Part shown: in pieces, positions 1-64,000 of the stretch
Position numbering within the stretch: the first letter of the stretch is position 1
How the letters are laid out: each line of letters begins with the position of its first letter
Origin: Serratia nematodiphila DZ0503SBS1
GTDB lineage: Bacteria; Pseudomonadota; Gammaproteobacteria; Enterobacterales; Enterobacteriaceae
DNA: 64,000 bases
Reading direction: 5' to 3'
Assembly: GCF_000738675.1 (NCBI RefSeq)
Contig: NZ_JPUX01000001.1
Coordinates: 4,387,631 to 4,451,630, forward strand
The notes under the pieces: generated by a model
Told to the model about the DNA's origin: nothing
The model's database searches: none
Seen by the model: only the letters and a program-made list of their open reading frames with translations
Made by a program: the position numbers and the translations under genes

Positions 1-650
1 GCGGAAACGTTCAGCGGGGCGCTGGCCTTCGGCGCCACCATCAACGGTTCAAAGCCGGCCGCCCCTTTGCCGCCCTTGCTGGCACTCGCCTCAACGATCG
101 TCACGTAATAAGGGGTCGGGTTGTTCACCACATATTTGTCACCCTGCCGGGTCAGCGTCAGCTGCTCCTGCCACGGCGCCGCGTTCTTCTTCGGGGCGAG
201 CGCCGCCGGGCGATAAAACATTTTGATGCGGGTCTGCAACGCTATCTGCAGCGTGTTCGGCTTATTGCTGCGCGGCGGTATTTCCCGCAGGTTGAAGTAA
301 TACAGCGTCTCCCGGTCCTGCGGCAGCTGACGCGCCGCCGGCAGCGACTGGATCTTCACCTGGCTCGGTTTGCCCGGCTCCACCCGCTGCACCGGCGGCA
401 GCACGGTGAAGGGGCTTTGGATCTTGTTGCCGCGATCGTCTTCGATCCATCCCTGCGCCAAATACGGCAACTGTTTGTTCTGGTTACTGATGTTGAGACT
501 GACCGTTTTCAGGTCGCCGTCGAAAATCACGCGCGTGCGATCCAGCGCGATAGCCGCATGAGCGGGCAGGCCGACCGCGCCGAGCGTCAATGCGGCGGCG
601 AGCGGGCCCACAAGGGAAACGGTCTTTCTGGTCATAGTCAGATTCATCAT
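1..650 (-). CDS. Fimbrial periplasmic chaperone, 3' end cut by window
   Basis: My translation of the minus strand from the ATG at 650 stays open to base 1, giving about 216 residues without the C-terminus. It starts with a basic stretch and a hydrophobic signal peptide ending near PAHA. The mature part begins with IALDRTRVIF, and an N-Q-N-K-Q-LPYLAQ stretch and the YYFNLREIP strand follow. These are hallmarks of PapD/FimC-type immunoglobulin-fold chaperones, which escort pilin subunits in the periplasm and pass them to the usher by donor-strand complementation. It lies 81 bases downstream of the usher on the same strand and should be the last gene of the leftward arm. A second ATG directly follows the first, and another lies five codons in, so the exact start is uncertain. 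Confidence 0.92.
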   Translation of the reverse strand, partial: MMNLTMTRKTVSLVGPLAAALTLGAVGLPAHAAIALDRTRVIFDGDLKTVSLNISNQNKQLPYLAQGWIEDDRGNKIQSPFTVLPPVQRVEPGKPSQVKIQSLPAARQLPQDRETLYYFNLREIPPRSNKPNTLQIALQTRIKMFYRPAALAPKKNAAPWQEQLTLTRQGDKYVVNNPTPYYVTIVEASASKGGKGAAGFEPLMVAPKASAPLNVS

Positions 651-731
651 GTCTTCACGGTTCCAGTCGGCCGAAGGCGGGCAATCCCGCCCCGGCGGTT
701 TAGCGGCGGAGCGCACTCCGCCGGGTGTAAG

Positions 732-3266
732 TCAGTTGGCGTCAGCCGCCGGCTTGTTGCCGGCCAGAGGACGGCAAGGCAGCAGCAGCGTGTTCATCAG
801 CATTTCGGCCGGCAGCGGCGCCGGCAACTGGATTTCACACTGCGCCGCGCCGTTCCAATGCACGCGCATGCGCTCGCCGGGGTTGAGGCCGGACAGGTAA
901 ACGCTGCCGCCGTCATTGATGATGCCGGTCTCCTGTTTGCGGGCATTCAGCACCGTGGCGCCGAACGGCGGCTCGCTGCCGTCCGCCAGTTTGACGATCG
1001 CCATCGCCTTCTCGCCGGCTATCACCTCAAACTTGCGGTAGCCGATGGCCCCCTCGGTCAACGTGGCCTGCACCACGGAACGCGTCGCCTCGACGTTGTC
1101 GCTCAGGCTATTGAGATCGATGCTGGCCTTATTGCGGTAGTAGCTGTTTACATCCGCCACCACCGCTTTGCCGTAACGGTTGGTCAGCACCGTACTGCCG
1201 TAGCCGCGCACCGGCACGCCGGCGACGCCTTCGGTATCCAGCAGCAAGCGCGTGCCGCCCGGCGTATTGACCCGGTGCAGCACCGCCCCTTCCGCCGCCA
1301 TCGTCAGGCCGCCCTGCGCGCCGATGCCGACGGCGCTGTAACGGCCGGCCTGGTAGCTGGCATTGGCGTTGATCTGCGCCATATCGCCCTGATGGCTGTA
1401 ATAGCCGCTGGCCGTCGCCCCGCTGCGTGCGGCGCCGGCGCTGATCTGATAGTTGTTGTGTTCATCGACCCGGTTGTAGTAACCGACCCGATGGGCGTTC
1501 TCTTCGCGATCGAGCGTCATGTTGTAACTGAGCGTCCCGGCGCTGCCCCAGGGCAGCGACAGCGACAGGTACATCCCGTCGTCATTGCGCTCGTTGTAAC
1601 GGTTGCGATAGGCCGACAGCGATACGCTGACGTTCTTGAAATCGCCGATATCGAAGTAGCGCGATACCATCAGGTTGTAACGATCGTTCGGCGCCCGATC
1701 CCAGTAGGTTTGGTGGCTGTAGTTGAGATAGGTGCTGAGCCCCAGATCGCGGAACTGTTTGTTGAAGGTGATGGTGTACATCTCCTTGCTCTTGCCGCTG
1801 CGTCCCCCTTCGTAACGCGCATCGAGGTAGTCCCCCATGCTCATGAAGTCCTCCTGGGAGAAGCGGTAGCCGGCGAAAGTGATCTGGCTGTCGTACTGGT
1901 CGAAGTTCTTCGAATAGCTCAACCGGTACGAACCGCCGGTCAGAGCGCCCTCCTGCGGCAAGCGCGCACGCGACTGCGTGGCATCGAACGACAGCGCCCC
2001 CAGCGCCATCAGATCGCGCCCGATCCCCAGCGACAGCGCGTTGTAATCGCCGCCGGCGATCCCCCCGCCGTACAGCGACCAGCCGTTGCTGATGCCCCAG
2101 GAGAACTCGCCGGTGCCGAACATCGGCCCGCGCAGGTGGTGCCCCCACTCCGACGGCTTGCCCGTCGCCAGCTTGTAACGCACCGTGCCCGGGCGCGTCA
2201 GGTAAGGAATGTTGGCGGTGTTCATCTTGAACGCCTGCACGCTGCCGTCCTGCTCTTCGACGCGCACGTCCAGCTCGCCGGAAACGGCGTCGTTGATGTC
2301 CTGAATGCGGAATGGCCCCGCCGCCACCTGCGTCTCATACAGCACGCGCCCCTGTTGGCTGACCACCACCTTGGCGTTGGTTTTCGCCACGCCCGTCACT
2401 TCCGGCGCATAGCCGCGCAGGTTGGGCGGCAACATGCTGTCGTCGGATCGCAGACTGACGCCGGTAAAGCGCAGGCTGTCGAAAATGTCGGAGTTCAGAT
2501 AATCCTCCCCCATCGTCAGCCGCGAGCGCAGCGCCGGAATAGCCCGGTAGGCGTAATAGCGGCTCCAGTCGAACTGTTTGTCGGTCGACTGAGAAGAACC
2601 GGTCTGATGGCTGAGATTAGCCTGCCAGTCGGCGCGCAGGCGCCAGGCGCCCAGATTGGCGCCGCCGGTGCCGTTGCCGCTCAGGCTGTAACTGCTGCCG
2701 CCTTTCTGATGTTTTTGTGTTTGAGCATTGACGTTATAGTCAAACAGCAGCCCGGGAATACCGTCATCCCAGCGCGAAGGCGGGTCCCAGTTTTCCGAGC
2801 TGTATTCCAGATAGGCCTGAGGAATGTTGAGGTACAGCGAGGAGCTGGCAAGATCGCCGCGGGCTTCCATCCCTGCCAGGCTGGAGGCGTCAAGGCAACG
2901 GCCGCCGTGCGTCCAGTTCAGCGTACTTAACAGTTTTTCTTTCAGCCCCAGTTGGTTGACCAACTCCGGCGAAAGACAGGCTTCGCTGCCTTTAGGATCG
3001 TTCTCGGGCGCCATAAACGTCACCGGCTGTTCCGCCAGATCGTTCTTATTGACGTGCACCACCATGGTATAAACGCCCGGCATGATGTAGCCGCTGCGCG
3101 TAAATTGGCTCAGATCGATATTTTTACGATCGTTGATGTCCAAGACGTCAGTATTGAATTGAATAACGTCGGCGGCATAGACCAACGCAATCGGATTTCC
3201 CAGAGAAAGGGCAACACAGAGCCCCAAAGCTTGAAGACGAAATAACTTCCCTGCCGGTGAAAGCAT
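732..3266 (-). CDS. Fimbrial outer-membrane usher, FimD/PapC family
   Basis: An 844-residue protein, the usual size for ushers. Residues 1-31 look like a signal peptide ending in VYA. The mature N-terminus (DVIQFNTDVLD...) is the periplasmic domain that captures chaperone-subunit complexes, followed by the large beta-barrel with plug and the C-terminal domains; a cysteine pair lies near the end (AQCEIQL ... LLPCRPL). Ushers form the outer-membrane pore through which pilins are ordered and exported. A Shine-Dalgarno AAGGAC precedes the ATG. It lies 47 bases after the second pilin-like gene and upstream of the chaperone, so all four leftward genes are probably one operon. Long open frames on the opposite strand here are shadows of its GC-rich codon use. 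Confidence 0.96.
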   Translation of the reverse strand: MLSPAGKLFRLQALGLCVALSLGNPIALVYAADVIQFNTDVLDINDRKNIDLSQFTRSGYIMPGVYTMVVHVNKNDLAEQPVTFMAPENDPKGSEACLSPELVNQLGLKEKLLSTLNWTHGGRCLDASSLAGMEARGDLASSSLYLNIPQAYLEYSSENWDPPSRWDDGIPGLLFDYNVNAQTQKHQKGGSSYSLSGNGTGGANLGAWRLRADWQANLSHQTGSSQSTDKQFDWSRYYAYRAIPALRSRLTMGEDYLNSDIFDSLRFTGVSLRSDDSMLPPNLRGYAPEVTGVAKTNAKVVVSQQGRVLYETQVAAGPFRIQDINDAVSGELDVRVEEQDGSVQAFKMNTANIPYLTRPGTVRYKLATGKPSEWGHHLRGPMFGTGEFSWGISNGWSLYGGGIAGGDYNALSLGIGRDLMALGALSFDATQSRARLPQEGALTGGSYRLSYSKNFDQYDSQITFAGYRFSQEDFMSMGDYLDARYEGGRSGKSKEMYTITFNKQFRDLGLSTYLNYSHQTYWDRAPNDRYNLMVSRYFDIGDFKNVSVSLSAYRNRYNERNDDGMYLSLSLPWGSAGTLSYNMTLDREENAHRVGYYNRVDEHNNYQISAGAARSGATASGYYSHQGDMAQINANASYQAGRYSAVGIGAQGGLTMAAEGAVLHRVNTPGGTRLLLDTEGVAGVPVRGYGSTVLTNRYGKAVVADVNSYYRNKASIDLNSLSDNVEATRSVVQATLTEGAIGYRKFEVIAGEKAMAIVKLADGSEPPFGATVLNARKQETGIINDGGSVYLSGLNPGERMRVHWNGAAQCEIQLPAPLPAEMLMNTLLLPCRPLAGNKPAADAN

Positions 3267-3313
3267 AATAAAAGTCCTTTCAATAACGAATTAACCGTCA
3301 GTACGAGAAAAAA

Positions 3314-3850
3314 TCAAAAATAATCCAGCTTAAAACGCACTGTGGAATAATACGCTCCCGCCTTCAACGGCTGATGATTCGGCATCAACGTCATGGAATA
3401 ATTCAGCACTCTATTTCCCGGTATTATTCCTTCCATCGGTAAGGGTTTCCCTGGAATAACCGGCGTGCCGTTGCTGTCTTTTATCTTCAATGCGACGCCG
3501 CGCGCCTCGCCCTGTACGCCAAACAGAGCGCCTTCCGCATAACCATCAAACGTAACCTGAAAGAATTTCCAATCAGGTTTGTTTTCCGGCCGTTCCAAAA
3601 TGCAGTTGACCAATTCAATACTGAAAGGTTTGGTCATCCCCTGGCCGTCACGAATGATCTGCCCGAGAGGAAGCGTGTCCATATCGATCGTCTGATCGCG
3701 GCTGCCGGCGGCAATGGCGCAGGCGGTGTCGATAATGGCGCCGTGCATGCTGACTTTGCCCCCCCCCTGCGCGGCGGAAGTTGCATAGCCGGGCGCAAAC
3801 GCCAACGACGCCAAAAGAACGGCACCCGCCCGATTCCTTGAAAAAAACAT
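3314..3850 (-). CDS. Fimbrial subunit (minor pilin-like)
   Basis: The reading frame extends up to 3886, but the ATG at 3850 is preferred: AAAGGAA lies just upstream and the product then starts with a clean signal peptide (MFFSRNRAGAVLLASLAFA...). This gives 178 residues. The mature part carries the pilin pattern GKVSMHGAIIDTACAIA with a cysteine partner in VNCILE, and ends in FKLDYF, the C-terminal strand with penultimate aromatic residue recognised by chaperones. It resembles type 1-like pilins and sits between the major pilin and the usher. Whether it is a minor shaft subunit or a rod initiator or terminator cannot be told from sequence alone. Confidence 0.88.
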   Translation of the reverse strand: MFFSRNRAGAVLLASLAFAPGYATSAAQGGGKVSMHGAIIDTACAIAAGSRDQTIDMDTLPLGQIIRDGQGMTKPFSIELVNCILERPENKPDWKFFQVTFDGYAEGALFGVQGEARGVALKIKDSNGTPVIPGKPLPMEGIIPGNRVLNYSMTLMPNHQPLKAGAYYSTVRFKLDYF

Positions 3851-3928
3851 CGCGACATTCCTTTGACACAGAGAGTCACCAGGCATGCGGCGTGCCCCAT
3901 GCCTGGTTGATTAAGCCTTCGGACTCAC

Positions 3929-4450
3929 TTACTGATAAGCCAGGGTGAAATCGGCTACGGCGGTGAAGTCACCCGGAACGATGGCGGCAGAAGCGCCTTC
4001 GCCCTGCAGGTAGGCGGCGAAATGCAGGGTATTGTTGCCGGTGTTCAGAGTCTGCGCGGTAGTCGCTTCACCCAGTTTGATCGGCTGGCCGTTGTAAGAG
4101 ATAGCGACGCCGGCGCCGCTGGCGGTGCCCGCGATGCCCAATAGATCCTTATCGGTAGACGATGCTACGCCGCTGAAGGTGGTTTTAACGGTTTTCAGCG
4201 TGGTGATGTCGCACTGCTCCAGCTTGATTTCAAACGGACGCGGGTTGGATTTGCCGCCGTTTTTCAACGCCACGTTGGACACCTGGCCCAGATCTACGGT
4301 CTGATCGATCGACTCAGGCGCAATAGAGCATGGCGCATCAATAATAGAGCCCGTGAAGGTGACCTTACCGTGTCCCTGATCGGCTGCCTGTGCAAAAGAA
4401 CTTGCGCCAAATGCAATCACTGCAGCCATCATGATTTTGTTAAGTTTCAT
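3929..4450 (-). CDS. Major fimbrial subunit, type 1 pilin family
   Basis: Start chosen at the ATG at 4450 (MKLNKIMMAAVIAFGAS), which gives a signal peptide ending AQA and a 173-residue precursor; the longer frame to 4489 would put extra residues before the signal. The mature protein has the classic pilin signature GKVTFTGSIIDAPCSIAPES with a second cysteine in KLEQCDIT, many small residues, and the C-terminal strand ADFTLAYQ. First gene after the control region, a major-pilin signal, and the position of FimA-type genes all argue for the structural subunit of the fibre. It is the first gene of the leftward arm and is driven from the AT-rich region at 4451-5114. Confidence 0.93.
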   Translation of the reverse strand: MKLNKIMMAAVIAFGASSFAQAADQGHGKVTFTGSIIDAPCSIAPESIDQTVDLGQVSNVALKNGGKSNPRPFEIKLEQCDITTLKTVKTTFSGVASSTDKDLLGIAGTASGAGVAISYNGQPIKLGEATTAQTLNTGNNTLHFAAYLQGEGASAAIVPGDFTAVADFTLAYQ

Positions 4451-5114
4451 AGAACCTATATTCCTTATAAGAAAAAATGCATATTCCAATCAAGAAAAAG
4501 AGCAACAGGAAGCCTGCTCGCGCTTATATATGCGCAGCCCTGATTCTTTAGCATCTTGCTAGTTGGTTAACTGCCAAAACCCAAAGGCACCGACAATAAA
4601 AAGTCGATAACGGCAAGTCTGCAGCGGCCCATCCATTAATGAATTCGCCCTATAAAAATAAACGAAATCACAACGATCAGGGGCCAATACTTTCTAATCC
4701 GCCCTTCTTGTCCGGCGATGAATATTCTGGCAAATGCCTCTCAGCAAAAAAAGGCTTTTTTTGATCAAGGCGAACATTCGCAATTTATTTCCTAATTAAA
4801 GTTAATTTACTGTTATTTTTAGGCTCATAGATCGTAAAAAATACTTTTATAGAGCAATATCCTGTTTTTGCGAGATTCACAAGTAATCAGATCGCAAAGT
4901 GGCGCTTTGTGAATATAATAAACCAAAATTTTAGGTTTCTGCGTGACGCCACCCCTGCCTGAACATAGGTAAAAACGGGGCGGGCAACGCCTTTTTTTTC
5001 AATCCTGATAAATAGATAGGAATTTTCTTTGTTCGCGTTTTACCTCGTTGTTGGTAGACGGCGAATGTTTGTTTTTTCTTAGGAATACGGCAATCGGAAT
5101 ACAGAGGAAGTGCT
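4451..5114. promoter_or_regulatory. Divergent fimbrial control region with four GATC sites
   Basis: This 664-base AT-rich gap lies between the leftward pilin gene and the rightward regulator and must hold both promoters. I see four GATC sites at 4675, 4763, 4830 and 4890. Two sit in ACGATC, the half-site recognised by PapI-Lrp at the E. coli pap operon: ACGATC at 4673-4678 on the plus strand and its complement at 4830-4835. These two are 155 bases apart, against about 102 in pap. Dam-methylation phase control is an inference from these sites together with the PapI-like neighbour. No fimS-like invertible segment was found. Confidence 0.55.
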
Positions 5115-5447
5115 ATGGAAGCGTTATCTCCGAAACAAAAGGAAATACGGCAATTGCAGCACGATCTGCTGCAAACATTATTCGCGCAATCGCCCCGTCA
5201 ATGTCCCGTCGCCGGGCCGCCGCCACAGCAGCAGTGGCTCTCGACACGGCAACTGGCCAATGCCGTCAACGTCGGCGTTTACCGGGCTCGACGGCTGTTA
5301 TTGGATCTTGTCGCCCGACAAGAAGTGATTGTGACGGACGGCTCCATCAACAACTCGTTGAGGTGGTATCCCACCGCGTTGCTGGACGGTGGCGATAACA
5401 ACGGCATACCCAACAAAGATGCATCTCACTCTCCTTTAACGGAATAA
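5115..5447 (+). CDS. PapI/FaeA-family fimbrial regulator
   Basis: A 110-residue protein with a good ribosome site (GAGGAA) before the ATG at 5115. The middle resembles the winged-helix PapI/FaeA family: LSTRQLANAVNVGVYRARRLL matches the helix pattern of PapI (an A-x-x-x-V-x-x-Y-x-A-R-x-L-L-L core), followed by a wing ending in RWYP. PapI is about 77 residues; this protein has an extra proline/glutamine-rich N-terminal stretch (CPVAGPPPQQQ) and a polar tail. PapI-type proteins raise the affinity of Lrp for GATC-containing boxes and set fimbrial phase. Its position, first gene of the rightward arm beside the GATC-rich region, supports that role. Confidence 0.75.
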   Translation: MEALSPKQKEIRQLQHDLLQTLFAQSPRQCPVAGPPPQQQWLSTRQLANAVNVGVYRARRLLLDLVARQEVIVTDGSINNSLRWYPTALLDGGDNNGIPNKDASHSPLTE

Positions 5448-5526
5448 ATATGGCCAGCCGGCCTGATTGGCAATATTTCATTGCGGAGTAACGCCGCACA
5501 CCATTTATATATATCGGGATATTATC

Positions 5527-6498
5527 GTGAGAAAAACAGCCCTGCTATTTTTACGTTGCTGCCTGGCACTCTCTTTCTTCCTGCTGTTTGGCAACGCCAA
5601 CGCATTTACTTGCCGCACGTCCGATGGCGGACTTATTCCCCCGGGAGGATCGGCCACGCCGGTTGACGTCCGGGTTCGCATCGGACCACAGCTTTCTTAT
5701 GGCAAAAACGAAATCGTCAACGTCAGCCAGGTCACCTGTAAAAACGACGTCGCGAGCTGGTACGACTATCTCAAAACCGATAGCCCGGCGCTGTCGATGA
5801 ACGGCGCGATTTTTGGCTCGATCGGCAGCGGCACGACCATCAACGGCAGCGACTACAACTCCCCTGTGCCTGCCGGCATCAGCGTACTCAGCCTCACCGG
5901 CTTGCAGACCCAGTCTGTCGCCATCCGGGTCTATATCGTGTTGAACCGTTTCCCAACGCCGGACATCAAGGTGAATAAGGGTGACGTCATCGGTCAAATC
6001 AACTTTATTCAGACCAACGATCAACCGGGCTGCCCACAGTGCGGCGTTTATCGCTGGCGCCTGATCGCCGACAACGACGCCTACTTCGTCACCACCAGTT
6101 GCACCATCAACAACGGCCAGCAAATTAATGTCGATTTTGGTCAGATCCGTCAGGACTTCCTGACCCAGAGCGCCAACGACGCCCAGATCAAACAGGACAA
6201 AGCGCTCAGCTACCAGTGCGACGATCAGAGTGCGACGCAGGATATTCTGATCCGGATGGTCAGCGACGCCAGCGGCTTCTCCAGCGATTTTATCAAGACC
6301 ACCAACCCCAACGTCGGCGTGGCCATGGTACACAACGGCGCGGTGGTAAAGCCCAACAATGCCTTCAGAACGCGCATCGTCAACGGTCTGGGCAACGACA
6401 CCGTCACCTTTGTGCCGGTGAAGAACAATGTCCCTTACACCAGCATCGCCACCGGTCCGCTGTCGGGCTCGGCCACGCTGATCTTCAGCGCACCTTGA
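5527..6498 (+). CDS. Fimbrial tip adhesin, two-domain FimH-like
   Basis: The frame is open from 5467, but the GTG at 5527 is the better start: it gives the signal peptide MRKTALLFLRCCLALSFFLL...ANA and mature FTCRTSDGG, and CGGGAT lies upstream. The product is 323 residues. The length, an N-terminal cysteine, internal cysteines (QVTCKND, GCPQCGVY) and a C-terminal pilin domain (TTSCTINNGQQINVDFGQI ... ATLIFSAP) fit a lectin domain followed by a pilin domain, as in tip adhesins. The receptor cannot be predicted. It runs opposite to the usher operon, 79 bases after the regulator, and the next pilin follows after 13 bases. Confidence 0.85.
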   Translation: MRKTALLFLRCCLALSFFLLFGNANAFTCRTSDGGLIPPGGSATPVDVRVRIGPQLSYGKNEIVNVSQVTCKNDVASWYDYLKTDSPALSMNGAIFGSIGSGTTINGSDYNSPVPAGISVLSLTGLQTQSVAIRVYIVLNRFPTPDIKVNKGDVIGQINFIQTNDQPGCPQCGVYRWRLIADNDAYFVTTSCTINNGQQINVDFGQIRQDFLTQSANDAQIKQDKALSYQCDDQSATQDILIRMVSDASGFSSDFIKTTNPNVGVAMVHNGAVVKPNNAFRTRIVNGLGNDTVTFVPVKNNVPYTSIATGPLSGSATLIFSAP

Positions 6499-6511
6499 GA
6501 CGGGAGCCAGA

Positions 6512-7009
6512 ATGAACATGACGATAAAAACGGGCTGCGCCCTGCTGTTGGCGCTGGAATTGATTAGCTCGGCCGCTCAGGCCGCCGATCAGGGCACCAA
6601 GGTCAATATCACCGCCACCGTGGTGGCGCCTCCGCCTTGCGTGATCAACGACGGGCGCACCATCGACATCGACTTCGGCAAGGTCGGCATCAAACGCATC
6701 GACGGCAGCCGCTATATGCAACGCATCGATTACAGCATCAAATGCGAGTTTCTGGATAACAGCCGCCAGTTGAAAATGAAGATCATGGGCAGCGCGGCGG
6801 CCTTTGACAACAGCGTGTTGACCAGCAGCGTCACTGGATTAGGCATCAAGCTGTTGGCCAACGGTAAGGCCTTCGCCATCAATACGCCGCTGAACATCGA
6901 CTACGCCAATCCGCCGACGCTTGATGCAGTGCCGGTGAAAAACAGCGCCGTCACCCTGGCGGAAGGCGACTTCTCCAGCGGCGCCACCATGCTGGTGGAC
7001 TATTTTTAA
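6512..7009 (+). CDS. Fimbrial minor subunit
   Basis: A 165-residue precursor with signal peptide MNMTIKTGCALLLALELISSAAQA. The mature part has the pilin pattern (KVNITATVVAPPPCVINDGRTIDIDFG, partner cysteine in SIKCEF) and the chaperone-recognised end MLVDYF. It follows the adhesin by 13 bases with GGAG before its ATG and is probably the adaptor linking the adhesin to the shaft (FimG/FimF or MrpG-like role, inferred from position). It is the last gene of the rightward fimbrial arm. No T-rich terminator for this direction was seen; the following hairpin has its T-run on the other strand. Confidence 0.88.
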   Translation: MNMTIKTGCALLLALELISSAAQAADQGTKVNITATVVAPPPCVINDGRTIDIDFGKVGIKRIDGSRYMQRIDYSIKCEFLDNSRQLKMKIMGSAAAFDNSVLTSSVTGLGIKLLANGKAFAINTPLNIDYANPPTLDAVPVKNSAVTLAEGDFSSGATMLVDYF

Positions 7010-7036
7010 AGCGCCGCTTCGGCCGGATACTGAAAA

Positions 7037-7067
7037 TAAAAAAAGCCGCAACGTCTCCGTTGCGGCT
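7037..7067 (-). terminator. Intrinsic terminator of the dacC transcript
   Basis: A 10-base-pair stem (AGCCGCAACG with CGTTGCGGCT, 7044-7053 and 7058-7067) around a four-base loop. Read on the minus strand it is followed by seven T residues (7038-7044), so it stops leftward transcription from the carboxypeptidase gene. Confidence 0.88.
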
Positions 7068-7110
7068 TGGTCGAGGAGGGTGCGCCGGGGCGCTCCTCAC
7101 ATCAGGCTAT

Positions 7111-8313
7111 TCAGCCGAAGATCCCGCCGAACCACTGGCTCAGCTTCATCATCACCATATCCCAGATGCGGCTGAAGAAGTTGCCCTCTTTCACCTCTTG
7201 CATCACCACCAGCGGGTGCTGTTCGATGGTTTTGCCGTCCAGCTGGAAATCGATGGTGCCGACCACCTGGTTTTTCGCCAGCGGCGCTTCCAGCGTCGGT
7301 TGGGTCAGCTTGTAGCTGGCCTTCAGGTTTTTCATCTGCCCTTTCGGAATGGTGACCGAGGCGTCTTTCGCCACGCCGAGCGGCACTTCGCTGACGTCGC
7401 CGAACCACACTTTCTGGGTGACAAACGGCTTATCGGCCTTGATCGGCGTCGCGGTTTCATAGAAACGGAAGCCCCAGGTCAGCAGCTTTTCGCTTTCGCT
7501 AAAGCGCACGCGATCGCTCGGCGCGCCTAAAACCACCGAGATCAGACGCATCGGGCCGTCGGTGGCGGACGCCACCAGGTTGTGGCCGGCGCCGCTGGTG
7601 TAACCGGTCTTGATGCCGTCGACGTTCAGGTTGCTGCTCCACAGCAGACGGTTGCGGTTAATCTGGCGGATCTTGTTAAAGGTGAACTCTTTCTCTTTAT
7701 GTAGCGCGTATTCGTCCGGCACGTCGCGGATCAGCGCCTGGCTCAGCAGCGCCATGTCGCGCGCGGTGCTGTACTGCCCTTCCGCATCCAGACCGTGCAC
7801 CGTCAGGAAGTGGGTATTCTGCAGGCCGAGGGATTTGGCGTAGTTGTTCATCAGGCCGACGAACGAATCCTGGCTGCCCGCCACGTAGTCCGCCAGCGCG
7901 ATGCTGGCGTCGTTGCCGGACTGGATCACAATACCCTTATTCAGTTCCAGCACCGGCACCTGATCGCCCGGCTTGATGAACATCAGCGAAGAGCCGCGCA
8001 GCGCCGGGTTACCGGGCGCCCAGGCGTCTTTGCCGACGGTGACCATGTCTTCCGGCTTGATCTTGCCGGCCTTGATCGCCTGGCCGATCACGTAGCTGGA
8101 CATGATCTTGGTCAGGCTGGCGGGATCGAGACGGGTGTCGGCATTGCCTTCGGTCAGCACTTTGCCGCTGTTGTAATCCATCAGAATGAAGGCCTTGGCG
8201 TCTACCTGCGGCGGCGCCGGCGGCTCGGCCGCGTGTACGGCCGGGGCGGCCAGCAACAGGATGCCTACGCTGAAGGTCAGTTTTTTCAGGGAAGTGGATA
8301 AGTTTTTTTTCAT
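7111..8313 (-). CDS. dacC: D-alanyl-D-alanine carboxypeptidase, PBP6 type
   Basis: Trims the terminal D-alanine from peptidoglycan pentapeptides on the outer face of the inner membrane. Starting at the second of two adjacent ATGs (8313) the protein is 400 residues, the length of E. coli DacC. It has a signal peptide (to about residue 28), the active-site SxxK at S66-K69 (ASLTK), SGN at 132-134 and KTG at 235-237, then the PBP5-type C-terminal domain and an amphipathic membrane anchor ([16 protein letters not shown]). By position near the his operon it matches E. coli dacD, but I judge the sequence closer to DacC ([29 protein letters not shown]). Monocistronic, with its own terminator. Confidence 0.93.
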
Positions 8314-8783
8314 CATGACGTCGCCAGAGTGTCCATTCAAAACCATTGAAATAGCGTTAACTTTCAAACATGTTCACGTTTTAAGCCAACCAGCGAGAGT
8401 GGCCCGGTGCGCGCGTGTCGGCCGCAACCCCTTGCGGCGCCCGTAGCGGGTAACGCAACGCACCGAAAATGCCCTTGCTGTGAGTTTATGTGATTTATCT
8501 TATTTTTGCAGGGTTTAGCGTGAATTTTCAGCATTTTTACATAACTGTACGCAGGCACGCACTTATCGTTCAAAAAAGCATCGCGACGCGCATTTTCGCA
8601 CCTATCCACGGCTACACGGCCAAGCATCTGCACCGCTAAACATCTGCGCATCCATACGTCCAAAAAAGATTAATATATTCCATAATGGCATATAGAACCG
8701 CTATTTGTTCTTTTTAAAGCGCTTATCCTCAGCGCTATCATCCGCACAACGACTTTTATACCGAATAATCCTGGAGATGAGTC
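8314..8783. other. Intergenic region between dacC and the cystathionine synthase gene
   Basis: A 470-base divergent gap that should carry both promoters. The only structure I can point to is a small hairpin (GCCGCAA/TTGCGGC, 8421-8427 and 8432-8438, loop CCCC), placed in the probable leader of dacC. The right half (8640-8770) is AT-rich. No coding frame here is convincing. Confidence 0.5.
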
Positions 8784-10151
8784 ATGGCGATCCCCCATTC
8801 CGTCATCGAGATGATTGGCAATACCCCGATGCTGGAACTGACCCAGTTCGATACCGGCCCGTGCCGGCTGTTCGTCAAGCTGGAGAACCAAAATCCCGGC
8901 GGTTCGATCAAAGACCGCGTGGCGCTGTCGATGATCGAGCAGGCCGAGCGCGACGGCAAACTGCAGCCGGGCGGCACCATCATCGAAGCCACCGCCGGCA
9001 ATACCGGCCTGGGATTGGCGCTGGTGGCGGCGCTGAAAGGCTATAAGCTGCTGCTGGTAGTGCCGGACAAGATGAGCCGCGAGAAGATCTTCCACCTGCG
9101 CGCGCTGGGGGTGGAAGTGCTGCTGACCCGTTCGGACGTCGGCAAAGGGCATCCGGCTTACTACCAGGATTACGCCAAACGCCTGGCGGAAGAGATCCCC
9201 GGCGCCTTTTATATCGATCAGTTCAACAACCCGGCCAACCCGGCGGCCCATACCACCACTACCGCGCCCGAACTGTGGCGGCAGATGGAGCATGACGTGG
9301 ACGCCATCGTGGTCGGCGTCGGTTCCGGCGGCACGCTGGGCGGGCTGAGCCGCTATTTCGCCGAGGTTTCGCCGCAGACGGAATTCGTGCTGGCCGACCC
9401 TGCGGGTTCAATACTGGCGGACTATCTCGACAACGGCCATATCGGCGAAGCCGGCAGTTGGCTGGTGGAAGGCATCGGCGAAGACTTCGTCCCGCCGCTC
9501 AGCGACTTTGACCAGGTGCGCAACGCTTACCGCATCGGCGACACCGAAGCCTTCACCACCGCGCGCGAGTTGCTGCGCAAGGAAGGCGTGCTGGCGGGAT
9601 CGTCCACCGGCACCCTGCTGGCCGCCGCATTGCGTTATTGCCGTGCACAGACCGAACCCAAGCGGGTAGTGACCTTCGTCTGCGACAGCGGCAACAAATA
9701 CCTGTCTAAAATGTATAACGACCACTGGATGCTGGAACAGGGCCTGCTGAGCAAGCCACAGCACGGCGATCTGCGCGATCTGATCGCCTACCGCCACGAC
9801 GCGGGCGCCGCCGTTTCCGCCGCGCCGGACGACACGTTGGCGATCGTGCACGCCCGCATGCGGCTGTACGACATCTCGCAGCTACCGGTGCTGGAAGGCG
9901 ATCGGGTGGTCGGTCTGATCGATGAGTGGGATCTGCTGAACGCCGTCCAGGCCGACGCCGCCCACTTCAGCCTGACGGCCGGCAGCGCGATGACCAAACA
10001 GGTTCATACGCTGCAAAAGGAAGCCGGCTACGAGGAATTACAGGCCACCTTCAACCATGGCCACGTCGCGGTGGTGCTCGACGGCGAGCGCTTCCTCGGC
10101 CTGATTACCCGCACAGACGTGCTTAACGCCTGGCGCCAAAAATTACGTTAA
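8784..10151 (+). CDS. Cystathionine beta-synthase with C-terminal CBS domains
   Basis: A PLP-dependent enzyme that condenses homocysteine with serine (or O-acetylserine) to cystathionine, the first step of reverse transsulfuration. The 455-residue protein has the fold-type II core with the Schiff-base lysine at K43 in GGSIKDR, the PLP-phosphate loop in ATAGNTGLGLA, and EGIGEDFVP. Two CBS modules fill residues about 330-455 (LAIVHARMRLYDISQLPVLEGDRVVGLIDE; VAVVLDGERFLGLITRTDVL), normally an adenosyl-ligand switch. There is no N-terminal haem-binding extension like that of the human enzyme. The partner gamma-lyase gene begins 12 bases downstream, so the two form an operon. E. coli K-12 has no equivalent pathway. 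CysM is a less likely alternative because CysM lacks CBS modules. Confidence 0.92.
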   Translation: MAIPHSVIEMIGNTPMLELTQFDTGPCRLFVKLENQNPGGSIKDRVALSMIEQAERDGKLQPGGTIIEATAGNTGLGLALVAALKGYKLLLVVPDKMSREKIFHLRALGVEVLLTRSDVGKGHPAYYQDYAKRLAEEIPGAFYIDQFNNPANPAAHTTTTAPELWRQMEHDVDAIVVGVGSGGTLGGLSRYFAEVSPQTEFVLADPAGSILADYLDNGHIGEAGSWLVEGIGEDFVPPLSDFDQVRNAYRIGDTEAFTTARELLRKEGVLAGSSTGTLLAAALRYCRAQTEPKRVVTFVCDSGNKYLSKMYNDHWMLEQGLLSKPQHGDLRDLIAYRHDAGAAVSAAPDDTLAIVHARMRLYDISQLPVLEGDRVVGLIDEWDLLNAVQADAAHFSLTAGSAMTKQVHTLQKEAGYEELQATFNHGHVAVVLDGERFLGLITRTDVLNAWRQKLR

Positions 10152-10163
10152 TAAGGACCCATT

Positions 10164-11309
10164 ATGGCCAAGTTTGATACGTTGACCGTTCACGCCGGTT
10201 ACACCCCGGACGCGACCGGCGCAGTGATGCCGGCGATTTACGCCACCTCCACCTACGCCCAACCGGCGCCGGGTGAACATACCGGCTATGAATACTCCCG
10301 CAGCGCCAACCCGACGCGCACCGCGCTGGAAAGCGCCATCGCCGAACTGGAAGGCGGCAGCCGCGGTTACGCCTTCGCCTCCGGCCTGGCGGCCTGCTCC
10401 ACGGTGCTGGAGCTGCTCGATAAAGACAGCCACCTGATCGCGGTGGACGACCTGTACGGCGGCACCTATCGCCTGCTGGAAAAAGTGCGCAGCCGCACCG
10501 CCGGCCTGCGCGTCACCTACGTGGCGCCGGCGGATCTCGCCGGGCTGGAACAGGCGATCGAGCCGGACACCAAAATGATCTGGGTGGAAACGCCGACCAA
10601 CCCGCTGCTTAAGCTGGCGGATCTGAGCGCCATCGCCGCGATCGCCAAAAAGCACCGGCTCATCAGCGTGGCGGACAACACCTTCGCCTCGCCGTATCTG
10701 CAACGCCCGCTGGATCTGGGTTTTGACGTGGTGGTGCACTCCGCCACCAAATACCTCAACGGCCACTCCGACGTGGTGGCGGGCGTCGCGGCGGTGGGCG
10801 ATAACCCGGCGCTGGCGGAACAGCTCGGTTTCCTGCAAAACGCGGTCGGCGGCATTCTCGATCCGTTCAGCAGCTTCCTGACGCTGCGCGGCATCCGCAC
10901 CCTGGCGCTGCGCATGCAGCGCCACAGCGACAGCGCGCTGCGCATCGCCCAGTGGCTGGAGAGCCAGCCGCAGGTGGAAAACGTCTACTATCCCGGCCTG
11001 CCGAGCCACCCGCAGCACGAACTGGCGGCGCGCCAGATGGCGCGCTTCGGCGGCATGATCTCGGTACGGCTGAAAGGCGACGACGCCTATGCGCGCCGGG
11101 TCATCCAGCGTTCGCGCCTGTTTACCCTGGCGGAAAGCCTGGGCGGCGTGGAAAGCCTGATCAGCCAGCCGTTCAGCATGACGCACGCCTCCATTCCGCT
11201 GGAACAGCGCCTGGCAACCGGCATCACGCCGCAGCTGGTGCGCCTGTCGGTGGGGATTGAGGATGTGGAAGATCTGATCGCCGATCTGCAGCAGGCGCTG
11301 GCGGAATAA
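10164..11309 (+). CDS. Cystathionine gamma-lyase (PLP transsulfuration enzyme)
   Basis: A 381-residue member of the Cys/Met-metabolism PLP family. The PLP lysine lies in SATKYLNGHSDVVAG (near residue 198), and the family motifs GYEYSRSANPTR, ASGLAACSTVLELL and VETPTNPLLK are present. With the upstream synthase it completes homocysteine to cysteine conversion by splitting cystathionine into cysteine, 2-oxobutyrate and ammonia. Sequence alone does not exclude cystathionine beta-lyase or gamma-synthase, but pairing with a cystathionine beta-synthase makes gamma-lyase the natural reading, as in the mccA-mccB pair of Bacillus. A strong terminator follows. Confidence 0.9.
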   Translation: MAKFDTLTVHAGYTPDATGAVMPAIYATSTYAQPAPGEHTGYEYSRSANPTRTALESAIAELEGGSRGYAFASGLAACSTVLELLDKDSHLIAVDDLYGGTYRLLEKVRSRTAGLRVTYVAPADLAGLEQAIEPDTKMIWVETPTNPLLKLADLSAIAAIAKKHRLISVADNTFASPYLQRPLDLGFDVVVHSATKYLNGHSDVVAGVAAVGDNPALAEQLGFLQNAVGGILDPFSSFLTLRGIRTLALRMQRHSDSALRIAQWLESQPQVENVYYPGLPSHPQHELAARQMARFGGMISVRLKGDDAYARRVIQRSRLFTLAESLGGVESLISQPFSMTHASIPLEQRLATGITPQLVRLSVGIEDVEDLIADLQQALAE

Positions 11310-11330
11310 TCGCCGCATCAGCGCATGATC

Positions 11331-11357
11331 AGCCCGGCCGACGCGCCGGGCTTTTTT
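11331..11357 (+). terminator. Intrinsic terminator of the transsulfuration operon
   Basis: Stem GCCCGGC/GCCGGGC (11332-11338 and 11345-11351), six-base loop, then six T residues (11352-11357). Confidence 0.88.
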
Positions 11358-11368
11358 ACGCCCGGCGT

Positions 11369-12394
11369 TCAGAGGCCGATGACGTCCTGATAAAAACGGT
11401 GCGCCACATCGGGGTGAGAGCGGATGCGGCCTTTCAGGTAGTTATACCCCACGTCGCGCAGCAGCGGATTGAGCGGATCGCTGGCCGGGCCGCGCGCCTG
11501 CGCCGCCAACTGCGGCGGCAGTTGATACAGCGGCACCACCGCGTCCAGACGCGCGCCGAGGAAGAACGCGATCGATAATCTGTCACTCCCCGCCGGCGGC
11601 GTTTCCACCCGGTGCACCGTGGCGCGCAGATAGCCGTTAGTCGCCAGCTCCAGCAGCTCGCCGATGTTCACTACGAAGGTATCTTCACGCGGCTGTGCGT
11701 CTATCCACTGCCCCTCGCTGACCTCCACCTGCAGCCCTTTTTGCGCGTCCTGCAGCAGGAAGCTGAGGAAACCGGAGTCCTTGTGCGCGCCGACGCCCTG
11801 TGCGCTGGCGGTGGCCTCCCGCCCCGGGTAGCGGATCAGTTTGATGTGCTCGTTGGGCTTCTCGCCGTATAAGCGATCGAAAGCCTGCTCCGGCAGCGAC
11901 AGCGCCAGCGCGAAAGCGCGCAGCAGCCGCAGCGACATGGCGGTCATCGCCTGTTGCCACTCCAGCAGCAGCGGTTTCAGCGCCGGCAGCGCCGCCGGCC
12001 ACTGGTTTGGCCCCTGCAGACGCGCCCAGCGCGGCGTGTCGTCAGCCAGCGTCAGCGCCGGGCGTTCGGCGCCGATATCGAACTGCTCGCGCCAGTCAGG
12101 CTGCCCGCGCGTGAGTTCCGCCGCCGCCCGGTTGTAACCGCGAAAGTGCGGCGAATGCACCATCTGCACCGCCAGCTTGTCGGCTTCCGGCAGAGCGAAA
12201 AATTGTCGCGCGGCGTGCTGCAACCGCGCATTCAACGCGCCGTCCACGCCGTGACCGCGCAGATAGAAGAAACCGACGTCGCGCGCCGCCGCGCGCAAAT
12301 CGTCAAGAAAAGCGCGCCGCCGGCGCGCATCGCCGTCAAGCTGCGAAAGATCCAGCAGCGGCAACGTCTTCAGCGTCGTCAGGTGCGTCATCAT
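11369..12394 (-). CDS. 2OG-Fe(II) oxygenase, isopenicillin N synthase family
   Basis: A 341-residue protein with the non-haem dioxygenase N-terminal region (PLLDLSQL ... DVGFFYLRGHGV) and the double-stranded beta-helix domain. The iron triad is visible as H204-x-D206 (GAHKDSG) and H261 (ATVHRVE); the 2-oxoglutarate anchor is R272-x-S274 (DRLSIAFF). Such enzymes hydroxylate or oxidise small molecules with 2-oxoglutarate and oxygen. The substrate is not predictable; many bacterial relatives of this length have no known role. It is transcribed divergently from the HAD phosphatase gene and has no operon partner. Confidence 0.85.
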   Translation of the reverse strand: MMTHLTTLKTLPLLDLSQLDGDARRRRAFLDDLRAAARDVGFFYLRGHGVDGALNARLQHAARQFFALPEADKLAVQMVHSPHFRGYNRAAAELTRGQPDWREQFDIGAERPALTLADDTPRWARLQGPNQWPAALPALKPLLLEWQQAMTAMSLRLLRAFALALSLPEQAFDRLYGEKPNEHIKLIRYPGREATASAQGVGAHKDSGFLSFLLQDAQKGLQVEVSEGQWIDAQPREDTFVVNIGELLELATNGYLRATVHRVETPPAGSDRLSIAFFLGARLDAVVPLYQLPPQLAAQARGPASDPLNPLLRDVGYNYLKGRIRSHPDVAHRFYQDVIGL

Positions 12395-12679
12395 GCGGTT
12401 CCTCTTCTTCCCCGATTACGATCGGGCTGCCATACAGGCGAATAATCAACATTGACCCTCCCCAGCGGGTGGCTGCATTTGCCCCATAGTTACCACCGCG
12501 CTCGCCGGGACGGCCAATATTGTTGCGTTCTAAGTTATGCAAACGTTCAACAAACTGTCGCAAAACCGTCATCAATGTTTCTTATGCTCTGCGCAATTTC
12601 GCCGACGCCGCTGGCTGGCGACGTGCGCTATCCGCTATCCTGTAAACGACCTCATACCCTGCCTGCCGGAGAAATACTG
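12395..12679. other. Divergent intergenic region, oxygenase and HAD phosphatase
   Basis: About 285 bases that must hold both promoters. I see no clear operator palindrome, terminator or small gene. The frame of the HAD gene is open upstream from 12452, but those codons lack family similarity and a ribosome site. Confidence 0.4.
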
Positions 12680-13336
12680 ATGGATTTAGCCTTATTCGAC
12701 CTGGATGAAACCCTGATTGACGATGACAGCGCCAGCCTGTGGATCCGCTGGCTGGTCGGCCAGGGGTTCGCGCCGGCGGAGCTGGAACTGCAGGAGCAGC
12801 AGCTGATGCAGCTCTATTATCAGGGCAAGCTGTCGATGGAGGACTACATGCAGGCCACGCTGGCGCCGTTGACCGGCCTGAGCGTGCAAACCGTGGCCGG
12901 CTGGGTGCAACGCTACATCCGGCGCGACATCCTGCCGCGCGTCTATCCCGCCGCCCGTGAACGCCTGCAGTGGCACCGCGAACGCGGCGACTGCATCCTG
13001 GTGATCTCCGCCACCGGCGAACACCTGGTGGCGCCGATCGCCGAACAGCTCGGCGCCGACGACGCGCTGGCGATCGGCGTGGAAATCAGCGACGGCCGCT
13101 TCACCGGCAACACCTACGGCACCATGACCTATCAGCAGGGCAAGGTGATCCGCCTGCAGCACTGGCTGGCGCAGCACCCGCACCTGAAGTTCGAGCACAG
13201 CCACGGCTACAGCGACTCTCTCAACGACAAGGCGATGCTGCAATTCGTCGACAGCGCCACGGTGATCAATCCCGACAGTGAACTGAGCGCGCTGGCGGCG
13301 GAGCACGGCTGGGAAGTGTGCCGCTGGGAGCGTTGA
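12680..13336 (+). CDS. HAD-IB family phosphatase
   Basis: Start at the ATG at 12680, behind GGAGAA; the product is 218 residues. Motif I is DLDETL near the N-terminus (FDLDETLIDDDS), motif II is the serine in LVISATGEHL, motif III is the lysine in QQGKVIRL and motif IV is GYSDSLNDKAML. This layout is that of the SerB-like HAD-IB hydrolases, cytosolic phosphomonoesterases with a helical cap. The substrate is unknown. The gene stands alone between divergent and tandem neighbours. Confidence 0.85.
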   Translation: MDLALFDLDETLIDDDSASLWIRWLVGQGFAPAELELQEQQLMQLYYQGKLSMEDYMQATLAPLTGLSVQTVAGWVQRYIRRDILPRVYPAARERLQWHRERGDCILVISATGEHLVAPIAEQLGADDALAIGVEISDGRFTGNTYGTMTYQQGKVIRLQHWLAQHPHLKFEHSHGYSDSLNDKAMLQFVDSATVINPDSELSALAAEHGWEVCRWER

Positions 13337-13425
13337 GCGGCAGACAAAAAATGCCCTGCGGTGTGACAAAAAGCGCATTGTGGCGTAGGTATTAAGGGTC
13401 TTTAATCCGCTAACGGAGTTATCCC

Positions 13426-14046
13426 ATGCTGACCATTTGGGGTCGTGAGAATTCGAACAACGTCAGGAAGGTGCTGTGGTGCGCCGCCGAACTGGGGCTG
13501 AGCTATACCCACATCAACGCCGGCGGGGCGTTTGGCAAGGTCAACGAAGAGAGTTACCGCGCGCTGAACCCGAACGGCCTGGTGCCGTTACTGCAGGACG
13601 ATGACTTCGTGCTGTGGGAGTCCAACACCATCGTGCGCTACCTGGCGGCGAAATTCGGCGACGCGACGTTCTATCCGCAAGATCTGCAGGCGCGCGCCGC
13701 CGCCGAGAAATGGATGGACTGGACCACCTCGACCATCGTTCCGGCCTTCACCATCGTCTTTTGGGGCCTGATCCGCACCGCGCCAGAGTTGCGCGACATG
13801 GCGAAAATCGAAGCGGCGATCGCCACGCTGGAAAAACACTTCGACGTCATTGAACAGACGCTGGCGCACCAGCCTTACCTCTCCGGCGACGCGTTCGGCT
13901 TCGGCGATATCCCGCTCGGCAGCTTCGCCTACGCCTGGTTCGAAATGCCGATCGCCCGCCGCCCGCGGCCGAACATGGAGCGCTGGTATCAGCAACTGCG
14001 CGCACGCCCGGCCTATCAGCGCGGCGTGATGAGCGCACTCACCTGA
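13426..14046 (+). CDS. Glutathione S-transferase family protein
   Basis: A 206-residue protein with a thioredoxin-fold N-terminal domain (WGRENSNNVRKVLWCAAELGL; the PNGLVPLLQDD and WESNTIVRYLA glutathione-site strands) and an all-helical C-terminal domain (FGFGDIPLGSFAYAWFEM). It should be a cytosolic detoxification or thiol-transfer enzyme; the cosubstrate cannot be predicted. ACGGAG lies before the ATG. It converges with the following sugar dehydrogenase gene; a GC hairpin between them (14054-14071) has no T-run. Confidence 0.88.
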   Translation: MLTIWGRENSNNVRKVLWCAAELGLSYTHINAGGAFGKVNEESYRALNPNGLVPLLQDDDFVLWESNTIVRYLAAKFGDATFYPQDLQARAAAEKWMDWTTSTIVPAFTIVFWGLIRTAPELRDMAKIEAAIATLEKHFDVIEQTLAHQPYLSGDAFGFGDIPLGSFAYAWFEMPIARRPRPNMERWYQQLRARPAYQRGVMSALT

Positions 14047-14059
14047 CGCATGCGGGGCG

Positions 14060-15160
14060 TTACGACGCCCCGACCTTCAGCAGCTTGCCGTCCCGTTCGT
14101 CCGTCAGCAGATACAGGTAGCCGTCCGGCCCGCTGCGCACCTCGCGAATGCGTTCGCCGCGATCGCCCAGCAGCCGCTCTTCCGCCACCACTTTGTCCCC
14201 CTCCAGCGTCAGGCGAATCAGTGCCTTTTGCGCCAGTGCGCCGATGAACAGCGAATGCCGCCAGGCGGGGAAACGCTGCCCGTCATAAAACGCCATGCCG
14301 CTGAGGCCGGGCGAAACCCGCCAATAGTGCAGCGGCTGTTCGGTGCCGGGCACCCGTTCTCCTTTGGCCTCCGGGATCGGCTGGCCGGAATAGTTGATGC
14401 CATAGGTGGCCAGCGGCCAGCCGTAGTTTTTACCCGGCAGCGGGATATTGAGCTCATCGCCGCCGCGCGGACCGTGTTCATGCTCCCAGATCGCGCCGCT
14501 CCACGGATTCAGCGCCAACCCTTGCGGATTGCGGTGGCCGTAAGACCAAACCTCCGGGCGTTTACCTGCCTGGCCGACCCAGGGGTTGTCCGGCGGTACC
14601 GCGCCCTCGGCGGTCAGCCGCACCAGCTTGCCCTGCAGTTTGTCAGTCTCCTGCGCCGTCGGCCGCTGGTTGTTTTCGCCCAGCGCGATAAACAGGTAGC
14701 CCTGCCGATCGAACGCCAGCTTGCCGCCAAAGTGATTGCCGACCGACAGCTTGGGTTGCTGACGGAAGATCACCTTAAAGTTTTCCAGCCGCGCGCCGTC
14801 GTCGCTCAGGCGGCCATAGCCGACCGCCGTGCCGGCTTTGCCGCCCTCGCCCGGTTCGGCGAAGCTGAGATATACCCGGCGGCTGGCGGCGAAGTCGGGC
14901 GCCGGCAACACCTCCAGCAGGCCGCCCTGCCCCTCGGCGTAGACCTGCGGCACGCCGGCGATCGGCGGCGACAGGCCATTGCCCTGCTGCCACAGCCGCA
15001 GCCGGCCGGGCCGTTCGGTGATAAGCAGGCCTTGTTCCGCCGGCAAGAAGGCCAGCGACCATGGGTGTTCCAGGCCGTCCTGCAATTGGCTGACCGTCGG
15101 CGCGGCGTGCAGCAGGCCGCTGCACAGCAGCAAACCGGCCAGCAGAGTCAATCGGGGCAT
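14060..15160 (-). CDS. PQQ-dependent aldose sugar dehydrogenase, YliI/Asd-like
   Basis: The start at 15160 has AGGAGG in front and a signal peptide (MPRLTLLAGLLLCSGLLHA), giving 366 residues; the upstream codons to 15226 are not needed. The family marks of soluble glucose/sorbosone dehydrogenase beta-propellers are clear: LEHPWSLAFLPAEQGLLITERPGRL, GDELNIPLPGKNYGWP, SGMAFYDGQRFPAW, and the C-terminal DRGERIREVRSGPDGYLYLLTDE. It should oxidise aldose sugars in the periplasm with PQQ and pass electrons to the respiratory chain. Whether this strain makes PQQ or scavenges it cannot be seen here. Confidence 0.9.
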   Translation of the reverse strand: MPRLTLLAGLLLCSGLLHAAPTVSQLQDGLEHPWSLAFLPAEQGLLITERPGRLRLWQQGNGLSPPIAGVPQVYAEGQGGLLEVLPAPDFAASRRVYLSFAEPGEGGKAGTAVGYGRLSDDGARLENFKVIFRQQPKLSVGNHFGGKLAFDRQGYLFIALGENNQRPTAQETDKLQGKLVRLTAEGAVPPDNPWVGQAGKRPEVWSYGHRNPQGLALNPWSGAIWEHEHGPRGGDELNIPLPGKNYGWPLATYGINYSGQPIPEAKGERVPGTEQPLHYWRVSPGLSGMAFYDGQRFPAWRHSLFIGALAQKALIRLTLEGDKVVAEERLLGDRGERIREVRSGPDGYLYLLTDERDGKLLKVGAS

Positions 15161-15291
15161 GGCGTCCTCCTGAAGATGAAATGACCCGTTTAGTGTAGCC
15201 CACTCAGCAGAAGCGGTCGTTTGCATTACATTTCAACGGGTTGCCTTTTAGCCGCAGTGTGCTTAAGTTAATCCATAACCCAGGAGGAAAA

Positions 15292-15711
15292 ATGGACATT
15301 ACCGTTACCGACGCGATTGACGAACATACCCTCGATGCGATCAGGCAAGGCCTGCGCGCTTACAACCTGCCGCATATCGACGCCAGCCACCGCAAGCCGC
15401 TCAGCGTCTATGCGCGCGACGAGGCCGGCACGGTGATCGGCGGGCTGACCGCCGAAACCTGGGGCAACTGGCTGAGCGTCGAGTGGCTGTGGGTGGCGGA
15501 TACCCAGCGCGGCAGCGGCCTCGGCGGCCGGCTGATGCGCGCCGCCGAGCATGAGGCGCAGGCGCGCGGCTGCCGCTACGCCCGTCTCGACACCTTCAGC
15601 TTCCAGGCGCGACCGTTCTACGAAAAGCTCGGCTATCAGCTGCAAATGACGCTGAAAGAGTATCCGGTGGAACATGAGTGCTATTTTCTTACCAAAACCC
15701 TGACTGATTAA
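15292..15711 (+). CDS. GNAT-family N-acetyltransferase
   Basis: Start ATG at 15292 behind AGGAGG, 139 residues. The acetyl-CoA motif is visible as LWVADTQRGSGLGGRLMRAAE (motif A, pattern R/Q-x-x-G-x-G/A), and the C-terminal ARPFYEKLGYQL is the usual GNAT beta5-alpha4 segment. The substrate is unknown. Its stop codon overlaps the start of the CorA-like gene (TAATG), so the two are translationally coupled. Confidence 0.88.
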   Translation: MDITVTDAIDEHTLDAIRQGLRAYNLPHIDASHRKPLSVYARDEAGTVIGGLTAETWGNWLSVEWLWVADTQRGSGLGGRLMRAAEHEAQARGCRYARLDTFSFQARPFYEKLGYQLQMTLKEYPVEHECYFLTKTLTD

Positions 15712-16706
15712 TGGACGGACAGATGGACAGCAAAAGCATGGTGGTGAACTGTGTGGCGTACAAAGCCGGCCAACGGCTGGGCGAAGTGACCATCGACGAT
15801 ATCAGCGAGGTGGTCAAACAACCGGACACCTTCGTCTGGCTGGGGTTGCGGCAGCCGGAGCCGGCATTTATGCGCAAGGTGCAGGAGGAGTTCGGCCTGC
15901 ACGATTTGGCGATCGAAGACGCGCTGTGCGCGCACCAGCGGCCGAAGCTGGAGACCTACGGCGACTCGCTGTTCATCGTGGTGAAAACCGCGCAGTGGGG
16001 CGAGCACGACGAAATCGAATACGGCGAAACCCACTTCTTCGTCGGCAAAAACTTTCTGGTGACGGTGCGCCACGGCGCCTCACCCAGCTACGCGCCGATC
16101 CGCGCCAAGGCGGAAGAGAACCACAAGCAGATGTGCCGCGGGCCGGGCTTCGCCCTCTATTCGGTGTTGGACTTCGTGGTGGATAACTACCGCAGCGTGG
16201 TAACGCGCTTCGAGAGCACCATCGAGAACATCGAAGCCAACATGTTTCAGTCGGAGTTCGATCAGGCGGCGATCGAGAACGTCTATACTCTGCGCCGCCA
16301 CCTGCTGGCGCTGCGCAACGCCGCGCTGCCGATGGATGAAATCTGCAACCAGCTGATCCGTCTGCACGAAGAAGTGATCCCGAAAGAGCTGCGCGCCTAC
16401 GTGCGCGACGTGCAGGATCACGCGCATCAGGTGGTCAGCAACATCGACGACATGCGCGAAATGCTGACCAACGCCATGCACGTCAATCTGGCGCTGGTGA
16501 CGGTCAAACAAAACGAAGTGGTGAAACGGCTGGCGGGTTGGGGGGCGATTTTGGCTATCCCGACGGTGATCTTCAGCCTGTACGGGATGAACTTCGCCGA
16601 CATGCCGGAGTTGAAATTCCCGTGGGCCTATCACGCCACGCTGGGGGCGACCGCCGTCGGCTGTATTTTCCTGTATCAGAAGCTGAAGAAATCAGGCTGG
16701 CTGTAA
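15711..16706 (+). CDS. CorA-family divalent cation transporter
   Basis: A 331-residue inner-membrane protein. The long cytoplasmic N-terminal domain ends in an extended helix and two C-terminal membrane segments, with the signature YGMNF (GMN at 292-294) at the pore mouth and a basic tail (KLKKSGWL). CorA proteins form pentameric channels for Mg2+, Co2+ or Ni2+; some relatives export Zn2+. The sequence differs enough from the classical enterobacterial CorA that I call only the family. An alternative start is the ATG at 15723. Confidence 0.9.
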   Translation: MDGQMDSKSMVVNCVAYKAGQRLGEVTIDDISEVVKQPDTFVWLGLRQPEPAFMRKVQEEFGLHDLAIEDALCAHQRPKLETYGDSLFIVVKTAQWGEHDEIEYGETHFFVGKNFLVTVRHGASPSYAPIRAKAEENHKQMCRGPGFALYSVLDFVVDNYRSVVTRFESTIENIEANMFQSEFDQAAIENVYTLRRHLLALRNAALPMDEICNQLIRLHEEVIPKELRAYVRDVQDHAHQVVSNIDDMREMLTNAMHVNLALVTVKQNEVVKRLAGWGAILAIPTVIFSLYGMNFADMPELKFPWAYHATLGATAVGCIFLYQKLKKSGWL

Positions 16707-16734
16707 GCGCCAAAACGGCGGATTTTCCCGCCGG

Positions 16735-16770
16735 AAAAACGGTCGGCGGGGCAGCCGGATCCGCCGACCG
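16735..16770 (-). terminator. Probable terminator of the amidase operon
   Basis: A 10-base-pair GC stem (CGGTCGGCGG with CCGCCGACCG, 16740-16749 and 16761-16770) followed on the minus strand by five T residues (16735-16739). It lies between two converging genes. Confidence 0.7.
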
Positions 16771-16780
16771 CCCCGCCGCT

Positions 16781-17590
16781 TCAATACAGCAGCGGCCGCC
16801 GATCGCGATGTACGTGATTGTAGCGGCCGATGCGCTTGTCATCGGCCTCGCCGATATCCATCGATGCCAGCACCATGCCTTCACCTGTCAGGCTTTGCGT
16901 CAACGGATAGCCATCGGCGTCGACGATCGCCGATCCGCCGATCCACGCAACGCCGCGCTCCGTTTCGCAGCGATCGCACACCGCGATGAACAGCCGATTG
17001 ACGGCGGCGTTGGCCTGCGCCTTCACCATCTCCGCCGACCGTTCGCCCTGCGGGCGCGGCGCCTGCGGCCAGTTGACCGGCGCGCACAGCAGCTGAGCGC
17101 CGGCCAGCGCCGGCAGCCGCACCCATTCGGGGAATTCAAGATCGTAGCAGATCATCACCGCCAACCGGCCAAAGCGGGTCTCGACGACCGGCGGTGGCCG
17201 ATCGCCGGGGGTAAAGATCGTGCTCTCCTCATGCCACAGGTGGGCCTTGCGATAAATCGCCCTCACGCCCTGCGCATCGATCAATGCCGCGCTGTTGGCC
17301 ACCCCGCCATCGGGCAGCCGCTCGCAGAAACCGGCGACGATCGCCACATCCAACTCACGCGCCAGAGCACACCACAAGCTGAGGCTGGGCCCGTCTTCGG
17401 TCTCGGCCAACGTCAGCGCCTCCGCCTTATCGCGCAACACATAACCGCTGTTCACCAGCTCCGGCAACACGATGACGTTGGCGCCGCGCTGCGCCGCATG
17501 ACGGATCGCCTGAGCGGACTGCGCCCGATTATGCTCTGCTTCCCCTACCCGCAGCGCTAACTGGCAGCATGCGACGCTGATTTTACCCAT
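16781..17590 (-). CDS. Carbon-nitrogen hydrolase (nitrilase superfamily amidase)
   Basis: A 269-residue protein with the complete catalytic triad of the superfamily: E44 (LPELVNSGY), K115 (YRKAHLW) and C148 (VMICYDLEFPE). The family cleaves amides, carbamoyl compounds or nitriles; relatives of this size include N-carbamoyl amino-acid or putrescine amidases and omega-amidases. It is the third gene of a leftward set: ureohydrolase, sodium symporter, amidase. That context suggests breakdown of a guanidino or amide compound taken up by the symporter; the precise substrate is open. Confidence 0.85.
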   Translation of the reverse strand: MGKISVACCQLALRVGEAEHNRAQSAQAIRHAAQRGANVIVLPELVNSGYVLRDKAEALTLAETEDGPSLSLWCALARELDVAIVAGFCERLPDGGVANSAALIDAQGVRAIYRKAHLWHEESTIFTPGDRPPPVVETRFGRLAVMICYDLEFPEWVRLPALAGAQLLCAPVNWPQAPRPQGERSAEMVKAQANAAVNRLFIAVCDRCETERGVAWIGGSAIVDADGYPLTQSLTGEGMVLASMDIGEADDKRIGRYNHVHRDRRPLLY

Positions 17591-17694
17591 GACTCACCTT
17601 CTCCTTACCCTCACCGTTAAACCGACAGGGCGGCGATGCGCCCTGCTCCTCAGTAAATCAGTAAAGGCGCCGTGATAAAAGCCCGGATCGCGCC

Positions 17695-19080
17695 TCAACG
17701 CTCGGTTTGGGTCTGCAGCTGCGGCGCCGGGCGGCTCAGCAGGCTGCCCAGCACGAAGGCGACGCCGCCGCCCAGCAGACCGCCGTAGATCGGGCTGTTA
17801 GCGTCGATGCCGTGCCAGATCATCAGCCCCACCACACAAAGACTGCCGGTCAGCATGCTGGCGATGGCCCCGGCGCTGGTGGCGCGCGGCCAGAAGATCG
17901 CCCCCACCAGCGGGATCAGCATGCCGCCCACCAACAGGTTGTAAGCCAGCGTCAGCGCCGCCAGCACGTCGCGCACCACAAACGCCAGCCCCAGCATGAC
18001 CGCGCCCATGAAAAGCGTGGTGATGCGCCCGGCGGCCAGCCCGCCGGAAGGTTTACGGCGGATGGCCGGCAGCACGTCCTCCAGCGCGATGGTGGAGGAC
18101 GCCAGCAGACAAGCGCTGGCGGTGGACATCAGCGCCGCCAGGGCCGCGGCAGCCACCAGCCCGCTGACGCCGACCGGCAATACCGTCTGCGCGATGGCGG
18201 CGAAGGCGCCGTCGGTGTTGCTGAGCGACGGCAGCACGATTTTGCCGGCCATGCCGATCAGCGCGCCGGTCACGCCGTACAGCACGCAATAGACGCCCGC
18301 TCCCAGTCCGGCGAAGCGCGCCACGTTGGCGCTGCGGGCGGTGAACACCCGCTGCCAAATGTCCTGGCCGATCAGAATGCCGAAGAAGTAGATCAGGAAG
18401 AACACCAGAATAGTGTCCAGCCCGATCGACGACAGCTGGTAGTAACCTGCGGGCAGCAGGCTGGTGAACGCCTCCCAGCCGCCTGCCTTGACGATGCTCA
18501 TCGGCATCAGCACCAGCATCATGCCGACGGTCATGATGATGAACTGAATGATGTCGGTCAGCGTCAGCGACCACATGCCGCCCAGCGTCGAATACAGCAC
18601 CACCAGCCCGCCGCCGAGCAGAATGGATGCGCTGAACGACAGGCCGAACATCACCTGCATCACGCTGCCGATGGCGATGATCGAGGTCACCGCCACCATC
18701 AGGTCATACGCCAGCATGATCGCGCCGCTGGTGACCCGCGCCGCCGGGTGATAGCGCCGCGACAGCACCTGGCTGACGGTATACAGCTTCAGCTTGAGCA
18801 GCGGCTTGGCCAGCACCAGGCTCAGCACCACGATGCCCAGCCCCAGCGCGCCGCACAGCCAGACGCCGGAGATACCGTAGGTGTAGCCGAGTTTGACGCT
18901 GCCGATGGTCGACGCACCGCCGAGCACCACCGCCGACAGCGTGCCCAGATACAGCCCCGGCCCCAGGTTGCGCCCGGCCACCAGATACGCCTCTTTGGAA
19001 TTGGCGCGGCGAATGCCCATCCACCCCACCGCGCCTATCACCAGAAAGTAAAACACCACGACCAGCAGATCGAGATTCAT
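17695..19080 (-). CDS. Sodium:solute symporter (SSS family)
   Basis: Start ATG at 19080 with GGAGGT upstream; 461 residues. It is hydrophobic throughout with about 13 membrane segments, beginning MNLDLLVVVFYFLVIGAVGW. The pattern AGRNLGPGLYLGTLSAVVLGGASTIG is typical of SSS carriers, which use a sodium gradient to import sugars, amino acids, urea or polyamine-like compounds. It lies between the ureohydrolase and amidase genes on one strand, with 77 bases to the former and 104 to the latter, so it likely brings in their substrate. Confidence 0.88.
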   Translation of the reverse strand: MNLDLLVVVFYFLVIGAVGWMGIRRANSKEAYLVAGRNLGPGLYLGTLSAVVLGGASTIGSVKLGYTYGISGVWLCGALGLGIVVLSLVLAKPLLKLKLYTVSQVLSRRYHPAARVTSGAIMLAYDLMVAVTSIIAIGSVMQVMFGLSFSASILLGGGLVVLYSTLGGMWSLTLTDIIQFIIMTVGMMLVLMPMSIVKAGGWEAFTSLLPAGYYQLSSIGLDTILVFFLIYFFGILIGQDIWQRVFTARSANVARFAGLGAGVYCVLYGVTGALIGMAGKIVLPSLSNTDGAFAAIAQTVLPVGVSGLVAAAALAALMSTASACLLASSTIALEDVLPAIRRKPSGGLAAGRITTLFMGAVMLGLAFVVRDVLAALTLAYNLLVGGMLIPLVGAIFWPRATSAGAIASMLTGSLCVVGLMIWHGIDANSPIYGGLLGGGVAFVLGSLLSRPAPQLQTQTER

Positions 19081-19157
19081 GGGTACCTCCACTCCGTAGT
19101 TATTGTTATCAGGGGCCCCGACGCAACCGCTCCGCCGGTAGAGTCAGTGCGCCGGCC

Positions 19158-20090
19158 TCAACGGGCCGGCAGCACGCACAACATTTCAAACAGCAGGTTG
19201 GCGGCCAACAGCGCGGTGTTGCCGGAGCGATCGTAAGGCGGCGACACCTCCACCACGTCGCCGCCGACCAGGTTCAGCCCATGACAGCCGCGCACGATCT
19301 CCAGCCCTTGCCAGACCGACAGCCCGCCGACCTCCGGCGTGCCGGTGCCCGGTGCGAAGGCCGGATCCAGCCCGTCGATATCGAAGCTGAGATAAACCGG
19401 CGCGTCGCACATCTGTTCGCGGATCTCCGCCATCAGCGGTGTCAGCGACCGGTGCCAGCAGGCCTCGGCCGGCACCACACGAAAGCCCTGGCGGCGTGAC
19501 CAGTCGAAGTCGTCCGCCGCATAGCCACTGCCGCGCAGGCCAATCTGCACCACCTTTTCCGGCGCCAGCAGCCCCTCCTCAAACGCGCGGCGGAAGGTGG
19601 TGCCGTGCGCCAGCTGTTCACCGAACATCTCCTCGTTGGTATCGGAATGCGCATCGACGTGGATCAGCCCGACCGGGCCATGACGGCGGGCGACGGCGCG
19701 CAGCACCGGCAGCGTCAGGGTGTGATCGCCGCCGAGCGTCAACGGCGTGCAGCCGTGCGCCAGGATCTCGTGGTAAGCCGCCTCGATGCGCTGCACGCTG
19801 TCCGCCAGGCTGTAGGGGTTGATGGCGATATCCCCCAGATCGGCCACCTGCAGCCGTTCAAACGGCGCAGAGCCGGTACCCATGTTGTAGGGGCGGATCA
19901 TCACCGATTCCTGGCGGATCTGGCGCGGGCCATAGCGAGTGCCGCTGCGGTTGGAGGTGCCGATATCGAGCGGAATGCCGACAAAGGCGGCGTCCAGACC
20001 GCGCGCCTGTTCGGCCGCGGGCAGGCGCATCATGGTGGGGAGGCCGGCAAAGCGCGGCATATCGTTACCGCTTTGGGGTTGGTTCAGCAT
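19158..20090 (-). CDS. Ureohydrolase (agmatinase / guanidino-acid hydrolase family)
   Basis: Start ATG at 20090 behind AAGGAAA; 310 residues. All six manganese ligands of the arginase fold are present: H123 (GGDHT), D146/H148/D150 (VDAHSD) and D237/D239 (FDIDGLDP). The family releases urea from a guanidino group, e.g. agmatine, 4-guanidinobutyrate or 3-guanidinopropionate. The absence of any arginine decarboxylase gene nearby and the presence of a sodium symporter and a LysR gene recall the guanidino-acid catabolic genes of pseudomonads (gbu/gpu), so guanidinobutyrase or guanidinopropionase is as likely as agmatinase. Confidence 0.85.
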   Translation of the reverse strand: MLNQPQSGNDMPRFAGLPTMMRLPAAEQARGLDAAFVGIPLDIGTSNRSGTRYGPRQIRQESVMIRPYNMGTGSAPFERLQVADLGDIAINPYSLADSVQRIEAAYHEILAHGCTPLTLGGDHTLTLPVLRAVARRHGPVGLIHVDAHSDTNEEMFGEQLAHGTTFRRAFEEGLLAPEKVVQIGLRGSGYAADDFDWSRRQGFRVVPAEACWHRSLTPLMAEIREQMCDAPVYLSFDIDGLDPAFAPGTGTPEVGGLSVWQGLEIVRGCHGLNLVGGDVVEVSPPYDRSGNTALLAANLLFEMLCVLPAR

Positions 20091-20340
20091 GGCGTTTCCT
20101 TGTCTTGGGCTTGCGATAAATTGAAACATTTAAGCAACATTCGCAGGCTACCCCGTTGACCGCACCGGCTACCATTCCTGCTTTTACATGTAAACATCGG
20201 AAAACGCGATGTAACTAACCCATTGAAGTATTGATTTTTATTTCAATATCATGCCATAAGAAAGGCCATATCTTCAGCGCCGCGCCTATTTCTTCGATGT
20301 TAAAAATGGGTTAACCGGCCGACGTTCTGCGGAGGGACAG
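20091..20340. promoter_or_regulatory. Divergent promoter region, ureohydrolase operon and LysR gene
   Basis: A 250-base AT-rich gap between diverging genes, the usual place for LysR-type binding. I see T-N11-A-like tracts around 20180-20260 but no decisive operator palindrome. Confidence 0.45.
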
Positions 20341-21255
20341 ATGCTCACTAACCTAAGCGATATCGATCTGAAGCTGTTGCGGGTGTTCGTCGCGGTGGCG
20401 GAAGCCCAGGGGGTCAGCGCCGCGCAGGAAACGCTGCTGATGAACCAATCCACCATCAGCACCCATCTGGCCTCGTTGGAAACGCGACTGGGTTTTCGCC
20501 TGTGCCAGCGCGGGCGCTCCGGCTTCCGGCTGACGCCCAAGGGGGAACGCATGCTGATCGCCTGCCGCTCGTTGTTCAACGCCGCTCGCGACTTCACCCG
20601 GGTCAGCCAGTCGCTGAACGGCCTGCTGACCGGCGATCTGCAAATCGGCCTGGTGGATAACCTGGTTTCACTGCCGGGCAATCCGTTCAGCCAGGCCATC
20701 AAGCACTTTCAGCGGCGCCACCAGGACGTGCAATTGCAGTGCCGCATCTGTTCGCCGAACGAGATTGAACAAGGGCTGCTGCACCGGCAGCTCGATCTGG
20801 GCATCGGCTACTTCGGCCAGCAGCTGGAGGCGTTGCGTTATCAACCGTGGCTGGAGGAGACGCAGGCGATCTATTGCAGTGAGGATCACCCGCTGTTCGC
20901 GGTGGAAGAACCCGAGCGCGAGCAGATTGAAAACGCGCGCTGGGTCAAGCGCGGCTACCTGCTGGCGCAGCAGCTGTGCCCGATCGCGCCGCCTCACTTG
21001 GCGGCGGTGGCTCACCATATGGAAAGCGTCGCCCATCTGGTGCTGAGCGGTACCTGTCTTGGCTATCTGCCCACCCACTACGCGGCGCGCTGGGTGGAAC
21101 AGGGGCTGCTGCGGCAGTTGGGCGGCACGGCGCTCTCTTATCGCGCCACGCTTAGCCTGGTCAGCCGCCCCGTCCAGCCCAACGAGGCGTTGAACGCGCT
21201 GCTGGAGGATTTGGCGCGCGCCGGCGAAAAAAAGCCCCGCATGCGCGGGGCCTGA
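20341..21255 (+). CDS. LysR-family transcriptional regulator
   Basis: A 304-residue protein with an N-terminal winged helix-turn-helix (DLKLLRVFVAVAEAQGVSAAQETLLMNQSTIS) and a C-terminal periplasmic-binding-like effector domain (GDLQIGLVDNL ... LDLGIGYFGQQ ... LSGTCLGYLPTHYA). It is divergent from the ureohydrolase-symporter-amidase set and probably controls it, responding to the substrate. E. coli has another LysR gene (yeeY) at this place beside yeeZ, but the sequence here does not look like YeeY. Its last codons overlap the terminator of the converging yeeZ gene. Confidence 0.9.
   Translation: MLTNLSDIDLKLLRVFVAVAEAQGVSAAQETLLMNQSTISTHLASLETRLGFRLCQRGRSGFRLTPKGERMLIACRSLFNAARDFTRVSQSLNGLLTGDLQIGLVDNLVSLPGNPFSQAIKHFQRRHQDVQLQCRICSPNEIEQGLLHRQLDLGIGYFGQQLEALRYQPWLEETQAIYCSEDHPLFAVEEPEREQIENARWVKRGYLLAQQLCPIAPPHLAAVAHHMESVAHLVLSGTCLGYLPTHYAARWVEQGLLRQLGGTALSYRATLSLVSRPVQPNEALNALLEDLARAGEKKPRMRGA
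21227..21251 (-). terminator. Intrinsic terminator of yeeZ, inside the LysR 3' end
   Basis: Stem GCCCCGC/GCGGGGC (21234-21240 and 21245-21251), four-base loop, and seven T residues on the minus strand (21227-21233). It sits within the last nine codons of the LysR gene. Confidence 0.85.
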
Positions 21256-21261
21256 CGGACG

Positions 21262-22086
21262 TTAACTGACCGGCATACGCGCCGGATCGGGATACTGGTA
21301 CTCGAAACCCAGCTCGTTGCAGATGCGGTTGCCGTCCACCAGCCGCTCATCCTGCTCCGCCTCGTCGGCGAACTGCGGCGGCTCCAGATGCAACTGCTCG
21401 GCCAGCGCCGGATAAAATTCGCGCTTGGCCGGATGACGCGGCGCGCACAGGTTGTACACGTGGCCGCCCTTCGGCAGCTTCAGCAACAGTTGGATGGCGG
21501 CGATGACGTCGTCCTGGTGCACCAGATTTACCCCCTGCGAACCGCCCTTCACGTCGAGCTTGCCCGCCAGGAAGCGGCCGGGGTGACGATCGGCGCCCAC
21601 CAGCCCCGCCAGGCGCAGAATGTCCACCGAGGTGTTCGGCAATTCATGCAGCCAACGTTCCAGCTCGGCCAACACCCGCCCTGACGGCGAGACCGGCCGC
21701 AACGGCGACTCTTCGCGCAGCGTGCCTGCGGTTTCGCCGTACACCGAGGTGGAACTGGTGAAGATCACCCGCGGCACGCCAAAGGCCATCGCGCTGTCCA
21801 CCAGCATGCGCACCGCATTGAAATAGTTTTCGCTGCCTTCGACGGTGCGGCGAGCGGGCAGTGTCACCACCAACGCATCCACGCGCAGCAGCGACTCCAG
21901 ATCGTCCGGATCGCACACCAGCTCCGGCGTCAGTTCCAGTTGGTAGCATTCGATGCCGCTCATGCGCGCGGCCTCGACGCCGTCCGGCGTGGTTTTGCTA
22001 CCGACCACGTCATATCCGCGCCCCATCAGCGACAGCGCCAACGGCATGCCCAGCCAACCCAAACCAATAATGGCTACCTTTTTCAT
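21262..22086 (-). CDS. yeeZ: YeeZ-like NAD(P)-binding epimerase/reductase
   Basis: Start ATG at 22086 behind AGGAGAGGAAG; 274 residues. The N-terminal dinucleotide fold is visible (MKKVAIIGLGWLGMPLALSL), with the SDR-like SSTSVYGETAG and the threonine/serine and tyrosine of extended short-chain enzymes. In E. coli and relatives yeeZ lies directly upstream of and divergent from the his operon, exactly as here. The biochemical role is not established; a sugar-nucleotide or small-molecule substrate is only a guess. Confidence 0.88.
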   Translation of the reverse strand: MKKVAIIGLGWLGMPLALSLMGRGYDVVGSKTTPDGVEAARMSGIECYQLELTPELVCDPDDLESLLRVDALVVTLPARRTVEGSENYFNAVRMLVDSAMAFGVPRVIFTSSTSVYGETAGTLREESPLRPVSPSGRVLAELERWLHELPNTSVDILRLAGLVGADRHPGRFLAGKLDVKGGSQGVNLVHQDDVIAAIQLLLKLPKGGHVYNLCAPRHPAKREFYPALAEQLHLEPPQFADEAEQDERLVDGNRICNELGFEYQYPDPARMPVS

Positions 22087-22240
22087 CCTCTTCCTCTCCT
22101 GAAGATCGCAGCGCCCTACCCCTAAGGCTACGCCACTGCGCACGGCGATACAATCTGCCCGGCTTAAGGTCAGGTAAAGCTGTCTGTGGCTAATAACCTA
22201 ACCTGTTTCAATAAATTAAATTTATGACGTTAAAAAAGGG

Positions 22241-22270
22241 TTGCGCGGTGGACAGCGGATAGTTTAGCTT
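22241..22270 (+). promoter_or_regulatory. Possible his operon promoter
   Basis: TTGCGC (22241-22246) and TAGCTT (22265-22270) are 18 bases apart and about 45 bases upstream of the leader-peptide ATG. The -10 is a weak match, so this is a suggestion based mainly on position. Confidence 0.3.
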
Positions 22271-22315
22271 AATTGGCATACGGTTTTTACCGGCTTTTGA
22301 TTAGAGAAAAACACC

Positions 22316-22363
22316 ATGACACGCGTTCAGTTCAACCACCATCATCACCATCACCCTGACTAG
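22316..22363 (+). CDS. hisL: His operon leader peptide
   Basis: A 15-codon frame reading MTRVQFNHHHHHHPD then TAG. It has six consecutive histidine codons, against seven in E. coli HisL, and a near-identical frame around them. Ribosome stalling at these codons when charged histidinyl-tRNA is scarce decides the fold of the following leader RNA. It lies 173 bases before hisG, with the attenuator between. Confidence 0.95.
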   Translation: MTRVQFNHHHHHHPD

Positions 22364-22381
22364 TCTTTCAGGCGATGAGTG

Positions 22382-22465
22382 CTGGAAGACGGTTTGTTAA
22401 TCTTCCAGTGGCGCGCAGAACGCAAGAGAGAGCCCTCGGAAGATTTCTTCCGAGGGTTTTTTTTT
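22382..22465 (+). terminator. His attenuator: competing hairpins and terminator
   Basis: The terminator is a stem CCCTCGGAAG(A)/(T)CTTCCGAGGG (22433-22443 with 22446-22456) followed by nine T residues (22457-22465). Upstream, CTGGAAGA (22382-22389) pairs with TCTTCCAG (22401-22408). The TCTTCC of that second arm can instead pair with GGAAGA (22438-22443) in the terminator stem, giving the mutually exclusive antiterminator expected for attenuation. Confidence 0.92.
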
Positions 22466-22535
22466 GGCTCCGGACAGACAGAAAGAATAGTTTTTACAAT
22501 AAATTCATAAAATTACAGATTAAACAGAGGTTACC

Positions 22536-23435
22536 ATGCTGGACAAGACACGTTTACGGATCGCAATGCAGAAGTCGGGCCGCCTGAGCGATGAATCCCA
22601 GGAACTGCTGGCGCGCTGCGGCATCAAGATCAACCTGCAGCAGCAGCGTCTGATCGCCTTCGCCGAGAACATGCCGATCGATATCCTGCGCGTGCGCGAC
22701 GACGATATTCCGGGCCTGGTGATGGACGGCGTGGTCGATCTCGGCATCATCGGCGAAAACGTGCTGGAAGAAGAGCTGCTCAGCCGCCGCGCCCAGGGCG
22801 AAGACCCGCGTTACTTCACGCTGCGCCGCCTCGATTTCGGCGGCTGCCGCCTGTCGCTGGCCACCCCGCTCGACGCCGAATACACCGGCCCGCAAAGCCT
22901 GCAGGACGCCCGCATCGCCACCTCTTACCCGCACCTGCTGAAGCAATACCTCGACAAGCAGGGCGTGCGCTTCAAATCTTGCCTGCTGAACGGCTCGGTG
23001 GAAGTGGCGCCGCGCGCCGGTCTGGCCGACGCCATCTGCGATCTGGTCTCTACCGGCGCCACGCTGGAGGCCAACGGCCTGCGTGAAGTCGAAGTGATCT
23101 ACCGCTCCAAGGCTTGCCTGATCCAGCGCGACGGCGAAATGCCGGAAGCCAAACAGCAGCTGATCGATCGCCTGATGACCCGCATTCAGGGCGTGATCCA
23201 GGCGCGTGAATCCAAATACATCATGCTGCACGCGCCGAGCGAGAAACTGGACGAGATCGTCGCGCTGTTGCCGGGCGCCGAGCGCCCGACCATTCTGCCG
23301 CTGGCCGGCGCGCAGAACCGCGTGGCGATGCACATGGTAAGCAGCGAAACCCTGTTCTGGGAAACCATGGAAAAACTGAAAGCGCTCGGCGCCAGCTCGA
23401 TTCTGGTGCTGCCGATTGAAAAGATGATGGAGTAA
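22536..23435 (+). CDS. hisG: ATP phosphoribosyltransferase
   Basis: Catalyses the first and feedback-inhibited step of histidine synthesis, joining ATP and PRPP. At 299 residues it is the long, hexameric form with a C-terminal regulatory domain. Visible marks are the start [31 protein letters not shown], the PRPP site in [16 protein letters not shown], and the regulatory end [19 protein letters not shown] lies before the ATG. hisD follows after four bases. Confidence 0.98.
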
Positions 23436-23439
23436 CGCC

Positions 23440-28980
<5,541 letters not shown>

Positions 28981-28987
<7 letters not shown>

Positions 28988-29601
28988 CAGAACAACAGAG
29001 AAACCAGCTGGACTGGGAAAAAACCGACGGCCTGATGCCGGCCATCGTGCAGCACGCCGTTTCCGGCGAAGTGCTGATGCTGGGTTACATGACGCCGGAA
29101 GCGCTGGCCACCACCGAGCAAAGCGGCAACGTCACCTTCTTCTCGCGCACCAAGCAGCGCCTGTGGACCAAGGGTGAAAGCTCCGGCCACTTCCTTAAGG
29201 TGGTCAGCATCACGCCGGACTGCGATAACGATACGCTGCTGATATTGGCCAACCCGATCGGCCCGACCTGCCACCTCGGCAACAGCAGCTGCTTCCACCC
29301 GGCCGCCAGCGACTGGACGTTTCTCTATCAGTTGGAACAGCTGTTGGCGGAGCGCAAGCATGCCAGCCCGGACAGCTCATACACCGCCAGCCTGTACGCC
29401 AGCGGCACCAAGCGCATCGCGCAGAAGGTCGGGGAGGAAGGCGTGGAAACCGCGCTGGCCGCCACGGTCAACGATCGCGAAGAGCTGACCAACGAAGCTT
29501 CGGACCTGATCTATCACCTGCTGGTGCTGCTGCAAGACCAGGATTTGGATCTGAGCGCGGTGATCGGCCGGCTGCGCGAGCGGCATCAGAAAAAAGCATG
29601 A
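28981..29601 (+). CDS. hisI: Bifunctional PRA-CH / PRA-PH
   Basis: Steps 2 and 3 of the pathway in one chain of 206 residues. The N-terminal phosphoribosyl-AMP cyclohydrolase has the metal-site segments [21 protein letters not shown] and [10 protein letters not shown]; the C-terminal phosphoribosyl-ATP pyrophosphohydrolase shows [15 protein letters not shown] and [15 protein letters not shown]. The start is a GTG overlapping the hisF stop by seven bases. A shared terminator follows. Confidence 0.97.
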
Positions 29602-29619
29602 CGTTAACTCGCACGCAAT

Positions 29620-29657
29620 AAAAAAGCCGCCGGGCGTTAACCTCGGCGGCTTTTTTT
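29620..29657. terminator. Bidirectional terminator between hisI and gnd
   Basis: Stem GCCGCCG/CGGCGGC (29626-29632 and 29644-29650) with A-run 29620-29625 on the left and T-run 29651-29657 on the right. It can therefore end both the his operon and the converging gnd transcript. Confidence 0.9.
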
Positions 29658-29675
29658 ATCGCTCAACGAGCCGGC

Positions 29676-31082
29676 TTATTCCATCCATTCGGTATGGAAC
29701 ACGCCTTCCTTGTCGATGCGTTTATAGGTGTGCGCACCGAAGTAGTCGCGCTGCGCCTGGATCAGGTTCGCCGGCAGCACCGCGGAACGGTAGCTGTCGT
29801 AGTAAGCGATCGCAGCGGAGAAGGTTGGCGTAGGGATACCGTTCTGCACGGCGTAGGCCACCACGTCACGCAGCGCCTGCTGGTACTCGTCGGCGATTTG
29901 CTTGAAGTATGGCGCCAGCAGCAGGTTGGCGATATCGGCATCCGCCGCGTAAGCGTCGGTGATCTTCTGCAGGAACTGAGCGCGGATGATGCAACCGGCG
30001 CGGAAGATCTTGGCGATTTCGCCGTAGTGCAGATCCCAGTTGTTTTCTTTAGACGCGGCTTTCAGCTGAGAGAAGCCCTGCGCGTAGGACACGATTTTGC
30101 CCAGATACAGAGCGCGACGCACTTTCTCGATGAACTCGGCTTTGTCGCCGGTGAACGGCGCCACTTTCGGGCCGGTCAGCACTTTAGACGCGGCAACGCG
30201 CTGATCTTTCAGCGAGGACAGGTAGCGTGCGAATACCGATTCGGTGATCAGCGACAGCGGTTCGCCCAGATCCAGCGAGCTCTGGCTGGTCCATTTGCCG
30301 GTGCCTTTGTTGGCGGCTTCGTCCAGGATCACATCGACCAGGTATTTACCCTCTTCGTCTTTCTTGGTGAAGATGTCTTTGGTGATGTCGATCAGGTAGC
30401 TGTTCAGCTCACCCTTGTTCCACTCGGCGAAGGTTTCGGCCAGCTGCTCGTTGCTCAGATTCAGCGCCTGTTTCAGCAGAGAATAGGCTTCGGCAATCAG
30501 CTGCATGTCGCCGTATTCGATGCCGTTATGCACCATCTTCACATAGTGGCCGGCGCCGTCTGCGCCAATGTAGGTCACGCAAGGCTCGCCTTCCGCAACC
30601 GCAGCGATTTTCTCCAGGATCGGCGCCACCAGCTCGTAAGCTTCTTTCTGGCCGCCAGGCATGATGGAAGGCCCTTTCAGCGCGCCCTCTTCACCGCCGG
30701 AAACGCCGGTGCCGATGAAGTTGAAGCCCTGGTCGGACAGTTCGCGGTTACGACGGATGGTGTCCTGATAGTAGGTGTTGCCGCCGTCGATCAAGATGTC
30801 GCCCTTGTCCAGGTGCGGAGTCAGCGAGGCAATGGTTTTATCCGTTGCTTCGCCCGCTTTCACCATCAGCAGGATGCGGCGCGGTTTTTCCAGTGATTCG
30901 ACAAACTCTTCAACGGTGTAATACGGCGCCAGATTCTTGCCCGGGTTCTCAGCGATCACTTCGTCAGTTTTGTCGCCAGAACGGTTGAAAATGGAAACGG
31001 TGTAACCACGGCTCTCGATGTTCAGCGCGAGGTTGCGGCCCATTACCGCCATGCCGACAACGCCGATTTGTTGCTTGGACAT
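29676..31082 (-). CDS. gnd: 6-phosphogluconate dehydrogenase, decarboxylating
   Basis: The pentose phosphate pathway enzyme producing ribulose 5-phosphate and NADPH in the cytosol. 468 residues, the E. coli length. The N-terminal NADP-binding fold is seen in [22 protein letters not shown]; substrate residues lie in [11 protein letters not shown], and [13 protein letters not shown] holds the catalytic lysine. gnd is the classic right-hand neighbour of enterobacterial O-antigen clusters. It follows the last mannosyltransferase gene on the same strand after 156 bases and probably has its own promoter. Confidence 0.98.
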
Positions 31083-31238
31083 TTAGGAACTCCTGTCTGA
31101 GGATGACCCTGCCGGCAACGTCGGCCAGCAGGTTTTGTGATGTGGCACACATGTTAACTCAGGATTGAGCCGGGTGGGTAGTGATTGGTGCGATAGGTCA
31201 CATAACTCGTCTAAATTTACAGTAACCTGCCAGACCAT

Positions 31239-32369
31239 TCAATCGGGCTTATTATGCCTTCCCAGCAGGGATTCGTAGATTTTCGCGTATGCCTCGACCA
31301 TTTGTTTGGAGGTGAACATCTCTTCGTAGCGTTCATACGCCTTATTACCGAATGTCTCCGCCAACTTGGGGTTCTCCCAAAGCTTATCCATTGCCTTTCT
31401 CAATGCCGAAGGATCCGATGGAGGGATCACCAGTCCCGTCTGATCATTGACGTTGATAAAGGTAGTCCCTGTCCCTATTTCACTTGAAATCATGGGTTTT
31501 CGGTACATGGCACCTTCCAGTAGCGAAATGCCAAACGCTTCCGAGCGTAAATGTGACGGAAATACAATACCATAGCTCAGCGTCAGTAGTGCCGATTTAT
31601 CCTCATCCGGCAATGCGCCAAGAAAATGAACGTTTTTCAGTCCCAAGTTCTGAGCCTGCTCACGTAATTCACTTTCGATCGGCCCGGCCCCTACGATCAC
31701 GATAGGATAGTTTGCACCGATAGCCGCCTCTAGCAGTATATGTAATCCTTTATAATAGCGTAACGTGCCAATAAATAAGAAAAATGGTTGGCCGAGCTGA
31801 CGCTGCCATTTTTCCAAGCGGCTCGGTTCTGGCACCGGATATGTCTCTTTATCCAGACCTATCGGAATCACAGAGACTTTATTTTTGAACGTTTCCAATA
31901 CGTCACTGGTGGCCACATAGTTCGGTGATGTTGCTACGATGCAATCTATTTTACGCAAGAACAGGTGCATCAGTGGCTTATATAACCTAAGAAGGTTTTT
32001 TTGCCTGATAATATCAGAGTGATAACTAACCACTGTCGGCTTATTCACTCCCGAGAGGAAGTGTACAAGATCCATGTATGGCCATGGGAAATGATAGTGG
32101 ATGATATCCGCTTGCTCGCTGAGCTCTTTAAATTTCTTTATGACGCGAAATGAAAATGGGTTAGATGCAATGCTGAAATCTTGTCTGACTTTATGAGCTG
32201 TATGCTGTGAAATAGTTTCGCAACTATCCTTATCTGCAGGCGTTACGGACAAAACATCCGTCGATATACCCTTCTCTACACCACCTTCAGCGAGTTGGTA
32301 TATCACTTGCTCAATGCCGCCAAATGAGTCAGGATAATAGGTTTTATAAAAATGGAGTACTTTAATCAT
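31239..32369 (-). CDS. wbdC: Mannosyltransferase WbdC-like (GT4)
   Basis: A 376-residue GT-B glycosyltransferase of family GT4: N-terminal FYKTYYPDSFGGIEQVIYQLAEGG, donor-site domain FFLFIGTLRYYKGLHILLEA, and EX7E in SEAFGISLLEG. In E. coli O8/O9a, WbdC adds the first mannose to GlcNAc-diphospho-undecaprenol. The assignment rests on family, length and its position as the last gene of a man-wzm-wzt-wbdD-wbdA-wbdB-wbdC operon. It overlaps the preceding gene by eight bases. Base composition is clearly more AT-rich than the his region. Confidence 0.82.
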   Translation of the reverse strand: MIKVLHFYKTYYPDSFGGIEQVIYQLAEGGVEKGISTDVLSVTPADKDSCETISQHTAHKVRQDFSIASNPFSFRVIKKFKELSEQADIIHYHFPWPYMDLVHFLSGVNKPTVVSYHSDIIRQKNLLRLYKPLMHLFLRKIDCIVATSPNYVATSDVLETFKNKVSVIPIGLDKETYPVPEPSRLEKWQRQLGQPFFLFIGTLRYYKGLHILLEAAIGANYPIVIVGAGPIESELREQAQNLGLKNVHFLGALPDEDKSALLTLSYGIVFPSHLRSEAFGISLLEGAMYRKPMISSEIGTGTTFINVNDQTGLVIPPSDPSALRKAMDKLWENPKLAETFGNKAYERYEEMFTSKQMVEAYAKIYESLLGRHNKPD

Positions 32370-33507
32370 TATTAGTCAATTTTTGATAAACGTTTAAAGT
32401 TTGGCTAGTGCAATTTTTCCAGGAAAACGTTGCTGCATGTGACAAACCTAATGCAATTGCATCCTTTCTCCACGCTTCATCTGTCAGCCCTCTGATAATA
32501 AGCTGCGTTAATAAGCTGACATCCTCAGGAGAGTGAGTTAATGCCGCATCACCTGCGATTTCCGGCAAAGATGAACTGTTGGAACAAATCACCGGAGTTC
32601 CCGAGCTCATCGCTTCCAATACCGGAAGCCCAAAGCCTTCATAGTGTGATGGGAAAACAAACAGCCTGGCTGCAGAGTACAATAATGGCAATTCTTCTGC
32701 AGCCGCAAATCCCAGATACTTAAGCCATCCCTCACGCTGTCCTCGCTCTATTTCCTGCATAATGTCATCATTGCGCCATCCCTTATAGCCGGAGAGGACT
32801 AATGGATAACGGGCACGCAATCCGTCAGGTAGTTTTCTATAAGCATGAATAAGGGAAAGAATATTCTTCCTCGGCTCAATGGTACCAACGAATAAGGTGA
32901 AGGCTTTATAGCTTAAATCAAATTTTTTTAAAACTCCAGATACGTGTTCTACCTGACGAGGGTAAAAATCAGGCGAGCTTGCCAGATGAACCGTGTGGAT
33001 TTTCTCAATTGGATAATCGAAATATTCATGAATCTCTTTACGAATATAGTTCGAGACCGTGATGAGACCATTCGCCCTCGACAATGCTTTCATCATTTCT
33101 TTCTTGGTATAACGATTCCTTTTAGGATCGAAACAGTGCTCCCATTTAAAAGGAGAAAGATCATGAAACGTTGCCACTGCAGGGCCGTCAAAAGGAGGGA
33201 GGAAATAATTAGGTCCATGAAAAAGGCAACGTTCGTAGCCACGCAGCGCCTTCTTTTTTAGTTGTGGCATAAGCAATCTGTAGGTCTCAATAGCCAATGA
33301 ATTGCTCTGCACAATTTTTTTCAACCAGTGACTACTATCAGATGTATTTTTTGCCGTAGGTATGTTAGATAAAAAACGGGTACCGGAGAAAAAATTTAGT
33401 TCTTCAATTTCGTTGTGGCTTTGCAAGCCTTTTGCCAACTCATAGGTATAACGCCCTATGCCAGTCAACGGGAACTTGATAGGCTCAACGGAAAGAATTA
33501 TTTTCAT
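32362..33507 (-). CDS. wbdB: Mannosyltransferase WbdB-like (GT4)
   Basis: A 381-residue GT4 enzyme: [22 protein letters not shown] at the N-terminus, donor domain [18 protein letters not shown], and EX7E in [17 protein letters not shown]. In the E. coli O8/O9a system WbdB acts after WbdC, adding the adaptor mannoses before polymerisation. The role here is inferred from order and family. Its stop overlaps wbdC; 104 bases separate it from wbdA. Confidence 0.82.
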
Positions 33508-33611
33508 CTAAAGTCACATTCCATAGAATATCTATGCTTTCAACATAGTAGATTCAATGCAGTAGTAGAAATCACACCTACTGCATTGAATAAGGCTATA
33601 GCTAGAGGAGG

Positions 33612-36600
33612 TTATTTGAAATGTTTTGCTCTTAACAAGCCCGCACACATGTTTTCTAGCCGTCTGGCAACGGCATGATAATCATGCTGCTCGCACCACG
33701 CATCAGCACGTCGTTGCGTTTCAACTGCACTCGAAGAGTTTTTAACAATCTCAGAAATAATATCTGCAATACCTTCAGCAACATCCACTACGGAGGTTCC
33801 CTTCAATTTGAAGACAGCGTCACCAAGATCATCAAAAATAGCGAGCGGCGTCACTGCCACAGGTTTATGCGTCGCCATGCCGTAGCGAACGGCACCACTG
33901 GCCGATTCGCCGGTATTTTGATACGCGAAAACCAGCAGATCGGCGTCAGAGAGCAGACGTAAGCTTTCTTTATCATCAAGAAAATCGTTATGCATCTCTA
34001 CCAGATCTTCAACCTTCAAATTAGCCGCAGTCTCTTTAAGCTCACGAACCAAAGCGGTGGATTCACTGACGGGGTATTCCGCATTGACCAACCTTAGTCG
34101 AATAGGGTTCCCCGCTTTTTTCAAATAGGCCACGGCTTCGATAAGTTCCTTCAACCCTTTATGCGGCAGGCAAAAACCATAGCTGGCAACCAAAGGCGGC
34201 AGATTGCGATGAGCAGTCGATGCCAGAGCGGGATAGTTAATCACGCCATGTGGGAACAGAGTTACATTATTGACTAATCCAAGCAACTTCAGGCGGTTGA
34301 TATCAGCAATAGAATGAACCAGCAAACGGTCACACATTTTCAACGCGTCAGTCATTTCTGATAAACGGAAATTCCAATACGGCTCTTTTTCGATCGGATC
34401 AACCGTCGAATGCATGGCCATAACGATAACCCGTCCCGCCTGGTGATGCCTTTTGATAAAGGCCGATAACTCGCGGTGGTTAAAGAATCCATAGTTAAAC
34501 TGGATGACCAAGGTGTTCAGATTCAGGGTTTCAATTTGAGTATCTAAAGCATCAAGGTAATTGTCTTCTTTTCCAACAACCCAACTCCTCAGAACGTTAC
34601 CTTCGTCCGCGTGTACCAGATCATTTGCTGTCGGTGCAAAAATCACAATTTGGTCGCTGGGCATGTCAGCTACCAAATGTTGGGAATAGGTGGCGATGCC
34701 GCATTTGGTATTCCACGTCGAGAGCCAGCCAATGCGGGGTTCCACTTGAGCGACGTCAAAATGCTTACGCAATTCGCCTACCGCAGCCTTTGATCGCTGC
34801 GCAACCGAGCTCCAGGTAAACTGACTAAGTATCAGTTCACGCCCTTTTGCTGCCATTGCCGATAGTTGCTTTTTGTCAGTCGCCGCCGCCTGCGCCATCG
34901 CCTCGGCCAGTTTATCAATATCGGCATGCACCCATGATGAAGAAAACAGGCCAAAATGGGTCTTCGCGCGTTCAAAACGATAATCAACCAGCCATGAATT
35001 TTCCTGCGTGCAAAAATCAAGCTGCCCGCTCCAACCAGTGGTGATAGCGGGTAAACCGCTCAACATCGCCTCCGCAATCGGCAAACCAAATCCTTCAGCA
35101 CAGCTTGCCGCCACCAAGACATCACACTGTTCATAGAGCGCTTTCAGCTCTTGTTCCGGCATATCTTGTTCGATAATAATGACATGGGGATAATTGACGT
35201 GCCGCTTCTGAGCTTGCGTTAGCCATGCCTGAATTTCATTGTGCGGGTTAGGGAAAGTTTTGATGACCAGGGAAACATCATCCTCTCCGGTAAAAGCGGC
35301 GCCATAGGCCGCCAGCATCGCCTGAACCCCCTTCCGCGGGAAGCACGAAGAAACATGCAGGAATTTGAATGCCTTGGCGTTCAGTTGCGGAGGATTGGCT
35401 GACTGAATCCGCTCCCAGTGCTCGCAACCATTCCCGACATTAAAAACGGGAACTTTAGTACCATTATCAATCAATACTTTGCGCACATGTTCTGAAGTGC
35501 AAAGGATCGCATCCAATTCACGGTTGAAATTATTGATCCAACCTTGTGGAAAGCCACTTTCTTCCCATGCATAGCAATGCAAAAGCTTCACATCCGCAGC
35601 CATGTTGCTGACACGTGGCGGATAGATATTGCGGCTCAATACATTAACCTGCTGCTCACTCCGCTGCTGCAAACGCGAATGGAATGCCTTCAAATCCGCA
35701 TTACTTTCATCACTCAGGAAGGTTTCATTTGGAGCAAAGTCGCCAGGCCCTTCCGTTGAATGCAGCAGAACGTCAACATTGTCGCGACTGAGTGCTCGCG
35801 CGAATTCTCGATTTACCAAAGCCAGGCTATAGGAGCTGTCAAAAGGTCCTTCAACGCGCCAAGAGAGAGACTCTAGCGCAATGCCTTGCAACTCGAGTCT
35901 TTTGGCATTTCTATCCATCGCCTCAGCGGTTGACCGCAGATCGTTATCCGAAGGCTCTTCACGACATTTGATCGAGGAAACGGCGGAGATCAATTGCGAT
36001 GACGTTACCGATTCAAACTCCACATCTCCGGCCTCAGCAACTAACCGCTCAAAACGAGACAAGGCGATAGTTCCCGCCTTATCCCACGAAAACTTGGCGG
36101 ATTGCTCCAAAGCGTGTTTCTTTAATTGAGCGAGGAAAACGTCATCGCTTAAAGCCTGTTGAAGCTTGTCTCTTATTGACTCAACAGAATAGGGATCAAA
36201 CAGCGCATCGGCATAACCGATCACTTCCGGGATACTGGTGACGTTAGAACCGATTGTCGCCGCACCGCACGTCATGGCCTCCAGAATCGGTAATCCAAAG
36301 CCTTCATGCAACGAAGCAAAGACAAACAACTTGGCCAACTGATAAAACACGACCAGATCCTGTTCCGATACATATCCAGTCAGAACCATCTCGTCATCAC
36401 GCAGTTGTTGATTACGCGCGATGGAATGCAGATAACTGCGATCGCTGTCCGATAGCTTACTAACGATAACCAGTTGATTTTTTTCACGCAATTCAGGCGT
36501 TAATTTGCTGTAAGCCTCAATCAACCTCTTGAAGTTTTTACGGGAGTCAAAACCGCCAGGAGCATAAAGTACGACATCACGGGTAATGCCATATTTCTCT

Positions 36601-37253
36601 TTTAATTCAGAAAAATTATTAGCGGAAATCTCGCTGATATCAAAATGTTCTTCGGTCGCCGCCGAAATCGTGCACACTTTGCTTTCGGGAATATCCAACC
36701 ACTCAATCACCTCCGAAGAAGTATAGTCCGAGTTGGTCAGCAGCAGATCCGCGTTCTTCAACCAATTGATTTTCTTTAAATAATAATCTTTATAAACGTC
36801 ATCTTGCAGGTAAACATCCGCTTGTACCAAAGGGATTAGATCGTGATGCAACACCGCCACTTTAGTTTTTGGCGTTAATTTAGCGATCGACGTCACCGCA
36901 TTATCTACATGCCCTTCGAACAAACTGGTTATAAAAACGACATCAGGTTTAAGATTATGTAAGAAGGCTTCACGCACATATTCCGCACACTCACTGCGCC
37001 AAGCATTGTTTCTATCCATCGCTCTGACAGGGCCAGGCGCATACCAGATAACGATATTTTCGGCCGGCACTAAGCGAGCAAATTGCGCTTTAAGTTCAGC
37101 GATGGTTTCGGGAAACAGCGCAGACAAAGCAATAAAAATTTCGTGTTGACTGTTATTACGGACGATTGCCTTTGCAATCGAAAGAGTATAACGGCCAATC
37201 CCCCGAAAACGGCTTTCCGTTTGTGCTCCTTGCAGGTCAATAACAATACGCAT
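33612..37253 (-). CDS. wbdA: Three-domain polymannan polymerase, WbdA-like
   Basis: A very large 1213-residue protein made of three GT-B glycosyltransferase modules. Module 1 is about residues 1-405 (DLQGAQTESRFRGIGRYTLS; EX7E at E317-E325 in [10 protein letters not shown]). Module 2 is about 450-830 (EX7E at E720-E728 in [10 protein letters not shown]). Module 3 is about 838-1213 (IGWLSTWNTKCGIATYSQHL); its C-terminal motif, GESASGAVRYGMATHKP, keeps the first glutamate but not the second. WbdA proteins polymerise the mannose repeat in E. coli O8/O9 and Klebsiella O3/O5 O-antigens; three modules fit a trisaccharide with three linkages, as in O8. It starts in the wbdD stop codon (TAATG). Linkages and domain specificities are inferred. 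Confidence 0.85.
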   Translation of the reverse strand: MRIVIDLQGAQTESRFRGIGRYTLSIAKAIVRNNSQHEIFIALSALFPETIAELKAQFARLVPAENIVIWYAPGPVRAMDRNNAWRSECAEYVREAFLHNLKPDVVFITSLFEGHVDNAVTSIAKLTPKTKVAVLHHDLIPLVQADVYLQDDVYKDYYLKKINWLKNADLLLTNSDYTSSEVIEWLDIPESKVCTISAATEEHFDISEISANNFSELKEKYGITRDVVLYAPGGFDSRKNFKRLIEAYSKLTPELREKNQLVIVSKLSDSDRSYLHSIARNQQLRDDEMVLTGYVSEQDLVVFYQLAKLFVFASLHEGFGLPILEAMTCGAATIGSNVTSIPEVIGYADALFDPYSVESIRDKLQQALSDDVFLAQLKKHALEQSAKFSWDKAGTIALSRFERLVAEAGDVEFESVTSSQLISAVSSIKCREEPSDNDLRSTAEAMDRNAKRLELQGIALESLSWRVEGPFDSSYSLALVNREFARALSRDNVDVLLHSTEGPGDFAPNETFLSDESNADLKAFHSRLQQRSEQQVNVLSRNIYPPRVSNMAADVKLLHCYAWEESGFPQGWINNFNRELDAILCTSEHVRKVLIDNGTKVPVFNVGNGCEHWERIQSANPPQLNAKAFKFLHVSSCFPRKGVQAMLAAYGAAFTGEDDVSLVIKTFPNPHNEIQAWLTQAQKRHVNYPHVIIIEQDMPEQELKALYEQCDVLVAASCAEGFGLPIAEAMLSGLPAITTGWSGQLDFCTQENSWLVDYRFERAKTHFGLFSSSWVHADIDKLAEAMAQAAATDKKQLSAMAAKGRELILSQFTWSSVAQRSKAAVGELRKHFDVAQVEPRIGWLSTWNTKCGIATYSQHLVADMPSDQIVIFAPTANDLVHADEGNVLRSWVVGKEDNYLDALDTQIETLNLNTLVIQFNYGFFNHRELSAFIKRHHQAGRVIVMAMHSTVDPIEKEPYWNFRLSEMTDALKMCDRLLVHSIADINRLKLLGLVNNVTLFPHGVINYPALASTAHRNLPPLVASYGFCLPHKGLKELIEAVAYLKKAGNPIRLRLVNAEYPVSESTALVRELKETAANLKVEDLVEMHNDFLDDKESLRLLSDADLLVFAYQNTGESASGAVRYGMATHKPVAVTPLAIFDDLGDAVFKLKGTSVVDVAEGIADIISEIVKNSSSAVETQRRADAWCEQHDYHAVARRLENMCAGLLRAKHFK

Positions 37254-38590
37254 TATGAATCCCCGTGTTTCTTATTATTTATTCTCTTTAGCTGCTCATA
37301 TATATCGATAGCTCTGCTCGTCATATTTTCCTTATACACAACATGACGTTCATTCGCCATAAGATCGGCGTGATAGTCAGGCGCGGAAATTAAAACCCGT
37401 CGGAAAACAGATTGCAGAAATCGGTAAGCACCCAGCTTTCTAGCGCTGGAAAGAATGAATGCTTTGAATTTAGGATGTTCATGGAATAAAGCCAGAGCCG
37501 TATTTATTCCCTTTCTCAAAACCTTTTTGGCTGCTTTGCGAGCTCGAGTTTTAACGCCTTGCTCACGCACCGCTTTAAATTGATATGAAACCCAACGCAA
37601 TGGGGAGGTCACACGCCAGGAATTGCTGGTATGCGCATCAAAAAGCTGTTGTTGCAGACTCTGATTGTTAGCATGCACGTCAATGAGCTGCTGCTGTAGG
37701 CTTTGATTATTAGCATGTACAGCCATCAGCTCTTGATGTGACTTGTCCAATTGGTGCTGAAAACGCTCCAATTGGTTACTCACTTCGTGGAACTTCACTG
37801 TCTGCGCACGCAACGCCGTGTTCATTCGCTTAAACTCGTTATTCAAGCGTAGGTCATAGCGATCGCTTAAGCCGTCGAGAGTAACCCCATATTCTTTATC
37901 AAAATAGGCGTCCAACTCACCGACAATCGATGCCTCACCCTCTTTTTGGGCAATCATGCTATAGTCTGGGCTGACACCTTTCAACACATCGACCAAATAT
38001 ACCGATGTCTCTTCGTCTCTCAGTGCCGCTTTTTCCTGCAAACGCAGTATTTTAGTTCTCAGAAAACCGTAATAGTTCGGAATGAATTCGAGCAACGCTG
38101 GAGGCAGCGGATGGTTGTGCGTCGGATCCATATAAAAAGAACAGGTTCCAACGCTTACATTTTCGGGGTTTGGCGTCTCCAGAATCAGCAAACCACCGGG
38201 TTTAAGCACCCGCAACGCCTCTTTCACCAAAGACTGTAAAAACTCGAAGGGCAGATGTTCTGCGATATGAAAACCGGTGATGGCCAGTAGACTGCCGTCC
38301 TCCTGCTGCTGGAGGAAATCCAGGCAGTCCATTTTCTTCACGTTCAGCCCAACCTGCAAAGCACGTTCGAGCATACCATCATCGAGATCAACCCCCATGG
38401 CAGGAATAGCATTATCTCGTAAGATCTCGAGCCATTCTCCACGCCCACAGCCAACATCGACAACTTCAGCTGAAGGGTAAATTTTTGCCAACGCCATAAT
38501 GAAAGGAAGATATACAGATAAGCGTTGTTTGATATCTTGCACGCTCCCCCGATGTTTTTCCTCAAAAACGCGATAAAAATTACCACTCAT
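37253..38590 (-). CDS. wbdD: Chain-terminating methyltransferase, WbdD-like, short coiled coil
   Basis: A 445-residue protein. The N-terminal SAM-dependent methyltransferase has motif I DVGCGRG at 45-51, then GVDLDDGMLERA and FHIAEHLPFEFL. From about residue 245 to 325 the sequence becomes heptad-like (NQLERFQHQLDKSHQEL ...) and contains two tandem copies of a 14-residue unit (291-304 and 305-318). A basic C-terminal part follows, perhaps membrane-associated. There is no recognisable kinase domain, unlike the roughly 700-residue O9a WbdD; this fits the O8 type, where the end group is methylated only. WbdD caps the polymannan and its coiled coil is reported to act as a chain-length ruler. It is coupled to both neighbours. 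Confidence 0.83.
   Translation of the reverse strand: MSGNFYRVFEEKHRGSVQDIKQRLSVYLPFIMALAKIYPSAEVVDVGCGRGEWLEILRDNAIPAMGVDLDDGMLERALQVGLNVKKMDCLDFLQQQEDGSLLAITGFHIAEHLPFEFLQSLVKEALRVLKPGGLLILETPNPENVSVGTCSFYMDPTHNHPLPPALLEFIPNYYGFLRTKILRLQEKAALRDEETSVYLVDVLKGVSPDYSMIAQKEGEASIVGELDAYFDKEYGVTLDGLSDRYDLRLNNEFKRMNTALRAQTVKFHEVSNQLERFQHQLDKSHQELMAVHANNQSLQQQLIDVHANNQSLQQQLFDAHTSNSWRVTSPLRWVSYQFKAVREQGVKTRARKAAKKVLRKGINTALALFHEHPKFKAFILSSARKLGAYRFLQSVFRRVLISAPDYHADLMANERHVVYKENMTSRAIDIYEQLKRINNKKHGDS
37637..37720 (-). repeat. Two tandem 42-base repeats in the wbdD coiled coil
   Basis: Units 37679-37720 and 37637-37678 are identical at 32 of 42 bases and encode VHANNQSLQQQLID and VHANNQSLQQQLFD. 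A degenerate third unit (AHTSNS) begins right after. The unit is exactly two heptads long, so unit gain or loss would keep the coiled-coil register. Confidence 0.9.
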
Positions 38591-39804
38591 TCAAAAATCT
38601 CCAACTTAGGGGGCAACCAAGCTACTCCAATAAAATCTTTCTCGTTTGAATTAACAACGTTGAAAACAACCGCCAGATCGCGCCATTCGTAATTTTTTCC
38701 AACATGAGTTCCTGCCGTATGTAACGCTACGGCAACCGAGTAAGACCCAACCCCCAAATTGGCAGAGAACGCAAATGAAAAGGTTCTCGATTCATTCTCT
38801 TTCAAATCGAATAATGGCTGTTTCAGGTGATGAGTATTGGTACCAAAAACCGGCTGTCCCAATCGGTCTTTAATCAAATATCCCACGACAAGTTCAGGAA
38901 CAGCCTCATTGACATGCACCTTCACCTGAAGGTTGACAGGTTGCCCTACCGCTACCACCTCAATACTTTCACCTTCGGTACTAAGAAGACTAATATCGGT
39001 AATAGTTGCCTCGCCTGAGCCAGAGAGCGTCTGCAATTTTCCATTATTTTCAACCTGACGAATCGACACATTTTGCTTATCAGCGAGTAGGGCATTATAG
39101 TAATCCATTACTGCTTCAGGCTCACCCTCCATTTCTACTCTGCCTTTGTTAAGCAAAATAGCTCTATCACATATGCTTTGGATCGCTTGTTTGTCATGTG
39201 ACACGAGCAAGAGGGTGGTTCCTAGCTTGCGAAACTCACGTATCCGCTCGAAACTCTTATGCTGAAAATAAGCGTCACCAACAGATAAGGCCTCATCAAC
39301 AATCAAAATATCCGGGCGAATCGCTGTTGCAACGCTAAATGCCAATCGAACTTGCATACCGCTTGAGTAAACACGAACCGGTTGATCGATATAATCACCG
39401 ATCTCAGCGAACGCCTCGATTTCCGGCATAAGTTCCGTAATTTTTTCGACGGACATACCCAGCAGTTGCCCTGACATATAAACGTTTTGGCGCCCGGTAA
39501 AATCCGAGTGAAAGCCCATGCCGAGCTCCAATAATGCCGCAACTCGACCGTCGAGAGCAATTTCGCCACAGGTTGGTTTCGCTGTGCCAGTAATCAATTT
39601 CAGTAATGTACTTTTACCGGCGCCGTTAATACCAATAATGCCTAACGCCTCACCAGGCTCAACATGAAAACTGATGTTCTGCAGGATCCATTTTAGTTTA
39701 TGTTTGACGGTATTAAATGGCGAAATCCACTCAAGCAGACGCCCTGTCTTAGAGGCATACTGTTTGTATGCCTTGCCAACATTATGTACTTTTATGTAAC
39801 TCAT
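38587..39804 (-). CDS. wzt: O-antigen export ABC transporter ATPase with glycan-binding domain
   Basis: Start ATG at 39804 (MSYIKVHNVGKAYKQY), overlapping the wzm stop; 405 residues. The ATPase has Walker A at 58-66 (GINGAGKST), signature YSSGMQVRLAF and Walker B DILIVDEALSVGD with the SHDKQ switch. A C-terminal domain from about residue 265 (GSGEATITDISLLSTEG...) matches the Wzt-C beta-sandwich of polymannose systems, which binds the methylated end of the finished chain before export. This domain and the WbdD methyltransferase next to it belong to the same termination-export logic. Confidence 0.93.
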   Translation of the reverse strand: MSYIKVHNVGKAYKQYASKTGRLLEWISPFNTVKHKLKWILQNISFHVEPGEALGIIGINGAGKSTLLKLITGTAKPTCGEIALDGRVAALLELGMGFHSDFTGRQNVYMSGQLLGMSVEKITELMPEIEAFAEIGDYIDQPVRVYSSGMQVRLAFSVATAIRPDILIVDEALSVGDAYFQHKSFERIREFRKLGTTLLLVSHDKQAIQSICDRAILLNKGRVEMEGEPEAVMDYYNALLADKQNVSIRQVENNGKLQTLSGSGEATITDISLLSTEGESIEVVAVGQPVNLQVKVHVNEAVPELVVGYLIKDRLGQPVFGTNTHHLKQPLFDLKENESRTFSFAFSANLGVGSYSVAVALHTAGTHVGKNYEWRDLAVVFNVVNSNEKDFIGVAWLPPKLEIFE

Positions 39805-40598
39805 TATAACTCGTCCACCATATCTGCAGCGTGTTTCCTGAATAATCTCATACCAAACGCACAGAAAATTATGGCCAGAACCAATACTGGCCATAATGAG
39901 TACCAGTTAGGTTGCTGTTGGTATGCAAATATTGACTGGTATGCTTGCATAACTCGGGCCATTGGATTGTACATCAGCGATGTTCTGGCCCATTCAGGCA
40001 GCGAATTTAATACATAAACGATGGGTGTGAACCAGAACCAGAATTGCAATAATACGCCAACAAACTGCCCAACGTCCCGGAAGAAAACGTTCATCACGCC
40101 CAATGTCATACCCAGACCGACGGTGAACAGAACTTGCAGAGCCAAAACGGGTAAGACGGAGAAGAATAAAACCCCGGGAAAGTTTCCGGTAAAAACAAGA
40201 AAAATTAAAAACAGGCTAAATATAATGGCGAAGTTTAAAATCGCAGACGCGGTCACAATGACCGGCAAGCAAATCTTTGGGAAACTGAGCTTTTTTATTA
40301 AGTTAGCATTAGTAATGAAGACACTTTGGCTTTTATCAAGAATTTCAGTAAATAATCCCCACGTCAGCACCCCAGAGCAAAGATAAATACTATAGGCAAA
40401 AGGACCTGAATTATCAGGCATCCGTGCCTTCATCACTTCTGAGAATACCAGTGTATATACCAAAATCATCGCTAACGGCTGCAATACCAGCCATAAAGCT
40501 CCCAACATGCTGGTTTGGTAACGGGACTGAAAGTCCCGCTTAATACTGCTCCAAATAAAACCCCGGTAACCATAGATGGCTAATAACATTTCTTTCAT
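39804..40598 (-). CDS. wzm: O-antigen export ABC transporter permease
   Basis: A 264-residue inner-membrane protein with about six membrane segments and the ABC-2 type permease pattern (FIWSSIKRDFQSRYQTSMLGALWLVLQPLAMILVYTLVF). With Wzt it exports lipid-linked polymannan to the periplasm for WaaL ligation. The one-base overlap with wzt (TAATG) indicates coupling. It is separated from manB by two bases. Confidence 0.94.
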   Translation of the reverse strand: MKEMLLAIYGYRGFIWSSIKRDFQSRYQTSMLGALWLVLQPLAMILVYTLVFSEVMKARMPDNSGPFAYSIYLCSGVLTWGLFTEILDKSQSVFITNANLIKKLSFPKICLPVIVTASAILNFAIIFSLFLIFLVFTGNFPGVLFFSVLPVLALQVLFTVGLGMTLGVMNVFFRDVGQFVGVLLQFWFWFTPIVYVLNSLPEWARTSLMYNPMARVMQAYQSIFAYQQQPNWYSLWPVLVLAIIFCAFGMRLFRKHAADMVDEL

Positions 40599-40600
40599 CG

Positions 40601-41974
40601 TTATTCTCCGCCTAAGAGCGCCAGAATCTCTTTAGTTTTTTTCTGCATCAATTCAACATCCCCTTTTGACTCAACATTCAAACGTACAACAGGTTCAGTA
40701 TTCGATGTCCGCAGATTAAAACGCCATTCATTGAATTCAAGGCTGATACCATCTGTCATGTCAAAAGCCACGGCATCATCTTTGTAAACGCCTAAAACAC
40801 GCTCAATGGCAGCTTTAGCATCAGGCAATTTGCGATTAATCTCACCAGATGCTGGATACGCTTCCATACGATCCTTCACTAGCTGACTCAACACACTGCC
40901 TTTAACTGAAAGTAAACCCGCTACCAATAGCCATGGAATCATACCGCTGTCACAATAAGCGAAATCACGGAAGTAATGGTGCGCACTCATCTCGCCACCA
41001 TAGATAGCATCTTCTTTGCGCATGCGCTCCTTGATAAAGGCATGCCCCGTTTTGGACATAACAGGGATGCCACCAGCTTGGGTAACGATATCGATGGTAT
41101 TCCATGACAGACGAGGATCATGAATAATCTTGGAGCCAGGGTTGGCTTGCAGGAAAGCTTCTGCCAATAGGCCAACGATATAGTAGCCCTCGATGAAAGC
41201 GCCCTTCTCATCAAACAGGAAACAACGATCGAAATCACCGTCAAAAGCAATTCCCATATCCGCCTGATGCTCAAGCACGGCTTTTGCTGTGTCATCCCGA
41301 CATTCAGGTAATAACGGGTTAGGGATACCGTTAGGGAAATTCCCATCAGGTTGATGATGAACCTTTACAAAGGTAACGGGAATATTTTCTTGCTGGAAAC
41401 GTCGCTCTATTTCGTCGATAACATGGCCTGCAGCACCATTTCCAGAGTTAATGACCAACTTCATTGGCTTCAATGCTGTTGCATCAATATACTTCAGCAA
41501 ATGATCTACATAATCGGTGAGAATGGATATTTGTTGATAACTACCACGTTTATCCTTCACTACCGCAGGAAACGTATTTTCTTCCGCTAATTTTTTAATC
41601 GCAAATAAACCGGTATCACCACTAATCGGCTGAGCATTTGCTTTAACCAGTTTCATACCATTATAATTCATTGGATTGTGGCTAGCAGTAACTTCAATGC
41701 CGCCATCCATATTCAAATGGAAAGTGGCAAAATAGACTTCTTCAGTGCCACTCATACCAATGTCATATACGTCAACACCAGCATCCTGCAATCCGTTGGC
41801 GAGAGCCACTTTAAGAGACTCGCTGGTCAGCCGTACATCGCCACCTACGATAACGCGCTGAGGTTTCAGGTATTCGCCATAAGCTCGGCCGATACGATAG
41901 GCAATATCCTCATTCAGCTCTTCACCTAGTTGACCACGGATATCATACGCTTTAAAACAAGTTAAGGCACTCAT
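40601..41974 (-). CDS. manB: Phosphomannomutase, copy 1 (O-antigen operon)
   Basis: Converts mannose 6-phosphate to mannose 1-phosphate. Start ATG at 41974 with GAGG upstream, giving 457 residues. The active-site phosphoserine loop is [17 protein letters not shown], the metal loop is [18 protein letters not shown], and the sugar-binding loop is GEMSAHHYF; the phosphate loop is [11 protein letters not shown]. It is the second gene of the operon, after manC by 14 bases. A closely similar copy lies at 45171-46544. Confidence 0.95.
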
Positions 41975-41988
41975 TAAAACCTCAAAAA

Positions 41989-43401
41989 TTAGCAACGACC
42001 GTAATGATCTTTAATACGGATAATGTCATCATCACCTAAATAAGAGCCTGACTGAATCTCAATCAGCTCCAAAGGAATACTTCCGGGATTTTCTAAACGG
42101 TGGACAACCCCAATTGGAATGAATGTCGACTGATTTTCTGTAAGTAAGAACGTTTTATCCCCCGTTGTTACTTTAGCCGTACCAGAAAGAACCACCCAGT
42201 GTTCCGTGCGGTGATGGTGCATTTGCAGAGAAAATGCTTCCCCGGGATTAACGGTGATACGATTGACATTAAAACGCTTTTCAGCAACCAAAATATCGCA
42301 AATACCCCATGGTCGATAAACCTCGCGGTGTCTTCGATATTCACTCCGCTTATGTTTTTTCAGATACTCAACAACTTTTTTAACGTCCTGAACTTTCGAC
42401 TTATCAACCACGAGAACGGCATCTTTAGTGTTAACAATAACCAGATTATCTACGCCAACAGCCGCAACTAATTTTTCATCAGTATTGATATAGCAATCAC
42501 GGGTATTATGCAGGAAAGTGTCGCCGGTCAATGCATTACCAGCCCCATCTTTCTGGCTGACTTCCCATAATGCAGACCATGAGCCGACATCACTCCAACC
42601 GGCATCCAGCGGGATCATGACCGCATCTTGTGTTTTTTCCATTACCGCATAATCGACCGACTCGTCTGGGCAACTCGCAAAGGCGTCGCGATTGACATTG
42701 ATAAAGTTTTTGTCACATTCGGTATCATCCAGCGAGCGGCGACAGGCAGCCAGGATATCGGGACGGAATGCCTCCAGTTCCTCCAGGTAACGCTTGGCAC
42801 GGAACATGAACATACCACTGTTCCAAAAATATTCACCGGAGTCGACATAAGCCTGAGCGGTTGCGAGATCAGGTTTCTCAACAAAACGTTTTACGTTAGC
42901 GGCCACCGCTTTATCATCGCAGCACTCTCCACGCTGGATGTAACCATAACCAGTTTCTGGACCTGTCGGCACAATACCAAACGTAACCAGGCTTTTTTCC
43001 GCTGCGTAAGGCAATGCTGCTTCGATCGCCTGGTGGAAAACATTCACATCCTTGATGATATGGTCTGCTGCCAATACCAGCATGATGGGATCGTTACCTG
43101 CTGCGGTAGCATTCAATGCAGCCAGAGCAATCGCTGGCGCAGTATTTCTGCCAATGGGCTCCAGGATAATGTTGTGTGACAACATATCAATTTGACGCAG
43201 CTGTTCAGCCACCATAAAACGGTGGTCTTCGTTGCAGATTACAACAGGCTCACCGATCTCCACGCCATCGAGTCGTTTCAACGTTTCCTGAAGCATTGAA
43301 TTTACGCTGTGCAAGCGCAAAAACTGCTTAGGGTGGAGTTCTCGTGACATCGGCCATAAACGGCTACCAGTACCGCCTGCCATAATTACAGGTAATAACA
43401 T
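41989..43401 (-). CDS. manC: Mannose-1-P guanylyltransferase / isomerase, copy 1
   Basis: Makes GDP-mannose from mannose 1-phosphate and GTP; such 470-residue type II enzymes often also carry phosphomannose isomerase activity. The pyrophosphorylase signature is at the N-terminus ([24 protein letters not shown]), [10 protein letters not shown] is present, and a C-terminal cupin has the [17 protein letters not shown] metal site. First gene of the polymannan operon, about 210 bases downstream of the JUMPstart element. Confidence 0.95.
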
Positions 43402-44010
43402 TTTTTGTCCTTATGACGCTAAAAATATATAAAGCTTTAAATACAATATGTTAAGTTAGGTCACACCAATACATAACGTTCAATCATCGCGCTTACTATT
43501 GCCTTATGCAGTGCTTAGATGAAGGCCAAACAGCAACGAAGGGCATTTCGCTGGCAGTGATAATACAGGAGATTACTCAACCTCTCACGGTGACGAAGGC
43601 CTGCAAAAATCACGCTACCGCCCTTGGCTCAACAGCTACCAACCGACTGATCTTGCTTTTGAATTTTATCCATGGCCAAAACTCGCCACACTGTTGTACC
43701 TCGCATATGGCACAAAAAGCCATACTCGTGTCCCCCCCTGTCAGGTATAGGGGACGGATATAATAAATATTTTTGCTGCGTATGCTACCACCTTAACCAT
43801 CAAAACACCTGTAGATTATCCGCTTTTTCAGGCTTATCTGAGATGAACGCTCACTCAGCACCCGAAAAGGGCTTAACCCGTGTAACAATCGCGATCGCAT
43901 TGTTAAATACGTTATAATATTTAAAGAATGTGTATCCTGGTGGGATGCATGATTGCGATCGCAAACCGCAATCATGATCTAACAAAGAGAGGGAGCTTAT
44001 CTGTAAGGTA
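43402..44010. promoter_or_regulatory. O-antigen operon leader and control region
   Basis: A 609-base gap between galE and manC with no convincing gene. It holds the JUMPstart/ops element at 43611-43649, an inverted repeat TAACAAT-N9-ATTGTTA at 43883-43905 whose centre is GCGATCGC, and a 10-base-pair hairpin at 43948-43976 (CATGATTGCG/CGCAATCATG) just after galE. The hairpin lacks a T-run. The operon promoter should be to the right of the JUMPstart; I could not place it firmly. A TATTTATTATAT tract on the minus strand (43758-43769) is a possible -10 region. Confidence 0.6.
43611..43649 (-). promoter_or_regulatory. JUMPstart sequence with ops element
   Basis: On the minus strand the segment reads with the core GGTAGCTGTTGAGCCAAG followed by GGCGGTAGCGTG, a close match to the enterobacterial JUMPstart consensus. 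The last 12 bases (43611-43622) are the ops element, where a paused RNA polymerase recruits RfaH to suppress termination across long surface-polysaccharide operons. It points into manC. Confidence 0.93.
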
Positions 44011-45027
44011 TTACTTTTGGTAACCTTGTGGATTAGTGCGCTGCCAATTCCAAGTATCGCGCATCATATCATCAATGCCTCGGCTGACTTTCCATCCCAG
44101 CTCCTGATAAGCCAGATCGGCATTGGCCCAGAAAGCAGGCAGGTCGCCATCACGACGTGGCAAGATCTGATAAGGGATCGTTACGCCTGACGCTTTCTCA
44201 AACGCCTGAACCATCGCCAGCACCGAATGCCCTACGCCAGCCCCAAGGTTGTAGGCCTTAAATCCATTGATCTTTGGCAGATGATCCATCGCCTTCAGGT
44301 GGCCTTCGGCCAGGTCCATGACATGGATGTAATCGCGTTCTCCCGTTCCATCGTTTGTCGGATAATCCCCACCGAAAATACCCAGCTTCTCCAGCTTGCC
44401 GATAGCCACTTGTGAGATGTACGGCAGCAGGTTATTGGGAATGCCATTGGGATCTTCACCAATCAAACCGGACTCGTGAGCACCTACCGGATTAAAATAA
44501 CGCAAGGCGATAATCGAGAACTGAGGCTCTGCTTTAGCGAAATCTTGCAGGATCTGCTCCACCATCAACTTTGATGTCCCATAAGGGCTGGTTGTCCCGC
44601 CGATCGGTGTCGTCTCTACATAAGGTACCGGCGAATTGGCACCATAGACAGTGGCAGAAGAGCTAAAGATAAAGTCGTGCACGCCGGCACGACGCATAGC
44701 ATCCAACAACACCAGCGTGCCGGTAACGTTATTCTGATAATACTCCAGCGGCTTGCGCGTTGACTCCCCTACCGCCTTAAGACCGGCGAAATGGATCACG
44801 GCAGTGATCTCATGAGCGCCAAAGATGCGCTGCAGGCATTCGGCATCCTGAACGTCTCCCTGATGGAACTCTGCGGCTTTCCCCGACAGTTTCTCCACCC
44901 GCTGCAATGACTCCGCAGATGAGTTGGACAAATTATCCAACACCACGACGTCCTCGCCACGCTCCAGGAGCGATAGCACGGTGTGTGATCCGATGTAACC
45001 AGCACCACCGGTAACTAAAATTGCCAT
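44011..45027 (-). CDS. galE: UDP-glucose 4-epimerase
   Basis: Interconverts UDP-glucose and UDP-galactose in the cytosol, using bound NAD+. 338 residues, the E. coli length. The NAD fold is [24 protein letters not shown]; the catalytic SSSATVYG and the Y-x-x-x-K in [12 protein letters not shown] are intact. Position between two manB-manC pairs suggests a supply role for surface glycans, in particular galactose for the WbaP-type cluster to the right. A hairpin 95 bases upstream separates it from manB copy 2. Confidence 0.95.
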
Positions 45028-45122
45028 ATCCCCCCCTTATACTTCGCAACATTCTTGATTCGACAAAAACGCCCTTATCGATACCGGGCGCATCATACAA
45101 CCTTCTGGGCGTACCATGAAGA

Positions 45123-45143
45123 GAGAGCGGTAAAACCGCTCTC
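45123..45143 (-). other. Hairpin between manB copy 2 and galE
   Basis: A nine-base-pair inverted repeat GAGAGCGGT/ACCGCTCTC with a three-base loop. It has no T-run on the minus strand (TCTTC follows), so it is either a weak or Rho-assisted terminator, or an RNA-stabilising structure. Confidence 0.5.
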
Positions 45144-45170
45144 ATCCTAGACTATTCAATGTATTAATCG

Positions 45171-46544
45171 TTAAATTTGTGCACCGAGCAACGCCAAAAT
45201 CTCATCGGTCTTCGCTTGCATCAGCGCAACATCGGCGCGCGATTCGACATTAAGACGCACAACAGGTTCCGTATTGGAGGAACGCAGGTTGAAACGCCAG
45301 TTTGCGAACGACATGCTGATGCCATCGGTATAGTCTACCTCATCCGCTTGCGCCAAATAGTATTGCTTGACGCTTTCAATGGACACGGCCGGCTGTGTCA
45401 GTTTGATATTGATCTCACCGGAAGACGGGTAGGCGGCAATGCGATCCTGTACCAGTTGCCCCAAAGTTTGTCCTTTCACACTGACCAGTTCGGCAACCAA
45501 CAGCCACGGGATCATGCCGCTGTCACAATAAGCAAAATCACGGAAATAGTGGTGGGCGCTCATCTCACCGCCATAAATGGCGTCTTCCGCACGCATGCGT
45601 TCCTTAATGAAAGCATGGCCGGTTTTCGACATCACGGGCACGCCACCCGCATCGGTGACCACATCGACGGTATTCCAACTCAGACGCGGGTCGTGGATGA
45701 TCTTCGCTCCCGGCTGTTTCTGCAGGAAGGCTTCCGCCAGCAAGCCGACGATGTAATAACCCTCAATGAAATCGCCTTTTTCATCGAACAGGAAGCAGCG
45801 ATCGAAATCGCCGTCGAACGCGATCCCCATATCAGCGCCATGCTCACGCACCGCATCGGCGGTATCCGCGCGACATTCAGGCAGCAAAGGGTTGGGAATA
45901 CCGTTAGGGAAAGCCCCGTCCGGCTGGTGATGCACCTTGATAAACTCCAACGGCACGCCCCGCGCCTTGAGTTGCGCCTCGATGGCATCAATCACATGCC
46001 CTGCCGCACCGTTGCCCGAGTTGAGCACCAGCTTCAACGGCTTGAAGTTTTTCACGTCGACGTAAGACAGTATGTGCTCTACATAAGCCCCCAATACGTC
46101 CTGGCGGACATAGCTACCGCGCGTTGCTGCCGGCGCCTGAAAGTGATTTTTCTCCGCCAGTTCTTGAATCGCTCGTAGCCCGGTATCGCCGCTGATTGGG
46201 CGAGAGCCTTCGCGCACTAACTTCATGCCATTGTAATCGATAGGATTATGGCTGGCGGTCACTTCCACGCCACCATCGGTTTTTAAATAGGTTGTGGCGA
46301 AATAGATTTCTTCGGTACCGGTTAAACCGATGTCTATCACATCAGTGCCAGAATCCTGTAAACCTTTCGCCAGCGCCAGTTTCAGGCTTTCACTGGTCAA
46401 CCGCACATCGCAGCCCAACACGATCCGTTTGGGCTTCAAAAACTCGCCATAGGCACGCCCAATACGATACGCGATGTCCTCATTCAGCTCTTCGCCCAGC
46501 TTTCCCCGGATGTCATAAGCTTTAAAACACGTCAATTTTTGCAT
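45171..46544 (-). CDS. manB: Phosphomannomutase, copy 2
   Basis: Start ATG at 46544 ([14 protein letters not shown]); 457 residues. The loops are as in copy 1: [57 protein letters not shown]. The proteins agree over most positions but differ throughout, so this is an old duplicate or a separate acquisition rather than a recent tandem copy. Codons are more GC-rich than in copy 1. It probably provides mannose 1-phosphate for another polysaccharide (a cpsG-like role). Confidence 0.94.
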
Positions 46545-46556
46545 TACCAAACCCTG

Positions 46557-47981
46557 TTAAACTCTGCCATAGCGATCTTGCAAACGCTCAATATCATCTT
46601 CTTCCAGATAGCGCCCCGACCTGACCTCGATCATTTCCAAATCGATTTTTCCCGGGTTTTCTAGCGTATGGACACTGCCCGCAGGAATGAAGGTAGACTG
46701 ATTTTCCGACAAGAAGAACTCTTGATCATCAACGTTAACTCTTGCTGTCCCACTCACAACGATCCAATGTTCGGCACGGTGGAGATGGCGTTGCACCGAC
46801 AACCCCTCCCCTGGCCGCACAATGATTTTCTTCACCTGGAAGTGCGTGCCGCTGTCGATGTCGCAAATCTTGCCCCAGGGCCGGTAGGCGGTGGAATGTT
46901 GGCGAAAATGATGAAGATTGCGCTTTTTAAGCTCATCAACCACTTTCTTTACATCCTGTACTTTATCCTTATGAGCGATCAGCAAGGCGTCAGTGGTGTT
47001 GACCACGATCAGGTTTTCCAACCCAATGGTTGCCACCAACGCAGACTCCGAAGAGATGTAATTGTCACTGGAGTCGATCGAAATAACGTCACCCACATTG
47101 ACATTGCCCAACGGATCTTTCTCGGAAACGTTCCACAATGAAGACCAAGAGCCGACGTCGCTCCAGCCGGCATCAATGGGAATCACTACGGCATCACGCG
47201 TTTTTTCCATCACCGCATAGTCGATGGAATCACTTGGACAGTGTTTGAAGATGTCTTGCTCAACCCGGATAAAATTCATGTCGCGTTGGCTCTTAACCAC
47301 AGACTGCTGGGTTGTGCTAAAGATGTCGGGGCTGAACTGCCGCAATTCCTGTAAGAACTTGGCGGTCTTGAACATGAACATACCGCTGTTCCAACTATAA
47401 TCTCCGCTGGCGAGGTATTCGACCGCTTTCTCCAAACGTGGTTTTTCCACGAATGCATCAACCTTGAAACAATCATTGGACAGGTGACTGCCGCGTTTGA
47501 TGTAGCCGTACCCGGTTTCCGGATGTTCCGGAATAATGCCAAACGTGACCAGATGGTTATTGCCTGCAAACGAGATAGCCGTTTGGATCGCCGCGTGAAA
47601 ATTATCGACCTTCGTGATCAGATGATCTGCAGCCAGCACCAAGAGCATGCTGTCTTCGTCTTCTTCCGCTGCAAGATGAGCGGCTAACGCCACTGCCGGC
47701 GCAGTATTGCGCCCTACGGGCTCTAAAATGATATTGGTCGCTAATTGTCCGATTTCACGCAATTGCTCGGCAACCAAAAAACGATGTTCCTCATTGCAAA
47801 TGACCAAAGGAGCGGCAATTTCAATACCGCCCAGCCCCGACAAGCGCTGTAACGTCTGTTGCAGCAGGCTCATCCCACTGTCATCAATAGAAAGAAACTG
47901 TTTAGGGAACGATTCTCGCGACATCGGCCACAGACGGCTCCCAGCACCGCCGGCCATAACCACAGGGATTAATTTGGACAT
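46557..47981 (-). CDS. manC: Mannose-1-P guanylyltransferase / isomerase, copy 2
   Basis: 474 residues with the same architecture as copy 1: [34 protein letters not shown], and the C-terminal cupin SVQRHLHRAEHWIVVSGTARV. It produces GDP-mannose, and GDP-fucose precursors if gmd/fcl exist elsewhere. Twelve bases separate it from manB copy 2, so the pair is an operon. Its own promoter should lie in 47982-48200, downstream of the lipBCD terminator. Confidence 0.94.
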   Translation of the reverse strand: MSKLIPVVMAGGAGSRLWPMSRESFPKQFLSIDDSGMSLLQQTLQRLSGLGGIEIAAPLVICNEEHRFLVAEQLREIGQLATNIILEPVGRNTAPAVALAAHLAAEEDEDSMLLVLAADHLITKVDNFHAAIQTAISFAGNNHLVTFGIIPEHPETGYGYIKRGSHLSNDCFKVDAFVEKPRLEKAVEYLASGDYSWNSGMFMFKTAKFLQELRQFSPDIFSTTQQSVVKSQRDMNFIRVEQDIFKHCPSDSIDYAVMEKTRDAVVIPIDAGWSDVGSWSSLWNVSEKDPLGNVNVGDVISIDSSDNYISSESALVATIGLENLIVVNTTDALLIAHKDKVQDVKKVVDELKKRNLHHFRQHSTAYRPWGKICDIDSGTHFQVKKIIVRPGEGLSVQRHLHRAEHWIVVSGTARVNVDDQEFFLSENQSTFIPAGSVHTLENPGKIDLEMIEVRSGRYLEEDDIERLQDRYGRV

Positions 47982-48200
47982 TATCTACCCTTTACTCCGC
48001 CATCTTTCCTAAACGAAGACGCTACACGTCACTGACGTCATCATTCTAAAATTCATACGATCATCAACCCATCGCCGCGTTTTTGCTAAAAGTATCAATT
48101 CCTCTAACCTACAGCCCTTTACAGGAATGATGTTCAGAAATAAACCCGACGAGTAAAAACACAGGAGGAACAACCTGCCGATAACATAACGTATTAACGA

Positions 48201-48227
48201 AAAAAGAGCAGCATAGCGCTGCTCTTT
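48201..48227 (-). terminator. Intrinsic terminator of the lipBCD transcript
   Basis: Stem AAAGAGCAGC/GCTGCTCTTT (48203-48212 and 48218-48227), five-base loop, with the T-rich side at 48201-48205 on the minus strand. It closes the exporter operon 29 bases after lipD. Confidence 0.85.
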
Positions 48228-48255
48228 CAGATTAATGCTCATAGTGAATATGTTG

Positions 48256-49632
48256 CTAACGACTGCGAGCAAAATACTGCGCGACCCGCATAACGTCTTT
48301 TTCATCCAACGTACCGGAGTCGCTCAGCAAGGTGATCCATGATTTGATGTAGGCGTACTTGGCGGAGGCCAGATCGCGTTGGGCGCTATAGAGCTGCTGT
48401 TCGGCGTTGAGCACATCGACGTTGACGCGTTGCCCGGCCAGCACGCTCTGCCGAGTCGCCGTCACCTGTGTAGTAGCCGATTGTACCGCCAATTCATAGG
48501 CCGCTACCTTGGCGCGGCTGCTGATGCACAAATTGTATTGCTTGCGCAGATCGTTGAGCGTGGTGCCCGTCTGTGCATCCATTTCATACATCGCCTGGCC
48601 ATAGCGCGCCGCCGCCTGCCGGGTCGACGCCGAAACGCCGCCGCCGGAATAAATAGGCATGCTGACCTGCACGCCGATGCTGTCGGTACGGTATTTCTGG
48701 TTAACCGTATTATCGCTGCTGGAGTCGTTTTCCGAATGCGAAGCATACAGCTGAACCTGAGGCATAAAGCCCGCACGATTCCTTTCGACATCATACTTGG
48801 CGGCATCCACGCCATGACGCGACGCGGCCAGCACCGGGTTGTTCTCCAGCGCGATCTTCTGCCAATCTTCGAACCTGGACGGGATCAGCGGTGCCACCTT
48901 GAACTTGCCCGGCCGCAAAACCTGCAATTCATCCAGTTGGTTCAGCGGCATACCGATAATCACTTCCAGCTCGCGCTGTGCGGCGTCCAGCGCGTCGCGC
49001 GCTTCAATTACCTGCGCTTCGGCCAGGCTGTAGCGCGCCTGGGTTTCCGATACGTCGGTAATGGTGCCTTCACCCGCGCTCATCAGGCGATCGTTCAAGG
49101 TCAGCTGTTCCTTGTAAGCCGCCTTTTGCGCTTCGGCCAACGCGATTTGATCCTTGGAATAGGCGACTTCGACATAGGCGTTAATCACCCTAACAGCGAG
49201 ATCCAGCAACTTGCCGCGATAGCGCTCGTCCGACATCATCGTCTGTGCCACACCGGCTTTGTAGCGCGCGTACGCTTCATAGTCGAATAGCGGCTGCGTC
49301 AGCGTGATCGAACTGGAATAACTGCGATATTGCTGCCGCCGGGTGACCTCCGAAACATTGCCGAAAAAGTCGCTCTGCGGGTACTTTTGCGTCTGCCAGT
49401 TGCGCGGCGAATTCTGATAGTTCAGCGATACCTTCGGCAGCAGCCCCGCCCTGCCGATGTTTTCGTTTTCATCTCCCGCCTCTTTCTCTTTTATAGCCGC
49501 CCGGAAAGTCGGGTCCTTCTCTAATGCCAGCGAATATGCGTCTAAAATCCCTATCGAATAAACCGGCGCAGATATCGCAAACAAAAGGGTGCCGATAACC
49601 AGACCGGCAGCCTGTCGTTTTGATTGAATCAA
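48256..49632 (-). CDS. lipD: Type I secretion outer-membrane channel, TolC family
   Basis: A 458-residue outer-membrane efflux protein with a signal peptide (IGTLLFAISAPVYS) and the twofold-repeated OEP domain: ILDAYSLALEKDPTF, the helical barrels, and the strand region SITLTQPLFDYEAYARYKAG repeated as SIGVQVSMPIYSGGGVSASTRQA. It forms the exit duct for LipB-LipC substrates (SlaA, and in S. marcescens also lipase LipA and protease PrtA). It starts two bases after lipC. Confidence 0.92.
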   Translation of the reverse strand: MIQSKRQAAGLVIGTLLFAISAPVYSIGILDAYSLALEKDPTFRAAIKEKEAGDENENIGRAGLLPKVSLNYQNSPRNWQTQKYPQSDFFGNVSEVTRRQQYRSYSSSITLTQPLFDYEAYARYKAGVAQTMMSDERYRGKLLDLAVRVINAYVEVAYSKDQIALAEAQKAAYKEQLTLNDRLMSAGEGTITDVSETQARYSLAEAQVIEARDALDAAQRELEVIIGMPLNQLDELQVLRPGKFKVAPLIPSRFEDWQKIALENNPVLAASRHGVDAAKYDVERNRAGFMPQVQLYASHSENDSSSDNTVNQKYRTDSIGVQVSMPIYSGGGVSASTRQAAARYGQAMYEMDAQTGTTLNDLRKQYNLCISSRAKVAAYELAVQSATTQVTATRQSVLAGQRVNVDVLNAEQQLYSAQRDLASAKYAYIKSWITLLSDSGTLDEKDVMRVAQYFARSR

Positions 49633-49634
49633 AA

Positions 49635-50966
49635 TTATTCCTCGGTTAATGAAGTATGAGCGCGATCCAAAATAGGTTTAAACAGATAACTCAGCAGCGA
49701 GCGTGAGCCCGTTTTCACGAACACCTCGACCGGCATCCCCGGCTTGATGTCCTCGCCACTGAGCATCTTCATGCCCTCCGGCGAGACCGTGACCTGCATC
49801 TGGTAGTAAGGTTCTCCATTGGCTTTGTCGACCAGGCGGTCGGCGGAAACCAGCGTGACCGTCCCCGGAATTTTCGGGGTTTTGTTTTGGTTGAAGGCGG
49901 TAAACATCAGATCCACCGGCAACCCGTTGTACACCTTGTCGATCAAATCGACTTTCAGGCGAGAATCCACCACCAGCGTCGCCTGGCTGGGTACAACGTC
50001 CATCAGGTGGTCACCCGCTCCCACGACGCCCCCCTGAGTGAAAATATTCAATCCGACCACGGTGCCATCCACCGGTGAGGTGATGGCGGTGTTGCCCAGA
50101 TCGAAGTCGGCCATTTGCAGCTTGTTGCGGAACTCGCTGGCGTCCATTTGGGTTTGCGCCAGTTGCGTCCTGACCTCGCGCTGATAGTCGGCGAAGCGCT
50201 GATCGATACGCTGCTGAGATTCCTGCAGCTGCTTTTGCAATTGACCAATCCGCCCGATGGTTTCATCGATGCTGCTGTTCACCTCAGCGAACTGGCGCTG
50301 GACCTCCAGATAACGGTTGCGCGGCAAATAACCGTCCGCCGCCAGTTGCTTCATGCTGTTCATCTGCTCACGCAGGCTGGAAAGTTGGATCTGCTTGTTG
50401 GCGCGCGAATCCTGCAGGCCTTTCAACTGGAAGCGGATCCCATCCATCGACTGCTTATAACCGTCAATTTCACTTTGCAGCCCCTGGCGGCGAGAGGCGA
50501 ACAGCTGCGTTTGCAACGCGATGATTTCGGCCACGCGCGGCTGATCCTTAACCTGGGTGAAAACAGGGGAAAAAGTGACCTTGCTCAGACCATCGCGTTC
50601 AGCCAGTAAACGCCCTTCAGTGGCCAGCGTGGTGTAGTACTGATCGCGCAGCGAATCAACCTGAGCCTGTGCCTGCACCTGGCTCAATTGCACCAGAACC
50701 TCACCGGCTTTCACCTTGTCGCCGTCTTTCACCGCGATGTTCTTGATGATGCCGCTGGCCGGGGCCTGCACCGTTTTGCGGTTGCCGGAAACGGTTACCG
50801 ATCCCGGTGATGCCACCCCTTTATCCAGAGGGGCGAACGCTGCCCAGGCCAGAAATCCGAACAGACCAATTCCCACTACCAGCCAGCCCATCCGGGTAAA
50901 CCGCCGTTCGTCCTGCGGGATCTCTTCAATATACGAGTCTTGCGGCTCGCCAATATGCGTCGACAT
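49635..50966 (-). CDS. lipC: Type I secretion membrane fusion protein, HlyD family
   Basis: 443 residues: a cytoplasmic N-terminus, one membrane segment (about 27-47, MGWLVVGIGLFGFLAWAAFA), a biotinyl-lipoyl-like beta domain (GNRKTVQAPASGIIKNIAVKDGDKV), a long coiled coil, and the C-terminal beta-barrel (GMPVEVFVKTGSRSLLSYLFKPI). It bridges LipB in the inner membrane and LipD in the outer membrane. 52 bases follow lipB. Confidence 0.93.
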   Translation of the reverse strand: MSTHIGEPQDSYIEEIPQDERRFTRMGWLVVGIGLFGFLAWAAFAPLDKGVASPGSVTVSGNRKTVQAPASGIIKNIAVKDGDKVKAGEVLVQLSQVQAQAQVDSLRDQYYTTLATEGRLLAERDGLSKVTFSPVFTQVKDQPRVAEIIALQTQLFASRRQGLQSEIDGYKQSMDGIRFQLKGLQDSRANKQIQLSSLREQMNSMKQLAADGYLPRNRYLEVQRQFAEVNSSIDETIGRIGQLQKQLQESQQRIDQRFADYQREVRTQLAQTQMDASEFRNKLQMADFDLGNTAITSPVDGTVVGLNIFTQGGVVGAGDHLMDVVPSQATLVVDSRLKVDLIDKVYNGLPVDLMFTAFNQNKTPKIPGTVTLVSADRLVDKANGEPYYQMQVTVSPEGMKMLSGEDIKPGMPVEVFVKTGSRSLLSYLFKPILDRAHTSLTEE

Positions 50967-51018
50967 ACCAACTCCTTTAAACTGCGGATGGCAATAAAGC
51001 CATCAGGCAATTCACGGC

Positions 51019-52791
51019 TTAATTAATTTGCGTTTTTGGGATGTTGCCTTCATCCGGCTCAGAATTTACCGCCCTCACCGCTTGCTGAGGCTGTTGCGTC
51101 TGGGCTTTTTGCGCATTGGCCAACGCCTGAAGCACTTGTTGAGTCGGGCCGAACGCGTTGACGTTGCCATTCACCAACAGCAACAACTTGCTGGTCATCG
51201 ACAGCAAATTGGTGCGATGGGTAATCAGAACCACCGTTTTATTACGTTGCTTGAGGAACATAATCGCCTGGTTCAACGCTTTCTCGCCCGCATCATCCAG
51301 ATTGGAGTTAGGCTCATCCAATACCACCAGCGAAGGATCGCCGTACAAGGCGCGCGCCAGGCCGATACGCTGTTTCTGTCCACCGGACAACCCAGCGCCG
51401 CCGTTGCCGAGCACCGAATCGTAGCCGTTAGGGAAACGCAGGATCAGTTCGTGCACACCGGCCAGCTTAGCGGCTTCAATGACTTTCTCTGAGTCGATAT
51501 CGTTAAAGCGAGCGATATTCTCGGCGATAGTCCCGGCAAACAGCTCAATGTCCTGCGGCAGATAGCCGATATACGGCCCCAATTCATCCTTGTTCCACTG
51601 ATAGATGTCAGCATTATCCAACCGAACAATCCCTTCACTGACCGGCCAAATGCCGACCAGCAAACGCGCCAGCGTCGATTTCCCCGACGCGCTCGGGCCA
51701 ATGATCCCCAGCACGTCACCGGGCTGGATGGCAAAAGTCACGTTATGCAATACCGCATCGCCTTTGGAGCCCGGCGGCGTGGCGGTGACGCCTTCTACTG
51801 CGAGTACCCCTTCCGGACGCGGCAAGGACATACCGGTACCACGTTGCGGGTGCGTTTCCAGCAGCTTGACCAACCGGCCATAAGAAAGCTTCGCCGCGCT
51901 GTAGCTCTTCCAGACGTTAATAACCTGCTCAATCGGCGCCAGCGTTCGCCCCATCAGAATGGAGCCGGCGATCATCATACCGGGCGTAATGTGCCCATCG
52001 ATCGCCAGCCAGCCCCCCAGCCCCAGCACCAGCGATTGCAGCGACATGCGCACAAACTTGGTGATCGATGTGACCCGCGATGCGCGTTCGCTGGCGATGC
52101 GCTGACTGTTCAAAAACCGCTGGTGCAGACCGAACCACCGGCGTTTCAGGTTAGGCAACATCCCCAAAGCCTCGATCACTTCGGCATTTCGCAGATTGGT
52201 GCTGGCCAGCGTACCGGACATAATCGACAGCTTGCTGGCCTCCGCCAGCGGCTTTTTCGACACCATTTCGTTGATCACCGCCAATGCGATCAGCAACAGC
52301 GCACCGACCAGGGCGAAAAGCCCCAACCAAGGGTTAAAGAGGAATATCACCAACAGATAGATCGGAAACCACGGCGCATCAAAGAAGGCGAACAGCGCGC
52401 TGCCGGTAAGGAATTGGCGCAGATTGGTCAAGTCGCTCAGCATCTGGCCGGCGTCAGACGAACCGTTTTTCAGATTCGCCTCGTAGGCCGCAGTGTAGAC
52501 TCGCGTGTTGAGACGCATATCCAGCTGACTGCCGATACGGATCACCACCATGCTGCGCACGTATTCCAACAGCGACATCATGCCGAACATGCCCAGCATG
52601 ATCAGCGTCAGCATTAACAGCGTGATTTCATTACGAGAAGGAAGCACCCGGTCATAAACCTGGAGCATATAGATAGAAGGAACTAGCATTAATAAATTAA
52701 TAAATGCGGTAAATATGCCAACGGTCCAAAAAACCTTACTGCGAGTCCGTATAACATCCGCAATTTCATTGCGCGGTATAAATTGATTCAC
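51019..52791 (-). CDS. lipB: Type I secretion ABC transporter
   Basis: 590 residues of the PrtD type: six membrane helices in residues 1-300 and one ATPase domain. Walker A is GPSASGKST, the signature LSGGQKQR, Walker [13 protein letters not shown] and the switch histidine ITHR. There is no N-terminal C39-like peptidase domain, as expected for exporters of proteases and repeat proteins with uncleaved C-terminal signals. It recognises the substrate and powers export. Its upstream neighbour slaA encodes the likely substrate. Confidence 0.94.
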
Positions 52792-53181
52792 TTTCTGCCC
52801 TTACATCATGTGCACTGTCAGTCAAAATCCGCATTGGACTCTTATAAGGAAAATCCTAAAAAGGGAAAAATGAAATAAATCCTAAAGAACCCCCACCCCA
52901 GACATGCTCGAGACTGCAGATACTTTTTCTAACTATAGGTAGAGAAAGCGGATATCAGCAAGGCCGTAAGCAAAAAAAATCGCCTCACGAACCACAGAAA
53001 AAAACAAATGAAAACAGAAGGGTAAATAGTAGGCAGGGTAAAGCAAGTTTAGTACGAAAGGGAATAAACCAGAGATAATGACGTGGTTCACAAAATTCAA
53101 ATAATACGGGGTGTTCACACACCCCGTATTATTTATTTGCTAACAGTTTCAATGGGAATTATTTCCCACTGGAACCCCTAC
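52792..53181. other. Intergenic region between slaA and lipB
   Basis: A 390-base AT-rich spacer. It contains a strong hairpin at 53099-53134. The rest (52800-53090) has no convincing gene and may hold a separate lipB promoter. Confidence 0.5.
53099..53134 (-). terminator. Strong hairpin terminator or attenuator after slaA
   Basis: A perfect 16-base-pair stem (53099-53114 with 53119-53134) around the loop TCAC, with AT pairs at the base and GC pairs near the loop. On the minus strand it is followed by TTGAATTTTG. It lies 48 bases after the slaA stop, so it should end or strongly reduce read-through from the abundant slaA message into lipB. Confidence 0.82.
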
Positions 53182-56100
53182 TTACGCGTAGTGCAGAGTA
53201 TCCACCAATTGCTGGTGGTTCTGCCCGGTCAGGTATACCACGGTATCGTTGAGATCCAGCGCATGGTTATCGTTGTTGTCGATAATCACATAAGAGCTGG
53301 CAGTATTACCGCCACCGCTGAATACTACGGATGCCACACCCACTTTCGACGTCAGCGAGTTGCTGCTGTCCAGACCGAGAATACCGCCCAGCAGGCCGAT
53401 AACGCCGTTGGTCAAACCGCCCACCAGCGTCCCCAACAGCGCATCCAATGTGTCTGCGGAACGTGTGCCGTAGTCCGCGACCGCCGTGCCGCTGGCGTCA
53501 TTGGAGATAGTCAGACCGCCATGGTTAACATCGACAATCTTGTCTTTGAGGCTGCTAAAGTCCTTGATGGTCACACCCGCCTGCGTGTTACTCGCCTTGA
53601 TGTCATAGATGTTGGCACCTGCGCCACCGGTCAGCGTGGTGTTGCCAATCACGCCCAGGGTATCGGCAGCACTGGAACCTTCTACGGTCAATTGGTAGCC
53701 GTTCAGGCCCAACGTCTGCAGCACCGGCGCCAACAGGTTGGTGGTAATGACGCTCAGCGGCAGAATGTTCAGCAACTGAATGATGATACCGTCACCGGTA
53801 CCGCCATGGCTGGAGTCGAGATTCAGCCCAGCGGTATTGGTGGACGCATTGATATCACGCACGTTGCTGAAACCGCTGCCCAGGGTCAGATCCAGCGCGT
53901 GATCACCGGTCACGTTGATGGTCTGAACCTGCGCATTGGTGCCGGCCAATGACAGAATGTTGTCAAAGCTACCTGTACCGCCTGAAGCCACGTTCACCGT
54001 GCTCAACGGAGTACCGCCAATCAGGCTGCTGCTGCTGTTCAGAGTGATGGCGCCAGCATTCACGTTGGCGGAACTCACCGCATCGAAGTTGATGTTGAAG
54101 TGATCGGTGGCGTTCTGCACGAAAGTGAAGTTCAGCGTACTGGCTGAAGTGGCGTCTCCTTTCACTTCCAGCTGCGCAGCGTTGCCGCCGGCGGCGTTGA
54201 TGACGTTGACGTTAGCCAACCCGGAGATCACAAATCCTTGCGTGCCCAGATTGGTGGCCGCCGCGTTCTGCGTAACCGTGCCGCCGTTAGTCCCTTCCAC
54301 CGTGGACGTTCCGTTGGTCAAGCCAAAGTCAAAGGTGTTGTTCGGCGTAGTAACGGTTGTGGTGGTCGGTGACCCAATCGCCGGCGTAGTAGTCAAAGTG
54401 CCGACAGACTTGCCGATATAGCCGGTCAGGTCGATCTTCTCAAAGTTCGAGAAGTTGTTGGCATTACTCGAAACAGTACTGGAGCGAATGCCCAAGGCGT
54501 TTTGGTTGGTCACCACGGTTTTGGTGATGAAGTTGGCGGAAATGGAGTCCGTCCCCGTGCCGCCGTCAGCCTTGACGGTGTTGGCGACGGTGTTAGCTCC
54601 GCCGGAAACGCCGTTCCCTGCCCAGTGCAGGCTATCGTTGCCGGCACCAAGGTTAAACTGCGCCGTGCCGGCCGCAATGTTTGCCGTCGATGTGACGACT
54701 ACGTCATCCGCACCCGAACTGGCATTCAGGATGACGTTGCCGTTATTGACGGTGATATCTACGCCTGGATTAACGCCGTTGTCAGACAGGTTGACCGTTG
54801 CTGCGCTGGTGCCGTTGATAGTCAGATTCGCCAGATGGTCGGCGAACTTCAGGTTCACGGTGCTGGCGGCATTGGCGTTCAGTTGGACATTCGTCAGTAC
54901 CGCTGTTTCGGCGTTGCTGATTTGATGAGAAATACCGGTGTTCACAGTACCCGTAGCGTTACCACCGGCGGCTGTAGTCGTCAGGCTAGCCGCGGTTTTG
55001 TACAACAGGCTGGTACCGATATCAAACTCAAATGCGTGCTGCTGAGTGACAGTAACCGCGTCAGTAGCCGTTGAAGTCCGCAGGTCATTAATGATGGCTT
55101 GGGTAATAACCGATTTATCAGTCCCCAAAGCACTGTAAAGCGCCAGCTGAGCCGGCGTAGCTGCAGTACCGTGAACAGCGGTGTAAACATGTTGGATAAA
55201 GTTATCACCAGTCAGCTGTGCGCCTTTCCGCTGGAATTCATCAGAAGCTAATGCACTGGTAATAAACTTAGTATATGCCGCGCCAGATGCCAGATACTTG
55301 CTCCAGCTATCCAAACCTACGGCGTCAATGCCGCGCTCCGGCACGGCCAGGAACACAGCAGCAGCCTGTTCCTGGTAATTCAAGCCAGGTAAGCTGCCAG
55401 CAGTGTAAGCAGTTGTTGCCAGTGTAAACGCCTGTTTAGCGGCGGCATCAGAGCTGCTGACACTGCCACGCAACGAGTTGATGAAATCAACAATAACATC
55501 ACCACGCGTTGCTCCGCCTTGCAGTTCCGTCAAGTAAGTATTTAACTCGGTGCTATCTGGCGGCCGTTTAAAACCTTGAGTAAAGAGCTTGGTAATAAAA
55601 TCCTGATTACTCAAAGTGTTAATATAACTGCGCTCATTAACAAAACTCTGAGCGGCGACGGAGAATGTTCTGGAACCATCATTAATTGCCGCCCCCCAAT
55701 AGTTGACACCCGCAGCTGATTGCACGGACCCAAGAACATAGTAGATCGCTAATACATCAGAAGCGCCATTACCGGCCGCGGCTGCAGTATTCGCCGAAGG
55801 ATACAATACGGCATCGATTTTATTATCAAATGCAGTTTGTTGAGAAAGTATGGTTGAATCAAAGCCATTGTAATTTAAGAGATCACTGACTAAACCGCCA
55901 ACGATATTTGCCGCGGGCTGCCCTCCAGCAAGCAAAGCAGCTAAAACACCGGCGCTAGGTGCTGAGCCATAAACGTTGGTATATATCGCACTCACAATAT
56001 CGCTAGTACTCTTCCCGCTATATAACGCCTGACCTGCACTGGAAGAGAGAATCTGAGCGACATATTGCGCTGAAGTTCCACCATTTTCAAGAAGTTGCCC

Positions 56101-56190
56101 GGCACTATCGAACGTCGCCGCGGATGCTGCTTTACCAAGAACAGCATAGTAAAGCGCAGCACCAGTCTGCTGTGAGACAAGAGATGACAT
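53182..56190 (-). CDS. slaA: S-layer-like surface protein secreted by type I pathway
   Basis: The ATG at 56190 has AGGAGA upstream and gives 1002 residues; S. marcescens SlaA is about this size. There is no N-terminal signal peptide. The N-terminal third (about residues 150-330) contains a DUF4214-like helical segment (LSNQDFITKLFTQGFKRPPDSTEL). The rest is a long alanine, asparagine, threonine and glycine-rich beta-type region, cysteine-free as read, with isolated RTX-like pieces (LGAGNDSLHW, LTGGAGANIYDI). This is typical of Caulobacter RsaA-like S-layer proteins. An uncleaved C-terminal secretion signal is expected in the last 50 residues (ending DTLHYA). The cognate exporter lipBCD lies downstream on the same strand. 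Confidence 0.9.
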   Translation of the reverse strand: MSSLVSQQTGAALYYAVLGKAASAATFDSAGQLLENGGTSAQYVAQILSSSAGQALYSGKSTSDIVSAIYTNVYGSAPSAGVLAALLAGGQPAANIVGGLVSDLLNYNGFDSTILSQQTAFDNKIDAVLYPSANTAAAAGNGASDVLAIYYVLGSVQSAAGVNYWGAAINDGSRTFSVAAQSFVNERSYINTLSNQDFITKLFTQGFKRPPDSTELNTYLTELQGGATRGDVIVDFINSLRGSVSSSDAAAKQAFTLATTAYTAGSLPGLNYQEQAAAVFLAVPERGIDAVGLDSWSKYLASGAAYTKFITSALASDEFQRKGAQLTGDNFIQHVYTAVHGTAATPAQLALYSALGTDKSVITQAIINDLRTSTATDAVTVTQQHAFEFDIGTSLLYKTAASLTTTAAGGNATGTVNTGISHQISNAETAVLTNVQLNANAASTVNLKFADHLANLTINGTSAATVNLSDNGVNPGVDITVNNGNVILNASSGADDVVVTSTANIAAGTAQFNLGAGNDSLHWAGNGVSGGANTVANTVKADGGTGTDSISANFITKTVVTNQNALGIRSSTVSSNANNFSNFEKIDLTGYIGKSVGTLTTTPAIGSPTTTTVTTPNNTFDFGLTNGTSTVEGTNGGTVTQNAAATNLGTQGFVISGLANVNVINAAGGNAAQLEVKGDATSASTLNFTFVQNATDHFNINFDAVSSANVNAGAITLNSSSSLIGGTPLSTVNVASGGTGSFDNILSLAGTNAQVQTINVTGDHALDLTLGSGFSNVRDINASTNTAGLNLDSSHGGTGDGIIIQLLNILPLSVITTNLLAPVLQTLGLNGYQLTVEGSSAADTLGVIGNTTLTGGAGANIYDIKASNTQAGVTIKDFSSLKDKIVDVNHGGLTISNDASGTAVADYGTRSADTLDALLGTLVGGLTNGVIGLLGGILGLDSSNSLTSKVGVASVVFSGGGNTASSYVIIDNNDNHALDLNDTVVYLTGQNHQQLVDTLHYA

Positions 56191-56555
56191 GTGTATTCTC
56201 CTAGAGAAGCCATTCAAAAAACGTTACAGACAGCAATTTGCCGCTGAAGAACAAAGCAAGAACAAGCAAAACAAAAATGCATGAAAATCAATGAGTCGTC
56301 AGTTTCAATACTCCTATGGTTAAAGCAGTAGATACATACAAAGAAAGTATCTAAATTCAATGATGTCAAGATGAGAAAGAAAATATAAAAATAATCCTAA
56401 TAGCGCAGATTGATACTAATCTTTCCTGCATTTAGTTAACGAGTGATTGCTTAGCTAACATTAGGAATAACCTTAGTTACTTTCGCGCTTGAAAGCGTAA
56501 AAATACCTGTAAAACCAATCTATTATTTTCACACTGACCTCAGCGAGATAAGACG
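56191..56555. promoter_or_regulatory. Divergent promoter region, slaA and glycoside hydrolase
   Basis: 365 AT-rich bases. A perfect -35 hexamer TTGACA for the slaA direction lies at 56365-56370 (minus strand), but no good -10 is found at the usual 16-18 base spacing. Thus the slaA leader could be about 150 bases long. No gene is seen. Confidence 0.45.
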
Positions 56556-57857
56556 ATGACGTTCATGAAACTGCCCCCCTTCTCTCTCAAATTTATACTC
56601 GGCACACTTCTTGCTACCCTGCCTCTGAAAATCGGTTATGCCTTCGAGATTGGCATTAACACACACCTACGCTGGTATCCAGAAGAGCAAGATCATTATT
56701 TGAACTTGATAAGTAACTATGGTTTTAATTCCTTTCGTGATGATTACCTTTGGGGGTTAGTTGAACAACAGAAAGGCACCTATCAACCTGTAGATAAACT
56801 TATACGTGTAGATAAGTCTCTCTTAGTTGCAAATAAAAACTATGGTATGAACCCCATTGCCGTTCTAGCCTATGGCAATGATCTCTATGATAAAAGTGGA
56901 TATGCCAGCAACGATGAATCTATCGCAGCTTATGCAAATTATGCATACTGGACAGCAAAAAGATTTAAAGGAAAGGTCAAGTATTATGAGATCTGGAATG
57001 AGTGGAGTGTTGGCACCGGCACGCATAATAAATCACCAGCCCCTCCTCCAGCTCAGGTCTACTACAAACTCATCAAGCAGGCCTCTATAGCGATAAAGAG
57101 GGCAGACCCCGGAGCTATCGTGCTTGCAGGCTCCTTCGATCCTTTAGGAAACGATGGATTAAAATGGTCCGATGACTTGATAAAGCTGGGCATGCTCAAT
57201 TATATAGATGGGATATCAATACATCCGTATAGCTTTAAATCCAGTGATAAATCGCTGACTACCCCGGAAGGAAACATTGAAAAAATCGATGGGTATCAAG
57301 AAGAATTGAAGAGGCTCGTAGGCAAAGAGGTCCCTATTTACATCACTGAAATTGGCGTACCAACCAATGCGGGGAAATTTGGGTACAGCGAGGACTATGT
57401 AGCCCAATATGTTGTCAAATATACTCTTCTTGCAAAAGCCAGGGGATATATAAAAGGAGTTTGGTGGTATGACTTAAGCGATGATGGTGATAACAACCAA
57501 AATATAGAGCATAGATTTGGATTGCTCAGGAAAAATGGGAGTAAAAAGCCAAGCATGGAGTCATACGAGAAAATTGCCGATTTAATAAAAAATTACTCGG
57601 TAAAAAATTACAATGTGACAACCGATGGTAAAGTGAATTTAATCTTTAGCAATGGAAAAAAAGAAGCCAGGGTTAGTTGGAAAAAGAATGATACGCAGGA
57701 GGGAAGGAATTCCACAACGGGAAGAATAATGTCGCTCATGACGAGTAGTAAACCATCTTCGCAGAAAATTACGGCTCTCGTTATTGAAGACCCAACGCAA
57801 AAAAGTCAACCAGCGGTTAGCGCAGACACGCCAGTGATAACATTCGGCAGCGAGTAA
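56556..57857 (+). CDS. Secreted clan-A glycoside hydrolase, PslG-like
   Basis: 433 residues with a signal peptide ending near KIGYA. The TIM-barrel has the two clan GH-A glutamates: acid/base E149 in YYEIWNEWSVG and nucleophile E265 in IYITEIGVPT, with FRDDYLWGLVEQQKG near the N-terminus. The arrangement and length recall PslG of Pseudomonas (family GH39), a hydrolase that trims the Psl exopolysaccharide during its synthesis. The C-terminal 60 residues are polar and low-complexity. It faces the polysaccharide cluster to the right and shares a terminator with it, so its substrate is probably that glycan. Other GH5/GH39-like families cannot be excluded. Confidence 0.78.
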   Translation: MTFMKLPPFSLKFILGTLLATLPLKIGYAFEIGINTHLRWYPEEQDHYLNLISNYGFNSFRDDYLWGLVEQQKGTYQPVDKLIRVDKSLLVANKNYGMNPIAVLAYGNDLYDKSGYASNDESIAAYANYAYWTAKRFKGKVKYYEIWNEWSVGTGTHNKSPAPPPAQVYYKLIKQASIAIKRADPGAIVLAGSFDPLGNDGLKWSDDLIKLGMLNYIDGISIHPYSFKSSDKSLTTPEGNIEKIDGYQEELKRLVGKEVPIYITEIGVPTNAGKFGYSEDYVAQYVVKYTLLAKARGYIKGVWWYDLSDDGDNNQNIEHRFGLLRKNGSKKPSMESYEKIADLIKNYSVKNYNVTTDGKVNLIFSNGKKEARVSWKKNDTQEGRNSTTGRIMSLMTSSKPSSQKITALVIEDPTQKSQPAVSADTPVITFGSE

Positions 57858-57920
57858 ATCCGCATTAACCCAAATGAAAAATAACCTCCTTTGAACTCCT
57901 TTGGAGGTGGTTTAAAGCCG

Positions 57921-57956
57921 AAAAAAAAGCGAGACGATAAACACAGTCTCGCTTTT
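57921..57956. terminator. Bidirectional terminator, glycoside hydrolase and glycan cluster
   Basis: Stem GCGAGAC/GTCTCGC (57929-57935 and 57946-57952) with eight A residues to the left and four T residues to the right. It sits between converging genes and can serve both, more strongly the leftward one. Confidence 0.8.
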
Positions 57957-57977
57957 ATCATTTTTAAAATAGTACCG

Positions 57978-58580
57978 TTATACTATCGTATAACGCCCTG
58001 CATTGAGCATGTCGGAAAATAATCTCTCGGACTTTATTGATGGAGAAACAATATAGGTAAACTTAGCAGCCATAGCTAACGGGATATCATCATAATGATC
58101 AGTAAAGAAAAGATCTGGTTCCTCAGAAAATTGCTCCCGAACGAATTTAAGCTTCACTACATTTAATGTTTCGACAAATTCACCTGAGTGGCAAAAATGT
58201 GCACATATAGTGACATCAAAATCATTAACTTCCTGAGAGAAAGAGGACACATAAATATCCGGCGCTGCAGTTGCCAAGCACTTAGTCGAATTATCACCTA
58301 GAACGAGCAAATCCTTTCGGAGAGAATGGCGGGCCAACCATTTTCCGTACTTCTTACCGACATAGGGCCAAAACTTGGTGCGTTGCTGAATCGCTAATAA
58401 AGCCACCTTAAATCCAACGCGATCCATTCTCCCAATTTTCCTGCATATGGCGAATTTAATAATAGAGAATAAAAAATACCATCTAAGGAAAAAAATAGAG
58501 ATGAAAAAAGACAGAACAACCCATACTTTAAAAGTGTTAAATGGCACAAGTGTACCATCAAGATCATATACGGATTTCAA
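57978..58580 (-). CDS. Membrane-associated HAD-IB phosphatase in glycan cluster
   Basis: A 200-residue HAD hydrolase. Motif I is DLDGT at residues 6-10 (VYDLDGTLVPF), motif II the serine of YVSSFSQEV, motif III a lysine in KLKFVREQ, and motif IV FTDHYDDIPLAMAA. Unlike soluble relatives it has a hydrophobic insert around residues 18-42 (WVVLSFFISIFFLRWYFLFS), which suggests inner-membrane attachment. Its ATG overlaps the phosphoribosyltransferase stop (ATGA). I infer that it removes the 5-phosphate left after phosphoribosyl transfer to a lipid or glycan, by analogy with the PRT plus HAD pairs known for ribofuranose and for decaprenyl-phosphoryl ribose. No direct evidence of substrate is visible. 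Confidence 0.8.
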   Translation of the reverse strand: MKSVYDLDGTLVPFNTFKVWVVLSFFISIFFLRWYFLFSIIKFAICRKIGRMDRVGFKVALLAIQQRTKFWPYVGKKYGKWLARHSLRKDLLVLGDNSTKCLATAAPDIYVSSFSQEVNDFDVTICAHFCHSGEFVETLNVVKLKFVREQFSEEPDLFFTDHYDDIPLAMAAKFTYIVSPSIKSERLFSDMLNAGRYTIV

Positions 58581-59161
58581 CCTTTTCTCCTAACATCACT
58601 AGCCCAGGGATAACGAATAAGATAGCCCTTATAAAGATAAAAATCTGGAATAAAAGCAGGCTCGTCAAATGTGACATTTAACGCAGCAGTTTTAACGACC
58701 GAATCCGATGAAAGATACGGTTGGAGAAAATTGATGCAATCAATAAACGTACCACCACTATCAACGGCATCATCAACAATTAGAATTCTCTTACCTTTTC
58801 GCAGGTGTTCCAAGTCGCCGGAGATATGCGCCACAGCTCCTACTGACAATATTCTTCCGGATTTTCTGAACTTACGTTCGTTGAATTTTATTTCCGCTAT
58901 TCTCAATAAGTCATTTATCGGCCTTGGGAGGAAAGGCAAAAAAGAAGCCATTCTGAACTTGGACTTCTTCTTAGTAGAATTTCGCTGCCTTTTTATTATA
59001 ACAAGCGGAACATTAATTTTTTTCCCAATTTCCTCAGCGACATAGCGTCCACCAGTGGCAACACCAATAATAACATCAGGGGAAAATTCTTTAATTATTT
59101 CTTTAGACAACCGATCACATAACGAATCGAAATCTTTGCCGATAGCCGTAATAACTTTCAT
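58577..59161 (-). CDS. Type I phosphoribosyltransferase in glycan cluster
   Basis: 194 residues with the 13-residue PRPP-binding motif at 126-138 (ILIVDDAVDSGGT) and the pyrophosphate loop GVATGGRYVAEEIG at about 33-46. This is the classical type I PRTase fold, as in purine salvage enzymes, but the rest does not look like Gpt, Hpt, Apt, Upp or PyrE. A basic loop (KRQRNSTKKKSKFRM) in the middle is unusual. It lies one base after a GT4 gene and overlaps the HAD gene, all within a polysaccharide cluster. I infer transfer of phosphoribose from PRPP to a glycan or lipid carrier, or a capsule-linked nucleotide role. The acceptor is unknown. Confidence 0.8.
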   Translation of the reverse strand: MKVITAIGKDFDSLCDRLSKEIIKEFSPDVIIGVATGGRYVAEEIGKKINVPLVIIKRQRNSTKKKSKFRMASFLPFLPRPINDLLRIAEIKFNERKFRKSGRILSVGAVAHISGDLEHLRKGKRILIVDDAVDSGGTFIDCINFLQPYLSSDSVVKTAALNVTFDEPAFIPDFYLYKGYLIRYPWASDVRRKG

Positions 59162-59162
59162 A

Positions 59163-60293
59163 TCAAAACTTTCCTATGATATTTTCATAAACAGAGTAAG
59201 TCTCCGTTGCGCATCGCTGCCAACTGAAAGTATCAGCTCTTCTTAAACCTTTTTCTGACAAAGAGGCACGTAACTGAGCATCATTAAAAACATTCTCCAT
59301 AGCACTAACTAACTGAGAAAGGTCATTTGGATTAACCAATAATGCTGCATCACCAGCTATTTCCGGGCAGGAACCTGCGGTAGAGGTGATGACAGGAGCC
59401 CCGCAAGACATCGCTTCTAGAATAGGCAAACCAAATCCCTCGGCAAAACTTGGAAATACCAGGCAAAGCGTGTTGTTATACAAATGAACAAGGTCCTCAT
59501 TCGAGACACCTCGAAGGACTTTTATTTTATCCGGGTTATTAAATATTTTATTTTCCAAGGCAGGATTAGGAAATGCCGGATCGAACCCTCCAACCAAAAC
59601 TAACTGCACATCAGCATCGGCAAGTCTCTCGAATGCAGCAATAACACTATCAATATTCTTAATCGCGGCAAACCGCCCGACAAAAAGAAAATATGGCTTA
59701 GTCACACCCAGACTAGCGATTACATCATTAGATTTTACTTTATCTTTCACGTGGAACTGCTTGCTCGCAGCTTCGTGCACAACCGTAATTTTATTTTCAT
59801 TAACACCGAAGTTCTTGATTATCTCATCTTTCGTATAATGAGAAACTGCAATTATATGATCTGCTTTTTTTAAACTAGGCGGCGTGAAAATTTCCAATCC
59901 TTTAGTCAACTTAGGATTGAAGTACTGTTTGTGCGTACGGAACATGACATCATGAACAGTCACAACATGTTTCGTACTTCTGGTTGTAACCAAGGGTGAT
60001 AAATAATTTGTATGCAAGAGATCGCATTTATTGCGCCATTCAGCAAGTGCAAATCCGCCGAGAAGGTTCATAGGCGTCCAACCTGATATCAACTTCTTTA
60101 TTTCTACACGATTATCATTTAAGAAAGGTTGCCCAGCCTGCTTAGTTAAAACAATGGCAGGATCGTCCGCCAGAAGCAATAACTTATCATCGCGATTTAT
60201 GCACGAAACCAAGTTATTCGCCAATTCTATTGTGTACGTTCCAGTCCCTTGACTAACCTTTTGCATAAATCGGCTATCGAGTGCGATTCTCAT
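59163..60293 (-). CDS. GT4 family glycosyltransferase
   Basis: A 376-residue GT-B enzyme. N-terminal half: [27 protein letters not shown] and [12 protein letters not shown]; donor half: [22 protein letters not shown] and the EX7E in [15 protein letters not shown]. It adds a sugar from a nucleotide donor on the cytoplasmic face of the inner membrane; the sugar cannot be predicted. Coupling to the phosphoribosyltransferase gene (one base apart) suggests that it may make the acceptor for that enzyme. Confidence 0.86.
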
Positions 60294-60325
60294 TATCCAT
60301 TCCCATAAAATAAACTATTATAAAG

Positions 60326-61759
60326 TTAGTATGCGCCATCACGCTTTAATACAACACCTATAGTTTTAAATAGAATCGCAATGTCATTCCAAAGCGCCCA
60401 ATTCTTAACGTACCATGCATCAAAATACACGCGCGTGTCATAATCAATATCATTACGGCCACTGACCTGCCACAATCCTGTCATTCCTGGCTTCGCCATG
60501 AAGTAGTAATCGACATCACCTGCATAACGTTCCAATTCTTTTTCAATAACCGGTCTTGGGCCAACTAGACTCATTTCACCACGAAGTACATTCCACAATT
60601 GAGGTAACTCATCCAGGCTTGTCTTTCTAATAAAAGCGCCAATCTTTGTAATACGTGGGTCGTTTTTCAATTTAAAGTCTTTATTCCATTCTTCTCTGGC
60701 CTCAGGATCTCGCTCCAATAAATCTGCAAGTACTTCCTGAGAATTTAGAACCATCGATCTGAACTTTAAGCATTTAAATTTCTTTCCATTGTGCCCCACT
60801 CTCTCATGCCCATAAATAGGACGACCACCATCTCTTGAAACTTTGTAAGTCAAGAAAATCAACACGGGAGAAAGTGCAACCAAAATAAGAGATGAGCCAA
60901 TAATATCAAATGTGCGCTTAATGAAGCGTGATGAACGCTTGGCTAAATTATTGCTTACCCGCAGAATCATTACTTCATGACTAAAAATAAATGACATATC
61001 GGTGCCATAAAGAGGAACACCACGAAGAGTTGGGATAACAGAAACCGACCGACAATTATGCTTAGCCAGATCTTTCAACCACCAATCACGTAGCGCATGT
61101 TGTTCAAATTCAAGTGCGACGATAAATTGCGTACTCTCAACATTGACACAACGCCACAGCTCTTCTTCCGAATTAATGACCGGGATGCCAAAATAATTAT
61201 CTTCGCATGGTTTATCCGTACACACAAAGGCAACAACTTCAAATCCAAGAACTTCTTCACTTTGCAATGCTGCATAGGCTTCAAAGGCATTTCTTCCCGA
61301 GCCAATGATTATGGTTTGTTTTTTCCACAACCCCATCTTGTTAAGGATTTTTTTTGTTAATGCTCTCCCCAACGGCACTAAAATAATTATCAACATCCAT
61401 GATAACACCCAAACTGAACGAGAAAAGTTCCACTTAGAAAATGCAACTAGAGCTAAATCAAGAACAGCAAAAATAACTAGCGTTCTGAGAACTTCCTTGA
61501 GCTCAAACCAAAATGGCTTTCTATATGTGTAGTGTCTAAGCCTTGTCCAGAACCAAAGAACACACACTACAGATATAACAAACTGCGCAACAGAACGAAT
61601 AAAAAACTCATCCTGAGGTATATAATTATTTAACCCATCAAATAATTTGTAAAGAATGAAATACGAAAGATAGACCGATATGTTAAAAAAGAAAATATCT
61701 GACAATGCTAGCATTAGTTTTGTCGTAAAATCGCCAAAAAAAACATTTGTTTTTTTCAT
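60326..61759 (-). CDS. Undecaprenyl-phosphate hexose-1-phosphate transferase, WbaP-like
   Basis: 477 residues, the WbaP length. There are four or five N-terminal membrane helices, a central nucleotide-fold soluble region (KQTIIIGSGRNAFEAYAAL), a membrane segment (FDIIGSSLILVALSPVLIFL), then the catalytic domain. The catalytic part shows KFRSMVLNS, KTSLDELPQLWNVL, the DE pair, GEMSLVGPRPV and KPGMTGLWQVSGR. It starts glycan assembly by moving galactose 1-phosphate (or glucose 1-phosphate) to undecaprenyl phosphate. Its presence shows a second, Wzy- or ABC-type glycan separate from the polymannan, which would start with WecA. galE nearby fits galactose. Confidence 0.9.
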   Translation of the reverse strand: MKKTNVFFGDFTTKLMLALSDIFFFNISVYLSYFILYKLFDGLNNYIPQDEFFIRSVAQFVISVVCVLWFWTRLRHYTYRKPFWFELKEVLRTLVIFAVLDLALVAFSKWNFSRSVWVLSWMLIIILVPLGRALTKKILNKMGLWKKQTIIIGSGRNAFEAYAALQSEEVLGFEVVAFVCTDKPCEDNYFGIPVINSEEELWRCVNVESTQFIVALEFEQHALRDWWLKDLAKHNCRSVSVIPTLRGVPLYGTDMSFIFSHEVMILRVSNNLAKRSSRFIKRTFDIIGSSLILVALSPVLIFLTYKVSRDGGRPIYGHERVGHNGKKFKCLKFRSMVLNSQEVLADLLERDPEAREEWNKDFKLKNDPRITKIGAFIRKTSLDELPQLWNVLRGEMSLVGPRPVIEKELERYAGDVDYYFMAKPGMTGLWQVSGRNDIDYDTRVYFDAWYVKNWALWNDIAILFKTIGVVLKRDGAY

Positions 61760-61864
61760 TATGCATCCCGAATACTATTTTATAAAATTCAACACGTTAT
61801 AGAGACAGGTAATTACCGAACAGCGAGTCAAATTAATTTCATATGAATTAGATAAGCTAGATAT

Positions 61865-62950
61865 TTATTTTATAACTTCACGATAAAGTGAACTTACTTT
61901 CTGTGTCATAAAACAGCTTTTGAAGTTTTTACTGTAATTATCATAACTTCTTTCGCTCATCGTTTTCCAAAAATCCAAATTTTTATCGCAAATAACGGTA
62001 GAAAAACCTTTTATATCCCCATAATCAACTAAAAAACCTGTGACACCATTTATAATAATTTCTGGCAGTGAACCTCGTTCAAAAGCCAGAACGGGTAAAC
62101 CGTAACTTTGCGCCTCTACGGCAACAAGGCCGAAGGCCTCCCAACGACTTGGCATCAGTAAGACTGTTGCATGGAAAAAATAAGGTGCAATATCTTCATA
62201 CTTCAACCAGCCTATGTACGTTATTTTTTCACCATATACAGGAAGACTCTTATACTCTATAACATAGTCTCCGATCACAGTGATATGTATATCCTCATTC
62301 TGAGAAAGCAAATTGGTTATATTTAGAACGTGATCAAAACCTTTCTGGTGATCCGTCCGTCCAACAAAGAGAATATTCTTTTTATTCGCGTATTTATAAG
62401 GGCTTTTTTGCGTTACTATCAAAGGATCTTGAACACCATTATAGATAATGACTAAACGCTCTGGATTAAGCCCCCATTTTATGGCTTCCCTATATTCATA
62501 TTCACTGACACAAATAGTTTTATCCGTCACTTTCTCTAGCATGCGCTCAATAAATGCGTAGACTCGCTTTTTATAAACAGGAATATCCATTAAGAAAGCA
62601 AAGGCATGCGGACAGTAAATCACTTTGGGGTGATAAAAAACAAATATTATAGGCAAAGCCAAACGGCATAAAAAGCCAGCAAAACTACTGTGTAAATGAA
62701 TTACATCCGGTTTTTTATTTAAAACAACTCGCAGAAAACAAAACAGAAGCAAAAATAATGACATGGTATTTCTTCCAGTTCTATTGAATGGAGAAAGCAC
62801 ATGTTCTCTAACACCAACCAGTTCAGATAACTGTTGTCTCGGAACAATGCATAATACCTCATCTTCAGTATCTTGCTGTTCCATAACCAGTTGTCGCATG
62901 ATTGTCGCAACACCACCCTTTATTGTTTCGGCGACATGCAATATTTTCAC
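61865..62950 (-). CDS. GT4 family glycosyltransferase
   Basis: 361 residues from a GTG start at 62950 that overlaps the upstream gene's TAG by one base (TAGTG). N-terminus KILHVAETIKGGVATIMRQLV, with the VIHLHSSFAGFLCRL loop; donor domain ILFVGRTDHQKGFDHVLNI; and EX7E-type WEAFGLVAVEAQSYG. A cytoplasmic membrane-associated transferase of unknown sugar. It is very AT-rich. No gene lies in the 105 bases before the WbaP-like gene. Confidence 0.86.
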   Translation of the reverse strand: MKILHVAETIKGGVATIMRQLVMEQQDTEDEVLCIVPRQQLSELVGVREHVLSPFNRTGRNTMSLFLLLFCFLRVVLNKKPDVIHLHSSFAGFLCRLALPIIFVFYHPKVIYCPHAFAFLMDIPVYKKRVYAFIERMLEKVTDKTICVSEYEYREAIKWGLNPERLVIIYNGVQDPLIVTQKSPYKYANKKNILFVGRTDHQKGFDHVLNITNLLSQNEDIHITVIGDYVIEYKSLPVYGEKITYIGWLKYEDIAPYFFHATVLLMPSRWEAFGLVAVEAQSYGLPVLAFERGSLPEIIINGVTGFLVDYGDIKGFSTVICDKNLDFWKTMSERSYDNYSKNFKSCFMTQKVSSLYREVIK

Positions 62951-64000
62951 TAATCACTCCAGGGCTTATCTTTTGCGTAGCCTTCAAGTATATTATTTAT
63001 TTTATTAGCCGACGCCAACCAATTAAATCGCTTAGCGTTTTCAAAACCTCGTTTAATCAGTGAATCCCTTAAACCACCATCATGGTATAGTTTCTCTATC
63101 TGTGAAATTAAACTTTCAGAACAAGTTGGTGAAAAATAAAGCGCACTGTCGTTCAACACTTCCGGCATTGATGCTGTATTAGATGCAATAACAGGACAAC
63201 CGCAAGATTGAGCCTCAAGCAATGGAATTCCGAAACCTTCATAGAGGGATGGGAAAACGAAAGCAAAGGCTCCTGAATAAAGCACTGCCAGTTCCTCATC
63301 AGTAACTCGGCCATAGTACTTTATATATGAATTATTACTCACTGCAGAATAGGTAACTGTTGAAAAATTTCTATTCGATGCACCGACAATTTTTAACTCC
63401 AAACCTAAACTATTATTTATTTTTTCAAAACTATCAATTATCAGTTTAAAATTCTTATGAACGCTTGGAGAAGATACACATAGAATATATGGATTGTCTG
63501 GCTCAGTAATTTTGCGTGGAAAGAAAACCTCAGTAGCTGCATTATTGACAACATCAATATTCTCAATTCCGTAGGCCCGCTCTATTTCATTTCGAGAAAA
63601 TCACTGACAGTAATGATTTTTTTCCCTCTTTTTAAAAGCCACGGTGAAAAAATTCTATAAAAAATCTAAAACCTAGTGAGTAACTTTTGGGATAAACTCG
63701 ATAAGTTATATCATGATGAACAATGATATTGTTAAAGAACCCTATTGGAGCGGTATTACAAAAACTTAAAAGCACATTTCCATTTCGCACCATAAAGAGA
63801 AATAACTCTGTTTGCTCCCATAACTGTCCGGATAGGCGCCCGATTCTCTTTATATTAAACGCCTTAGTAATCTCATTATCTGCGTAGTTTTAGGGCAAAG
63901 CACAACAATATCATCTCGGATCTTAATCAAATTAAGTAAGATTTGAATAGCAAAGCGTTGAACGCCTGTCACCTCTTGCGTTAAAAAACGGCCATTAACA
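62950..64000 (-). pseudogene. GT4 glycosyltransferase with three frameshifts, 5' end cut
   Basis: By translating all frames I can follow one GT4 protein over the whole stretch. From the right edge it runs NGRFLTQEVTGVQRFA, DIVVLCPKNYADNEITK, RIGRLSGQLWEQTELF, VLLSFCNTAPIGFFNN, VHHDITYRVYPKSYS, SPWLLKRGKKIITVSDF, SRNEIERAYGIENIDVV, CVSSPSVHKNFKLIID and the EX7E segment YEGFGIPLLEAQSCG. The frame breaks three times, each repaired by one added base in a homopolymer: T-run 63888-63891, A-run 63659-63664 and A-run 63597-63600. No substitution-type stop was seen. Only a few N-terminal codons are missing at the edge. It is either a recently broken gene or affected by sequence errors. Confidence 0.85.

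Follow-up and report, generated by a model that had tools for sequence, protein, structure and literature searches.

We asked what a phosphoribosyltransferase of the type known from nucleotide metabolism might be doing at the end of a capsule locus. The window, a stretch of 64,000 nucleotides from Serratia nematodiphila DZ0503SBS1, carries it as one of three coupled genes on the minus strand. These are a GT4 glycosyltransferase of 376 aa (59163–60293; PF00534, E 2.7e-31; PF13439, E 4.2e-16), a type I phosphoribosyltransferase (PRTase) of 194 aa (58577–59161) that we propose to be a PRPP:glycan phosphoribosyltransferase, and a HAD phosphatase of 200 aa with a TTG start (57978–58580), the proposed ribosyl-5-phosphate phosphatase. 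One base separates the GT4 end from the PRTase gene, and the PRTase stop overlaps the HAD start by 4 bases. The PRTase matched Pribosyltran (PF00156) at 62.1 bits (E 5.1e-17; cut-off 26.3), and the HAD matched PF12710 at 32.3 bits (E 1.7e-7; cut-off 27). An earlier sequence-only reading had taken this trio for a possible ribofuranose-adding system; its coordinates, strands and couplings were reproduced when the sequence was reread, and the Pfam domains lay above their cut-offs. A scan for regulatory signals, of which we made no evidential use, returned 5 promoter-like sites where 7.5 were expected and 4 terminator-like sites where 2.4 were expected; a single stem-loop coincides with the HAD stop.

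The surface-glycan setting proposed for the trio was borne out and could be sharpened: the three genes form the end of a Wza/Wzb/Wzc capsule locus. On the minus strand next to them lies a gene for a WbaP-like undecaprenyl-phosphate galactose phosphotransferase of 477 aa (60326–61759; TIGR03022, 564.6 bits, cut-off 403; PF02397, E 2.5e-64), which would start the repeat unit. The same locus contains a GT4 glycosyltransferase of 361 aa (61865–62950, minus strand; PF00534, E 2.2e-26) and another GT4 gene that reaches the contig end (62950–64000, minus strand; PF00534, E 3.3e-22 on its 150-aa open part, 62950–63402). Relative to a 353-aa homologue in genome G018 of the same genus, the reading frame of this last gene is disturbed in the window assembly. 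The end of the window is also the end of the contig in the source assembly (G000, C1:4387631–4451630), and contig C2 of G000 has homologues of wzc (98.6% identity) and wza (99.7%) close to its start. The intact order in G018 is Wza, Wzb, Wzc, GT4, Wzy-like, GT4, GT4, WbaP, GT4, PRTase, HAD, the last six genes being identified through their window homologues and six others scanned directly. Wzb in this locus is a low-molecular-weight phosphatase, the Wzy-like match stands slightly below its cut-off (30.0 bits against 31.7), and past the HAD there is a GH5-like gene in the opposite orientation. We read the window genes as part of a capsule-type locus, which we take to be Wzy-dependent.

A second relative, G025, carries the pair in a different capsule locus. 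Pfam identified Wza, Wzy-like, GT2, PRTase, HAD, a Wzx-type protein and a pyruvyl transferase there, and Wzb, Wzc, WbaP-like and dTDP-rhamnose genes were judged by eye to be present as well. Two differently composed capsule loci of the genus therefore carry the pair, one with a GT4 and one with a GT2, and the PRTase is present in only 3 of the 30 genomes of the genus. Most named close relatives belong to Serratia, and Brenneria and Gibbsiella also appear among them.

The PRTase was said to have a complete 13-residue PRPP-binding loop, and translation and alignment confirmed this at residues 126–138 (I126–T138, ILIVDDAVDSGGT; 58748–58786, minus strand). Our alignment had 133 rows, with redundancy left in: 63 database proteins and 70 from the window and the surveyed loci. 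Residues D130, D131, D134, G136 and R87 were invariant in all 133 rows, and P79 (132 rows), R183 (130), R60 (129) and E90 (127) were nearly so. Because the PRPP-loop residues are invariant, the PRTase looks active. The long segment at about residues 60–105 (58847–58984, minus strand), which includes the conserved R60, P79, R87 and E90, is a candidate acceptor or lid region. The protein was modelled as a small soluble alpha/beta protein with the type I PRTase fold, with predicted helices at 71–77 and 80–100. It can be classed as a type I PRTase on its PF00156 match, its canonical loop and its predicted fold. Only three PRTase families matched it in Pfam at E up to 1, and no UbiA domain did.

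The nearest solved folds to this model were purine PRTases, namely archaeal HGXPRT and XGPRT-type enzymes; the known 6-oxopurine PRTases that come closest are archaeal GpT/HGXPRT (4z1o, 5bqp, 1vdm) and the E. coli-type XGPRT. Pairwise alignment with S. solfataricus GpT-2 (4z1o) showed that columns 164 and 181 hold Lys and Trp in that enzyme. In purine PRTases we take the Lys to contact the purine oxygen and the Trp to stack on the base, and we assigned these roles to the aligned columns; our literature search returned no usable support for them. The presumed matching motifs of the host Gpt, assigned by eye, read FAKPAGRP and DTWIEQPWD. Among our PRTase rows, 131 of 133 had Thr (or Ser) at position 164 and likewise 131 had Leu or Ile at position 181; we counted no Lys at 164 and no aromatic residue at 181. 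Since the purine-contact Lys and Trp are replaced by Thr and Leu/Ile, the PRTase looks unfit for purines. It differs from 6-oxopurine PRTases in Thr164, Leu/Ile181 and Arg183, in the helices at 71–100, and in its HAD and often GT neighbours. A profile search of the PDB gave 45 sequences at E ≤ 0.001; most of them were PyrR or PRTases of the nucleotide type, and none was named as a ribofuranosyltransferase.

The HAD protein contains the DxDxT, Lys and Asp active-site motifs of a class IB-like enzyme, and D6, D8, T10, K143, D161 and D165 were invariant in 96 of 96 HAD rows, so the phosphatase also looks active. The folds nearest to its predicted structure were 3fvv and phosphoserine phosphatases. 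Sequence and profile searches of the PDB gave no usable match and no close relative (best profile E 0.025). A phosphatase with a membrane segment had been claimed for this gene. The phosphatase assignment stood, on PF12710 and the catalytic residues, and the membrane segment was less well supported. The hydrophobic stretch of the window protein (about residues 19–37) has a mean hydropathy of 1.99, and the model places it in the cap helices of a soluble HAD fold. Across the family the median was 1.35, and just 25 of 90 members reached 1.6, the value taken as membrane-like; a conserved transmembrane HAD is therefore not supported.

We surveyed genome neighbourhoods, a check that the sequence-only reading had proposed, with a PRTase profile built from 26 sequences and a HAD profile built from 27. 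The collection yielded 67 PRTase loci, which record titles sorted into 44 from Bacteroidota, 13 from Alphaproteobacteria and 10 others, two of these ten with doubtful bin labels. The HAD was present in 64 of the 67 loci, in most of them overlapping the PRTase gene or abutting it. It lay directly downstream of the PRTase in 59 and upstream in two (L040, L047); a GT2 gene stood between the two in L053, and in L069 they were fused into a protein of 483 aa with both Pfam domains. In L082 the HAD is probably also downstream, with a mis-called start, which would make 60. As for the loci lacking the HAD, the contig of L060 stops 97 bases past the PRTase, and the matching HAD of that genome begins at a contig edge; L050 and L075 have the PRTase and no HAD of this family genome-wide at E 0.001.

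The reverse test, which started from HAD-profile loci in whole genomes, found the PRTase adjacent in 41 of 43. One exception (L158) is the contig edge of the L060 genome just mentioned, and the other (L134) has other neighbours and a HAD that looks to be of another kind. The reverse set overlaps the forward set: L120 is the window, L135, L147, L158, L163 and L169 share a genome or contig with L068, L069, L060, L098 and L065, and further reverse loci may overlap forward ones; sixteen of the 46 Duncaniella muris-family matches fall outside the 43. As a control we took loci around other PRTase-profile matches, and the HAD was found in 0 of 38. At least 28 of these were weak class-wide matches and the remainder were host PF00156 matches; the 39th, the window gene itself, was excluded. 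In the class-wide search 165 of 369 genomes matched at E 0.001, the window gene with 253 bits and the next best with 63.5; matches at or below this score were therefore used as controls only. We concluded that the PRTase-HAD pair is a real conserved unit. It is also patchy, and rare in the order and phylum samples: the HAD occurred in 4 of 394 genomes sampled from the order and in 4 of 398 from the phylum (threshold 1e-15 each), and in 6 of 149 genomes of the Winogradskyella haliclonae family (1e-10).

Glycosyltransferases were found beside this unit more often than elsewhere in the loci. A GT adjoined the pair in at least 30 of the 67 loci and lay within 4 kb in 36, as counted with two profiles built from two neighbourhood GT clusters, mostly near the pair, which favours near GTs. 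GTs made up 30 of the 128 genes flanking the pair and 6 of the 356 genes at least 4 positions away (Fisher p 1.4e-13, a value that is too small because the loci are related). A GT2 gene stood directly before the PRTase, often overlapping it, in 21 of the 44 loci from Bacteroidota, and the short flanks of 26 of the 43 HAD-centred loci contained a GT. By the two profiles, 31 of the 67 PRTase loci had no GT within 4 kb. Pfam recovered a GT4 in two of these (L066, L096), and a Pfam scan of ten further neighbours of such loci found a GT in none. The neighbours in L065 and L078 were metabolic enzymes, a DUF6942 protein lay next to the pair, downstream, in Moritella (L039), and inspection of three same-order genomes by eye showed nothing obviously glycan-related adjoining the pair. 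The enrichment and the GT-free loci together mean that the glycan setting is enriched, not universal. The sequence-only reading stood to lose from homologues lying consistently outside glycan loci in a salvage role; the 31 loci go some way towards this, and no salvage setting was recognised. In Bacteroidota we also saw GldM/GldN in L061 and, below cut-off, PorZ-like matches in L050 and L075, and four other candidates gave no matches or matches below cut-off; a link to type IX secretion thus remains a lead.

We consider it probable that the PRTase and HAD constitute a two-step unit adding ribofuranose to the capsule repeat, on a classical PRTase scaffold. The substrate, the linkage, the order of steps and the presence of ribose in the glycan are what we infer. 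The acceptor would be a cytoplasmic oligosaccharide carried on undecaprenyl diphosphate, which WbaP initiates and the GT4 enzymes assemble. The PRTase would move ribose-5-phosphate from PRPP, with Mg2+ and inversion, onto a sugar hydroxyl to give a beta-ribofuranosyl-5-phosphate; type I PRTases act with inversion, and hence a beta linkage would be expected. The 5'-phosphate would then be stripped by the HAD, which its hydrophobic cap may hold at the membrane. The coupled GT4 may make the acceptor, or it may extend the chain by capping the new ribofuranose, and the finished repeat would pass to the Wzy/Wzc/Wza machinery. Support for the ribofuranosyl reading comes from the pairing, the GT enrichment, the fusion, the replaced purine-contact residues and the separate salvage enzymes of the host described below. 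Counted against it were the GT-free loci, the HAD-less L050 and L075, the rarity of carriers, the purine PRTases as nearest folds, and a result on ribose in S. marcescens KL1. In that strain the ribose signal did not depend on capsule genes (PMC9000132). The word 'ribose' is absent from the text of PMC12077157.

Could the pair instead serve purine or other base salvage, or make nucleosides, and sit in the capsule locus by chance? The archaeal HGXPRT and XGPRT-type enzymes that are its closest folds, and the many loci away from GT genes, would fit such a role, but the replacements at columns 164 and 181 weaken it, as does the GT enrichment beside the pair. None of the NCBIfam models, among the 25 of 34 matches listed, reached its cut-off on the PRTase (best 31.1 against 150.25 bits), and the salvage models were among those that fell short. 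The host is moreover already supplied: its genome has 10 PF00156 matches including the window PRTase, and the eight others that were scanned are Hpt, Prs, Gpt, Apt, Upp, PyrE, PurF and GntX, above a cut-off, the tenth (L115) lying outside that scan. The genes for Hpt, Gpt, Apt, Upp and PyrE lie away from the capsule locus. We regard salvage as very unlikely.

Two further alternatives accept a phosphoribosyl transfer and alter its acceptor or its fate. The PRTase might charge polyprenyl phosphate and the HAD yield polyprenyl-phosphoryl-ribose, from which a GT-C enzyme would add ribose outside the cytoplasm. A three-component pathway of this kind has precedent (PMC11127046), the window HAD has its hydrophobic cap segment, and the only NCBIfam match of that protein, under cut-off, is an HAD-IB family. 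However, the PRTase is modelled as a small soluble protein, the partners that recur beside the pair are GT2 and GT4 enzymes, and no flippase or GT-C was recognised among the six scanned G018 genes or the scanned window genes, although G025 does have a Wzx-type protein adjoining the pair. This route seems unlikely to us. Alternatively, the ribosyl-phosphate could be kept or changed further, as a phosphoribosyl decoration or through later epimerisation to another pentofuranose, leaving a glycan without plain ribofuranose. L050 and L075, with a PRTase in genomes without a HAD of this family, would suit that outcome, and epimerisation of pentofuranose occurs in related pathways (PMC11127046). Against this, the HAD catalytic residues are invariant and the pairing is near-universal, so dephosphorylation looks like the rule; we give this last alternative very little credence, the least of the three.

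The two-step ribofuranosyl chemistry that we propose is of a known kind, and it is the scaffold that would be new. Reportedly, the butirosin/ribostamycin enzymes BtrL and BtrP act on an aminocyclitol sugar in two steps, phosphoribosylation and then dephosphorylation; theirs is a small-molecule antibiotic pathway, the likeness lies in the described chemistry, and our literature search found no paper on this ribosylation. For surface glycans, PRPP-based phosphoribosyl transfer followed by HAD dephosphorylation is described for Cj1432 of Campylobacter (PMC12096443), and the same two-step PRPP chemistry for Bcs3 of the Hib capsule (CriT/CrpP; PMC10299916) and for the gPRT and PRP of Klebsiella O4/O7 (PMC11231755). 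Our unit shares with these gPRT/PRP systems a HAD fused to or beside the transferase and, as proposed, the PRPP donor; in some cases they are also fused to or beside a GT, as the pair here is beside a GT. It had been stated that such glycan transferases fold unlike normal PRTases. This was correct only in part: CriT is reported in PMC10299916 to have a PRTase-like alpha/beta core with helical bundles, and its acidic PRPP residues D680 and E818 are on different loops. The novelty here would therefore be an intact canonical PRTase scaffold.

Whereas the acidic pair of CriT is described as split and accompanied by helical bundles, the window PRTase has 194 aa and a vicinal D130–D131 in its canonical loop. 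We considered the gPRT class for the PRTase and rejected it on these features (the vicinal pair in 133 of 133 rows, the short length), a separation drawn from the published description of CriT; none of the matches in our fold searches was labelled as the enzyme of T. composti or as Bcs3, and some relation to them may still exist. The UbiA-type synthases, Mycobacterium DPPRS and Citrobacter youngae ORF15, use PRPP and a phosphatase in a three-component lipid-linked pathway (PMC11127046). They would share with our unit the PRPP donor, the phosphatase step and the delivery of a pentofuranose into a glycan, but they have an integral membrane fold acting on polyprenyl phosphate, in contrast to the predicted soluble PRTase fold with GT2/GT4 neighbours seen here. 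Where we found a route described that leads from PRPP to pentofuranose in a glycan, it relies either on a PRT-like domain of divergent type or on a UbiA enzyme of the membrane. Our searches of the open-access literature, a coverage outside which the founding 2022 gPRT paper lies, turned up no description of glycan ribosylation by a type I PRTase.

On balance we favour a wider reading, in which classical nucleotide-metabolism PRTases gave rise to a scattered class of PRPP-dependent O-glycosyltransferases with a dedicated HAD, which supply surface glycans with beta-ribofuranose in Proteobacteria, in Bacteroidota of the gut and in further phyla; this would be a third scaffold and a new glycosyltransferase family. 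If true, a canonical PRTase making O-glycosides would connect glycan synthesis with nucleotide salvage through shared ancestry. Where the structure of a glycan is unknown, the pair would also serve as a new sequence marker of pentofuranose, the HAD being carried by 46 of 198 Duncaniella muris-family genomes (threshold 1e-10), and genes annotated simply as 'phosphoribosyltransferase' would become predicted glycosyltransferases.

At the contig end, window positions 62950–64000 hold a GT4 glycosyltransferase gene whose listed open frame encodes only 150 aa. Alignment of this region with the 353-aa homologue from G018, the same-genus relative with an intact capsule locus, showed 71% identity, with a short piece lying in a second frame. 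We concluded that the contig-end GT4 is either a disturbed gene or the product of an assembly error. The G018 capsule locus (L005) contained Wza, Wzb and Wzc, together with a Wzy-like match just below the cut-off. Of the genes lying from wza to the HAD phosphatase gene of this locus that were scanned directly or covered through their window homologues, none was recognised as a Wzx flippase. In the window, the capsule genes are followed by a GH5-like gene (56556–57857; PF00150, E = 4.6e-11), which is oriented toward the HAD gene and is also kept in G018.

Other genes recurred beside homologues of the phosphoribosyltransferase (PRTase)-HAD pair. A glycosyl-hydrolase-like gene, assigned to GHL10 (PF02638) from one scanned member, lies directly before GT2-PRTase-HAD in ten Bacteroidota loci (L042, L045, L048, L051, L056, L063, L080, L084, L087 and L103). 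At four loci (L066, L090, L091 and L100) the pair is adjoined, on the opposite strand, by a protein cluster judged by eye to be a candidate phosphatidylserine decarboxylase.

Genes of the type IX secretion system were also encountered: in L061, GldM and GldN are followed by the PRTase-HAD pair. Two further loci, L050 and L075, carry the PRTase in genomes that lack a HAD of the pair's family. In both, the PRTase is preceded by an LD-carboxypeptidase (recognised by Pfam in L050 and by clustering in L075). The gene directly after the PRTase had PorZ as its best NCBIfam match, at scores below the cut-off of 260 bits (147.3 bits in L050, 142.7 bits in L075). The PorZ model describes a type IX secretion protein that delivers anionic LPS (A-LPS), and it is possible that the PRTase of L050 and L075 is linked to A-LPS.
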